This document shows positions 1 to 42,400 of a DNA stretch of 42,400 nucleotides, in pieces. The stretch is from assembly GCF_020687245.1 (NCBI RefSeq), contig NZ_JAJEQG010000022.1:1-42400 (forward strand), written 5' to 3'. Under the pieces are notes generated by a model. The model was given only the letters and a program-made list of their open reading frames with translations. It did no database searches and was not told where the DNA came from. The stretch comes from Faecalibacterium longum CLA-AA-H243 (lineage in GTDB: Bacteria; Bacillota; Clostridia; Oscillospirales; Ruminococcaceae). The translations under genes and the position numbers were made by a program. Within the stretch, counting starts at the first letter, position 1. The number at the start of each line of letters is the position of its first letter.

Positions 1-69
1 CTTGCGTCTTGCTGGCCGCGGCCCCAACAGCGACTCCCTGTTTCCGCCACTGGCGGCGGTCGTCGTTGT
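1..69. other. window edge, no gene recognised
   Basis: GC-rich sequence downstream of purD. I see no supportable coding region. Its last bases (GTTGTTGCTCCTAACGAGG) also occur in the repeat copy at 32690, so part of it may belong to a repeat variant. Confidence 0.4.
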
Positions 70-167
70 TGCTCCTAACGAGGGGAGGCCTTGGCATACC
101 GGAAAACTTAAGCTCTTCGCCAGAGGCTCCCCTCGGTAGGGGAGCTGTCTGCGAAGCAGACTGAGAG
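70..167. repeat. dispersed palindromic repeat, copy 1 (right part)
   Basis: Carries the family core: CTCTTCGCCAGAGGCTCCCC, a GGTAGGGGAGC hairpin, then GCGAAGCAGACTGAGAGGTT. The end abuts the purD stop codon, so the minus-strand message reads TAA directly into the repeat. It probably acts as a 3' hairpin or decay and termination structure (inference). Confidence 0.75.
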
Positions 168-169
168 GT

Positions 170-1474
170 TTATTCTTTCTCTGCCAGCGCTTTCAGCGCC
201 CGCATCCCGATGTCGGTGCGCTTGTGCAGCTTGTCGAAGTGGATGTGCTCCGCCGCCTCGTAGGCGATGGAGATGGCGCGGGGCAGGCCGGGCGCAGTGG
301 CCGTCACACCCAGCACACGGCCACCGTTGGTGACGAGCTGGCCGTCCTCGGTGATGGCCGTGCCGGAGTGGTAGACCGTGACGTTCGGCTCATCGGGCAG
401 CTGGCCGTCCACCAGACCGGTGATGGGCTTGCCCTTCTCGTAGGCCACCGGGTAGCCGCCGGAAGCGAGGATGACGCAGGCGGCAGCGCCGTCGGAGAAC
501 TTGACCTCGGTGTCGGCCAGCGTTCCTTCGGTGCAGGCGGTCATGACCTTGAGCAGGTCGCTTTCCAGCAGGGGCAGCACCACCTGAGTCTCAGGGTCGC
601 CGAAGCGGCAGTTGTACTCGATGACCTTCGGGCCGTCCGGGGTGAGCATCAGGCCGAAGTAGAGGCAGCCCTTGAAGGGGCAGCCCTCAGTGTTCATGGC
701 CTTGATGGTGGGCAGGAAAATTTTCTCCATGCACTCGGCAGCGATGGCCGGAGTGTAATAGGGGTTCGGCGCGACGGTACCCATGCCGCCGGTGTTCAGG
801 CCGGTGTCGTGGTCGTTGGCGCGCTTGTGGTCCATGGAGGACACCATGGGCTTGACCACCTTGCCGTCGGTGAAGCTCAGCACACTGACCTCAGGGCCGG
901 TGAGGAACTCTTCCACCACGACATGGTTGCCGGAAGCGCCGAACTTTTTGTCCAGCATGATCTCCTTGACGCCCTCGGCGGCCTGCTCTTCGTTCTCGCA
1001 GATGAGCACGCCCTTGCCCAGCGCAAGGCCGTCTGCCTTGATGACCACCGGGTATTTGCCCTCAGCCTTGATATACTCCATGACCTTGGCGGGGTCGTCG
1101 AAGGTCTCATACTTTGCGGTGGGGATGCCGTACTTCTTCATGAGGTCTTTCGAAAAGACCTTGGATGCCTCGATGCGGGCAGCGGCCTTGTCCGGGCCGA
1201 AAGCCGGGATGCCGACTGCCGCCAGCGCATCCACCATGCCCAGTGCCAGCGGGTCGTCCTGAGCCACCACGACGTAGTCGAACTTTTCCGTCTCCGCAAA
1301 GCCGACCATCGTTTCCACGTCGGTGGCCTTGATGTTGACGCAGTGGGCGTCATAGCCGATGCCGCCGTTGCCGGGCGCACACCAGACTTCGCCGCAGTCG
1401 GGGCTCTTCTTCAATGCCTTGATGATGGCGTGCTCGCGTCCGCCGCCGCCAACGACTAAGATTTTCTTGCTCAT
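170..1474 (-). CDS. purD: phosphoribosylamine-glycine ligase
   Basis: PurD joins phosphoribosylamine and glycine using ATP, the second step of IMP synthesis, in the cytoplasm. The 434-residue protein opens with the family signature KILVVGGGGREHAI, followed by the ATP-grasp core (VVIKADGLALGKGV, then GPEVSVLSFTDG) and the metal and substrate segment EYNCRFGDPETQ. Length matches the family. I chose the ATG at 1474, preceded by GAGGTG at good spacing; an in-frame ATG at 1489 would add five residues not typical of the family. It is the last gene of the purE-F-M-N-O-H-D cluster in this window and is separated from purH by a repeat copy. Confidence 0.96.
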   Translation of the reverse strand: MSKKILVVGGGGREHAIIKALKKSPDCGEVWCAPGNGGIGYDAHCVNIKATDVETMVGFAETEKFDYVVVAQDDPLALGMVDALAAVGIPAFGPDKAAARIEASKVFSKDLMKKYGIPTAKYETFDDPAKVMEYIKAEGKYPVVIKADGLALGKGVLICENEEQAAEGVKEIMLDKKFGASGNHVVVEEFLTGPEVSVLSFTDGKVVKPMVSSMDHKRANDHDTGLNTGGMGTVAPNPYYTPAIAAECMEKIFLPTIKAMNTEGCPFKGCLYFGLMLTPDGPKVIEYNCRFGDPETQVVLPLLESDLLKVMTACTEGTLADTEVKFSDGAAACVILASGGYPVAYEKGKPITGLVDGQLPDEPNVTVYHSGTAITEDGQLVTNGGRVLGVTATAPGLPRAISIAYEAAEHIHFDKLHKRTDIGMRALKALAEKE

Positions 1475-1493
1475 TTTCACGCACCTCATAACT

Positions 1494-1627
1494 CAACCTC
1501 TCCGTCACGGCTGACGCCGTGCCACCTCCCCTACCGAGGGGAGGCTTTGGCATTTCGGAAAGCTTTATCTCTTCGCCAGAGGCTCCCCTCGCTAGGGGAG
1601 CTGTCGAGCAAAGCGAGACTGAGAGGT
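1494..1627. repeat. dispersed palindromic repeat, copy 2 (full)
   Basis: Full-length copy of about 134 bases between purH and purD. It starts AACCTCTCCGTCACGGCTGA and ends GAGACTGAGAGGTT, so the ends form an inverted repeat. The inside holds two GGGGAG/CTCCCC-type hairpins. It lies just after the purH stop on the minus strand. Confidence 0.8.
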
Positions 1628-1634
1628 TTTCTTT

Positions 1635-2816
1635 TTAGTGATGGAACAGCCGGATGCCGCAGAATGCCATTGCGATGCCGTACTTGTTGCAGGTGTCGAT
1701 GACCTGCTGGTCGCGGATGGAGCCGCCGGGCTGGACGATGGCCGTCACGCCGGAACGGCGTGCGCGCTCGATGTTGTCGCCGAAGGGGAAGAACGCATCC
1801 GAGCCGAGGCAGACGCCGGTGACGTGGCTCAGGTACTCTTTCTTTTCCTCAGCGGTCAGCGGCTCGGGCTGACGGGTGAAGGTCTCGGCCCAGACGTCGT
1901 CACCGATGACGTCCTCGGGGGTGTCGCCGATGTAAACATCAATGGCGTTGTCGCGGTTGGGCTTTGCCACATCGTCACGGAAGGGCAGCTCCAGCACCTT
2001 CGGCATATGGCGCAGCTGCCAGTTGTCGGCCTTCTGGCCTGCCAGACGGGTGCAGTGGATGCGGCTCTGCTGGCCGGCGCCCACGCCGATGGTCTGGCCG
2101 CCTGCGGTGTAGCAGACGCTGTTGGACTGGGTGTATTTCAGGGTGATGAGGGCAATGATGAGGTCGCGCTTCTGCTCCTCGGTCACGGTCTTGTTCTCGG
2201 TGACCCAGTTGGTCAGCATGGTGTCGGCGTTGATGGCCAGCTCGTTGCGGCCCTGCTCGAAGGTGATGCCGTAGACCTGCTTGTGCTCCACGGGGTTCGG
2301 CTTGTAGGCCGGGTCGATGGCGACCACGTTGTAATTGCCTTTCTTCTTTCCGGCGAGGATGGTCAGTGCCTCCGGCTCATAGCCCGGGGCGATGATGCCG
2401 TCAGACACTTCGTGCTGGATGAGCTTTGCAGTCGGCACATCGCAGACGTCGGAGAGAGCGATCCAGTCGCCGAAGGAGGACATCCGGTCCGCACCGCGGG
2501 CGCGGGCATAAGCGCAGGCCAGCGGCGAAAGCTCCATGTCCGGGGCGATGTGGTACATCTTCCGCTCCACCTCGCTCAGAGGCAGACCGAGAGCTGCGCC
2601 GGCCGGGGAGACGTGCTTGAAGGAGGCGGCAGCGGGCAGGCCGCAGGCCTCCTTCAGCTCCTTGACCAGCTGGATGGAGTTCAGGGCATCCAGAAAATTG
2701 ATGTAGCCGGGCTTGCCGTTCAGGACGGTGACGGGCAGGTCGGAGCCATCCTCCATATAAATGCGGCTGGGCTTCTGGTTGGGGTTGCAACCGTACTTCA
2801 GTGCGAGTTCATTCAT
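1635..2816 (-). CDS. purH: stand-alone AICAR transformylase (PurH transformylase half)
   Basis: Transfers a formyl group from 10-formyl-tetrahydrofolate to AICAR, the ninth step of IMP synthesis. The 393-residue protein has only the transformylase domain: it starts MNELALKYGCNPNQKP and contains the KHVSPAGAA motif and the C-terminal FFPFGDNIERARRSGV and IVQPGGSIRDQ segments. The N-terminal IMP cyclohydrolase domain of ordinary bifunctional PurH (about 520 residues) is absent. The neighbouring purO-type gene explains the loss by supplying the cyclohydrolase. The start is fixed by AAGGAGG ten bases upstream. It lies 25 bases after purO, in the same operon. Confidence 0.93.
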   Translation of the reverse strand: MNELALKYGCNPNQKPSRIYMEDGSDLPVTVLNGKPGYINFLDALNSIQLVKELKEACGLPAAASFKHVSPAGAALGLPLSEVERKMYHIAPDMELSPLACAYARARGADRMSSFGDWIALSDVCDVPTAKLIQHEVSDGIIAPGYEPEALTILAGKKKGNYNVVAIDPAYKPNPVEHKQVYGITFEQGRNELAINADTMLTNWVTENKTVTEEQKRDLIIALITLKYTQSNSVCYTAGGQTIGVGAGQQSRIHCTRLAGQKADNWQLRHMPKVLELPFRDDVAKPNRDNAIDVYIGDTPEDVIGDDVWAETFTRQPEPLTAEEKKEYLSHVTGVCLGSDAFFPFGDNIERARRSGVTAIVQPGGSIRDQQVIDTCNKYGIAMAFCGIRLFHH

Positions 2817-2841
2817 TGGTGCATCCTCCTTGTGTCTTAGG

Positions 2842-3642
2842 TTATTCTTCCTCGGCGTCGAGCTTTTTGAGCAGTTCCAGCTCTTCGGGCAGCAGCTCCG
2901 GCTCCTCAGGGTCGTCGAGGTCGCTGCACACAGCGTCGTATTTGTTGAAGATCATGTCGCCGCTCTCGCCGGTCTCCAGGTCGATGACCCGGGCGAAGAG
3001 GCTGACCTTGTTGTCGGGGTTCAGGTTCTGCCACAGGCCGTGGGCGAAGTCGCCGATGGTACGGGGGCAGGCGAAGCGGAGCGGCTCCCCCTCAAAGCTG
3101 GGGATGGGATTGCCGTTGTGCTTGTAGGTGCTGATGAAGTGGCCTTCACCGGCCACGGGCTGGGGGTAGTCGAAGAAATAGCGCTGGACGCTCTCGCCGT
3201 TGCCGTCGGCAGACTTGAGGATGCTCATCTGGTAGCTGCCGTCTGCGTACACCACAGCGGAGATGCGGGGGGTGTAGTTGGGCTCGTCCGGCTCAAAGGT
3301 GCGGGTGCGCAGGGCGTCGGCGAAGCTCTTGCCCCGGCTCATTTCGTCAAAGATGGTGTCGGTCTGGTCGCCGTTGGTGACGATATGGGTCTTGCCGAGG
3401 GTCAGCACAGGGTTATAGATGATGAGGCTGGGGTCCTCGAGCTTGGCCGGGTCGGCAGCCATGGTGCAGATGCCGCCGCGCTCCGACACCGGGTCGAAGA
3501 CGCGGTTGCGGCTGTTCTCGCTGCGGCCCATGATGAAATAGCCGATGAACACCTGACGGCCATCCGGAGCCTTTGCCACCGCGATGCCGCGGCCGGGGTA
3601 CTCGTTCGCGGCCAGATATTCGTTCAGGTTGATTCTCTCCAT
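2842..3642 (-). CDS. purO: IMP cyclohydrolase, PurO-like
   Basis: Predicted to close FAICAR to IMP, the last step of the pathway. The 266-residue protein resembles the PurO-type IMP cyclohydrolase family (best known from archaea, also present in some Clostridia): it has the N-terminal YPGRGIAVAKAPDGRQVFIG, then FIMGRSENSRNR and GKTHIVTNGDQTDTI. I chose the ATG at 3642, preceded by AATAGGAGAATAAC; upstream in-frame codons are the translated repeat and should be excluded. The acidic tail (EEPELLPEELELLKK) is probably flexible. Its place between purN and the transformylase-only purH supports the role strongly. Family call is by recognition; no search was run. Confidence 0.85.
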   Translation of the reverse strand: MERINLNEYLAANEYPGRGIAVAKAPDGRQVFIGYFIMGRSENSRNRVFDPVSERGGICTMAADPAKLEDPSLIIYNPVLTLGKTHIVTNGDQTDTIFDEMSRGKSFADALRTRTFEPDEPNYTPRISAVVYADGSYQMSILKSADGNGESVQRYFFDYPQPVAGEGHFISTYKHNGNPIPSFEGEPLRFACPRTIGDFAHGLWQNLNPDNKVSLFARVIDLETGESGDMIFNKYDAVCSDLDDPEEPELLPEELELLKKLDAEEE

Positions 3643-3660
3643 TGTTATTCTCCTATTGTT

Positions 3661-3793
3661 AAACCTCTCCGTCACGGCTGACGCCGTGCCACCTCCCCTA
3701 CCGAGGGGAGGCCTTGGCATACCGGAAAGCTTTGCCTCTTCGCCAGAGGCTCCCCTCGATAGGGGAGCTGTCTGCGAAGCAGACTGAGAGGTT
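3661..3793. repeat. dispersed palindromic repeat, copy 3 (full)
   Basis: Full 133-base copy between purN and purO, with terminal inverted repeat AACCTCTC / GAGAGGTT and internal hairpins CCCCTACCGAGGGG and CCCCTCGATAGGGG. On the minus strand it begins four bases after the purN stop. Confidence 0.82.
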
Positions 3794-3796
3794 ATC

Positions 3797-4393
3797 TCAT
3801 TTAATCTCTCCGCTGCACACCATTGCCACAGCCTTCGGCAGCAGCTTCCATTCAGCCTGCTCCATTACACGCTTCTGCAGCACCTCGGGGGTGTCGCCGG
3901 GCAGGATGTCCACGGCCTTCTGCAGCAGGATAGGCCCGCCGTCGCACTCCTCATTGACGAAGTGGACGGTAGCGCCCGTCACCTTGCAGCCCCGGGCCAG
4001 CGCGGCTTCGTGGGGGCGCAGGCCGTACATTCCCGGCCCGCAGAAGGACGGGATGAGGGCGGGGTGGATATTCAGGATGCGGCGGGGATAGGCCTCGATG
4101 ACGCTGGGGCCTAACACGGACAGAAAGCCCGCCAGAACCACAAGGTCAATGTTATGTTCTTTCAGCGTTTTCAGCAGTGCGGCGTCAAAATTCTCACTGG
4201 AAGCGTAATCCTTCCGGCGGACCACCACACCCTCGACGCCCGCATTAGCGGCGCGTTCCAGCGCGTAGACGCCGGGTTTGGAGGCCACGACAAGCCTGAT
4301 CTTGCCGCTGGGGTTCTCGCCCCGGGCCTCGCTGTCCAGCAGCGCCTGCAAATTGGTGCCGCCGCCGGACACTAACACTGCAATGTTCAGCAC
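3797..4393 (-). CDS. purN: phosphoribosylglycinamide formyltransferase
   Basis: Formylates GAR with 10-formyl-tetrahydrofolate, step three of IMP synthesis. The 198-residue protein shows the N-terminal LVSGGGTNLQALLD, the catalytic region RILNIHPALIPSF with its Asn-x-His pair, and the TGATVHFVNEECDGGPIL motif with the catalytic Asp. The start is a GTG at 4393, which overlaps the last seven bases of purM, so translation is probably coupled. Length is normal. Confidence is high from the motifs and from the order purM-purN. Confidence 0.95.
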   Translation of the reverse strand: MLNIAVLVSGGGTNLQALLDSEARGENPSGKIRLVVASKPGVYALERAANAGVEGVVVRRKDYASSENFDAALLKTLKEHNIDLVVLAGFLSVLGPSVIEAYPRRILNIHPALIPSFCGPGMYGLRPHEAALARGCKVTGATVHFVNEECDGGPILLQKAVDILPGDTPEVLQKRVMEQAEWKLLPKAVAMVCSGEIK

Positions 4394-5433
4394 AGCTCGA
4401 CACCCTCACCTTCTGCGATGACGCCCAGACGGTAAGCTTCCGGCTCGCCGTTGGCATGGAGGATCTCCAGTGCCTTGTCGGCCTGCTCAGCGGGGACGGT
4501 CAGCACCATGCCGACGCCCATATTGAAGGTGTTGAACATATCGTGCTCAGAGATGCTGCCGGTCTTCTGCATCAGGTGGAAGAGGGCCGGGGTGCGGACG
4601 TCCTCCTTCTTGATGCGGGCGCAGCAGCCCTTCTTCAGGCTGCGGGGGATATTCTCGTAGAAGCCGCCGCCGGTGATGTGAGAGATGCCCTTGACATCCA
4701 CTTCTTCCAGTACTTTCAGCACAGGCTTGACGTAGATCTTGGTGGGGGCCAGCAGGGCCTCGCCGAGGGTCTTGCCGCCCAGCTCTGCGGGGGCCGTCTT
4801 CAGGACGGCGGGGTCGCCGTCGATGTCAAAAATTTTGCGCACCAGCGAGAAACCATTGGAATGGACGCCGGTGGAGGGCAGGGCGATGATGACATCGCCG
4901 GGCTTCATGGTCTCGTTATTGAGGATCTTTTCCTTGTCCACAACGCCCACGGTGAAACCGGCCAGATCGTACTCGTCCTCCGGCATCATGCCCGGGTGCT
5001 CAGCGGTCTCGCCGCCCACCAGAGAACAGTCAGCCTGGACGCAGCCCTCGGACACGCCCTTGACGATCTCGGCGATCTTCTCGGGGATGTTGCGGCCGCA
5101 GGCGATGTAGTCGAGGAAGACCAGCGGCTTTGCACCGGCGCAGATGACGTCGTTGACGCACATAGCCACGCAGTCGATGCCGATGGTGTCGTGCTTGTCC
5201 ATGATCATGGCGATCTTCAGCTTGGTGCCGACGCCGTCGGTGCCGGAGATGAGGACGGGGTGCTTGTAGCCGGTGCAGTCCAGCTCAAACAGGCCACCGA
5301 AGCCGCCCAGACCACCGATGCAGTGCTCGTTCATGGTGCGGGCCACATACTGCTTCATGAGTTCGACCGAACGATAGCCGGCGGTGATGTCCACACCTGC
5401 GGCTGCATAGCTTTCCGAATAGCTCTTTTCCAT
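4387..5433 (-). CDS. purM: phosphoribosylformylglycinamidine cyclo-ligase
   Basis: AIR synthetase: closes FGAM to aminoimidazole ribotide with ATP, step five of the pathway. The 348 residues include YAAAGVDITAGYRSVELMK, the loop LISGTDGVGTKLKIA, the glycine-rich SLVGGETAEHPGMM and GISHITGGGFYENIPR, all characteristic of PurM. The ATG at 5433 follows AGGAGAA, which lies inside the 3' end of purF. It overlaps purN by seven bases. No oddities seen. Confidence 0.96.
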   Translation of the reverse strand: MEKSYSESYAAAGVDITAGYRSVELMKQYVARTMNEHCIGGLGGFGGLFELDCTGYKHPVLISGTDGVGTKLKIAMIMDKHDTIGIDCVAMCVNDVICAGAKPLVFLDYIACGRNIPEKIAEIVKGVSEGCVQADCSLVGGETAEHPGMMPEDEYDLAGFTVGVVDKEKILNNETMKPGDVIIALPSTGVHSNGFSLVRKIFDIDGDPAVLKTAPAELGGKTLGEALLAPTKIYVKPVLKVLEEVDVKGISHITGGGFYENIPRSLKKGCCARIKKEDVRTPALFHLMQKTGSISEHDMFNTFNMGVGMVLTVPAEQADKALEILHANGEPEAYRLGVIAEGEGVELC

Positions 5434-5435
5434 TG

Positions 5436-6914
5436 TTATTCTCCTAACTTTTTCTCGTCCTTGGGACGGTCATTCAGGTGGCGTTCATGAATATCGGTGG
5501 AAAGCACCTCTTCCGGCTTCACCGCGTATTTGCCGGTGAAGCAGGCGGTGCAGAAGCCGCAGTTGGCGTTCTGGGCCAGCTGGACGACGTGCTCCGTGGA
5601 GAGGTAGCCCAGCGTGTCGGCGCCAATGATCTCGTTGATCTGGTCCACCGTGCGGCCGGTAGCGACCAGAAGCTTCTGGTCGGGGATGTCGGTGCCAAAG
5701 TAGCAGGGATATTTGAAGGGGGGTGCCGAAACGCGGAAGTGGACTTCCTTTGCTCCGGCGTCCCGCAGCAGCTTGATGATGCGGGCAGAGGTGGTGCCGC
5801 GCACGATGGAGTCATCCACCAGCACGACCCGCTTGCCCTTGACAGTGCTGGTCACGACGTTCAGCTTGATGCGGACGCTGTTCTCGCGCTGCTTCTGGCT
5901 GCCCTGGATAAAGGTGCGGCCGATGTACTTATTTTTAATAAAGCCGATGCCGTAGGGGATGCCGCTCTCCTGAGAGTAGCCAAGGGCGGCGTCGAGGCCG
6001 GAGTCCGGCACACCGATGACCACATCGGCCTCCACAGGGTGCTCCTGAGCCAGGAAGCGGCCTGCCTGCTTGCGGGCCTCATGCACCGAGCTGCCCTCGA
6101 TGATGCTGTCGGGGCGGGCGAAATAGATGAACTCGAAGACGCACATCTGGCGGTCGGGACGGCCGCAGTGGTCTTTGATGGAGCGCAGCTCACCGGTCTT
6201 GGTGTCGGTGATGACGATCTCGCCGGGTTCCACGTCCCGCAGCAGGGTCGCGCCCACCGCATCCAATGCGCAGCTCTCGCTGGCAAAGACGTAGCCGCCG
6301 CCCGGCAGGGTGCCGATGCAGAGAGGGCGATAACCGCGGGGGTCGCGGGCCGCGATAAGCTTAGTGGCCGACATGACCACGAGGCTGTAAGCACCTTCGA
6401 GGACGTCCATCGTCTTGCTGATGGCGATTTCAATGCTGCCCATCCGCAGGCGGTTGCGGGTGACGAGGTAGCAGATGACCTCGGTATCGGAGGAGCCATG
6501 GAAGATGGCACCCTCGTTTTCCAGCTGGCGGCGCAGCTCCAGAGCGTTGGTCAGATTGCCGTTGTGGCAGAGGGCCATGGTACCCCGGCCATGGCGGACG
6601 ATCATGGGCTGGGCGTTGGCCCGGACGCGGCTGCCGGAGGTGGCGTAGCGGACATGGCCGGTGGCCATGTGGGCCGTGGGCTTTGCCAGCGAGCCCAGCA
6701 CCGCCGGGGTGAACACTTCGTTGACAAGGCCGAGGTCCCGGTGGCCGTTGATGACGCCGTCGTCGTTCACGGCGATGCCGCAGCTCTCCTGTCCGCGATG
6801 CTGCAGCGCGTACAGGGCCGAGTAGGCGGCAGCGGCCACGTCCTCGGTGCCGGCACGGTCATAGATGCCGAAAACGCCGCACTCTTCGTGAAGCGGGTAT
6901 GCAAAATCAGACAT
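5436..6914 (-). CDS. purF: amidophosphoribosyltransferase
   Basis: Committing step of purine synthesis: PRPP plus glutamine gives phosphoribosylamine. The 492 residues start with an 11-residue propeptide before Cys12 (HEECGVFGIYD), which becomes the N-terminal nucleophile after processing. The PRPP-binding motif VVLVDDSIVRGTTS lies in the C-terminal half. Late cysteines in NCGFCTACFTG, plus an earlier YPCYFGTD, fit the Bacillus-type enzyme that holds a 4Fe-4S cluster (known for the family). The start codon overlaps the purE stop by one base (TAATG), implying coupling. Confidence 0.97.
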   Translation of the reverse strand: MSDFAYPLHEECGVFGIYDRAGTEDVAAAAYSALYALQHRGQESCGIAVNDDGVINGHRDLGLVNEVFTPAVLGSLAKPTAHMATGHVRYATSGSRVRANAQPMIVRHGRGTMALCHNGNLTNALELRRQLENEGAIFHGSSDTEVICYLVTRNRLRMGSIEIAISKTMDVLEGAYSLVVMSATKLIAARDPRGYRPLCIGTLPGGGYVFASESCALDAVGATLLRDVEPGEIVITDTKTGELRSIKDHCGRPDRQMCVFEFIYFARPDSIIEGSSVHEARKQAGRFLAQEHPVEADVVIGVPDSGLDAALGYSQESGIPYGIGFIKNKYIGRTFIQGSQKQRENSVRIKLNVVTSTVKGKRVVLVDDSIVRGTTSARIIKLLRDAGAKEVHFRVSAPPFKYPCYFGTDIPDQKLLVATGRTVDQINEIIGADTLGYLSTEHVVQLAQNANCGFCTACFTGKYAVKPEEVLSTDIHERHLNDRPKDEKKLGE

Positions 6915-7414
6915 TACAGTTCCTCGATCTCTTTCTGCAGTTTTTCTTCCTTGGCGGCGATCTGCCGGGCCATGGCGACGCGCTCAGCATCCAGCTTCGC
7001 AGCCAGTGCCTCATCGCCGAGGGCCAGGATCTCAGCAGCCAGCCAGGCGGCGTTCTTCGCGCCGTTCAGGGCCACTGTGGCCACCGGGATGCCGCTGGGC
7101 ATCTGGACGGTAGCCAGCAGGGCGTCCAGGCCGTCCATCGCGCCGCCCTTCATCGGGATGCCGATGACCGGCAGGGTGGTGTTTGCGGCAAAAGCACCGG
7201 CCAGATGGGCCGCCATGCCTGCTGCGCAGAGGATGACGCCGAAGCCGTTGGCCCTGGCATTCTTTGCAAACTCCGCTGCCTCGGCAGGGGTGCGGTGGGC
7301 CGACAGGATGTGCGCCTCAAAGGGGATGTCCAGCGCCTTGAGCTGAGCGCAGGCACCTTTCACCACCGGCCAATCACTGTCCGAACCCATAATGACTGCC
7401 ACTTTACGAATCAT
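6914..7414 (-). CDS. purE: N5-carboxyaminoimidazole ribonucleotide mutase, class I
   Basis: Rearranges N5-CAIR to CAIR in purine synthesis. The 166 residues carry the signature GSDSDWPVVKGA and the SAHRTP motif with the catalytic His typical of PurE class I. No purK is present in the window, so the CAIR supply step must be encoded elsewhere or use another route. The gene is first in the operon; its ATG at 7414 follows AGAGAGGTTGGATACAG. It lies only 37 bases after the leader terminator, with no room for its own promoter, so the operon is probably transcribed through the leader RNA. Confidence 0.96.
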   Translation of the reverse strand: MIRKVAVIMGSDSDWPVVKGACAQLKALDIPFEAHILSAHRTPAEAAEFAKNARANGFGVILCAAGMAAHLAGAFAANTTLPVIGIPMKGGAMDGLDALLATVQMPSGIPVATVALNGAKNAAWLAAEILALGDEALAAKLDAERVAMARQIAAKEEKLQKEIEEL

Positions 7415-7451
7415 CTGTATCCAACCTCTCTTTCTCTATCTCCCGCGACGA

Positions 7452-7484
7452 AAAACAAAAAAGGCTGTGATGCACTTACACCAC
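7452..7484 (-). terminator. rho-independent terminator upstream of purE
   Basis: On the minus strand AAGGCCGTG pairs with CACAGCCTT (one G-U pair), followed by TTTTTTGTTTTT. It ends the structured leader RNA and stands between the leader promoter and purE, so readthrough or attenuation must feed the pur operon. Confidence 0.8.
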
Positions 7485-7494
7485 GGCCTTTTAT

Positions 7495-7676
7495 TTCATT
7501 CTGGACAGACTGGACCCGCAGCAGGTTACACGGAGCCCCTGATGCATTCCCGTACCGGGACGGCACATGGTACCCAGCAGCTCATTTCGCATTCTGCTCA
7601 TCCTCCGCAAACCTCGTTGTCCACGCTGTTCTTCTCCGGCTGAAAAAGAGTTCATGCGCTCTTCCGTCCGCCGTCT
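7495..7676 (-). ncRNA. ssrS: structured leader RNA upstream of purE, 6S RNA candidate
   Basis: A strong promoter starts transcription at about 7676. The first bases (CAGAC, then GGAC) pair with GTCC and GTCTG about 170 bases later, giving a closing stem with a small internal loop. Inside are AGGTT/AACCT and CGGAG/CTCCG paired arms and a perfect hairpin, TCCCG-GTA-CGGGA. A near end-to-end rod with bulges, about 180 nt, preceded by a sigma-A promoter and followed by a terminator, fits 6S RNA. Proximity to a purine gene has been reported for some 6S genes. I see no purine, PRPP or ppGpp riboswitch core. The alternative is an unrecognised purine attenuator. The symbol is tentative. Confidence 0.5.
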
Positions 7677-7682
7677 GACTAC

Positions 7683-7710
7683 AGTATACGGCAAAAAAAC
7701 GCCTTTGCAA
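7683..7710 (-). promoter_or_regulatory. sigma-A promoter of the purE leader RNA
   Basis: Minus strand TTGCAA (7705-7710), 16-base spacer, TATACT (7683-7688). The predicted start falls exactly at the closing stem of the leader RNA. Confidence 0.75.
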
Positions 7711-7868
7711 AGAGCGTTCGGACAAATTTTCCCTTGTGTTCCCTGCTGTCAAAAAACTTTCAAAAATTTTGTGCAGTTTCGACACTGTTTTTCTTTTTAA
7801 GTACGACTTATCAGAAAATCTTTTTATAATAAATATCCTCTTAAAGGTTCTCCCCTTGGGAGAGGCTT

Positions 7869-8351
7869 TCAGAAGATGATCTTTGCCGTAGTCGCCCGTG
7901 CGGCCTTGATGAGGTCGGCAGGAGCGCAGCAGACCTGCGTACCGATGCGCCCGCCGGAAACGTAGACCTTCGGCTGGCTCAGCACGCTCTCATCGAAGAC
8001 GGTGGTGTACTGCTTTTTCATGCCCACCGGGCTGCAGCCGCCCCGGACATAGCCGGTGACTTTGTTGATGTCAGCGACGTGTATCATCGCCACGCTCTTT
8101 TCGCCCACGCTGCGGGCGGCGGCTTTCAGATCCAGCTCTGCCGCCACCGGGATGACGAAGACGAAGTAGTTTTTGCTGTTCCCCTGCGTCACCAGCGTCT
8201 TGTAGACGCAGGCAGGGTCTTCACCGATGCTGGCGGCGACAGTCACGCCGTCCACGGCCACGCCCTCTTCGTGGGGATATTCATGCGCGGTGTAGGCCAC
8301 CTTGGCCCGCTCCAGAATGCGCATGGCGTTGGTTTTTGCTTCTTTGCCCAT
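7869..8351 (-). CDS. ybaK: Cys-tRNA(Pro)/Cys-tRNA(Cys) deacylase, YbaK/EbsC family
   Basis: Trans-editing factor that hydrolyses mischarged Cys-tRNA(Pro), a single-domain relative of the prolyl-tRNA synthetase editing domain. The 160 residues include VYKTLVTQGNSKNYFVFVIP, the conserved Lys-rich region, VTGYVRGGCSPVGMKK with the GxxSP loop, and ISGGRIGTQV-like SGGRIGTQVCC near the end. Length is normal. The ATG at 8351 follows AGAGGTC. It diverges from aroF. Confidence 0.9.
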   Translation of the reverse strand: MGKEAKTNAMRILERAKVAYTAHEYPHEEGVAVDGVTVAASIGEDPACVYKTLVTQGNSKNYFVFVIPVAAELDLKAAARSVGEKSVAMIHVADINKVTGYVRGGCSPVGMKKQYTTVFDESVLSQPKVYVSGGRIGTQVCCAPADLIKAARATTAKIIF

Positions 8352-8377
8352 ATGTAAGACCTCTATAATTGTTAGGA

Positions 8378-8450
8378 TGGCCCTCTCAGTCTCGCTCTGC
8401 TCGACAGCTTCCCTAAAGGGGAAGCTGGACGCGAAGCGGCCTGAAAGGGC
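8378..8450. repeat. dispersed repeat, diverged half copy in opposite orientation
   Basis: Read on the minus strand it gives AGCTTCCC-TTTA-GGGAAGCT, then GTCGAGCAGAGCGAGACTGA and GAGGGCC, clearly related to the right half of the full copies. It lies downstream-facing between the divergent ybaK and aroF genes. Confidence 0.65.
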
Positions 8451-8503
8451 TACTTTATTTTACCACTTTCTCTCCCAAAATTCAAAAAATTTCGGAAAGG
8501 CTA

Positions 8504-8581
8504 TTGACTTCATGAAACTGAAGTGCTATGCTATGTCCATGCCCAATCACTTCACGATACTGAAGTTCACAATACTGAAAC
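8504..8581 (+). promoter_or_regulatory. aroF promoter with three inverted-repeat operators
   Basis: Promoter: TTGACT (8504-8509), 17-base spacer, TATGCT (8527-8532). Three 18-base inverted repeats with the form ACTTCA-N6-TGAAGT lie at 8507-8524 (inside the promoter spacer), 8549-8566 and 8564-8581 (last one imperfect: AGTTCA/TGAAAC). The first would block RNA polymerase, so repression is likely, probably in response to aromatic amino acids (inference). Confidence 0.7.
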
Positions 8582-8642
8582 ATCAACGGCAAGGCGGCCT
8601 CATCTCCCCTGCCGTACCAGAACAGGAAAAGGAGAACCCGCC

Positions 8643-9656
8643 ATGATCATCGTACTCAAACAGGACGCCCCCAAAGAGAAGATCCATGAATTCTGCACCG
8701 AGCTGGAAGGCATGGGCCTGCAGATCAACGACTCCAAGGGCAGCGACACCCACATTCTCGGCCTCATCGGCGACACCAAGGCCATCGCCGAGAGCTGGGT
8801 GCTGGCAAACCCGGTGGTCGAGACCTGCCGCCGCGTGTCGGAGCCCTACAAGAAGGCCAACCGCAAGTTCCACCCGGACGACAGCGTCATCGACGTGGAA
8901 GGCGTGAAGATCGGCGGCGGCAGCTTTGCCGTCATCGCCGGCCCGTGCAGCATCGAGAGCGAGGAGCAGATCACCTATTGCGCCCAGCGCGTCAAGGCAG
9001 CCGGTGCTTCCCTGCTGCGCGGCGGTGCGTTCAAGCCCCGCACTTCCCCCTACTCCTTCCAGGGGATGCGCAGCGAGGGTCTCGACCTGCTCAAGCTGGC
9101 CCGCCGTGCCACCGGCTCTCCCATCGTCACCGAGATCATGAACACCGAACATCTGCCCCTCTTCGAGAACGTAGACCTCATCCAGGTGGGTGCCCGCAAT
9201 ATGCAGAACTTCGAACTGCTCAAGGCTGTAGGCCGTCAGAAAAAGCCTGTCCTGCTCAAGCGCGGCCTCGCCAACACCCTCGAGGAGTTCGTCATGAGCG
9301 CTGAGTACATCATGGCCGAGGGCAACGAGAACGTCATTCTCTGCGAGCGCGGCATCCGCACCTTTGAGACCAGTATGCGCAACACCCTCGACCTCGCCGG
9401 CGTAGTCATGCTTCATAAGATGACCCACCTGCCCGTCATCGTAGACCCCAGCCACGCCTGCGGCCACGCATGGATGGTGCCTCAGCTGGCCAAGGCCGCT
9501 GTCGCCGCCGGTGCCGACGGCCTGATGATCGAAGTCCACAACGACCCCGCCAAGGCCAAGTGCGACGGCGCGCAGAGCCTGACCCCCGACCAGTTCGATG
9601 AGCTGATGGGCTTCATCAGTAAGGAAGTGGAGTTCTTCGGCAAGAAGATGAACTAA
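8643..9656 (+). CDS. aroF: 3-deoxy-7-phosphoheptulonate synthase
   Basis: First step of the shikimate pathway: condenses phosphoenolpyruvate and erythrose 4-phosphate. The 337 residues hold an N-terminal ferredoxin-like regulatory domain (about 1-75), as in the Thermotoga-type enzyme, then the barrel: [34 protein letters not shown], and the metal site [14 protein letters not shown] at 8643 follows AAGGAGAACCCGCC; a longer upstream frame includes the operator region and is not expected to be translated. It is a single-gene unit behind a repressible-looking promoter. Confidence 0.95.
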
Positions 9657-9661
9657 GTTAC

Positions 9662-9700
9662 GCTTTCAGCGTTGACAATTCACGCTGAAACGATTATACT
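9662..9700 (+). promoter_or_regulatory. consensus promoter overlapped by an inverted repeat
   Basis: TTGACA (9672-9677), 17-base spacer, TATACT (9695-9700). A perfect inverted repeat TTTCAGCGT ... ACGCTGAAA (9 bases spaced by 9) surrounds the -35 box. It drives the candidate small RNA that follows; the repeat could be an operator. Confidence 0.7.
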
Positions 9701-9706
9701 ACAAAT

Positions 9707-9804
9707 AAAGAAGGCACTGTCCAGCAAATGGTCAGCGCTCTTCCGGCATTAAGTCAAAAAGAATGACCGCTTGCTTTCGGAGGCAGAGGCGGTCATTTCT
9801 TTTT
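9707..9804 (+). ncRNA. candidate small RNA of about 98 nt
   Basis: A consensus promoter begins this interval and a strong terminator (AATGACCGC / GCGGTCATT plus TCTTTTT) ends it, with no ordinary gene between. A 12-codon ORF, ATG at 9729 (MVSALPALSQKE), is present without a clear ribosome site. Its 3' end is antisense to the stop region of a hydrophobic reading frame on the minus strand, the arrangement seen in type I toxin-antitoxin RNAs. Confidence 0.5.
9762..9804. terminator. bidirectional terminator between small RNA and lipoprotein
   Basis: Perfect 9-base stem (9762-9770 with 9789-9797). T-runs follow on both strands: TTCTTTTT on plus and TTCTTTTT on minus. Confidence 0.8.
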
Positions 9805-9903
9805 GCCGTTGGAAATCGTCCATGTAATCTGAAAGGTCACAAAAACTGCTCCGCCAATCAGGGCAAGCAGTTGAATAACTTCACTCAGCCATTTCAGAAC
9901 TGA
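9793..9903 (-). pseudogene. hydrophobic peptide frame in line after the lipoprotein stop
   Basis: Directly after the TAA of the lipoprotein gene the same frame stays open for 36 codons: a short SVLKWLSEV start, a hydrophobic stretch (IQLLALIGGAVFVTF) and the tail QITWTISNGKKK. One membrane helix with a lysine tail resembles holin-like type I toxins. There is no ATG, GTG or TTG start in frame. It may be a remnant whose 5' end was replaced by the lipoprotein gene, or a readthrough extension. Confidence 0.4.
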
Positions 9904-10917
9904 TTACTTGAGGGAAAGAGCGCCGTCCTTCTCATAGACAGTGATCTTCCAACTGCAGTATGCACGGCGGTAAACGGGGCTGCCCTCGGAGGCATTCTGC
10001 TTGGGCCAATACTTGACCTCAATGGTATCGCCATCCGCAAAGCTGCTGGTTGCAATCAGTGTCAGCTCGGTCGCAAAGGATGCATCCTCGGCGAGATAGG
10101 CGGTCTGGTGGGAGAGGTGGAGATCGCCCGTACTATCCGTGTTGCCAGCATAATAGGTGGTAGTCTTTCCGTCCGACTTCTTGGTGACTTTAACTTCAAA
10201 ATCACCATCCTGAACACTGTTGCCGCTCTTGGCGGTGCAGTTCAGATTCAACGCGCAGACCAAAGTATTCCCGGAAACTGAAGACGATTTATGAGAATCG
10301 GAAGCCTCCACGCCATACAGGGTCTGTTTGCCCATTAACTGAATAGTGTCTCCTAAATGACCAGTGGTCGTATAATCTGTGTCTAAATCTTCTGCGCCTT
10401 CGCCATATTGAATCTTCGTCTGAAATCCACCCTTATAATAGATTTCAAGCGTACTTTCATCCGTCGGTCCATATGTCACGACCGTTATTTTTGTACTCTG
10501 TCCTGACGGTATCGTGGTCTGTTCGCCCTTTTCTGTTATAACAATACACGAACAGATTTTATTTCCCACTTTTGCTGTAACACTTTTGCTTATCAGCATT
10601 TTGAGATAGTTCTCATTTCCTGTGCTGATATATTGTCCAAAACACTGTTGATACTGCTGATTTGTTACGCTGTCACTTAATGTAATACCGTGGCTCGTAT
10701 CGTTCCAAACATTAAAGTCCTTTTGAATTGAATAGTACTCGATTCCCGCCATTTTTTGCTGAACAAGACTTCCTGCAATCGGTTCTATCGTTACGGAGTT
10801 AGCGTTTCCACCTCCGCTGCCGCTACCACTGCAACCAGTCAGGAAAAATGCCATTACCAAGAACAGGAAGCTTCCTACTGTTACAAATTTTCTTGACCAT
10901 AGTTTATTAAAGAACAT
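9904..10917 (-). CDS. secreted lipoprotein, function unknown
   Basis: 337 residues. The N-terminus is a lipoprotein signal: charged start MFFNKLWSRK, hydrophobic core, and lipobox LTGC with Cys29, then a Ser/Gly linker (SGSGSGGGN). The mature part is rich in Thr, Ser and beta-type segments; I recognise no domain. The ATG at 10917 follows AGAGGATGGT. Base composition is clearly more AT-rich than the neighbours and codon use differs, suggesting later acquisition. It is flanked by single genes on the other strand and so is transcribed alone. Confidence 0.8.
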   Translation of the reverse strand: MFFNKLWSRKFVTVGSFLFLVMAFFLTGCSGSGSGGGNANSVTIEPIAGSLVQQKMAGIEYYSIQKDFNVWNDTSHGITLSDSVTNQQYQQCFGQYISTGNENYLKMLISKSVTAKVGNKICSCIVITEKGEQTTIPSGQSTKITVVTYGPTDESTLEIYYKGGFQTKIQYGEGAEDLDTDYTTTGHLGDTIQLMGKQTLYGVEASDSHKSSSVSGNTLVCALNLNCTAKSGNSVQDGDFEVKVTKKSDGKTTTYYAGNTDSTGDLHLSHQTAYLAEDASFATELTLIATSSFADGDTIEVKYWPKQNASEGSPVYRRAYCSWKITVYEKDGALSLK

Positions 10918-11045
10918 TCATACCATCCTCTCATAAATTTGTAGAGCTTTTTCTCATTTTCCCACCTTACTGTATTTCTGTCAAGGATTCTTCATTCTTT
11001 TCTATTCACCTTTTCCAGGTCGTTTTCTTTTCCTGTTATCTGTGC

Positions 11046-11051
11046 TATACT
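11046..11051 (+). promoter_or_regulatory. -10 box for the DUF3783-apbE pair
   Basis: TATACT preceded by a TGTGC context. The matching -35 region (TTTTCT) is poor, so the element is only a candidate. Confidence 0.4.
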
Positions 11052-11099
11052 ATAGTGTATTTACAAAAAACTTCACTCTGAAAGAAAGAGGTTCACACT

Positions 11100-11519
11100 A
11101 TGAAAGCACATATCGCACGCAACCAGAACGCCGGCGTTCCGCTGGCGCTGGGCTGGAATCTGTCCGCCGCCGACCGGGGCATCCTCGAGGGGATGGCTCC
11201 CGCCTTCGGCATGAAGCTGCTCCTCGTCTCCCCTGCCGACGCGGGCAAGACCGTCGCCCAGCTGCTGGGCGAGGTGGAGGTGAAAGCCTCCCGCACCCTC
11301 GTGCTGGAACCGGGCGCTTACCCTCCCGCACTGGTGCTGGCGAACTTCAGGGAGAAAGACCTCGACACCCTGCTGGACCTCATGAAGCAGGCACAGGTGA
11401 ACATCCCCCTCAAGGCCGTGGTCACCCCGTCCAACAAGAACTGGGTCTTCGGCGACCTGCTGGCCCACCTGTCGGAAGAGCATACCGCCTTCACCGCTGC
11501 GGCAAAGGAGCAGGCATGA
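11100..11519 (+). CDS. DUF3783 domain protein
   Basis: 139 residues, cytoplasmic, no signal or membrane segment. The sequence (MKAHIARNQNAGVPLALGWN at the start; PLKAVVTPSNKNWVFGDLL near the end) looks like the small DUF3783 family of Clostridia, whose function is unknown. ATG at 11100 follows AGAGG. Its stop overlaps the apbE start as ATGA, so the two are translationally coupled and probably work in related processes; what links it with flavin transfer is not clear. Confidence 0.75.
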   Translation: MKAHIARNQNAGVPLALGWNLSAADRGILEGMAPAFGMKLLLVSPADAGKTVAQLLGEVEVKASRTLVLEPGAYPPALVLANFREKDLDTLLDLMKQAQVNIPLKAVVTPSNKNWVFGDLLAHLSEEHTAFTAAAKEQA

Positions 11520-12616
11520 GCATCAAGCGTTTCGTTTCCGCTCTGCTGACCGGGGCGCTCTGCCTCGGCGTCCTCACCGCCTGCGGCTCGGCCCAGAAAC
11601 CCGCCTCTTCGGGCGTGAGCGCCGACGCCCAGCGGTACAGCACCATCTTCTATGATGCCTTCGACACTGTCACGCAGGTCATCGCCTACTGCGACAGCGA
11701 GGAGGAGTTCTCCCGTCAGATGGACGCCCTCCACGCCGACTTGCTGGAATATCACCGTCTCTACGACATCTACAACGATTATGACGGCGTGGTGAATGTC
11801 AAGACCATCAACGACAACGCCGGCGTCGCACCCGTTCAGGTGGACGATAAGATTCTCGGGATGCTGGAACTGGCCCGGCAGATGTACGACACCACAAACG
11901 GCAAGCTGAACATCGCCATGGGCAGCGTCCTCCGCATCTGGCACGACTACCGCGAGGCCGCCGAAGCCAACACGAACGAGGCGGACAACAAGCTGCCCGA
12001 ACAGGAGGCGCTGAATGCCGCCGCCCGGCACTGCGACATCTCAAACCTCGTCATCGACGAAAACGCCAAGACCGTCTACCTCTCCGACCCGGATATGTCC
12101 CTCGACGTGGGCAGTGTGGGCAAGGGCTACGCCGTGGAGATGGTGGCACAGGCCGCTGAGGCCCGGGGCCTGAAAAGCGCCCTCATCAGCGTGGGCGGCA
12201 ACCTCCGCGCCATCGGCACAAAGCCCGACGGCTCCCAGTGGTCGGGCGGCGTGGAGAACCCGTGGAACGCCTCGGACGTCTACACCGCCAGCTCTTCCTA
12301 CGTCTCCGGTGTCAACATGAGCGACATGGCCCTCGTCACCAGCGGCAACTACCAGCGCTACTACGTCGTGGACGGCGTGCGCTACCATCACCTCATCGAC
12401 CCGGACACCCTCTGGCCCGCCCGCTACTTCGACAGCGTGAGCGTCCTCTCCCCCGACTCCGGCGCAGCCGACTGCCTCACCACCGGCCTGTTCTGTATGT
12501 CCTTTGAGGATGGCCAGAAGCTCATCGAGTCCCTCGACGGCGTGGAAGCCCTCTGGTGTACCCCGGACGGCGAAGTCATCCAGTCCAGCGGATGGGCCGA
12601 CCACGAGAAAAAGTAA
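11516..12616 (+). CDS. apbE: FAD:protein FMN transferase, lipoprotein
   Basis: Attaches FMN covalently to threonine of target membrane flavoproteins, acting on the outer face of the membrane. The 366 residues start with a lipoprotein signal (lipobox LTAC, Cys23). ApbE motifs follow: DVGSVGKGYAVE, ISVGGNLRAIGT, ALVTSGNYQRYY, HHLIDPDTLWPA and GAADCLTTGLFCMS. Start codon overlaps the preceding stop (ATGA). No Rnf, Nqr or FMN-binding-domain substrate is encoded in the window, so the target lies elsewhere. Family call is firm. Confidence 0.93.
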   Translation: MSIKRFVSALLTGALCLGVLTACGSAQKPASSGVSADAQRYSTIFYDAFDTVTQVIAYCDSEEEFSRQMDALHADLLEYHRLYDIYNDYDGVVNVKTINDNAGVAPVQVDDKILGMLELARQMYDTTNGKLNIAMGSVLRIWHDYREAAEANTNEADNKLPEQEALNAAARHCDISNLVIDENAKTVYLSDPDMSLDVGSVGKGYAVEMVAQAAEARGLKSALISVGGNLRAIGTKPDGSQWSGGVENPWNASDVYTASSSYVSGVNMSDMALVTSGNYQRYYVVDGVRYHHLIDPDTLWPARYFDSVSVLSPDSGAADCLTTGLFCMSFEDGQKLIESLDGVEALWCTPDGEVIQSSGWADHEKK

Positions 12617-12626
12617 CAGAAAGCGA

Positions 12627-12675
12627 AAGTCCCCTCTTCGTCACGGTTCTTGCTCCAATGACGAAGAGGGGACTT
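12627..12675. terminator. strong bidirectional terminator
   Basis: A perfect 17-base stem, AAGTCCCCTCTTCGTCA with its complement, then TTTATAT on plus. It lies between the convergent apbE and yhfC-type genes and can serve both. Confidence 0.85.
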
Positions 12676-12697
12676 TTATATACTATATTCCGCGCGT

Positions 12698-13474
12698 TCA
12701 CTCTTCCATACAGGCATACTTTGCCATTAGGACAGCCCCGCCGGTCACGAGTGCAACGACAAGCTCCACCACCCAGACAGATGCCACTGCACTGAGCAGA
12801 ACGGACAGCGAGTCGATGACAAAGTGGAACAGATACGCATTGAGCAGGTCTTTCTGGGACTTTTTGCGGATGGACTGGAACACCAGAATCGACAGGCTCA
12901 GATGGAGCACCACCGCAATGATCCGCTCCACGCCGCCTGCAAAAAACGTCAAGCTCGGTGTCGTCCACAGCGCCGAAAGAGCCGCTGCCGTGTCTGCCGC
13001 CTTCTCTGCGTCAAGAGTCGCCAGCTGTGCAGACATGGTGCCGGAATTTATCATCACGGCACTTGCGATGTTGCTGATAGATGCCACGCCGCACAGAAGC
13101 ATTGCCTCCACGCCGCCGTGTCCGGCACCATACATAAAGGCATTCGGAAAATCCATCGGCTTCACCAGAAACCTCATGGCGATGTAACGACCGGTCTCTT
13201 CAAAAAGAGCTGCCATCAGGCCGCCATAGACTGCGTATAGGATCACGCTTCCGGTCAGCGCTTCTCCGGCCAGCTGGAACACGATGCGATGGATAGCAGC
13301 TTCCAGCATCAGCACCATCACGAAGAAAACGCCGCACCCGATAAAGAACGGTGCAGTCTTCGCGCCCAGCTTCTTCTTTGCGTAAACGAAGAGGCCTATG
13401 GGAAGTGCGAAGGAAACGACAAGCGAAAACACCATGCCTGCGATGCTTGCCCCGGGTACCATACCTACTGTCAT
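12698..13474 (-). CDS. YhfC-family intramembrane protein (putative metalloprotease)
   Basis: 258 residues with about seven hydrophobic segments. Conserved polar motifs inside the membrane, EETGRYIAMRF, AFMYGAGHGGVEA and HFVIDSLS, match the YhfC family, which is related to CPBP-type intramembrane proteases with Glu and His in the active site. Substrate is unknown. I chose ATG 13474, after GGGAGGGTGACT; an extended frame would add 23 residues without support. It lies 65 bases after the Arc-type gene and is probably cotranscribed with it and the SPFH gene. Confidence 0.8.
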   Translation of the reverse strand: MTVGMVPGASIAGMVFSLVVSFALPIGLFVYAKKKLGAKTAPFFIGCGVFFVMVLMLEAAIHRIVFQLAGEALTGSVILYAVYGGLMAALFEETGRYIAMRFLVKPMDFPNAFMYGAGHGGVEAMLLCGVASISNIASAVMINSGTMSAQLATLDAEKAADTAAALSALWTTPSLTFFAGGVERIIAVVLHLSLSILVFQSIRKKSQKDLLNAYLFHFVIDSLSVLLSAVASVWVVELVVALVTGGAVLMAKYACMEE

Positions 13475-13539
13475 AGTCACCCTCCCTGCCGATATACCAT
13501 CGGCGTTTTTGCAAGGCCTGCCCCCGGAGGGGAGCAGGG

Positions 13540-13740
13540 TCATTCAATATCCAGCTCCGGCGGCAGGTCGATCTGATCGGAGACGTACCGGCCGTTCTTT
13601 TTGCGCTGACGCACACACTCGGTGAGGAGATACTCGATCTGCCCGTTCACCGAGCGGAAATCGTCCTCAGCCCATGCGGCAAGGGCCTCGTAGAGCTTTG
13701 CGTTCAGGCGCAGGGGGATCTGCTTTTTGGGCTCTGCCAT
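13540..13740 (-). CDS. Arc-type ribbon-helix-helix small protein
   Basis: 66 residues. The start [20 protein letters not shown] followed by [21 protein letters not shown] fits the Arc/MetJ fold: a beta strand that would contact DNA and two helices. It begins on the last base of the SPFH stop (TGATG), so the two are coupled. No toxin gene lies next to it. It could regulate this operon; that is inference. Such a pairing of an SPFH gene with an Arc-domain gene is, as I recall, common in Clostridia. Confidence 0.78.
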
Positions 13741-14777
13741 CAGTACAGGCTGCCGCTGTTCACGATGGGCTGTGCGTCCCGGTTGCCGCAGAGCACCACC
13801 AGCAGGTTGGAGACCATGGCCGCTTTACGTTCGTCATCCAACTCCACCACTTTGTTTTCGCTCAGCCGGTCCAGTGCCATCTCCACCATGCCCACGGCGC
13901 CGTCCACGATCATCTTGCGGGCGTCGATGATGGCGCTGGCCTGCTGGCGCTGGAGCATCACTGCAGCGATCTCCGGCGCATAGGCCAGATAGGTGATCCG
14001 GGCCTCCACCACCTCGATGCCTGCCTCAGCCACGTTTTTCTGGATCTCGTCCCGGATGCGGGCCGCCACCACCTCCGAGGAGCCCCGCAGGCTGCCCTCG
14101 TCGGCCACGCCGTCTCCGGTGGTGTCCACGTTGGGGGCCACATCGTAGGGGTACACCCGCACCACGTTCCGCAGGGCGCTGTCACACTGGAGGGAGAGGT
14201 ACTCCTTGTAGTTGTCCACATTGAACACCGCCTTGGCAGTGTCGGTGACCCGCCAGATCACGGCGATGCCGATCTCCACCGGGTTGCCCAGACAGTCGTT
14301 GATCTTCTGCCGGGAGTTGTTCAGGGTCATCATCTTCAGGGAGATCTTTTTGCTTACGCTGCTTGAGGCGAGCTGGCTGTTCTGGCCGCTGACGCTCAGC
14401 AGGGCGGCTGCGCCGCTCTCCTTGCTGGTCACGTCCCCGCTCTGGCTCAGCCGGGTGCCTGCGGCAGGGTTGACGGCGGCGCAGAAGGGATTTACCCAGT
14501 AAAAGCCCTGGCCCTTCAGGGTGCCTACATAATCGCCAAAAAGGGTAAGCACCAGAGCCTCCTGGGGCTTGAGTACCTTCAGGCCGCAGAACAGAAAAAT
14601 GCCTGCGATCCAATAGCCAATGGACAAAATCAGCAACGGGATGCCCGGCAGCAGCCGGTCGTCCTCCAGCAGCAGGACGCTGCAAACGAACAGGGCAATG
14701 GATGCCGCATAGCCCAGCAGGGTGAGCAGCAGTACCGCCATGCCGTTTTTGCGGGCGTTCAAAATTTTCTCTTCCAT
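13740..14777 (-). CDS. SPFH/band 7 membrane protein
   Basis: 345 residues. Two N-terminal membrane helices (about residues 13-37 and 45-65) are followed by the SPFH domain, recognised by [20 protein letters not shown] and [11 protein letters not shown], then a helical region with [20 protein letters not shown] and [20 protein letters not shown]. Proteins of this family form large oligomeric membrane cages that sequester other membrane proteins. ATG at 14777 follows GGAGGGAACTGTT. First gene of a three-gene unit with a near-consensus promoter. Confidence 0.88.
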
Positions 14778-14825
14778 AACAGTTCCCTCCTTATGGGGTC
14801 GGAAGCGTTTCTTTTTGATACCAAA

Positions 14826-14854
14826 ATCATATCACTTCGCCGCACCGCTGTCAA
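14826..14854 (-). promoter_or_regulatory. sigma-A promoter of the SPFH operon
   Basis: Minus strand TTGACA, 17-base spacer, TATGAT. It lies 49-77 bases upstream of the SPFH start. Confidence 0.8.
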
Positions 14855-14867
14855 GAGAGGGACGCAA

Positions 14868-14912
14868 AAAAAGAGCCCGCCCATCCGTAAAATGGACAGG
14901 CAGGCCCTTTGT
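14868..14912 (-). terminator. terminator of the ATP synthase operon
   Basis: Minus strand GGGCCTGCCTGTCC pairs with GGATGGGCGGGCTC through four G-U pairs, then TTTTTTT. It lies 42 bases after the atpC stop. Confidence 0.85.
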
Positions 14913-14953
14913 TTATGGAGAAAAATGGAGAAATATCGTTTAGGAGGGAAGTT

Positions 14954-15360
14954 TTAACGCTTATACTTCGCAGCAGTCTGCAGACGCTGCATGGCGCGGT
15001 CCAGAGCGATTTTGGTCTGGTAATACTCGTGCATACTCTGCTTATGCTGCAGGCGCTCTTCGGCGCGGATGCGGGCAGCCTCGGCACGGTTCTTGTCGAT
15101 GTCCTCGGGGCGCTCGGCGCTGTCCACCAGCAGAAGCACGAAGGTGGGCGTCACCTCAGCGATGCCGTCGCCGACCAGAATCTCGCGGGTCTCGCCGTCC
15201 ACAGTGAACTTGAGCATTCCCATGTGGATAGCCACCAGCACCGGGCTGTGGCCGGCCTGAACACCGTAGACGCCGTCCTTCACAGGCAGCACCATGCTCT
15301 CGCAGCTGCCCTGATAGAACTCACCGCTGGAAGCCGTGATGTTGAGGATGAAGCTGTTCA

Positions 15361-15361
<1 letters not shown>
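14954..15361 (-). CDS. atpC: F-type ATP synthase epsilon subunit
   Basis: 135 residues. The N-terminal beta-sandwich is recognisable from SGEFYQGSCESMVLPVKDG, GVQAGHSPVLVAI and GIAEVTPTFVLLLVDSAE, then the two C-terminal helices (ARIRAEERLQHKQ). It forms the central stalk with gamma and can inhibit ATP hydrolysis. Its ATG overlaps the atpD stop (TGATG). Last gene of the operon, as usual. Confidence 0.95.
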
Positions 15362-16883
<1,522 letters not shown>

Positions 16884-16895
16884 TATAGATGTGTC

Positions 16896-16948
16896 AACCT
16901 CTCCGTCACGACTGGCGTCGTGCCGCCTCCCCTGGCGAGGGGAGGCTA
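16896..16948. repeat. dispersed palindromic repeat, left half
   Basis: AACCTCTCCGTCACGACTGG, then CGTCGTGCCGCCTCCCCTGG and CGAGGGGAGG. It lies ten bases after the atpG stop on the minus strand. Confidence 0.75.
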
Positions 16949-16958
16949 TGCGGAAAAG

Positions 16959-17826
16959 TTATTCTTGTGATTTCACCGCAGACGCGCCGCCGATGATCTC
17001 GGTGATCTCCTGAGTGATGGAGCCCTGGCGGGTGCGGTTATATTCCAGCTGCAAGTCGCGTATCATATCGTTGGCGCTCTTGGTGGCCGAATCCATGGCG
17101 GTCATGCGGGCGCTCTGCTCAGCGCAGAAGCTCTCGGTCATGGCACCGAAGATCATGCCGTGCATATAGATAGGAGCGGTCTGCTCGAACACGGTCCATG
17201 CGTCCGGCACCAGCTCGACTTCGCCGCGGGGGTCGCCCAGACCCTTGGGGGCGGGCTGCAGATGCTCGCGGTCCAGCGGAAGCAGACGCACCATGACCGG
17301 CTCACTGGTGAGCGCGTTCTGGATCTTGGTGTAGATAAGATAGATCTCATCCAGTTTGCCCGACTTGAAGTCGTCGATGGCGTCCACCGTGATGTCACGG
17401 GCGCGCTGCAGCGACGGGGCAGTCGCGCCGTACTGGAACTCCTGCACCAGGCGGGGGTCTTTGCGGAGGGCGCGGTAGCCCACCTGACCGATGACATAGA
17501 AACGGTCGTTCCTGTCAGCCTTTTCCAGCAGGAGTTTCAGCACGTTCTGGTTGAAAGAGCCTGCCATGCCCTTGTCTGCCGTCAGCACCAGATAGGCGCG
17601 GCGGGGATCGCCGTCCTCTCTCTGCCGCTCGTGGAAGAACGGATGCACCGGCTCATCGGGCAGATGGGGGACGACACGGGAGATGGTGTCTCTCATGCGG
17701 GTGAAGTAGGGCAGGACGTTCTGGTAGTTCTTGCGCGCCTTGCGCAGCTTGGAGGAAGAGATCAGATACATCGCGTTCGTGATCTTGCGGGTATCCTGAA
17801 TGCTCTCGATGCGCTCTTTCAGCAGC

Positions 17827-17840
<14 letters not shown>
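16959..17840 (-). CDS. atpG: F-type ATP synthase gamma subunit
   Basis: Rotating central stalk subunit. The 293 residues start MASSKLLKERIESIQDTRKI and end with MDSATKSANDMIRDLQLEYN followed by RTRQGSITQEITEIIGGASA, the coiled-coil ends that reach into the alpha-beta hexamer. Start at 17840 follows GGGAGGCGAGAGTC and overlaps the atpA 3' end by 14 bases. No anomalies. Confidence 0.96.
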
Positions 17841-19570
<1,730 letters not shown>

Positions 19571-19581
<11 letters not shown>

Positions 19582-20062
19582 TTTCAGCCCCCGCTTTCTC
19601 CAACAGGTCGTCCAGCAGGCGGGCGTCGTCCTGCTCGTTCAGGTTGCGGGCCAGCAGCTTCTCGCACATGGCGCGGGCCAGTGCAGTGGTCTGGGCGTCA
19701 GCCTGGCGCAGCTTGTGCTGGCGCTCGGCTTCGGCGGCAGCTTTGCCCTCGGCCAGGATGGCGTCGGCCTGCTTCTGGGCGTCAACCAGCAGCTGCTGCT
19801 TGTCCTTTTCGGCCTGCTGCTCGTAGGCAGTGCGGCGGGCAGCAGCCTCGGCGTCCACATTGCGCAGCTTTGCCTGCGCATCGTTCAGGGCCGCAGCGGC
19901 CTCCTGCTTGGAGGTCTCGGCGGCGTTCAGTGCGTCATCCACCTGCTTCTGGCGCTGTGCGATGATGTTCATGACGGGCTTGTACAGGAACTTGCGCAGC
20001 AGCAAAAACAGAACCAGAATGTTGACGACTGTATACAGAAGGTTCAGATTCAGAGTCAGCAT
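19571..20062 (-). CDS. atpF: F-type ATP synthase subunit b
   Basis: Peripheral stalk. 163 residues: one N-terminal membrane helix (YTVVNILVLFLLLRKFL), the short KPVMNIIAQRQKQV segment typical of b, then a long Ala/Glu/Gln-rich coiled coil and a C-terminal DDARLLDDLLEKAG. Length is normal and it is not fused to delta. ATG at 20062 follows GGAGGCATGACG. Its stop overlaps the atpA start. Confidence 0.94.
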
Positions 20063-20079
20063 TCGTCATGCCTCCGTTA

Positions 20080-20304
20080 TCAACCCAGGAACAGGATGAT
20101 GAGCAGAGCAACGACGAAGCCGAAAATTGCAGTACCTTCGGCCAGAGCTGCACCCAGCAGCAGGTTGGTCTGGATCTTACCGGAAGCTTCCGGCTGGCGG
20201 CTGATGGCCTCCGTTGCCTTGCCGGTGGCAATGCCGATGCCGATGCCGCCGCCGATACCAGTCAGCGCTGCGATACCAGCGCCCAGAGCTACGAGTCCGT
20301 TCAT
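20080..20304 (-). CDS. atpE: F-type ATP synthase subunit c
   Basis: 74 residues: two membrane helices joined by the conserved polar loop RQPEA. The ion-carrying Glu is in LGAALAEGTAIFGF. The extra ligands of sodium-binding c subunits (a Gln in helix one, a Ser directly after the Glu, and a Tyr four residues later) are here Ile, Gly and Phe, so proton coupling is expected. The start follows AAAAGGAGAAATAATT. Confidence 0.95.
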   Translation of the reverse strand: MNGLVALGAGIAALTGIGGGIGIGIATGKATEAISRQPEASGKIQTNLLLGAALAEGTAIFGFVVALLIILFLG

Positions 20305-20331
20305 AATTATTTCTCCTTTTAATCGATCAAT

Positions 20332-21015
20332 TTACTCTTCTCCACCAATACTCTCTTTCATGAACAGCGAGGTGAGGAAGACAAAGACATAGGTCTGGAT
20401 GAGACCATCGAACAAATCAAAGTACAGGCTGAAGATGGCCGGCACGAACACCGGGACCACCAGCTTGATGAGCTCCATGATGACGAAAGCGCCCAGCACG
20501 TTGCCGAACAGTCGCATACACAGGCTGGTGGGGCGGATGGCGATCTCGAGGATGTTCATGGGGGTCATGATGGGGGTGGGGGCGGTGAGGCTCTTGAGGA
20601 AGCCCTTGCCGCCCCGGGCATGGATGCCGGAATACTCGATGAGGCAGATACTCATGAGCGCCAGCGCAGCGGTGACATTCAGATCCTTCGTGGGGGGCTT
20701 GATGCCGAATACACCGATGAGGTTCGCACAGGCGATGTAGAGAGCCACCGTCATGAGGTAAGGCACATACCGTCTGCCCTGCTCGCCCAGCAGGCCCGTG
20801 AAGAAGTTGTCGATCGTGGTGACGACCAGCTCAAGGATGGCCTGCCGCCTGGAGATGTGGTCCACCTTGAGGTTCCGGGTGAGCAGGATGGAGACGATGA
20901 CCAGAAACAGCATGATGCCCCAGCTGACCACCACGGATTCCGGCACCTGCAGGCCGCCGAGGGAGATCATCTCCACATTCAGCTCTTCTTTCAGGGCCGC
21001 AGTCAATGCGTTCAT
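20332..21015 (-). CDS. atpB: F-type ATP synthase subunit a
   Basis: 227 residues, five to six membrane helices. The essential arginine is in RPTSLCMRLFGNVLGAFVIM, and the conserved C-terminal QTYVFVFLTSLF is present. It forms the two ion half-channels next to the c ring. ATG at 21015 follows AAAGGAGGCAAAGAG. First standard gene of the operon; atpI is absent. Confidence 0.96.
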   Translation of the reverse strand: MNALTAALKEELNVEMISLGGLQVPESVVVSWGIMLFLVIVSILLTRNLKVDHISRRQAILELVVTTIDNFFTGLLGEQGRRYVPYLMTVALYIACANLIGVFGIKPPTKDLNVTAALALMSICLIEYSGIHARGGKGFLKSLTAPTPIMTPMNILEIAIRPTSLCMRLFGNVLGAFVIMELIKLVVPVFVPAIFSLYFDLFDGLIQTYVFVFLTSLFMKESIGGEE

Positions 21016-21077
21016 CTCTTTGCCTCCTTTCTGAGCAGAGTCTTATCCTGAAGCGTAAAGGTATCGTTCGTTTTCAC
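21012..21077 (-). CDS. possible 21-residue leader peptide upstream of atpB
   Basis: GTG start at 21077 with AAAGGAGATAGA in front, encoding MKTNDTFTLQDKTLLRKEAK plus Arg, with a stop TGA that overlaps the atpB ATG as ATGA. Good ribosome site, right spacing and the overlap suggest real translation coupled to atpB. No similarity recognised. Confidence 0.45.
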   Translation of the reverse strand: MKTNDTFTLQDKTLLRKEAKR

Positions 21078-21194
21078 TCTATCTCCTTTCGTTTCTTTTA
21101 TTAAAGCAGCTGTGCTAAAAATCAAAGAAGGTGCGTTTGTTTTTATGGAAACACACCCTCTTTCCGCGCTCAGCGCAGCCCTTTTGCGTCTGGT

Positions 21195-21223
21195 ATCATA
21201 GCACGATTGGTGCAGTTTGATAA
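21195..21223 (-). promoter_or_regulatory. candidate promoter of the atp operon
   Basis: Minus strand TTATCA, 17-base spacer, TATGAT preceded by GTGC. Gives a leader of about 170 bases before atpB. Confidence 0.55.
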
Positions 21224-21239
21224 GACCTTTGGCCGATAT

Positions 21240-21466
21240 TCTACTTTTTGTTATATCTTATTTCACGCCTCGGCCGGGAATGTTGTGCATCTTGCTTAAT
21301 AATGCACAGTTAAACTGTCCATTTTGACCAAATCCTTAGTCATTCCTTAGTGGTTCGTTTCATTTTTGAGGTAAAACGAAACCCTTTCGGCAGAATTATG
21401 CACTCCATGTATATCTGATATATAAAATTCATATGGCTGTCAAGTGTGTGATACATGAAATTTTCT
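21240..21466. other. intergenic region with small inverted and direct repeats
   Basis: No gene seen. Contains TGTGCAT/ATGCACA around an 11-base loop (21285-21310 region), the direct repeat CTTAGT-N5-CTTAGT at 21335-21351 (same 11-base period as the orphan regulator sites at 31655 and 32909), and a GGTTCGTTT ... AAACGAAACC inverted repeat. Confidence 0.5.
21335..21351. promoter_or_regulatory. possible OmpR-type regulator box
   Basis: CTTAGT-CATTC-CTTAGT, an 11-base direct repeat very close to CTTAAG-AATTC-CTTAGG in front of the orphan response regulator gene. It lies about 115 bases upstream of the candidate atp promoter. Confidence 0.4.
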
Positions 21467-21558
21467 TATCGCAATCTTCAAAAATAGTGCCGGTCAAAAC
21501 GGCATCTTTGCGATATGCAGTTTGCGGCTGTTGCTCGTGCATTAAAAACGCAAACTGC
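21467..21558. repeat. two-hairpin element, copy B
   Basis: Hairpin 1: TATCGCAA with TTGCGATA (21508-21515), enclosing a small TGCCG-GTCAAAA-CGGCA hairpin. Hairpin 2: GCAGTTTGCG (21517-21526) with CGCAAACTGC (21549-21558); the 22-base loop matches copy A at 20 positions. Lies 60 bases after the DUF2798 gene stop on the minus strand. Confidence 0.7.
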
Positions 21559-21618
21559 TATAATCAGAAGCTTATCTTTATTAAGTAATATTACCTGTTT
21601 ATAATATAGGATATAGGC

Positions 21619-22083
21619 TCACTGGGCGTTCTGTCCACCGCGGCGGAAGATAGCACGGAAGATGAAGCGGGACAGCGGGCCGCAGTAGAACATCTGCCAG
21701 CACAGAGCCATCGGGAAATTGCAGCCGAACGTATGCACCCACGTACCGAAGCTGGGTTCCTTGAACAGCACCGTTGCCACAAGGCTCATGACAGGGCACA
21801 TGATGCAGACGATCATCAGAGAGATGGCATAGGTGATGAACTGCGGCCGGTCGGTGGGGCGCATGAAGGTGAAGGCCAGTGCAGTCGCCAGCTTTTCCAC
21901 CACGAAGAACTCCAGCACGAAGGCCACCGGCACCATAATGGGCATCTCATGCAGGGCCATGCCGAAGGTGGCGTTGGTCACGCCGCCGGTGGCAAGGGCG
22001 ACATTGTAGACGATTATTCCATAGACCATGATAGCGGCCATAACGACAGTAAAGACGATTTTTTCAAGCAGAGTCTTAGGCAT
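21619..22083 (-). CDS. DUF2798 membrane protein
   Basis: 154 residues with four hydrophobic helices (IVFTVVMAAIMVYGIIVYNV; MPIMVPVAFVLEFFVVEKLA; FITYAISLMIVCIMCPVMSL; MALCWQMFYCGPLSRFIF). Two halves look alike, as in the DUF2798 family. Role unknown. I chose ATG 22083 after GAGGAGAAAATCAAA; the upstream extension runs through the leader hairpin. The leader contains a terminator, so expression may be attenuated. Confidence 0.75.
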   Translation of the reverse strand: MPKTLLEKIVFTVVMAAIMVYGIIVYNVALATGGVTNATFGMALHEMPIMVPVAFVLEFFVVEKLATALAFTFMRPTDRPQFITYAISLMIVCIMCPVMSLVATVLFKEPSFGTWVHTFGCNFPMALCWQMFYCGPLSRFIFRAIFRRGGQNAQ

Positions 22084-22146
22084 TTTTGATTTTCTCCTCA
22101 TTTGTGTTGTGGGGTAAAGTCTTTCGGAACTTTCGCCGCACAAAAA

Positions 22147-22181
22147 AAGACAGACGAGGGCGGAACCTTCGTCTGTCTTTG
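22147..22181 (-). terminator. attenuator-like terminator in the DUF2798 leader
   Basis: Minus strand AAAGACAGACGA pairs with TCGTCTGTCTTT, then TTTT. It lies between a promoter (minus TTACGC, 17 bases, TATCAT at 22205-22210) and the gene, so transcripts must read through to reach the coding region. Confidence 0.6.
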
Positions 22182-22219
22182 CACGACTACCATTCATTGC
22201 CCGCTATGATAGCACAAAC

Positions 22220-22497
22220 TCCCGCCTCGCGTAAGAGTTTTCAGCCTTTTTCTCCCGTTTTGCGCAAATCCTTCCACGAACGACCCGAAATTTTCGGGCA
22301 GTTTATCGTATTCCCGCCGTCCCGTCAATCACCCGGAGCGAAGTTTGGCAGTTCTTGTGCAGAGGTTTTCCACAAAAGGCCCTGCGGGCCGTTCAGACTG
22401 CGCAGGGAGGCTGTTTCAGTCGTGCGTTTGTATGAATAATACAGTTTTTTTGTCATTTATTGAAAAAATATATCTAATTCATTGTGCATTCTGCGAA
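22220..22497. other. intergenic region, no gene seen
   Basis: GC-rich then AT-rich sequence between the DUF2798 promoter and the promoter of the mini-ORF transcript. No supportable coding region or RNA seen. Confidence 0.4.
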
Positions 22498-22526
22498 TGG
22501 ACAAACCACGCCCGCGCGTGTATAAT
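22498..22526 (+). promoter_or_regulatory. strong sigma-A promoter of the mini-ORF transcript
   Basis: TGGACA (22498-22503), 17-base spacer, TATAAT (22521-22526). Predicted start near 22533. Confidence 0.85.
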
Positions 22527-22608
22527 AAAGCCAGAAACCAGAGAAGTACAGCAGAAGCTCAAATGAGAGCTAACCCCGCTGACTTTAAGCAGAAAGGAGC
22601 GAAGACCG

Positions 22609-22659
22609 ATGGTCGATATGGAACCCGCACAGTATGCACAGACTGTCGGGGTTCGCTGA
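22609..22659 (+). CDS. mini-ORF 1, 16 residues
   Basis: MVDMEPAQYAQTVGVR. Shine-Dalgarno AAAGGAG, nine bases before ATG. No similarity recognised. Confidence 0.4.
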   Translation: MVDMEPAQYAQTVGVR

Positions 22660-22812
22660 GAAGCAAAATAGAGGCTCACCACAAACGGGATGTTTCCCCC
22701 GTATAAAAACACAACAACAAGAGCCGTTCTTGAGCATCAATAAAGCGAATAACAGAACAGTCTGTGAAATAAAATCCCTCGCGTTCAAATAGATCCGCCG
22801 AAGGTGATCCCA

Positions 22813-22851
22813 ATGAAGAAAGCTTTTGTACGGAACGTCTTATTTGAATAA
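22813..22851 (+). CDS. mini-ORF 2, 12 residues
   Basis: MKKAFVRNVLFE. Preceded by GAAGGTGATCCCA. The region around it pairs (TTCAAATA before with TATTTGAA at its end), so structure and translation may compete. Confidence 0.4.
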   Translation: MKKAFVRNVLFE

Positions 22852-22870
22852 CTCTAAAGGAGAAACTCCG

Positions 22871-22879
22871 ATGTACTAA
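22871..22879 (+). CDS. mini-ORF 3, Met-Tyr-stop
   Basis: ATG TAC TAA, eight bases after AAAGGAG, which forms a GGAG-AAA-CTCC hairpin. Begins 20 bases after mini-ORF 2 ends. Confidence 0.4.
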   Translation: MY

Positions 22880-22925
22880 GTAATGACACTCCCTTCGCAA
22901 ATCTAACTCGAAAGAATGTGGTAAT

Positions 22926-22970
22926 ATGAAATTCATCTCTGTGATTCGTATCCCGCACTCCAACAGTTAA
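22926..22970 (+). CDS. mini-ORF 4, 14 residues
   Basis: MKFISVIRIPHSNS. Weak ribosome site (GAAAGAATGTGGTAAT). Same place in its module as mini-ORF 2. Confidence 0.35.
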   Translation: MKFISVIRIPHSNS

Positions 22971-22986
22971 GAAAAGGGTCATTCCA

Positions 22987-22995
22987 ATGTACTAA
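22987..22995 (+). CDS. mini-ORF 5, Met-Tyr-stop
   Basis: Second ATG TAC TAA, eight bases after AAAAGGG. The context AATGTACTAAG matches that of mini-ORF 3. Confidence 0.4.
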   Translation: MY

Positions 22996-23047
22996 GAAAT
23001 TCATTCCCCTGCCAATCGTTCTTCACCGTTTCAAAGGAGAATCTTCT

Positions 23048-23077
23048 ATGAAACGTCCGGTACAGACCGAAAAATGA
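23048..23077 (+). CDS. mini-ORF 6, 9 residues
   Basis: MKRPVQTEK, eight bases after AAAGGAG. Confidence 0.4.
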   Translation: MKRPVQTEK

Positions 23078-23098
23078 AGAAATCGAGGTCAAGAGGCT

Positions 23099-23116
23099 AT
23101 GACTCCGAAGAAGTAA
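23099..23116 (+). CDS. mini-ORF 7, 5 residues
   Basis: MTPKK, ten bases after GAGG and overlapping a second AGAGG. It stops four bases before the terminator stem. Confidence 0.3.
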   Translation: MTPKK

Positions 23117-23120
23117 GCAT

Positions 23121-23166
23121 CCTGCCGACTGAGGGCTTGCAACCGCCTCGAGTCGGCAGGTTTTTT
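23121..23166 (+). terminator. terminator of the mini-ORF transcript
   Basis: CCTGCCGACT pairs with AGTCGGCAGG, extended by GAGG/CCTC, then TTTTTT. Confidence 0.9.
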
Positions 23167-23187
23167 GTCTGATGTTTTCCAATGAAG

Positions 23188-23233
23188 CCTGCATCCTCCC
23201 GTTTTCCTGCCGGGAGGATGCGGGTTTTGTTTT
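23188..23233 (+). terminator. second, tandem terminator
   Basis: CCTGCATCCTCCCG pairs with CGGGAGGATGCGGG (one G-T pair), then TTTTGTTTT. Insulates the alcohol dehydrogenase from upstream transcription. Confidence 0.85.
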
Positions 23234-23269
23234 GTCCCGGATATTTTGCAGCGGCAGGCGCAGGGCCTG

Positions 23270-23298
23270 TAGATTTTCGAATCTATTTCGTGTATACT
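23270..23298 (+). promoter_or_regulatory. alcohol dehydrogenase promoter with palindrome
   Basis: -10 TATACT at 23293-23298. The -35 position is occupied by the 16-base palindrome TAGATTTTCGAATCTA (23270-23285), which could bind a regulator. Confidence 0.5.
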
Positions 23299-23337
23299 TT
23301 TGCTCAGAAAGCAGCACTTACAAGGAGGCAGACCACT

Positions 23338-24525
23338 ATGGCAAGCAATTTCGAGTTCTACTCCCCCACCCGGGTCATCTTCGGCAAAGGCACCGAACAG
23401 CGCGTGGGCGCGCTGGTGCGCGAATACGGCGGCACCCGCGTCCTCATCGTCTACGGCGGCAAGAGCGCCGTCCGCTCCGGTGTGCTGGACCGAGCTGAAA
23501 AGTCGCTGGCCGAAGCCGGCATTTCCAGCTGGACGCTGGGCGGCGTCGTGCCGAACCCCCACCTCGACAAGGTCTACGAGGGCATCCGCATCGGCAAAGA
23601 GAACAGCATCGACTTCCTGCTGGCCGTGGGCGGCGGCAGCGTCATCGACACGGCCAAGGCCATCGCCTACGGCCTGGCCGAGCCGGAAAAGGACGTCTGG
23701 GAGCTGTACGAGCACACCCGCACGGCCAGGAAGTGCCTGCCGGTGGCCAGCATCCTGACCATCGCGGCGGCGGGCAGCGAAACGTCCAACAGCAGCGTCA
23801 TCACTCGGGTGGACACCCACCAGAAGCGGGCCTACAACGACGACATCAGCCGCCCGAAGTTCGCCCTCATGGACCCTGAGCTCACCAAGACCCTGCCCGA
23901 CTATCAGACCGAGTCCGGCTGCGCCGACATCATGATGCACACCATGGAGCGCTATTTCACCAATGGCGGCAATATGGAGTTGACCGACGCGCTGGCCGAG
24001 GGCCTGCTGCGCACCGTGATGAAGAACGCGGTCATCCTCCACACCGACCCGGCCAACTACGAGGCCCGGGCCGAGGTGATGTGGGCGGGCAGCCTGTCCC
24101 ACAATGGCCTGACCGGCTGCGGCATCGCCAGCGGCGACTTTATGTCCCACAAACTCGAGCATGAGATGGGCGGTATGTTCGACGTGACCCATGGCGCGGG
24201 CCTCGCCGCCCTCTGGCCCAGCTGGGCGCGGTATGTCTATAAGGACTGCCTGCCCCGCTTCGTCCGCTTTGCCCGGAACGTCATGGGCGTGACCACCGAC
24301 GGCACCGACGAGGAAATTGCCCTGAAAGGCATCGAGGCCATGGTGGACTTCTACCACAGCATCGGGATGCCCGCCAGCTTCCATGAGCTGGGCATCGACC
24401 CCACCGACGCGCAGATCGACGAGATGGCCCGCCGCTGCCTCGAGGCTTGCGGCTCCGCCCTCGGCTCGGCTAAAAAACTCAGCCTCGACGACATGATCGC
24501 CATCTACCACGCCGCCAACCACTAA
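23338..24525 (+). CDS. iron-containing alcohol dehydrogenase
   Basis: 395 residues of the type III, iron-dependent alcohol dehydrogenase family, closest in look to the NAD(P)H butanol dehydrogenases (BdhA/YugJ/YqhD). Nucleotide-binding segments: YGGKSAVRSGV and LAVGGGSVIDTAKAIAYG. Metal ligands: Asp and His in SGCADIMMHTMERYF, and the later His residues in DFMSHKLEHEMGG and DVTHGAGLAALWPSW. Reduces an aldehyde in fermentation; the exact substrate cannot be told. ATG at 23338 follows AAGGAGG. Single-gene unit between terminators. Confidence 0.93.
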   Translation: MASNFEFYSPTRVIFGKGTEQRVGALVREYGGTRVLIVYGGKSAVRSGVLDRAEKSLAEAGISSWTLGGVVPNPHLDKVYEGIRIGKENSIDFLLAVGGGSVIDTAKAIAYGLAEPEKDVWELYEHTRTARKCLPVASILTIAAAGSETSNSSVITRVDTHQKRAYNDDISRPKFALMDPELTKTLPDYQTESGCADIMMHTMERYFTNGGNMELTDALAEGLLRTVMKNAVILHTDPANYEARAEVMWAGSLSHNGLTGCGIASGDFMSHKLEHEMGGMFDVTHGAGLAALWPSWARYVYKDCLPRFVRFARNVMGVTTDGTDEEIALKGIEAMVDFYHSIGMPASFHELGIDPTDAQIDEMARRCLEACGSALGSAKKLSLDDMIAIYHAANH

Positions 24526-24584
24526 GAAAACTTTTTCCCTTCCGCCCGGCATAAGAGCATTTGCCTGAACTCGAAGTATAAACG

Positions 24585-24630
24585 AAGCGCACCCCTTCTC
24601 CACACAGAAGCAGAAGGGGTGCGCTTTTCT
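24585..24630 (+). terminator. terminator of the alcohol dehydrogenase gene
   Basis: AAGCGCACCCCTTCT pairs perfectly with AGAAGGGGTGCGCTT, followed by TTC. Confidence 0.85.
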
Positions 24631-24687
24631 ATGTCCGCCGAAAGTTTTCAACAACACAAAACTTCATTCTCCTATCACAAATTTCCA

Positions 24688-24731
24688 TCTCCCTTTTGGG
24701 AGGAGCTGTCTGCGAAGCAGACTGAGAGGGC
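24688..24731. repeat. dispersed repeat, right-end fragment
   Basis: TCTCCCTTTTGGGAGGAGC, then TGTCTGCGAAGCAGACTGAG and AGGG: the right end of the family only. Confidence 0.65.
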
Positions 24732-24828
24732 TATCCCTTCTTATAAAGAATAGATGTCTATAAAATTTTTATATTTTACAAAGGTTTCGTTTTGTGGTTT
24801 GATGGAGCCAGAACGATTTGTTTTGCTG

Positions 24829-24910
24829 CATCGGGGCTGTCAAACCTGCGTGAATGGGGTCGTTTCCTGCGTGAATCGCTGTGTCTAAGCCCCGATGGTT
24901 ATGTTATAAT
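24829..24910 (+). promoter_or_regulatory. LytTR operator and activated promoter
   Basis: Two direct repeats CCTGCGTGAAT (24845-24855 and 24866-24876) start 21 bases apart, the spacing known for AgrA-type LytTR sites. They lie just upstream of a poor -35 (TGTCTA, 24882-24887) and a perfect -10 TATAAT (24905-24910), as expected for activation. A 10-base inverted repeat, CATCGGGGCT (24829-24838) with AGCCCCGATG (24888-24897), encloses them. Confidence 0.65.
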
Positions 24911-24935
24911 ATGGTCATAAGGGAGGAACTTGAGG

Positions 24936-25661
24936 ATGGAGCTTCGATTTGCGGTCGTAGAAGACCGCCTGCCCGACGCTCAGCGGTTGGAGAGCCTTTT
25001 GCGGCTGGCTTTCGGCGGCGGGCATACATTGGTCTGTGACCATTATGAGAGCGGTGACGCCTTTCTGGCGGCGTTCCCCTCAAAAAATTATCAGGTCGTT
25101 TTTCTCGACATCTGCATGGAAGGCACCAACGGCATCGAGACGGCGCGCATCCTGCGCCGGACCGACCCCGACCTGCTGCTGGTGTTCGTGACCTCGTCCC
25201 CGGAATACGTATGGGACGCATTCCCCGTCCACCCCTTCGATTATCTGCTCAAGCCCTACCGGGAAGAAAAGCTCTTCCAGCTGGCCGACGAGCTGCGGCG
25301 GGTGCTCTTCCGGGCCGAACCGGAGCTGGAAGTCCGCATCGCACGGCAGCAAGTACATCTCCCCCTGCGGAAGATACAGTACGCCATGGCCCAGAACCAC
25401 TACGTCCGCATCGTCAGCGACGACGGCGAGTGCCGGGCCGTCTCCACCTTCTCCCAAGTGGAGCAGCTGCTGCGGGCGCAGGAGAACTTCATCGTCTGCA
25501 ACCGGGGCGTCATCCTGAACATGGACAAGGTGCTCCGGCTGGACAGCGACTGCTTCGAGATGCTGGACGGCACCCGCCTGCCCGTGCGCCAGAAGGACAA
25601 GAATACCCTGTTCGCCCAGTTCACACAATATCAGTTCCGCCATATGCGGCGGGAGCTATGA
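24936..25661 (+). CDS. LytTR-family response regulator
   Basis: 241 residues. Receiver domain 1-120 with acidic pocket VVED, phosphoacceptor Asp in VVFLDICMEGTNG, and the Lys in FDYLLKPYREE. The LytTR DNA-binding domain follows (IARQQVHLPLRKIQYAMAQN; FIVCNRGVILNMDKV). ATG at 24936 chosen, nine bases after GGGAGG; a TTG two codons earlier is possible. Its stop overlaps the kinase start (ATGA). It probably activates its own promoter through the 21-base-spaced repeats upstream. Confidence 0.92.
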   Translation: MELRFAVVEDRLPDAQRLESLLRLAFGGGHTLVCDHYESGDAFLAAFPSKNYQVVFLDICMEGTNGIETARILRRTDPDLLLVFVTSSPEYVWDAFPVHPFDYLLKPYREEKLFQLADELRRVLFRAEPELEVRIARQQVHLPLRKIQYAMAQNHYVRIVSDDGECRAVSTFSQVEQLLRAQENFIVCNRGVILNMDKVLRLDSDCFEMLDGTRLPVRQKDKNTLFAQFTQYQFRHMRREL

Positions 25662-26998
25662 CGCCGAGAGGGGGCCCGACCTTGGACTTTTCTTTATTTG
25701 GACGCTATTTTCTGGACCTCGCCGTCTTCTACCCGGGGGCATTCCTCTGTCTCGCGCCCCTGTGGGAGCATGTGAAGGCCCCCCGGCGCACCGCTGTGCT
25801 GACAGCCGCTCTCGTCACGGTCATCTGCCTTGCGGCGGCGGCCCTCTGCGCCATCTTCGAACTCGACAGCAACATCCTGCTTCTGCCCACCCTGCTGGCG
25901 GCGTTCTGGCTGCTGCGCTGGCGGGTGGGTCCGGAAGTTTCCGTGAGCCAGACTGCCTTTCTCTTCGCCGTCTCCTGCGTCATGATGGCAGTCTGCACCC
26001 TGCTTTCTGCGGTGCTCAATGCCCGGGCTGAGGTGGGCAACGACGCCCCGGCCTGTCTCGTCTCCACCTCTCTGATCAAGCTGGGACTCTCGGCAGTGCT
26101 CTGCATCATCTTCTGGTTCACCGCCGTCCAGTGGAGCCGCTGGCTGCTGCGGGAGTACCGGGGCGAAGCCTTCTGGCAGTCGGCGTGGCCGCTGCCCACC
26201 ATCTACGCGGCTTTCCTCGTCTTCTGTATGCCGCTGGACCCGGCCGTCGTGCTCATCAACCGTCTGATGATCATTTCTGTTCTGGCCGTCTCCATCTCGC
26301 TGCTGGGCATCTTTTTGCTGCTGTACGAGATGTATCAGGTGGCCCGGGAATACACCCGCAGCGCCCAGCTCGACCGGGAAAACCAGCTTCTGGCCGTGGA
26401 ATCCCGCCGCTACACCGAGCTGCGGGCCTATATGGAGCAGACGCGGCATCTCCGCCACGACTTCCGCCAGCATCTCCACGTCATCGCCGGACTCACCGAG
26501 GCCGGGCAGGTGGATGAGCTGAAAAACTACCTGCACCAGTACGAATCCGAGCTGAGCGAGGAGCGCCCCACCCTCTGCGCGAATCCTGCCGTGGATGCTC
26601 TGGCCGGTCACTACGACCACGAGGCCCACAGCCTCGGCGTGCCGGTGGACTGGCGGCTGGAACTGCCCCGCCAGCTGGCCATCCCGGAGGCCGACTTCTG
26701 CATGATGCTGGGCAATCTGTTGGAAAATGCTTTCCACGCCAGCCAGAAGCTGCCGCCCGAACAGCGGCAGGTGAAGGTGATGGCCCGGATGCTGAGCCCC
26801 GCCATGCTGGGCCTGCTGGTGGAGAACCGCTATGACGGCGTGCTCAAGCGCCAGCAGGGCACCCTCCACTCCACGAAACACGACGGAATGGGCATCGGCC
26901 TCGTCTCCATCCAGACGGCTGTTTCCAGATATGGCGGTTCTATGACCGTCGAGACCGAGAACTGTTTGTTCCGGGTGAATATTCTGCTGAACTTATAA
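25658..26998 (+). CDS. GHKL-type sensor histidine kinase
   Basis: 446 residues. About six or seven N-terminal membrane helices (roughly residues 10-230) form the sensor, with no large outside domain. The phosphoacceptor region is RHLRHDFRQHLHVIAGL (His in LRHDFRQH), then the GHKL ATPase motifs NLLENAFHAS and GMGIGLVSI. This architecture is that of peptide-sensing AgrC/ComD-like kinases, but no agrB or agrD gene is nearby, so the signal is unknown. Translationally coupled to the regulator. Confidence 0.9.
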   Translation: MTPRGGPTLDFSLFGRYFLDLAVFYPGAFLCLAPLWEHVKAPRRTAVLTAALVTVICLAAAALCAIFELDSNILLLPTLLAAFWLLRWRVGPEVSVSQTAFLFAVSCVMMAVCTLLSAVLNARAEVGNDAPACLVSTSLIKLGLSAVLCIIFWFTAVQWSRWLLREYRGEAFWQSAWPLPTIYAAFLVFCMPLDPAVVLINRLMIISVLAVSISLLGIFLLLYEMYQVAREYTRSAQLDRENQLLAVESRRYTELRAYMEQTRHLRHDFRQHLHVIAGLTEAGQVDELKNYLHQYESELSEERPTLCANPAVDALAGHYDHEAHSLGVPVDWRLELPRQLAIPEADFCMMLGNLLENAFHASQKLPPEQRQVKVMARMLSPAMLGLLVENRYDGVLKRQQGTLHSTKHDGMGIGLVSIQTAVSRYGGSMTVETENCLFRVNILLNL

Positions 26999-27054
26999 CC
27001 TCTCCGTCACGCCTGCGGCGTGCCACCTCCCCTATCGAGGGGAGGCTGAGAGGT
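26999..27054. repeat. dispersed palindromic repeat, short copy
   Basis: AACCTCTCCGTCACGCCTGC, then CCCCTATCGAGGGG and GAGAGGT: an internally deleted copy. The kinase stop codon TAA runs into the repeat (TAACCTCTCC). Confidence 0.78.
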
Positions 27055-27082
27055 CATGTTATCAAAAAAGGAGGACTCCACT

Positions 27083-29113
27083 ATGAAAATGACCCGACGC
27101 AACTTCCTCAGCGCTTCCGCTCTCACACTGCTGTCCTGCCAGCTGGCCCCCGCCGCCAGGGCAGACTGCCTTCTGTCCGACCTTTTCCACGGCGCAGACA
27201 CCGCCCTGCCGCCGAAGCCTCTGACGGCAAAAGTCGTGGACGCCAACCCCTTTATGGGCCGCAGCGAGTCAAACATCCACCACGACTGCTACAACACTGA
27301 CTCCACCGACGCCATCCTCCCCGTGGGCATCTGCCCCGAGGTCAACGTGGCAATGGAAAAGACGAACCCCAACGCCTCCCCGGCCATCTTCTTCGACAAC
27401 TTCGATAACCCCGTCAGCCCGTTCCTCGGCGGTCTGGCCATCCGCGACCTCGACGCAGAAGAAGTCCGCACCATCGGCTTTTTCTCTCCCGCCAGGCACG
27501 ACGGCGGCGGCTATCTCATCCAAAGCTCCTATTCCTTTGTGGACGGGCGCAACCTCATCGTCTGCCCCACCAGCCACAACCATGTGCTGATGCTTCGTGC
27601 CACCGACGAGAACGGTACGCCTCTGCCGGTTTTCGAAAAGGTACTGGACATCAACATCAAAGAGGCTGCCGAGCGGGTGCTTGGCCGCAGCCTCGAGCAG
27701 AACCTGCTCTCCATCGTCTTTGACTACGACGGCAACCTCTGGTTCGTCACCGGCGGCTTCCGCATCTACCCCAGCCGCGGCCAGCAGGGCGCGATGGGCT
27801 ACATCTCCCACAACGCCATCGAAACCATCCTTGCCGGCGGTGCTGCCGACCTCGACCACGAAGTCCATGTCTACGCTCCCGCTCCGGGCGAGGGTGCTGA
27901 AAACGGCATTGCCTCCTGCCGGGAGGGTGCGGTCATCCTGACGAACCTTGCCTGCTACCTGCTGCGTGCCAACGGCGGCGTTGAAGTCGTCTGGCGCACC
28001 CCCTACGACAGCGTGGGCGCAAAAGACAGCCGCGAAGGCGCTGCCACCACCGGCGGCGGTCTGGCATGGGGCGGCGGCTGCTCGCCCTCTCTGAGCCGGG
28101 AGCTGGTCTTCTTCACCGACAACCTCGAGACCGTCAGCCTGATGGCTGTGGACATCCACACCGGCGAAGTCGCCGCCAGCCACCCGGTCATCGACGAGCT
28201 GCCCGCCAACATGCCGGTGTCGGTGGAAAATTCGGCCATCGTCTACGACCACGGCAATGGCCGGGTCAGCACCATCGTCTGCAACTGGTTCGGCGCAGGC
28301 AGCCCCAACCTCGCAAAGCCCGACAGTGACTCGTCCATCCAGAGCTACGAGAACATCTACGACCGTAACTGGCTGCTCAAGGGCAACTGCATGATCATGC
28401 CCGGCGTCGAACGGGTGGACACCATCCGCACCGCCGACGGCTGGACCATGAAGAGCATTTGGTGCCGCGACGACCTCAGCGACACTTCCATGATGAAGCT
28501 CTCCACCGCCACCGGCTATATCTACGGCTTCGTACAGGACGTGGACAGCGGCATGTGGCAGTACATCGTGCTGGACTTCGACACCGGAAAGACCGTCCTC
28601 ACTGTGGACGTTGCCTCCCTCTACGGCTACAACAACATGGCCATCGGCATGTACGCGGGCCGTGACGGCAACAAGCTCTACTGCCCCACCGGCTACAAAG
28701 AGCTGCTCCGCCTGCAGGACCGCTTCGTCTTCCTGCCCGAGATGCCCTACCGGAAGGTCGATCTGGACAAGACCTCCCGCCGGGTGCTCTCGGCGGCAGA
28801 GTTCCAGGCCGCAGGCGGCGCCGGCACCCCCGCAAGCTGGCTCCACACCGCCACCCTCGACAACCTCCACCCCGCGACTACTGTTTCTTTCCGCATCAAC
28901 GGCCTGACCGGAAATGCCGCCGACTATAAGCTCTTCGCCCTCGGCACGGATGGCCGCTACCACGAGGTGTCCGACTGGCACTTCGACGATGCCCCGGCCC
29001 GTCTCAGCGCGAAGAAGGTCTACACGATCTGCCTCACCGCACAGGACGGCGGCAGCTTCGACCTCTCGCCCGACGCCAAGGAAGTCACCCTTTCCATCGT
29101 TCTGGCCCGCTGA
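27083..29113 (+). CDS. secreted protein with twin-arginine-like signal, function unknown
   Basis: 676 residues. The N-terminus MKMTRRNFLSASALTLLSC has a TRRNFL twin-arginine-like motif and a hydrophobic core ending near AARA. The rest shows repeated beta-rich segments with Asp/Gly/Trp (for instance IVFDYDGNLWFVTGG and VLDFDTGKTVLTVD), suggesting a beta-propeller-like fold; I do not recognise a named family. ATG at 27083 follows AAAAAAGGAGGACTCCACT. The ribosome site and first codons are nearly the same as those of the next gene, a probable operon partner. No tat genes lie in the window. Confidence 0.85.
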   Translation: MKMTRRNFLSASALTLLSCQLAPAARADCLLSDLFHGADTALPPKPLTAKVVDANPFMGRSESNIHHDCYNTDSTDAILPVGICPEVNVAMEKTNPNASPAIFFDNFDNPVSPFLGGLAIRDLDAEEVRTIGFFSPARHDGGGYLIQSSYSFVDGRNLIVCPTSHNHVLMLRATDENGTPLPVFEKVLDINIKEAAERVLGRSLEQNLLSIVFDYDGNLWFVTGGFRIYPSRGQQGAMGYISHNAIETILAGGAADLDHEVHVYAPAPGEGAENGIASCREGAVILTNLACYLLRANGGVEVVWRTPYDSVGAKDSREGAATTGGGLAWGGGCSPSLSRELVFFTDNLETVSLMAVDIHTGEVAASHPVIDELPANMPVSVENSAIVYDHGNGRVSTIVCNWFGAGSPNLAKPDSDSSIQSYENIYDRNWLLKGNCMIMPGVERVDTIRTADGWTMKSIWCRDDLSDTSMMKLSTATGYIYGFVQDVDSGMWQYIVLDFDTGKTVLTVDVASLYGYNNMAIGMYAGRDGNKLYCPTGYKELLRLQDRFVFLPEMPYRKVDLDKTSRRVLSAAEFQAAGGAGTPASWLHTATLDNLHPATTVSFRINGLTGNAADYKLFALGTDGRYHEVSDWHFDDAPARLSAKKVYTICLTAQDGGSFDLSPDAKEVTLSIVLAR

Positions 29114-29140
29114 ATCTGACAAAGCAGGAGGACTCCCGCC

Positions 29141-30511
29141 ATGAAAATGACCCGCCGCGATTTCCTCAAGCTCTCCTCTGCCGCTGCCGCCGCCTGCGGC
29201 GTCACGCTGCTGCCGGCCCAGAAAGCCGATGCTGCTTCTGCCATCCAGACCCTGCTGGAAGAAGCTTATCTCTACGCCTTCCCGCTGGTGCTCGTGGACG
29301 CCACCAAGACCGTCTCCACCAACACGAAGACCGCTTCCGCCAGCCGCGCCCCCGTCAACCAGTTCATCCACGCCCGGAAGCTGCTGGACGCTTCCAGCCG
29401 CACGGTCGTCAGCCCCAATGTGGACACCATCTACACGCAGGCGTGGCTGGACGTCAGCGCCGAGCCTCAAATCTACGTCGTGCCGGAGGCCGACCGCTTT
29501 TTCAACGTGCAGGTACTGGACGCATGGACGAACACCGCCGCCGTGCTGGAAGCACCCGGGGCCTACGCCATCGCCTACTCGAGCTGGGAGGGCACGCTGC
29601 CCGAGGGCGTCCGGCGCATCGACATTCCCACCCGGACGGTCTGGACCATCGCCCGCATCATGCTCTCCGGGCCGGACGACCTGCCGAACGTGGCGGCGCT
29701 TCAGGGCCGGATGCAGCTGATGCCCCTCTCGGCCTACCCCGCCGGGCTGGCCGCTGCGCCGGAAGGGAGCTATTCTCCGGAGAACGATTTCGTCCCGGTG
29801 CAGAAGGTACTCGCCATGACGCCGCAGGAGTTTTTCGACACCGCCAACCGGCTGATGGAGACAGACCCGCCCGCCGAGGCGGACGCGCCTCTTCTCCGCA
29901 GCCTCGCGGCCCTTTCCGTCGGCCCGGGCCAGCAGTTCGACGCCTCCGCCCTCGGCCCTCTCGGCGGGCTGCGCTGGAAGCGGCTGCTCCTTCAGCTCAA
30001 GAGCAGCCTCCGGGCACAGGCAGCACGCTATTCCCGCCAGATGGGCCAGTGGATCTACTATGGCGACCCCATCGGCAATTTCGGCACCGCCTACGACTAC
30101 CGGACGATGGTCGCCCTGATGGGCCTCGGGGCCAACACCACCGACATCGCCATCTACCCGCGCACCTCCACCGACAGCGCCGGGGCCGACCTTACGGGCC
30201 AAAAGACCTACACGCTCCACTTCGACGCCCTCCCGCCCACAGTGGGCAACGGCTTCTGGTCGGTGACGGCCTACGGCGAGGACAACTTCCTCATCGACAA
30301 CCCCATCAGCCGCTACTGCGTGAACGATCGTTCCGGCCTCCATCGGAACGCCGACGGCTCGGTGGACGTTACCCTCTCCAAGGACGCGCCCGAGGACACT
30401 ACCAACTGGCTCCCCGTCTCGGACGAAAAATTCCACCTTTTCCTCCGCATCTATAAGCCCGACTGGACGGCGCTGGACAGCTTCCCGCCGCCGGTCATCT
30501 CTGTGAAGTAG
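29141..30511 (+). CDS. secreted DUF1254/DUF1214 protein
   Basis: 456 residues. Signal MKMTRRDFLKLSSAAAAACG is a clear twin-arginine-type motif (TRRDFLK). The mature part matches DUF1254 (VVSPNVDTIYTQAWLDVSAE; FFNVQVLDAWTNTAAVLEA) followed by a C-terminal DUF1214 (NGFWSVTAYGEDNFLIDNPI; DAPEDTTNWLPV). Activity unknown. It starts 27 bases after the previous stop with AGGAGGACTCCCGCC, so both are one operon, downstream of the LytTR/GHKL pair. Confidence 0.9.
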   Translation: MKMTRRDFLKLSSAAAAACGVTLLPAQKADAASAIQTLLEEAYLYAFPLVLVDATKTVSTNTKTASASRAPVNQFIHARKLLDASSRTVVSPNVDTIYTQAWLDVSAEPQIYVVPEADRFFNVQVLDAWTNTAAVLEAPGAYAIAYSSWEGTLPEGVRRIDIPTRTVWTIARIMLSGPDDLPNVAALQGRMQLMPLSAYPAGLAAAPEGSYSPENDFVPVQKVLAMTPQEFFDTANRLMETDPPAEADAPLLRSLAALSVGPGQQFDASALGPLGGLRWKRLLLQLKSSLRAQAARYSRQMGQWIYYGDPIGNFGTAYDYRTMVALMGLGANTTDIAIYPRTSTDSAGADLTGQKTYTLHFDALPPTVGNGFWSVTAYGEDNFLIDNPISRYCVNDRSGLHRNADGSVDVTLSKDAPEDTTNWLPVSDEKFHLFLRIYKPDWTALDSFPPPVISVK

Positions 30512-30513
30512 CA

Positions 30514-30550
30514 AAAACGCCATCTGCGTCTCGGCGCAGATGGCGTTTTC
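30514..30550. terminator. bidirectional terminator
   Basis: AAAACGCCATCTGCG pairs with CGCAGATGGCGTTTT. Lies between the convergent DUF1254 and dehydrogenase genes. Confidence 0.85.
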
Positions 30551-30564
30551 ATCGTTACAGCGTT

Positions 30565-31572
30565 TTACAGGGTGCTCAGCAGGCGGTGGCCGCCGTTCTG
30601 GTCGGCGGCATAGCGGGTGGTGCGGTTGACCTGATTGTCCAGCGGCAGGCCCTCAGCGTAGCGCTTGAGGTTGTGGATGAAGATGTCCACGATGTTGTCC
30701 AGCGTCTTGGGCAGGCTGAACTTGCCGGAGTTGTGGGGCGTGATGATAGCGCCCGGCTCACCCCACAGCGGGTGGTCGGCAGGCAGAGGCTCCGGGTCGG
30801 TGACGTCGAGGCCCGCGCCGAAAATTTTGCCGCTGCGCAGGGCCTCCACGAGGGCGTCGCTGTCCACGGTGGTGCCGCGGCCCACGTTGATGAGGATGGC
30901 ACCGTCCTTGCAGCGGGCGAAGCGCTCGGCGTTGAACAGCTTGTTGGTCTCAGGGGTGCCGGGCAGGCTCAGAGCGATGAGGTCGGCCTCGGGCAGCTCC
31001 TCGTCCAGTTGGCTCTGGGCCACCACACGCAGGCAGTAGTCCGGGCAGGGCGTGTCGGGGTGGACCGTGCGGCGGACGCCCACCACCTCAGCGCCCAGCA
31101 TATGGGCGCGGCGGGCGAAGTTGGAGCCGATGTCGCCCATGCCGACGCAGAGCACCCTCGCCCCGGTGATGCCCCTCACGGGGCGGTCAATGGGAGCCCA
31201 CTGGCGCTGGTTCTGGCGGTCGCGGTAGAGGAACATATCCTTCTGGATGCCCAGCCACATGGCCAGCATCCACTCGCTGATGGCCAGACCGTAGGCACCG
31301 GTGGCGTTGGTCACCATGCAGTTTTCGGGCAGGACGCCGGGCTTCAGGTAGGCGTCGGGGCCGGCGGAGTTGGACTGGAACCACTCGATGTGCTTGTTCT
31401 GGCTGATCATTGACACCGGTGCGTTGCCCAGCACGACATCGGCCCAGAGCACATCTTCGGCGTGGACGTCGTCCAGCGCGTTGAAACGGAATTCAAATTC
31501 CGGCACGGATGCCTCCAGCGCGGCGCGGTGGGCGTCGTTCAGGGGCAGACATACCAAAACTTTTTTGTGCAT
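30565..31572 (-). CDS. D-isomer-specific 2-hydroxyacid dehydrogenase
   Basis: 335 residues. NAD(P)-binding motif VGMGDIGSNFARRAHMLGAE, then the catalytic triad: Arg in INVGRGTTVDSDAL, Glu in DVTDPEPLPADHPLW, and His in ITPHNSGKFS. Reduces a 2-oxoacid or oxidises a D-2-hydroxyacid; the substrate cannot be told. The ATG at 31572 follows GAGGGTATCCTT; an upstream in-frame extension was rejected. Single gene. Confidence 0.9.
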   Translation of the reverse strand: MHKKVLVCLPLNDAHRAALEASVPEFEFRFNALDDVHAEDVLWADVVLGNAPVSMISQNKHIEWFQSNSAGPDAYLKPGVLPENCMVTNATGAYGLAISEWMLAMWLGIQKDMFLYRDRQNQRQWAPIDRPVRGITGARVLCVGMGDIGSNFARRAHMLGAEVVGVRRTVHPDTPCPDYCLRVVAQSQLDEELPEADLIALSLPGTPETNKLFNAERFARCKDGAILINVGRGTTVDSDALVEALRSGKIFGAGLDVTDPEPLPADHPLWGEPGAIITPHNSGKFSLPKTLDNIVDIFIHNLKRYAEGLPLDNQVNRTTRYAADQNGGHRLLSTL

Positions 31573-31654
31573 AAGGATACCCTCACTTCCTGTGTATTCT
31601 TCTATAAGAATACTCTCCCCCGCCCCGCTCCGCAAGAGGCAAAATGGCCGCTTT

Positions 31655-31671
31655 CTTAAGAATTCCTTAGG
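31655..31671 (+). promoter_or_regulatory. OmpR-type direct-repeat operator (autoregulation)
   Basis: CTTAAG-AATTC-CTTAGG, 11-base period. The response regulator gene starts 101 bases downstream, with a -10 TATACT at 31733-31738. A matching site precedes the hlyD-type gene. Confidence 0.6.
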
Positions 31672-31771
31672 ATTTTATCCCACAAATCCCAAGAAGTATG
31701 TGATAAGCTGTCCACAATGCAGAAAATCTGCTATACTGACACTATGCAATACAGGAAAGGAATCATAGACT

Positions 31772-32689
31772 ATGCAGACCATCATGATCGTAGAGGATGA
31801 CCCGGACATCCGGGACGGCGTGCGCATCCTTCTGTCCGGGGAGGGCTACCGCATCCTCGAAGCCGAAAACGGCCCCCGCGCCCTCAGCCTGCTCACACCG
31901 GAAGTCGATCTGGTCATCCTCGACATCATGATGCCCGGCATGAGCGGCCTGCGGGTCTGCGAGGAGATACGAAAGACCTCCACCGTCCCCATCCTCTTTC
32001 TCACCGCAAAATCGCAGGAATCCGATAAGCTTCTGGGCCTGACGGCGGGCGGCGACGACTATCTGTCCAAGCCCTTCTCCTTCGCGGAGCTGAGCGCCCG
32101 GGTCAAGGCTCTGCTGCGGCGCTACTGCGTCTATCAGGGCAAAGACCAGGTCGAACCTCACCACCCCAGGCCCGACGCCCAGATACTGGAGCTCCACGGC
32201 GTGCGCATCGCGCTGGACTGCAACCGGGTCTGGGTGGACGAGCAGGAGGCCGACCTGACCGAGACCGAGTACAAGATCCTCAAGCTGCTGATGCAGAGCC
32301 CCCAGCGCATCTTCCCGGTGCAGGTCATCTACGAGACCGTGTGGGGCGAGCCGTATTTCTACGTCTCCAACGGCACCGTCATGGTGCATATCCGCAATCT
32401 GCGGATGAAAGTAGAGCATAACCCTCAGAATCCTCAGCGCATCTGCACTGTCTGGGGCAAAGGCTACCGCTTTGCGGCGCAGGACATTTCCGTCCGCTTC
32501 GTCAAAGAGAACGGCAAAGCCGGGCTTGCCTTTGAAAATGCCGTCCTCCCCGGCCAGCACCGCACCGACAGCACGAAGGTCGTCCTCACCAGCATCGAGA
32601 CCATGATGGAAAAGATGCACGCAGCATGCCGCATCAAGCAGAGCGGCGAACGCTTTTGCATCACGCTGCTGTTTCCCATAGAGAAATAA
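31772..32689 (+). CDS. OmpR-family response regulator with extra C-terminal domain
   Basis: 305 residues against the usual 225-235. Receiver domain: VEDDPD, phosphoacceptor Asp in VDLVILDIMMPGMSG, Lys in DDYLSKPFS. Winged-helix domain: LTETEYKILKLLMQSPQRIF and VWGKGYRF. After about residue 230 an extension follows (FVKENGKAGLAFENAVLPG; VVLTSIETMMEKMHAACRIK; FCITLLFPIEK) that resembles the end of a GHKL kinase ATPase domain. No kinase gene is adjacent, so this is an orphan regulator. The promoter has an 11-base direct repeat that also occurs before the hlyD-type gene. Confidence 0.88.
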   Translation: MQTIMIVEDDPDIRDGVRILLSGEGYRILEAENGPRALSLLTPEVDLVILDIMMPGMSGLRVCEEIRKTSTVPILFLTAKSQESDKLLGLTAGGDDYLSKPFSFAELSARVKALLRRYCVYQGKDQVEPHHPRPDAQILELHGVRIALDCNRVWVDEQEADLTETEYKILKLLMQSPQRIFPVQVIYETVWGEPYFYVSNGTVMVHIRNLRMKVEHNPQNPQRICTVWGKGYRFAAQDISVRFVKENGKAGLAFENAVLPGQHRTDSTKVVLTSIETMMEKMHAACRIKQSGERFCITLLFPIEK

Positions 32690-32836
32690 CCTCTCCGTCA
32701 GCGCTGACGCGCTGCCACTGCCCGGGTTGTTGCTCCTAACGAGGAGAGGCTTTGGCATACCGGAAAACTTAATCTCTTCGCCAGAGGCTCCCCTCGGTAG
32801 GGGAGCTGGCTGCCGAAGGCAGACTGAGAGGTTTAC
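32690..32836. repeat. dispersed palindromic repeat, full variant copy
   Basis: AACCTCTCCGTCAGCGCTGA to GACTGAGAGGTTT, about 147 bases. The regulator stop codon TAA runs directly into it. Shares the GTTGTTGCTCCTAACGAGG variant with the window start. Confidence 0.8.
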
Positions 32837-32846
32837 ATTGCACAAA

Positions 32847-32890
32847 AACAGCGCAGCTTGTGGAAAAGCCACAGGCTGCGCCGTTTTTTC
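32847..32890. terminator. bidirectional terminator after the response regulator
   Basis: AACAGCGCAGCTTGTGG pairs with CCACAGGCTGCGCCGTT, then TTTTT on plus. Confidence 0.85.
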
Positions 32891-32908
32891 ATAAAAAAAT
32901 TCAAACCT

Positions 32909-32964
32909 CTTAAGTCCTTCTTAATAAATTTCTCGGGCATTTCCTAAGATTTGGAATGTATACT
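32909..32964 (+). promoter_or_regulatory. hlyD promoter with OmpR-type direct repeat
   Basis: CTTAAG-TCCTT-CTTAAT (32909-32925), 11-base period as at 31655, plus CCTAAG at 32943, then -10 TATACT at 32959-32964. Suggests control by the neighbouring orphan regulator. Confidence 0.55.
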
Positions 32965-33024
32965 TCTCCCTGTCAGATGGGGAGAAGTGCTCCCCGCGAA
33001 ATCTCTTAGGAGGGGCAAATCACC

Positions 33025-33650
33025 ATGCTATCAAAAAAGAAACCACAGGACAAGGTCGATCCTGAATATCTCGTCGGCCTTGACACGGCCGCTGCCCAAC
33101 CGGCCCCGGCGGGCGTGAAGCCCTTTATCAAAAAGCACTGGAAGCCCATCATCGCCGTCGTCTGCGCGGCTGCGGTGGCCGCAGCCGTGCTTGTCCCGAA
33201 GAACAGTGCAAAGCCCGCTGCCGCCAGCGCCCAGTATGTCGAGACGAGACCCGAAAAGCGGAACATCGTCAACAGCTATAGCGCCGACGGCACTATCACC
33301 GCCGCCGACACCTACACCGTCAAGCCGATGGTCAAGGGCACTGTCCTGACCGCCGACTTCGAGGTGGGCGACACGGTCAACAAGGGCGATGTGCGTCATC
33401 TACGATTTGAGCTACCTCGAGATGACGCTGGACGTCGATGAGCTGGACATTCTCGACATTCAGGTGGGCCAGAAGGCCGAGATCACCGCCGACGCCATCA
33501 GCGACCGCACCTTTGAGGGCGTCGTCACCAGCATCTCCTCCGCCGGCACCACCAGCGGCGGCACCACCACCTATCCCGTCACCATCCGCATCGACGACAC
33601 CGGCAGCCTCATGCCCGGCATGAATGCCACTGCCGCCCTTGACATTCCCC
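33025..33650 (+). pseudogene. broken HlyD/RND-type efflux adaptor
   Basis: The first frame (33025-33388) gives a membrane-anchored start (KPIIAVVCAAAVAAAVLV) and half a lipoyl domain up to GTVLTADFEVGDTVNKGD. The next frame (from 33389) resumes at CVIYDLSYLEMTLDVDELDI, the part after the second lipoyl half, and continues through the beta-barrel to SLMPGMNATAALDI. The coiled-coil hairpin between is missing. The end is lost near 33645, where base composition changes. Deletion with frameshift plus truncation. The usual MacB-type partner genes are absent. ATG at 33025 follows AGGAGGGGCAAATCACC. Confidence 0.8.
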
Positions 33651-33990
33651 CTTGCCAGCGTTATGTTATTGTTAAGGCGACAGCCGGTTTCGCCGTCTTT
33701 CGCCTCATATTAAAATCGCTCTTGTTTTATAGCTGTCTGGACTTTACACAAAATTTGGGAAAGACCCATTTTTGTCTAACTTTTGGGGTTCATTTCAGTA
33801 TCCGGAGTCTCTTTTTTGGCATTTTCTTCAATGTTTTTGCAATTGGAATCTATAGTTTCGATAGCTGTTTTCTTTCAACGACATGGATAAGCTAGGCCTT
33901 ATTGCTTTGCAGAAACAGCGCATCACCCGAAATTTTAATTATTTTCCGCTCTGATTCTGATATACTATCGTTAAGACATCGATTTCGGAG
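33651..33990. other. AT-rich intergenic start of the island
   Basis: No gene supported; an apparent continuation of the hlyD frame is chance. A TATACT at 33961-33966 may be the lysR -10 box. Confidence 0.4.
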
Positions 33991-33996
33991 GTCCAC

Positions 33997-34926
33997 ATGG
34001 ATACAAGTATTTTCCGTTATGTGCTCGAGGTAGAAAAATACAGAAACATCACCCAGGCGGCGAAGCGACTGTTTATCTCGCAACCGGCACTGACCAAACA
34101 GCTGAATAAGCTTGAAAAAGAGTTGGGCTTTTCGCCTTTTGACCGCACGCACAGCCCAATCAGCGTTACACCACAGGGCGAAATTTTTCTCGATTTTGCT
34201 CGGCGCTATGTGCAGCTCGAAAGCGAGATGATGGATAGTCTTCGACAGTTTAATCAGATTCCAGCAGAGCCTGTACTGATTGCCACAACGCATCGTGGTG
34301 GCGCCTACGCTGCTGTTCAGGCAGCACCTTTCATGATGACACATCCAGAGATACATCTCAGTTACCTGAATCGCAACTCTCAGCAGTGCGAAGAAGAGCT
34401 GGAAAGCGAATCCATCGACTTAGCCATCTATACTGAACCTGTACACTCCGAAAACATCGAGTATATGCCAGTACAGGAGGATCCGCTCGTATTTGTCATT
34501 CCACAGGAATCACCGATTCTGGAGGACCTAGATATCTCCGATAATTCACTCGAGCATCCGGTTGAAATCGACATCAGCCGTTTCCGTAATCCGTCGCTCC
34601 GATATATTCTGGCGACGCCAGGTCAGGGGCTGTATGATGCCGAAAAATCTTTTTTCAGAAAATATCACATCACACCGATTCATCCGCAGCGCATTGATTA
34701 TGTTGACACACGATATCTCGTTGCCTGCAGCGGCTGTGGCATCGCCCTGTTGCCGCACACGACGATTCGTAATTCATCTACTGGTCAAAACCCGGTCTAT
34801 GGCACGATAAAAGGCGATACTCTGTATCGTTATGTCATCGTCGCCCGAAAGAAGGGCCGCAACTTATCCCCTTCTGCAGAAATCGTCTGGCGCTACATGA
34901 TCAGCGCATCTGCTAAAAATCGATAA
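33997..34926 (+). CDS. LysR-family transcriptional regulator
   Basis: 309 residues. N-terminal winged helix-turn-helix: RYVLEVEKYRNITQAAKRLF then ISQPALTKQLNKLEKELGF, classic LysR. The effector domain follows (EPVLIATTHRGGAYAAVQA; YVDTRYLVACSGCGIALLP). ATG at 33997 follows CGGAGGTCCAC. Codon use differs from the backbone. It faces the same way as the transporter gene and likely controls it: a T-N11-A box precedes that gene. Inducer unknown, perhaps the transported acid. Confidence 0.92.
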   Translation: MDTSIFRYVLEVEKYRNITQAAKRLFISQPALTKQLNKLEKELGFSPFDRTHSPISVTPQGEIFLDFARRYVQLESEMMDSLRQFNQIPAEPVLIATTHRGGAYAAVQAAPFMMTHPEIHLSYLNRNSQQCEEELESESIDLAIYTEPVHSENIEYMPVQEDPLVFVIPQESPILEDLDISDNSLEHPVEIDISRFRNPSLRYILATPGQGLYDAEKSFFRKYHITPIHPQRIDYVDTRYLVACSGCGIALLPHTTIRNSSTGQNPVYGTIKGDTLYRYVIVARKKGRNLSPSAEIVWRYMISASAKNR

Positions 34927-34946
34927 CATTTTGGAATCAGGTTCAT

Positions 34947-35016
34947 AACAGAAAAAGGAGAAGCATTCGTCATTCAATTTGCAGTACAGAGCGAGTGCTT
35001 CTTTTTCTGTTTTATG
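34947..35016 (+). terminator. terminator after lysR
   Basis: AACAGAAAAA and GAGAAGCA pair with TGCTTC and TTTTTCTGTT, followed by TTATG. Moderately strong. Confidence 0.6.
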
Positions 35017-35062
35017 GCGCTATGTCCATTCCAAATGGTTATCGTCCCATAGAAGAATCGCC

Positions 35063-35103
35063 ATTGTCACAGTCTTGCACAATTATTCCCATTTTTGTAC
35101 AAT
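35063..35103 (+). promoter_or_regulatory. transporter promoter with LysR box
   Basis: TTGCAC (35075-35080), 17-base spacer, TACAAT (35098-35103). ATTGT-N11-ACAAT (35063-35083), a classic LysR recognition form, overlaps the -35 box; TTGTACAA (35096-35103) overlaps the -10. Confidence 0.65.
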
Positions 35104-35173
35104 ACATTTATCAAATTTGCTGGCAAATAAAAGTGCTTTAAAAATTCTGTATCACTTTTTGGGAGGATTTACT

Positions 35174-36478
35174 GTGAATAAGTTAAAAGAAACGAAAATC
35201 CTTGGGTTCCCTCTGTGGATGTACCTTATATTCAGTATACTGATGATGGTGATGGCAGCCAATGACTGGATGCTGACCAACATGGTCGGCGCACTCGCCT
35301 TCGCGATGATCATCGGCACGCTGCTCGGCTGGGTCGGTGACCATATCCCGGTCTGGAAGACCTGGTTCGGCGGCGGCATGCTCTTCTCCTGCCTCGTAGC
35401 CGGCGCGATGAACACCTTCCACCTGATCGGTGAAGGCTCGATGGAAGCCCTGAATACCTTCAACGGCTCCACCGGTTTCCTCGATCTCTACATTCTCGTC
35501 CTGATCACCGGCTCTGTGCTCTCGGTTGATCGTAAGATGCTCATCAAATCCTTCGCCGGATTCATTCCGACGATTCTTGCAGGTATTGCAGGTGCACTCG
35601 GCCTCGCTGGTCTCGTAGGTGCCATCACTGGCGTCGGCGCAATCGAGGCGATCGCCACCTATGCAATTCCAGTCATGGGCGGTGGCAATGGTGCCGGTAT
35701 CACACCGATGAGCAAGATGTGGGCTGCTGCAACCGGCGGTGATGCCTCCTCCTGGTATGCATCTGCCTTTGCAATCATCAGCATTGGCAATCTCTGCGCC
35801 GTCTTCATGTCTGCACTGCTGAACAAGCTCGGCCAGATCAAGCCATCCATGACGGGTAATGGTCGTCTCATGGTCGGTGAAGAAAATGTCAGCACGAAGT
35901 CCAGTGACGTGAAGCCGACCGCAGCCGACTACGCAACCGGTCTCGCACTCGGTGTCGTATGCTTCAATGTAGCTAACCTCTACGCAAAGCACATCTCCAT
36001 CATCAACCATGCAAACCTCGGCTTCAGTATTCATACCTTCGCTTTCATGGTCATCCTGATGGCGATTCTGAATATGACGAATATCCTGCCGGAAAACGTG
36101 AAGGCCGGCGCAAGGGGCATGCAGCAATTCTTCGTAAAGTATATGTCCTTCCCACTGATGATTACCGTTGGTATCGGTACGAACCTCACAGACTACGCGA
36201 AGGTCTTCACAAACCCAGCGTATATCGTCATCATCATGGCGACTGTCATCGGTGCGATGATCGGAACCTTCATCGTCGGTAAGCTGTTCCACTTCTATCC
36301 TGTAGAAGGAATGCTGACTGCCGGACTCTGTATGGCAAACGGCGGTGGTGCCGGCGACGTACAGTGTCTCGGCGCTGCGCACCGCATGGAGCTGATGTCC
36401 TATGCTCAGATTTCTTCCAGAATCGGTGGTGCCATCATGCTCGTCATCGCAAGCTTCATTTTCGGTAAATTCCTGTAA
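35174..36478 (+). CDS. 2-hydroxycarboxylate transporter family protein
   Basis: 434 residues, about eleven membrane helices. Two family motifs with glycine-rich loops are visible: YAIPVMGGGNGAGITPMSK in the first half and AGLCMANGGGAGDVQCLG in the second, as in CitS, MleP and CimH. The N-terminal GTLLGWVGDHIPVWKTWFGG also fits. Members carry citrate, malate or lactate by sodium or proton symport or exchange; the substrate here is unknown. Start is GTG at 35174, seven bases after GGGAGG. The hydrolase gene follows after 15 bases, so they form an operon. Confidence 0.92.
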   Translation: MNKLKETKILGFPLWMYLIFSILMMVMAANDWMLTNMVGALAFAMIIGTLLGWVGDHIPVWKTWFGGGMLFSCLVAGAMNTFHLIGEGSMEALNTFNGSTGFLDLYILVLITGSVLSVDRKMLIKSFAGFIPTILAGIAGALGLAGLVGAITGVGAIEAIATYAIPVMGGGNGAGITPMSKMWAAATGGDASSWYASAFAIISIGNLCAVFMSALLNKLGQIKPSMTGNGRLMVGEENVSTKSSDVKPTAADYATGLALGVVCFNVANLYAKHISIINHANLGFSIHTFAFMVILMAILNMTNILPENVKAGARGMQQFFVKYMSFPLMITVGIGTNLTDYAKVFTNPAYIVIIMATVIGAMIGTFIVGKLFHFYPVEGMLTAGLCMANGGGAGDVQCLGAAHRMELMSYAQISSRIGGAIMLVIASFIFGKFL

Positions 36479-36493
36479 TCCTGGAGGTACTAT

Positions 36494-37315
36494 ATGGCAA
36501 ATCAGAATCCTTTGGCTACGAATCTCACGCTTGAGCAGCAGAAAAACCTGTTCGGCAATGCTTACTTAAATATGCTCTGGCACTGTCCGACCGACCTGCG
36601 TTTCCACTACTGGGTGCATCTCCCAGACTACTACTACGACGAAGAGGAGCATGAGTACTCTCTCCTCGTCATCATCCATGGAACCGGCTGTGCAATCGAA
36701 GAGTACATCAAGCAGGCGAAGGAACTCGCCGACAAATATCATATGGCTGTGCTTGCGCCTATGTTCCCGGGTGGACTCATTCAGCGCGATGACTTCAACA
36801 GCTATAAGCTCCTCTCCTGCGACGGCATCCGCTATGATCTGATTCTCCTCGATATGATCGAGGATATGGCGAAGCGCTATCCAGGCGTTCACACAGATCA
36901 GTTTTTCATGTTCGGACACTCTGGTGGCGGGCAGTTCGTAAACCGCTTCCTGCTCGCTCACCCTGATCGTCTGAAGGCCTGCTCCATCGGTGCACCTGGC
37001 CGTCCGACCTTCCTGAATCCAGACGAGGACTACTTCTGGGGTATCCGTGATTTCAAGGATTACTTCGGTTATGATGTCGACCTCGAAGCCGTAAAGAAGG
37101 TACCCGTCCTCATCAGTGTCGGCGAGCTCGACAACAAGTTTATCGGCGACTCCCCGTATGGCGATAACCGCGTAGCCCGTATGAAGAGCCTGCAGAAAAA
37201 TTTTCAGGAGCACGGCGTCCATACGGAGCTGACGATCCTTCCGGGCTTCGCCCATGAGGCTGGTGAAAAGGAACGAGTGCAGGCCGCGCAGAAATTCTTT
37301 ATCCAGTATTTATAA
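36494..37315 (+). CDS. alpha/beta hydrolase
   Basis: 273 residues, cytoplasmic. The oxyanion region VIIHGTGCAIEEYI, nucleophile elbow FMFGHSGGGQF (Ser in GHSGG), then Asp in ISVGELDNKF and His in LPGFAHEAGEKE form the catalytic triad. It is probably an esterase. Operon position after a 2-hydroxycarboxylate transporter suggests it cleaves an ester of an imported acid (inference). ATG at 36494 follows TGGAGG. Confidence 0.88.
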   Translation: MANQNPLATNLTLEQQKNLFGNAYLNMLWHCPTDLRFHYWVHLPDYYYDEEEHEYSLLVIIHGTGCAIEEYIKQAKELADKYHMAVLAPMFPGGLIQRDDFNSYKLLSCDGIRYDLILLDMIEDMAKRYPGVHTDQFFMFGHSGGGQFVNRFLLAHPDRLKACSIGAPGRPTFLNPDEDYFWGIRDFKDYFGYDVDLEAVKKVPVLISVGELDNKFIGDSPYGDNRVARMKSLQKNFQEHGVHTELTILPGFAHEAGEKERVQAAQKFFIQYL

Positions 37316-37347
37316 CTCAAACTACAGTTTTTTGAATTTCCTTTCTT

Positions 37348-37374
37348 TGTACCCTCTTTTTAAAAGAGGGTACA
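37348..37374 (+). terminator. perfect inverted repeat after the hydrolase
   Basis: TGTACCCTCTTTT pairs with AAAAGAGGGTACA around one base. It could act as a terminator by the A/T-rich tip, though no T-run follows. Confidence 0.5.
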
Positions 37375-37439
37375 TTGCGTATTTCTTGCTTTTCCTTCAT
37401 ACTTGCGTACTTTTAGCAGATTATGAAAGCAAGCAGAAT

Positions 37440-37815
37440 TTCTATTCTACGGAACCAACTATTCTGCACTGGAAGCTACCGTCCGGCGAATCCAACAGGA
37501 TGTTGATTTCCTGATGAAGTATCTCCCCAAGGTGCCTGATGATGCCTATGTGAAAGTGGAGACCACGAAGATTCTTAAACAGCACAAGGCATATATGGCA
37601 CAGTTTGAAGAAATGCTGAACGATGAAAAAAATCGCATAACGACAGGCACTTGTATGATGAGCTGATTTCCTATGCTGACCTGTACGACAGTGCCAGTTT
37701 TGAAGCAAAGAAAATGATCGTCAATCAGCTTATCCGCAGGGTAGATGTTTATCGTGGATATCAGATCAACATCTCGTTCAACTTCGATCTCACTCCTTAC
37801 ATTGAGGGGGAGTGA
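37440..37815 (+). pseudogene. serine recombinase C-terminal remnant
   Basis: One frame gives YSALEATVRRIQQDVDFLMK through QFEEMLNDEKNR; then a one-base loss (CGCATAACGACAGG) shifts the frame, after which LYDELISYADLYDSASFEAK and KMIVNQLIRRVDVYRGYQIN follow to the end. The tail resembles the C-terminus of transposon serine recombinases. No catalytic domain remains. It marks past mobility of the island. Confidence 0.6.
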
Positions 37816-37958
37816 TGCGTCCACCTGCAAAACAGTCGGACATCGAACAAGCATTTTCAAAAGCAACGAAATAGCAAGAATTGGGGGTTGCCGTCCATGC
37901 GCCTGCAAAATCAGGCATTTGGCTGATTCTCGATGCAACCTCTAAGAAAGCAAAAAGA
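37816..37958. other. short intergenic stretch
   Basis: An 18-codon frame from 37814 (MRPPAKQSDIEQAFSKATK) overlaps the recombinase remnant stop as TGATG; it may be another remnant. Nothing else seen. Confidence 0.3.
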
Positions 37959-37992
37959 AAAGCACCATACTTCCTACGAAGTACAGTGCTTT
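37959..37992 (-). terminator. tRNA-Ala terminator
   Basis: Minus strand AAAGCACTGTACTTC pairs with GAAGTATGGTGCTTT (two G-T pairs), followed by TCTTTTTGC. It lies directly after the tRNA. Confidence 0.8.
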
Positions 37993-37994
37993 TT

Positions 37995-38070
<76 letters not shown>

Positions 38071-38101
38071 ATAGCCTGTGTCGTTCCTGACGACGTGTGT
38101 T

Positions 38102-38130
38102 ATTATACCAGCTGAAAGGAGAGTTGTCAA
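38102..38130 (-). promoter_or_regulatory. perfect-consensus promoter of tRNA-Ala
   Basis: Minus strand TTGACA, 17 bases, TATAAT. Confidence 0.92.
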
Positions 38131-38155
38131 CAGCTTTTTTCAAATTCGTGCAAAA

Positions 38156-38193
38156 AAGTCCCGCCGGGTGCATTTCTGCCTCCGGCGGGACTT
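38156..38193 (-). terminator. thiT terminator
   Basis: AAGTCCCGCCGG pairs with CCGGCGGGACTT, then TTTT on the minus strand. Confidence 0.85.
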
Positions 38194-38207
38194 GCGTCCA
38201 GGAGAAC

Positions 38208-38780
38208 TCAGGCTTTGGTGTACTGACGGTCGAAGATCTGGGGTGCTGCCTTGATGAGCAGCACAGCGCCCACCACAGTGATGAGCGTCTCCGGCAGCAT
38301 GTAGCTGGCGTTGTACACGAGGCTGTAGGTCCAGGCGCTCAGACCCTCATTCAGGTTGCCCCAGACGAGGACGCCGGACAGGAAGCTGCACATGAAGCGC
38401 AGGAAGCCTGCGATGGCCGTACCGACGGCCACGCCGACCATCCGGTTCTTGAAGGGGCGGGCGAAGAACTCTGCGGTACCCAGAGCCATAAAGGCCACCA
38501 GATAGTCCAGCAGGATCTCACCGAGGAAGTAGATAAAGGTGGGCGTCGGGGGAGCCCAGAAGCCCAGCAGCATCTGCAGGCAGCCGTTCACCAGACCGGT
38601 GAACAGACCCCACTTGACGCCGTGGCGGAAGGAGACGAGCACGAAGGGCAGCATACTCAGCAGGGTGACGCTGCCGCCGTTGGGCATGGTGAAGATCTTG
38701 ATGTTGGCCAGCACAGTGCCGATAGCCACCATCAGAGCGCACTCCACCAGCACCCGGGTCTTGGAGTAGGATTTCGACAT
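38208..38780 (-). CDS. thiT: thiamine ECF transporter substrate-binding protein
   Basis: S component of an energy-coupling-factor importer for thiamine. 190 residues with six membrane helices: the start RVLVECALMVAIGTVLANIK, the region FRHGVKWGLFTGLVNGCLQM and the C-terminal YNASYMLPETLITVVGAVLL fit ThiT. A TPP riboswitch and terminator lie in its leader, which supports thiamine as substrate. It needs the shared EcfA/A'/T module, encoded elsewhere. ATG at 38780 follows AGAGGAATCCTC. Confidence 0.93.
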   Translation of the reverse strand: MSKSYSKTRVLVECALMVAIGTVLANIKIFTMPNGGSVTLLSMLPFVLVSFRHGVKWGLFTGLVNGCLQMLLGFWAPPTPTFIYFLGEILLDYLVAFMALGTAEFFARPFKNRMVGVAVGTAIAGFLRFMCSFLSGVLVWGNLNEGLSAWTYSLVYNASYMLPETLITVVGAVLLIKAAPQIFDRQYTKA

Positions 38781-38810
38781 GAGGATTCCTCTTCTCATAA
38801 TAATAGTACA

Positions 38811-38846
38811 CAAAAACAAAAATACGCCTGCTTTTGCTGGCAGGCG
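38811..38846 (-). terminator. riboswitch-linked terminator
   Basis: CGCCTGC-CAGCAAAA-GCAGGCG then TATTTTTGTTTTT on the minus strand, between the riboswitch and thiT. TPP binding likely favours its formation. Confidence 0.85.
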
Positions 38847-38880
38847 CACGGGCTGTTTGTGAAAATCGGGACCTTTCCGC

Positions 38881-38960
38881 AAACTACCTACGCCGGCATT
38901 ACCCGGATCAGGTTCAAGGGTCTCTGCTTCCAGCAGATCTCAGCCTCACGGCGCCCCTGT
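38881..38960 (-). promoter_or_regulatory. TPP riboswitch
   Basis: Minus strand has the conserved cores GGGGCGCC, GGCTGAGA, ACCCTTGAACCTGATCCGGG and TAATGCCGGCGTAGGTA in the right order. Confidence 0.97.
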
Positions 38961-39076
38961 TTTCATGTCCGCTTTCAGTATAGCCGCTCTCCGCCAAAAG
39001 TCAAGCCCCCGGCGGTATATCGGCCCGCCGGGTCACATATTCTGGAACAAGCACACTTTGGCGGGAGGGAGCAGTC

Positions 39077-39328
39077 ATGAAAGGTGATCCGGAACAGCGG
39101 GCGCTGCTGCTGGGAGAGTACATCGTGGAGCATGGGGCCACCGTGCGGGCGGCGGCGCGGGCCTTCGGCTGCAGCAAGTCCACCGTACACAAAGACGTGT
39201 CGGTGCGGCTGCGGACGGTAGGCCCTGAGCTGTTCCGGCAGGTGCAGATGGTGCTGGCCCGGAACAAGGCCGAGCGCCATCTGCGGGGCGGCGCGGCCAC
39301 CCGGGAAAAATACCACAAGCCTCGTTAG
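39077..39328 (+). CDS. spoIIID: sporulation regulator SpoIIID
   Basis: 83 residues. GATVRAAARAFGCSKSTVHK is the helix-turn-helix of SpoIIID, followed by VSVRLRTVGPELFRQVQMVL and a basic tail (AATREKYHKPR) that contacts DNA. In Bacillus it works in the mother cell with sigma-E and sigma-K. ATG at 39077 follows GGGAGGGAGCAGTC. Length is normal; reading frame intact. Confidence 0.95.
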   Translation: MKGDPEQRALLLGEYIVEHGATVRAAARAFGCSKSTVHKDVSVRLRTVGPELFRQVQMVLARNKAERHLRGGAATREKYHKPR

Positions 39329-39362
39329 CGGAAAGCGGCGGTGTCCAGGCACCGCCGCTTTG

Positions 39363-40130
39363 TCATGTCATCTGGTGGAACTGCTCCAGCGCCGCCTTTT
39401 CCAGTCGGCTCACCTGTGCCTGGCTGATGCCGATCTCCCGGGCTACCTCCATCTGGGTCTTGCCTTTGAGGTAGCGCAGTTCCATGATGCGCTTTTCGCG
39501 CGGGGTGAGGCCCGCCACGGTCTGGCGAAACTGTAGGCCGCTGATCCAGCTGTCCTCGCCGTCGGGGTCACGCACCTGGTCGATGACGTACACCGCATCG
39601 CCGCCGTCGGCGTAGACCGGTTCCTCAAGACTCAGCGGCTCCACCACCGATTCCAGCGCCGCCGACACCTCGCGGCGGGACAGACCGGTCTTCTGGGCGA
39701 TCTCGTCCACAGTGGGTTCACGGCCCAGCTGCTTTTCCAGTTCCTCGCGGGACTGCATAGCCCGGTAGGCCGTGTCCCGGAGGCTGCGGCTCACCCGCAG
39801 GGCGTTGTTGTCCCGCAGGAACCGCCGTATCTCGCCGATGATCATCGGCACACCGTAGGTGGAGAACCGCACCTGCTGGGCCGGGTCGAAGTTGTCGATG
39901 GCCTTGATGAGCCCGATGCACCCCACCTGAAACAGGTCGTCCATGTTCTCGCCCCGCTGCGAAAAGCGCTGCACCACGCTGAGCACCAGCCGCAGGTTGC
40001 CCTCTATCATGCTCTGGCGGGCCTCTTTGTCCCCGGCCCGCGCCCGGGTGAGCAGGTCGCGTTTCTCCTGCTCGGACAGTATCGGCAGTTCGGCGGTGTT
40101 CACGCCGCACAGCTCAACCTTGTTGTACAT
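39363..40130 (-). CDS. sigG: RNA polymerase sporulation sigma factor G
   Basis: 255 residues. Begins with MYNKVELCGVNTAELPILS, the conserved SigG N-terminus, then region 2 (MDDLFQVGCIGLIKAIDNF; RFSTYGVPMIIGEIRRFLRD), region 3, and the region 4 helix-turn-helix KTQMEVAREIGISQAQVSRL. Forespore-specific late sigma factor in sporulating firmicutes. It lies directly downstream of sigE, as in Bacillus. Frame intact. ATG follows GGAGGGTAGGGG. Confidence 0.95.
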   Translation of the reverse strand: MYNKVELCGVNTAELPILSEQEKRDLLTRARAGDKEARQSMIEGNLRLVLSVVQRFSQRGENMDDLFQVGCIGLIKAIDNFDPAQQVRFSTYGVPMIIGEIRRFLRDNNALRVSRSLRDTAYRAMQSREELEKQLGREPTVDEIAQKTGLSRREVSAALESVVEPLSLEEPVYADGGDAVYVIDQVRDPDGEDSWISGLQFRQTVAGLTPREKRIMELRYLKGKTQMEVAREIGISQAQVSRLEKAALEQFHQMT

Positions 40131-40211
40131 CCCCTACCCTCCGGTTTCGTTTCAATTTCACCGGAAGTATGGCCGCAGGGGCAGGATAACATTCATTCCA
40201 AATTCAGGGGG

Positions 40212-40913
40212 CTACTCCCCCAGCTGTTCCCTCAGCTGCCGTATGATCCTTTTCTCCAGCCTCGAAATATAGCTCTGGCTGATGCCGATGGCGTCTGCCA
40301 CCTCCTTCTGGGTCCGCTCCACGCCGTCCAGCAGGCCGAAGCGCAGCTCCATGATCTGCCGCTCCCGGGGCGAGAGCTGCTCCACCGACCGGCGGAGGCT
40401 GGCCCGCTCGGCGTCCTGTTCGAGACGCTGGCCCACCTGATTCTCCTCGCTGCTCAGCACGTCCGACAGCAGCAGCTCGTTGCCGTCGCCGTCGATGTTC
40501 AGCGGCTCGTCGATGCTGGCCTCCTGCCGCCGGTTGGAGCTTTTGCGCAGATACATCAGGATCTCGTTGCCGATGCAGCGGCTGGCGTAAGTCGCCAGCT
40601 TGATGCTCCGCTCGGGCGTGAAGGTGTTCACAGCCTTGATGAGCCCGATGGTGCCGATGGACACCATGTCCTCCGAGGGGACACCGCTGCCCTCGTATTT
40701 CTTCGCAATGTACACCACCAGCCGCAGGTTATGGGTGATGAGCTCATCCCGGGCGGCGGAGTCTCCGTCGGCCATCCGGGCCAGAAGGGCTTTCTCCTCT
40801 TCCGGAGTCAGGGGCGGCGGCAGACCCGGCCCGCCATTCAGATAATGTACTCCGCCCGTCCAGCTCAGTCTGGCCCAGAGGCGCTGCAAAAGATTTACAA
40901 ATCGTTGAAACAC
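40212..40913 (-). CDS. sigE: RNA polymerase sporulation sigma factor E (pro-form)
   Basis: 233 residues. The N-terminal pro-sequence ([20 protein letters not shown]) ends at a SpoIIGA-type cleavage region (HYLNGG), then comes the sigma core: [59 protein letters not shown] and [20 protein letters not shown]. Mother-cell sigma factor. Start is GTG at 40913, ten bases after GGGAGG. Follows spoIIGA by 24 bases. Confidence 0.95.
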
Positions 40914-40937
40914 AGGTGCATTCCTCCCACTGTATTG

Positions 40938-41771
40938 TCATTTACCCAGCAGCGCCGCCGTTTCCGCGCTGACGAGAGCCGTCCATCCGCCCGGCGGAGG
41001 CGGCATATCGCAAAACGCTGCGTATATTCCATCCTGTTTTCTACCGTTTGACACAAGCGCGGCAGGCAGGGCGGGCAGCAGACAGTGTCCCGCGACGGTC
41101 TGACAGGGTACGAACCGCACGCCCCACTCCGGGCGAGGCTCTGCGCCGACGCCCGCGAGGCAGGCGTCCAGATATGCCCTCACCCCGGCGGGCAGAGGCA
41201 CGGCATCCAGCCGCACCAGCACCACCGCCCGGCCCGAAAGCGGCTCCTGCAGATGGAAGCCGGTGTCGCAGAAGACGCTCAGCGGGACGGCCTGCCCGGC
41301 CACCGACAGCTCCGCCCCAAAGCAGGCCGGGCCGCTGCGGCCCAGAACGTGCAGCACCCCCTCTACCACGCCGCAGACCCCCGCTGTGGACGCCAGCAGC
41401 AGCCCCGGCGACACCGGCAGATAGAAGCTGAGGTTGTTGCAGGCCGCACCGGGCAGGAAAAGCGCCCCCGTGAGGGTCAGATTGAGCAGGACGAACCACG
41501 CCGTGAGCCGGGCGGTGTTCCGCGCCCCCTGCCAGCCGTAGGCAGCGGCTACGCAGAGGGCGGCGGACGTACCTTTATAAGTAAGGGCCAGCGGCCAGGG
41601 GGCGGTGGGGGCCAGCAGGGCCAGCGACGACACTGCCGCCGCTCCCGCGCCGCCCACCAGCCGCAGCGGCGAACAGCACGCCCCGCACAGCAGCCCCGCC
41701 GCCAGCAGGAACGCCGCCCCCACCACGAAATTCACCAGAAGAAGCACATCAAGATAGATGACCGTCCGCAC
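40938..41771 (-). CDS. spoIIGA: pro-sigma-E processing protease SpoIIGA
   Basis: 277 residues. Five N-terminal membrane helices (starting RTVIYLDVLLLVNF) and a C-terminal aspartic-protease-like domain with the active-site motif FCDTGFHLQEP. It cleaves pro-sigma-E at the septum. I chose the GTG at 41771, nine to ten bases from GAGGGGG, since the protein then starts close to known SpoIIGA; a GTG at 41780 is in frame but too near the ribosome site. GC-rich; first of spoIIGA-sigE-sigG. Confidence 0.88.
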   Translation of the reverse strand: MRTVIYLDVLLLVNFVVGAAFLLAAGLLCGACCSPLRLVGGAGAAAVSSLALLAPTAPWPLALTYKGTSAALCVAAAYGWQGARNTARLTAWFVLLNLTLTGALFLPGAACNNLSFYLPVSPGLLLASTAGVCGVVEGVLHVLGRSGPACFGAELSVAGQAVPLSVFCDTGFHLQEPLSGRAVVLVRLDAVPLPAGVRAYLDACLAGVGAEPRPEWGVRFVPCQTVAGHCLLPALPAALVSNGRKQDGIYAAFCDMPPPPGGWTALVSAETAALLGK

Positions 41772-41856
41772 AAGCCCCACCCCCTCTTTCTAGGGTAGCA
41801 GAGGGGCGGGAGAAAAAGGGTCGAACCCTCTCAGGCGCTTTTTTTGCAAAAACCCC

Positions 41857-41885
41857 TTGCAAACTTCCCCGAGATGCGGTATAAT
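41857..41885 (+). promoter_or_regulatory. promoter of tRNA-Asn
   Basis: TTGCAA, 17 bases, TATAAT, 37 bases before the tRNA. Confidence 0.85.
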
Positions 41886-41921
41886 ACATCTCGCGGCAAG
41901 TCCGCTGGAAATTGAATATCT

Positions 41922-41995
41922 GCCTCTTTAGCTCAGTCGGTTAGAGCACCTGACTGTTAATCAGGGTGTCGCCTGTTCGAGTCAGGCAAGAGGCG
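41922..41995 (+). tRNA. tRNA-Asn (anticodon GTT)
   Basis: 74 bases without encoded CCA. Acceptor GCCTCTT/AAGAGGC, anticodon stem CCTGA/TCAGG with loop CTGTTAA, T arm GCCTG TTCGAGT CAGGC, discriminator G. Confidence 0.96.
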
Positions 41996-42001
41996 CTTTT
42001 T

Positions 42002-42031
42002 ACGGCGAAGAGTTTTCTTCGCCGTTTTTTT
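42002..42031 (+). terminator. tRNA-Asn terminator
   Basis: ACGGCGAAGA pairs with TCTTCGCCGT, followed by seven T. Confidence 0.88.
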
Positions 42032-42353
42032 GTGTGCTGTGTGTAACCAAACTGTAGCCTTTTTCACATTATTTTCAAAAATTAAAGGTAAATTAAAAAA
42101 TGTCCTCTTGAAGAAATGGCGTATTTGTGTTACACTACATCCAAGCTGTAATGGTATTTTTGGAGATTCTGGCGTTTTTCCCCCAGCGTTTTTTGGCTCT
42201 GAGGGGCGGCGGCAGAGTGATTTACACGCATTTTTTCTACTTTTCTGCCCGTTTTGGCTGTTTTTCCGGCCATTTAGCCTTGTGGCAGGGGGGAAAGTAT
42301 GGTAAAATAGTGTAAAGATGCCAAAATGGCAGCTTACTTAACTCGTGATGTTG
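42032..42353. other. AT-rich intergenic region with a candidate promoter
   Basis: No gene recognised. TTGAAG (42108-42113), 17 bases, TACACT (42131-42136) is a plausible promoter reading toward the palindromes at the window end. Small frames here lack ribosome sites. Confidence 0.4.
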
Positions 42354-42400
42354 CCGAGTGCGCACTCGGTTGCATAGGTTTTCCCGGTTGCGCAACCGGG
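42354..42400. repeat. two perfect palindromes at the window edge
   Basis: CCGAGTGCGCACTCGG (42354-42369) and CCCGGTTGCGCAACCGGG (42383-42400), both centred on TGCGCA, 13 bases apart. Cut by the window end. Confidence 0.7.

Follow-up and report, generated by a model that had tools for sequence, protein, structure and literature searches.

Sponge RNAs of the CsrB/RsmZ type carry repeated GGA hairpins in a variable number of modules, features that are also found in the locus described here. Another group for comparison consists of the large RNAs OLE, GOLLD, ROOL and raiA, which are not known to be organised as open reading frames (ORFs) led by Shine-Dalgarno (SD) motifs. At the level of single ORFs, PMC8708949 describes a two-codon mini-ORF of axe-txe that is reported to raise expression in cis, possibly by protecting the mRNA, and cites mini-ORFs of two codons in LEE1 and ycbK and of six codons in LEE4. 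The same paper describes the leaders of trpL, erm and cat as leader-peptide attenuators. An upstream ORF (uORF) of ilvB appears in PMC11109978, whose main text mentions neither Faecalibacterium nor Ruminococc- nor Gemmiger. No description of the RNA reported here was found among the matches listed in open-licence PubMed Central papers.

The window, i.e., the whole stretch of 42,400 nucleotides of Faecalibacterium longum CLA-AA-H243 that was analysed, contains a locus at 22498-23166 that consists of a promoter, seven mini-ORFs and a terminator, without an ordinary gene (Table 1). ORF1 comes first and is followed by three K-Y pairs, in which the products of the Y ORFs are MY, MY and MTPKK. The locus has the SD motif, start, single codon and stop that define a two-codon minigene.

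Layout of the locus

The original prediction, made from the sequence of the window, had proposed a strong promoter, a series of mini-ORFs in a repeating layout and tandem terminators. The promoter was borne out, all seven ORFs lie where they had been placed, and the SD spacing of eight bases claimed for the starts of K1, Y1, Y2 and K3 holds on reading the sequence. The repeat is also as described, with K starts at steps of 113 and 122 nt and the short ORFs starting 58, 61 and 51 nt after the respective MK ORFs. Of the terminators, the first, a stem-loop followed by T6, appears in folds, and a simple pattern scan of this strand returned the second only.

Table 1. Features of the locus in coordinates of the window.
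Feature	Position	Strand	Remarks
Promoter TGGACA-17-TATAAT	22498..22526	+	11/12 consensus matches
5' hairpin	22543..22585	+	inner stem AGCUC/GAGCU, both sides altered in relatives
5' arm of ORF1 start-end helix, between SD and AUG	22598..22609	+	
ORF1, SD AAGGAG, MVDMEPAQYAQTVGVR-stop	22609..22659	+	16 codons; 14-22 in relatives, mostly 16
3' arm of ORF1 helix (last codons of ORF1)	22646..22657	+	
5' arm of K1 stem	22784..22797	+	
K1, MKKAFVRNVLFE-stop	22813..22851	+	end of K1 (22831-22848) is 3' arm of K1 stem
Y1, Met-Tyr-stop, SD AAGGAG	22871..22879	+	
K2, MKFISVIRIPHSNS-stop	22926..22970	+	
Y2, Met-Tyr-stop	22987..22995	+	
K3 (sixth ORF), MKRPVQTEK-stop	23048..23077	+	frame and A-run length co-vary in relatives
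Terminal Y-like ORF, MTPKK-stop	23099..23116	+	stop 4 nt before terminator stem
Intrinsic terminator, stem-loop and T run	23121..23166	+	folds; compensating changes
Second terminator-like hairpin	23192..23229	+	

The -35 box is preceded by GCGAA, as it is in several other genera according to reads of their loci. The longer string GCGAAT(A/G)GAC at the -35 box (22490-22526 in the window) stands at the same place in L041, L060, L088, L090, L149 and L157, and in other genera GCCAAT or GTCAAT occupies this place, perhaps as a promoter element in common. In the 5' hairpin, where alignment columns 48-52 pair with columns 59-63, one pair is CG 11 times, AU twice and UA once, and another is AU 13 times and GC once.

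Six SD-led ATG ORFs with no more than 16 codons lie at the locus, the ATG at 22926 failing the SD rule of the script, compared with a mean of 0.42 in dinucleotide shuffles, none of which reached six (0/5000). Three starts are led by AAGGAG, against a mean of 0.03 in 5000 dinucleotide shuffles, and by the same ORF rule the reverse strand of the locus holds no SD-led ATG ORF of at most 16 codons. When a 635-nt segment was moved along both strands of the 42.4 kb, 2 of 1672 positions, which may overlap the locus itself, reached six. The predicted RNA fold has a z of -7.1 relative to 20 shuffles.

Among its options the original prediction had named a structured RNA of an unlisted class, to be checked against ROOL, GOLLD, OLE, raiA and similar families. 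With the covariance models of Rfam 15 at gathering score, the window gave two tRNAs and a TPP riboswitch elsewhere and nothing at the locus, 12 member loci gave tRNAs only, and at E up to 10 the locus itself gave only two sub-threshold matches (AniS and UCA1). No family matches, which supports the option of an unlisted class. The matches elsewhere in the window are ordinary: the riboswitch lies at 38868-38968 (-), and the tRNA-Ala and tRNA-Asn genes at 37995-38070 (-) and 41922-41996 (+).

The repeated GGA in small hairpins would suit a sponge for a CsrA-type repressor that binds SD motifs. CsrA (PF02599) is absent from the window's genome, in a search that, out of 14 control genomes, detected it in E. 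coli, B. subtilis and T. maritima, and the start and stop codons would be irrelevant to such a sponge. For CsrA in this genome the explanation is rejected, and in general we regard it as hardly credible.

Distribution and genomic neighbourhood

The stretch of the locus was matched in 28 of 31 Faecalibacterium genomes, including all 22 of good quality; the three genomes without a match are assemblies that are 77-83% complete. A search of 84,980 species with an exact 3'-end pattern identified 33 loci, each of which belongs to Faecalibacterium, to Gemmiger/Subdoligranulum or to an Oscillospiraceae MAG; the pattern had no match in 2.9 million viral contigs. Two sequence-only models, R1 for the 3' end and R2 for the ORF1 region, were both run over 396 genomes of the family. 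Matches were obtained in 31 genomes with R1 at E up to 0.01 and in 45 genomes with R2 at E up to 0.001, both lists including chance matches. R2, which reaches further than R1, was searched in the family only and R1 in the family and the order, where 394 genomes gave nothing credible beyond the family.

When 25 of the R2 loci were read, 20 resembled members, L132 and L140 among them by ORF1 alone, and five did not and were rejected (L133, L135, L137, L139 and L141). The match in L137 (G144:C43) resembles the start of rpoB, with a product beginning MVNVKPVQLGKNVRMSF, and we take it to be a chance match; the likeness of this rpoB-like start to MVDMEPAQFGQTVGIR is curious. Ten weak R1 matches, nine from the family and one from the order, were rejected since none of them holds the dipeptide motif in a script check. 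The one from the order, L104 (G702), adjoins an open frame of 187 aa, and L093 was rejected as a member because it reads as coding. In the first family-level pattern search 10 of 297 genomes matched, five of them of the genus and two with true new members (L038 and L040); the pattern matches L031, L032 and L039 were rejected as AraC-type coding sequence.

ORF1 together with dipeptide ORFs was read in eleven genera: Faecalibacterium, Gemmiger, g9, g13, g19, g21, g26, g32, g48, g59 and g110. Genus g53 has the 3' end alone, at a contig edge, and g42 has ORF1 alone. Judged from these sequence comparisons, the locus is a conserved RNA gene whose carriers, the Faecalibacterium-Gemmiger group and its relatives, belong to one GTDB family. 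Homologous regions had been proposed as a check on the mini-ORFs, and start codons, spacing and stops indeed recur in the relatives; none of the outcomes that the original prediction had named as refuting it was observed.

Several loci have forms of their own. In g13 two whole copies of the RNA stand in tandem about 800 nt apart (L088/G042 and L089/G159), and the sixth ORF of one tandem copy (L089, G159) is altered at its start and end. A Gemmiger genome holds a minimal paralogue (L157, about 190-720) that has a promoter of its own, followed in order by ORF1, a single K, MY, MTPII and the terminator; the gene downstream, whose product begins MLQLYWGDGKGKTTAAMG, is presumably a cobalamin adenosyltransferase. 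In one Faecalibacterium group (L017-L024) about 450-500 nt extra lie between modules, and a K-Y pair is repeated (MKVPVWMQIFE or MKIPVWMQIFE, then MI). In g26, the ORF1 of L140/L153 (G288:C52; MYEEPGQ...) occurs without a clear SD-led dipeptide ORF and with metG within about 700 nt, perhaps as a decaying or cis-acting form of the RNA.

The neighbours of the locus in the window are an alcohol dehydrogenase-like gene and the ATP synthase operon; these and the other gene names given here were assigned by reading the beginnings of the proteins and not by searching protein families. In g9, argS is found upstream and metG downstream, metG is also downstream in g21, g26 and g59, and argS, metG or both adjoin the early-branching Faecalibacterium loci. 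An upstream argS is also found in g13 and in several Gemmiger loci, and g110, g32 and g19 have other neighbouring genes. The first downstream ORF of several Gemmiger loci is on the opposite strand.

The presence of metG downstream in several lineages might indicate a leader or attenuator of such a neighbour, with ribosomes on the last ORF blocking the terminator. The position of the last stop, which by eye is 4-9 nt before the terminator stem in eight genera (Faecalibacterium, Gemmiger, g9, g13, g21, g26, g59 and g110), agrees with this. In g19, on the other hand, the last dipeptide ORF ends about 40-50 nt before the terminator stem and does not abut it, and in the window a second terminator follows. 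The downstream gene also varies, being alcohol dehydrogenase-like, an opposite-strand ORF in Gemmiger, or another gene in g110, g32 and g19. A leader-peptide attenuator should be followed, on the same strand, by the conserved gene that it regulates, and no such gene was found across the loci compared; there is no constant cistron downstream of the Y ORFs, and a terminator follows. Because the context varies, we rejected a leader or attenuator of metG or another single gene, and this explanation appears very unlikely.

Coupled ORFs, start-end helices and drifting peptides

ORF1 was present in all 59 scored transcripts, as was at least one ORF of 2-4 codons in the context GG-N4-9-CC-N-ATG. Left out of this set were L128, which has no anchor, and L051 and L064, where the locus is without its 5' part; L132/L151 and L140/L153, which have ORF1 and no clear dipeptide ORF, were not added. 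The 59 transcripts hold 130 ORFs of 2-4 codons, 121 of them unique, although the transcripts of the extra genera were cut 1330 nt past the anchor and a few short ORFs may fall past the terminator or in the g13 tandem copy. Exactly two codons are found in 107 of the 121 and Met-Tyr-stop in 75, and a Met-Tyr ORF is present in all eleven genera. The second codon is TAC in 83 of the 121 unique ORFs and ATT, ATC, AAC, TTC, TGC or TGG in 32 of the 38 others. Where it encodes tyrosine, it is TAC in 83 of 83 unique short ORFs and never TAT; GTAC is self-complementary.

An ORF of 6-20 codons ends 9-32 nt upstream of 125 of the 179 Y-type starts, the terminal MTP-type included, compared with 468 of 2360 positions drawn at random from these transcripts. 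The remaining 54 starts lack a coupled K ORF, and none was found in g19, g21 and g48; the coupled K ORFs come from eight of the eleven genera, those of g9 being doubtful. The spacing from K end to Y start is 16-23 nt in 99 of 116 unique cases, a distance at which a terminating ribosome can pass to the next start (translational coupling). K-Y pairs number two in g13, three in F. prausnitzii and in the window, and four in L027, or five when TTG is allowed as a start. The predicted RNA of Faecalibacterium, Gemmiger, g13 and g110 is a leader ORF of about 16 codons, pairs of a K ORF of 7-17 codons and a dipeptide-type Y ORF, and a terminator. In the other genera ORF1 and the Y ORFs are retained, and the K ORFs are less clear. 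The terminal ORF of relatives encodes MTPII, MTPIM, MTPIK, MTPIG, MKPII or MY. Since the last ORF is plain Met-Tyr in g9, g21, g26 and g59, the MTPKK of Faecalibacterium is probably an altered Y module and not another kind of element.

Three candidate structures around the Y ORFs and loops were given up. A hairpin just downstream of every Y start, suggested on visual inspection of Gemmiger and of the terminal ORF, did not hold up as a general rule. For internal Y ORFs the mean z of such hairpins was +0.28 in Faecalibacterium and -0.21 in Gemmiger, a lean was found only in g9 and g59 (about -2, n = 3 and 6) with one g21 case at -1.7, and the pairing profile past the Y starts showed a modest rise at +17/+18 and no more. 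A long-range pairing of the 5' AGUACA with UGUACU of Y1 is not claimed, as two of its pairs are disrupted, with no compensation, in 2 of 14 rows, and a loop pairing UUCGGA/UCCGAA was dropped because by eye it fails in several members.

In ORF1 and the longer ORFs, the final codons pair with the region from the SD to the AUG at the beginning of that ORF. The own arms of ORF1 gave a mean of -16.9 kcal/mol, and arms exchanged between genomes gave -12.2 kcal/mol (20 representatives, 0/10000 permutations); for K the values were -12.4 and -9.0 kcal/mol (28 K ORFs, 0/5000), and for K3 -10.9 and -8.8 kcal/mol (27 sixth ORFs, 0/10000), these permutation counts not being strict probabilities because the representatives are hand-picked and related. 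For ORF1, 22 representatives were named and 20 used of 37 unique sequences, L016 and L020 being left out as their arms duplicate another row; those for K and K3, also chosen by hand, were from 116 unique sequences. When one arm was shifted or both were displaced, the effect was gone in all eight controls, which cover ORF1 and K only (z -1.2 to +1.2). Weak ORF1 helices were obtained for g13 (-7.0 and -9.2) and for a single member of g32 (-8.4). Within Faecalibacterium, 16 of 116 pairs have two-sided changes and most pairs are invariant, so that the support comes from the between-genus comparison. This comparison shows that the start regions of ORF1 and the K ORFs are closed by a predicted helix with their own last codons. 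Structure kept by compensating changes also speaks for the structured-RNA option of the original prediction.

Such structure could belong to a non-coding RNA whose mini-ORFs load ribosomes as clamps, against RNases or for folding, and whose function resides in conserved parts outside the ORFs. The strong folding and the conserved stretches outside the ORFs within Faecalibacterium are in line with this explanation, and the axe-txe mini-ORF, as described in PMC8708949, offers a precedent. Between genera, likeness outside the ORF regions is low by eye and it is the ORF architecture that recurs, and in some genera several hundred nt separate the modules. We see clamp-like mini-ORFs as possible, with a chance that is limited though not small.

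A conserved CCGAAAA, read in either of two phases, marks the end of the sixth ORF. Phase 1 is combined with five A in 23 unique stretches, ending ...SEK or ...TEK-stop, and phase 2 with four A in 12, ending ...RK-stop, and this compensation keeps the stop in all 35 scorable unique stretches. The rule takes the ATG 14-21 nt before CCG and covers 52 sequences, L051 included, of which 36 are unique and 35 scorable; the 36th stretch, L021, was misread by the script and on direct reading is SEK with five A. If the most-upstream ATG is taken instead, the rule fits 40 of the 52, and in the other 12 a further-upstream ATG in another frame was judged not to be a start. The members with phase 2 are the F. 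prausnitzii core group, L025, L026 with L051, and g13. The frame thus probably switched more than once, in several lineages as defined by clade and genus.

The peptides drift between members and the sixth ORF changes frame, with the core of ORF1 kept in most genera. This core is EEPxQ or xEPxQ in most genera and not in Gemmiger. At the nucleotide level, (GAA)GAACCC-NNN-CAG in most genera outside Gemmiger, the third positions are mostly kept and the inner codon changes amino acid (by reading), a pattern that points to RNA-level selection. As far as comparison can show, starts, stops and spacing are under selection while the peptides drift.

A multi-peptide message, in which micropeptides including formyl-dipeptides would be the product, had been another option of the original prediction and is now disfavoured. 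It could draw on the ORF1 core and on Met-Tyr in all eleven genera, and since the core is kept in most genera, a peptide role for ORF1 itself is conceivable. The peptides nevertheless vary, the frame of the sixth ORF switches with its stop kept, and the inner codon of the ORF1 core varies in amino acid where third positions are kept, as RNA-level selection predicts. As many as 107 of the 121 unique short ORFs encode a dipeptide only, and there is little information in dipeptides. Taken as a whole, peptides as the product are improbable.

Alternatively, the RNA might act as a sponge that sequesters initiator tRNA, initiation factors or 30S subunits engaged in initiation. Many SD-led starts with immediate stops would make such a sponge cheap, the number of modules would set its dose, and the variable K-Y copy number and the tandem duplication of the whole RNA in g13 are consistent with it. 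A sponge, however, needs neither self-closed ORF starts nor the K-to-Y spacing nor a frame compensation that keeps the stop, and it would require very high RNA abundance. On balance a sponge is unlikely, yet deserves consideration.

Proposed mechanism and comparison with known systems

The remaining two options of the original prediction, a ribosome-loading RNA and an unlisted structured RNA, fit together and are supported by the comparison of eleven genera, whose members differ in their peptides and yet have SD-led starts and early stops again and again. Our preferred reading, held tentatively and at slightly less than even confidence, is that the locus encodes a stand-alone translation-gated RNA, i.e., a chain of hairpins that ribosomes open and that senses initiation capacity. 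Each ORF1 or K ORF would be a translation-gated hairpin. A ribosome that reaches the stop would melt the 3' arm and re-expose the start, making translation self-sustaining, and when initiation slows the hairpin would shut. A ribosome terminating on K would land beside the Y start and be handed over to Y, which ends after two codons, so that the ribosome would pause briefly at a defined position and leave without having made a peptide. The number of hairpins standing open would follow initiation capacity (free subunits and fMet-tRNA), and the state of the chain may set RNA stability or the binding of a partner.

The RNA thus probably reports or buffers initiation capacity, where we infer both ribosome loading and output. 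Its role is placed in the control of translation capacity partly because the gene adjoins argS or metG in several lineages. A more far-reaching claim, which we consider possible and clearly short of likely, is that this is a new class of RNA in which ribosomes run over self-resetting hairpins, with K ORFs that are opened by their own translation and coupled by termination and re-initiation. The initiation rate would then alter the shape and fate of the RNA, gradually or in steps, giving a sensor that is powered by ribosomes and makes no useful peptide.

If this is true, translation itself is the function of a conserved RNA gene in an abundant gut genus and in its relatives, and RNA switches controlled by ribosomes extend from gene leaders to a free-standing device. 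It would also account for the existence of conserved two-codon ORFs. A construct of about 640 nt with specific predictions is an object that can be tested directly. The locus would further suggest that such genes can be missed both by annotation that ignores ORFs under 10-20 codons and by structure-based RNA libraries.

Compared with the CsrB/RsmZ sponges, the present RNA differs in that its own genome is without CsrA and in that start and stop codons appear to be selected. With OLE, GOLLD, ROOL and raiA it shares its length and a biochemical role that is unknown, and it differs from them by the absence of a covariance match. As in axe-txe mg2, LEE1, LEE4 and ycbK, the ORFs are very short and what matters would be translation or ribosome occupancy, not a known peptide (PMC8708949). 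Whereas those minigenes are described there upstream of a gene regulated in cis, here the RNA stands alone, has several Y ORFs and no fixed downstream gene, and many of its two-codon ORFs lie directly behind a self-paired ORF. The attenuators and uORFs described in PMC8708949 (trpL, erm and cat) and PMC11109978 (ilvB) resemble it in that ribosomes on short ORFs remodel RNA structure, a capacity that is proposed here. Unlike in those systems, there is no constant regulated gene, no conserved regulatory codons were seen, and many ORFs stand in series. There are precedents for two-codon minigenes, for attenuators and for large RNAs whose role is unknown, and a free-standing, conserved RNA of coupled, self-closed mini-ORFs, not seen among the matches listed in open-licence papers or in Rfam, is to that extent new.
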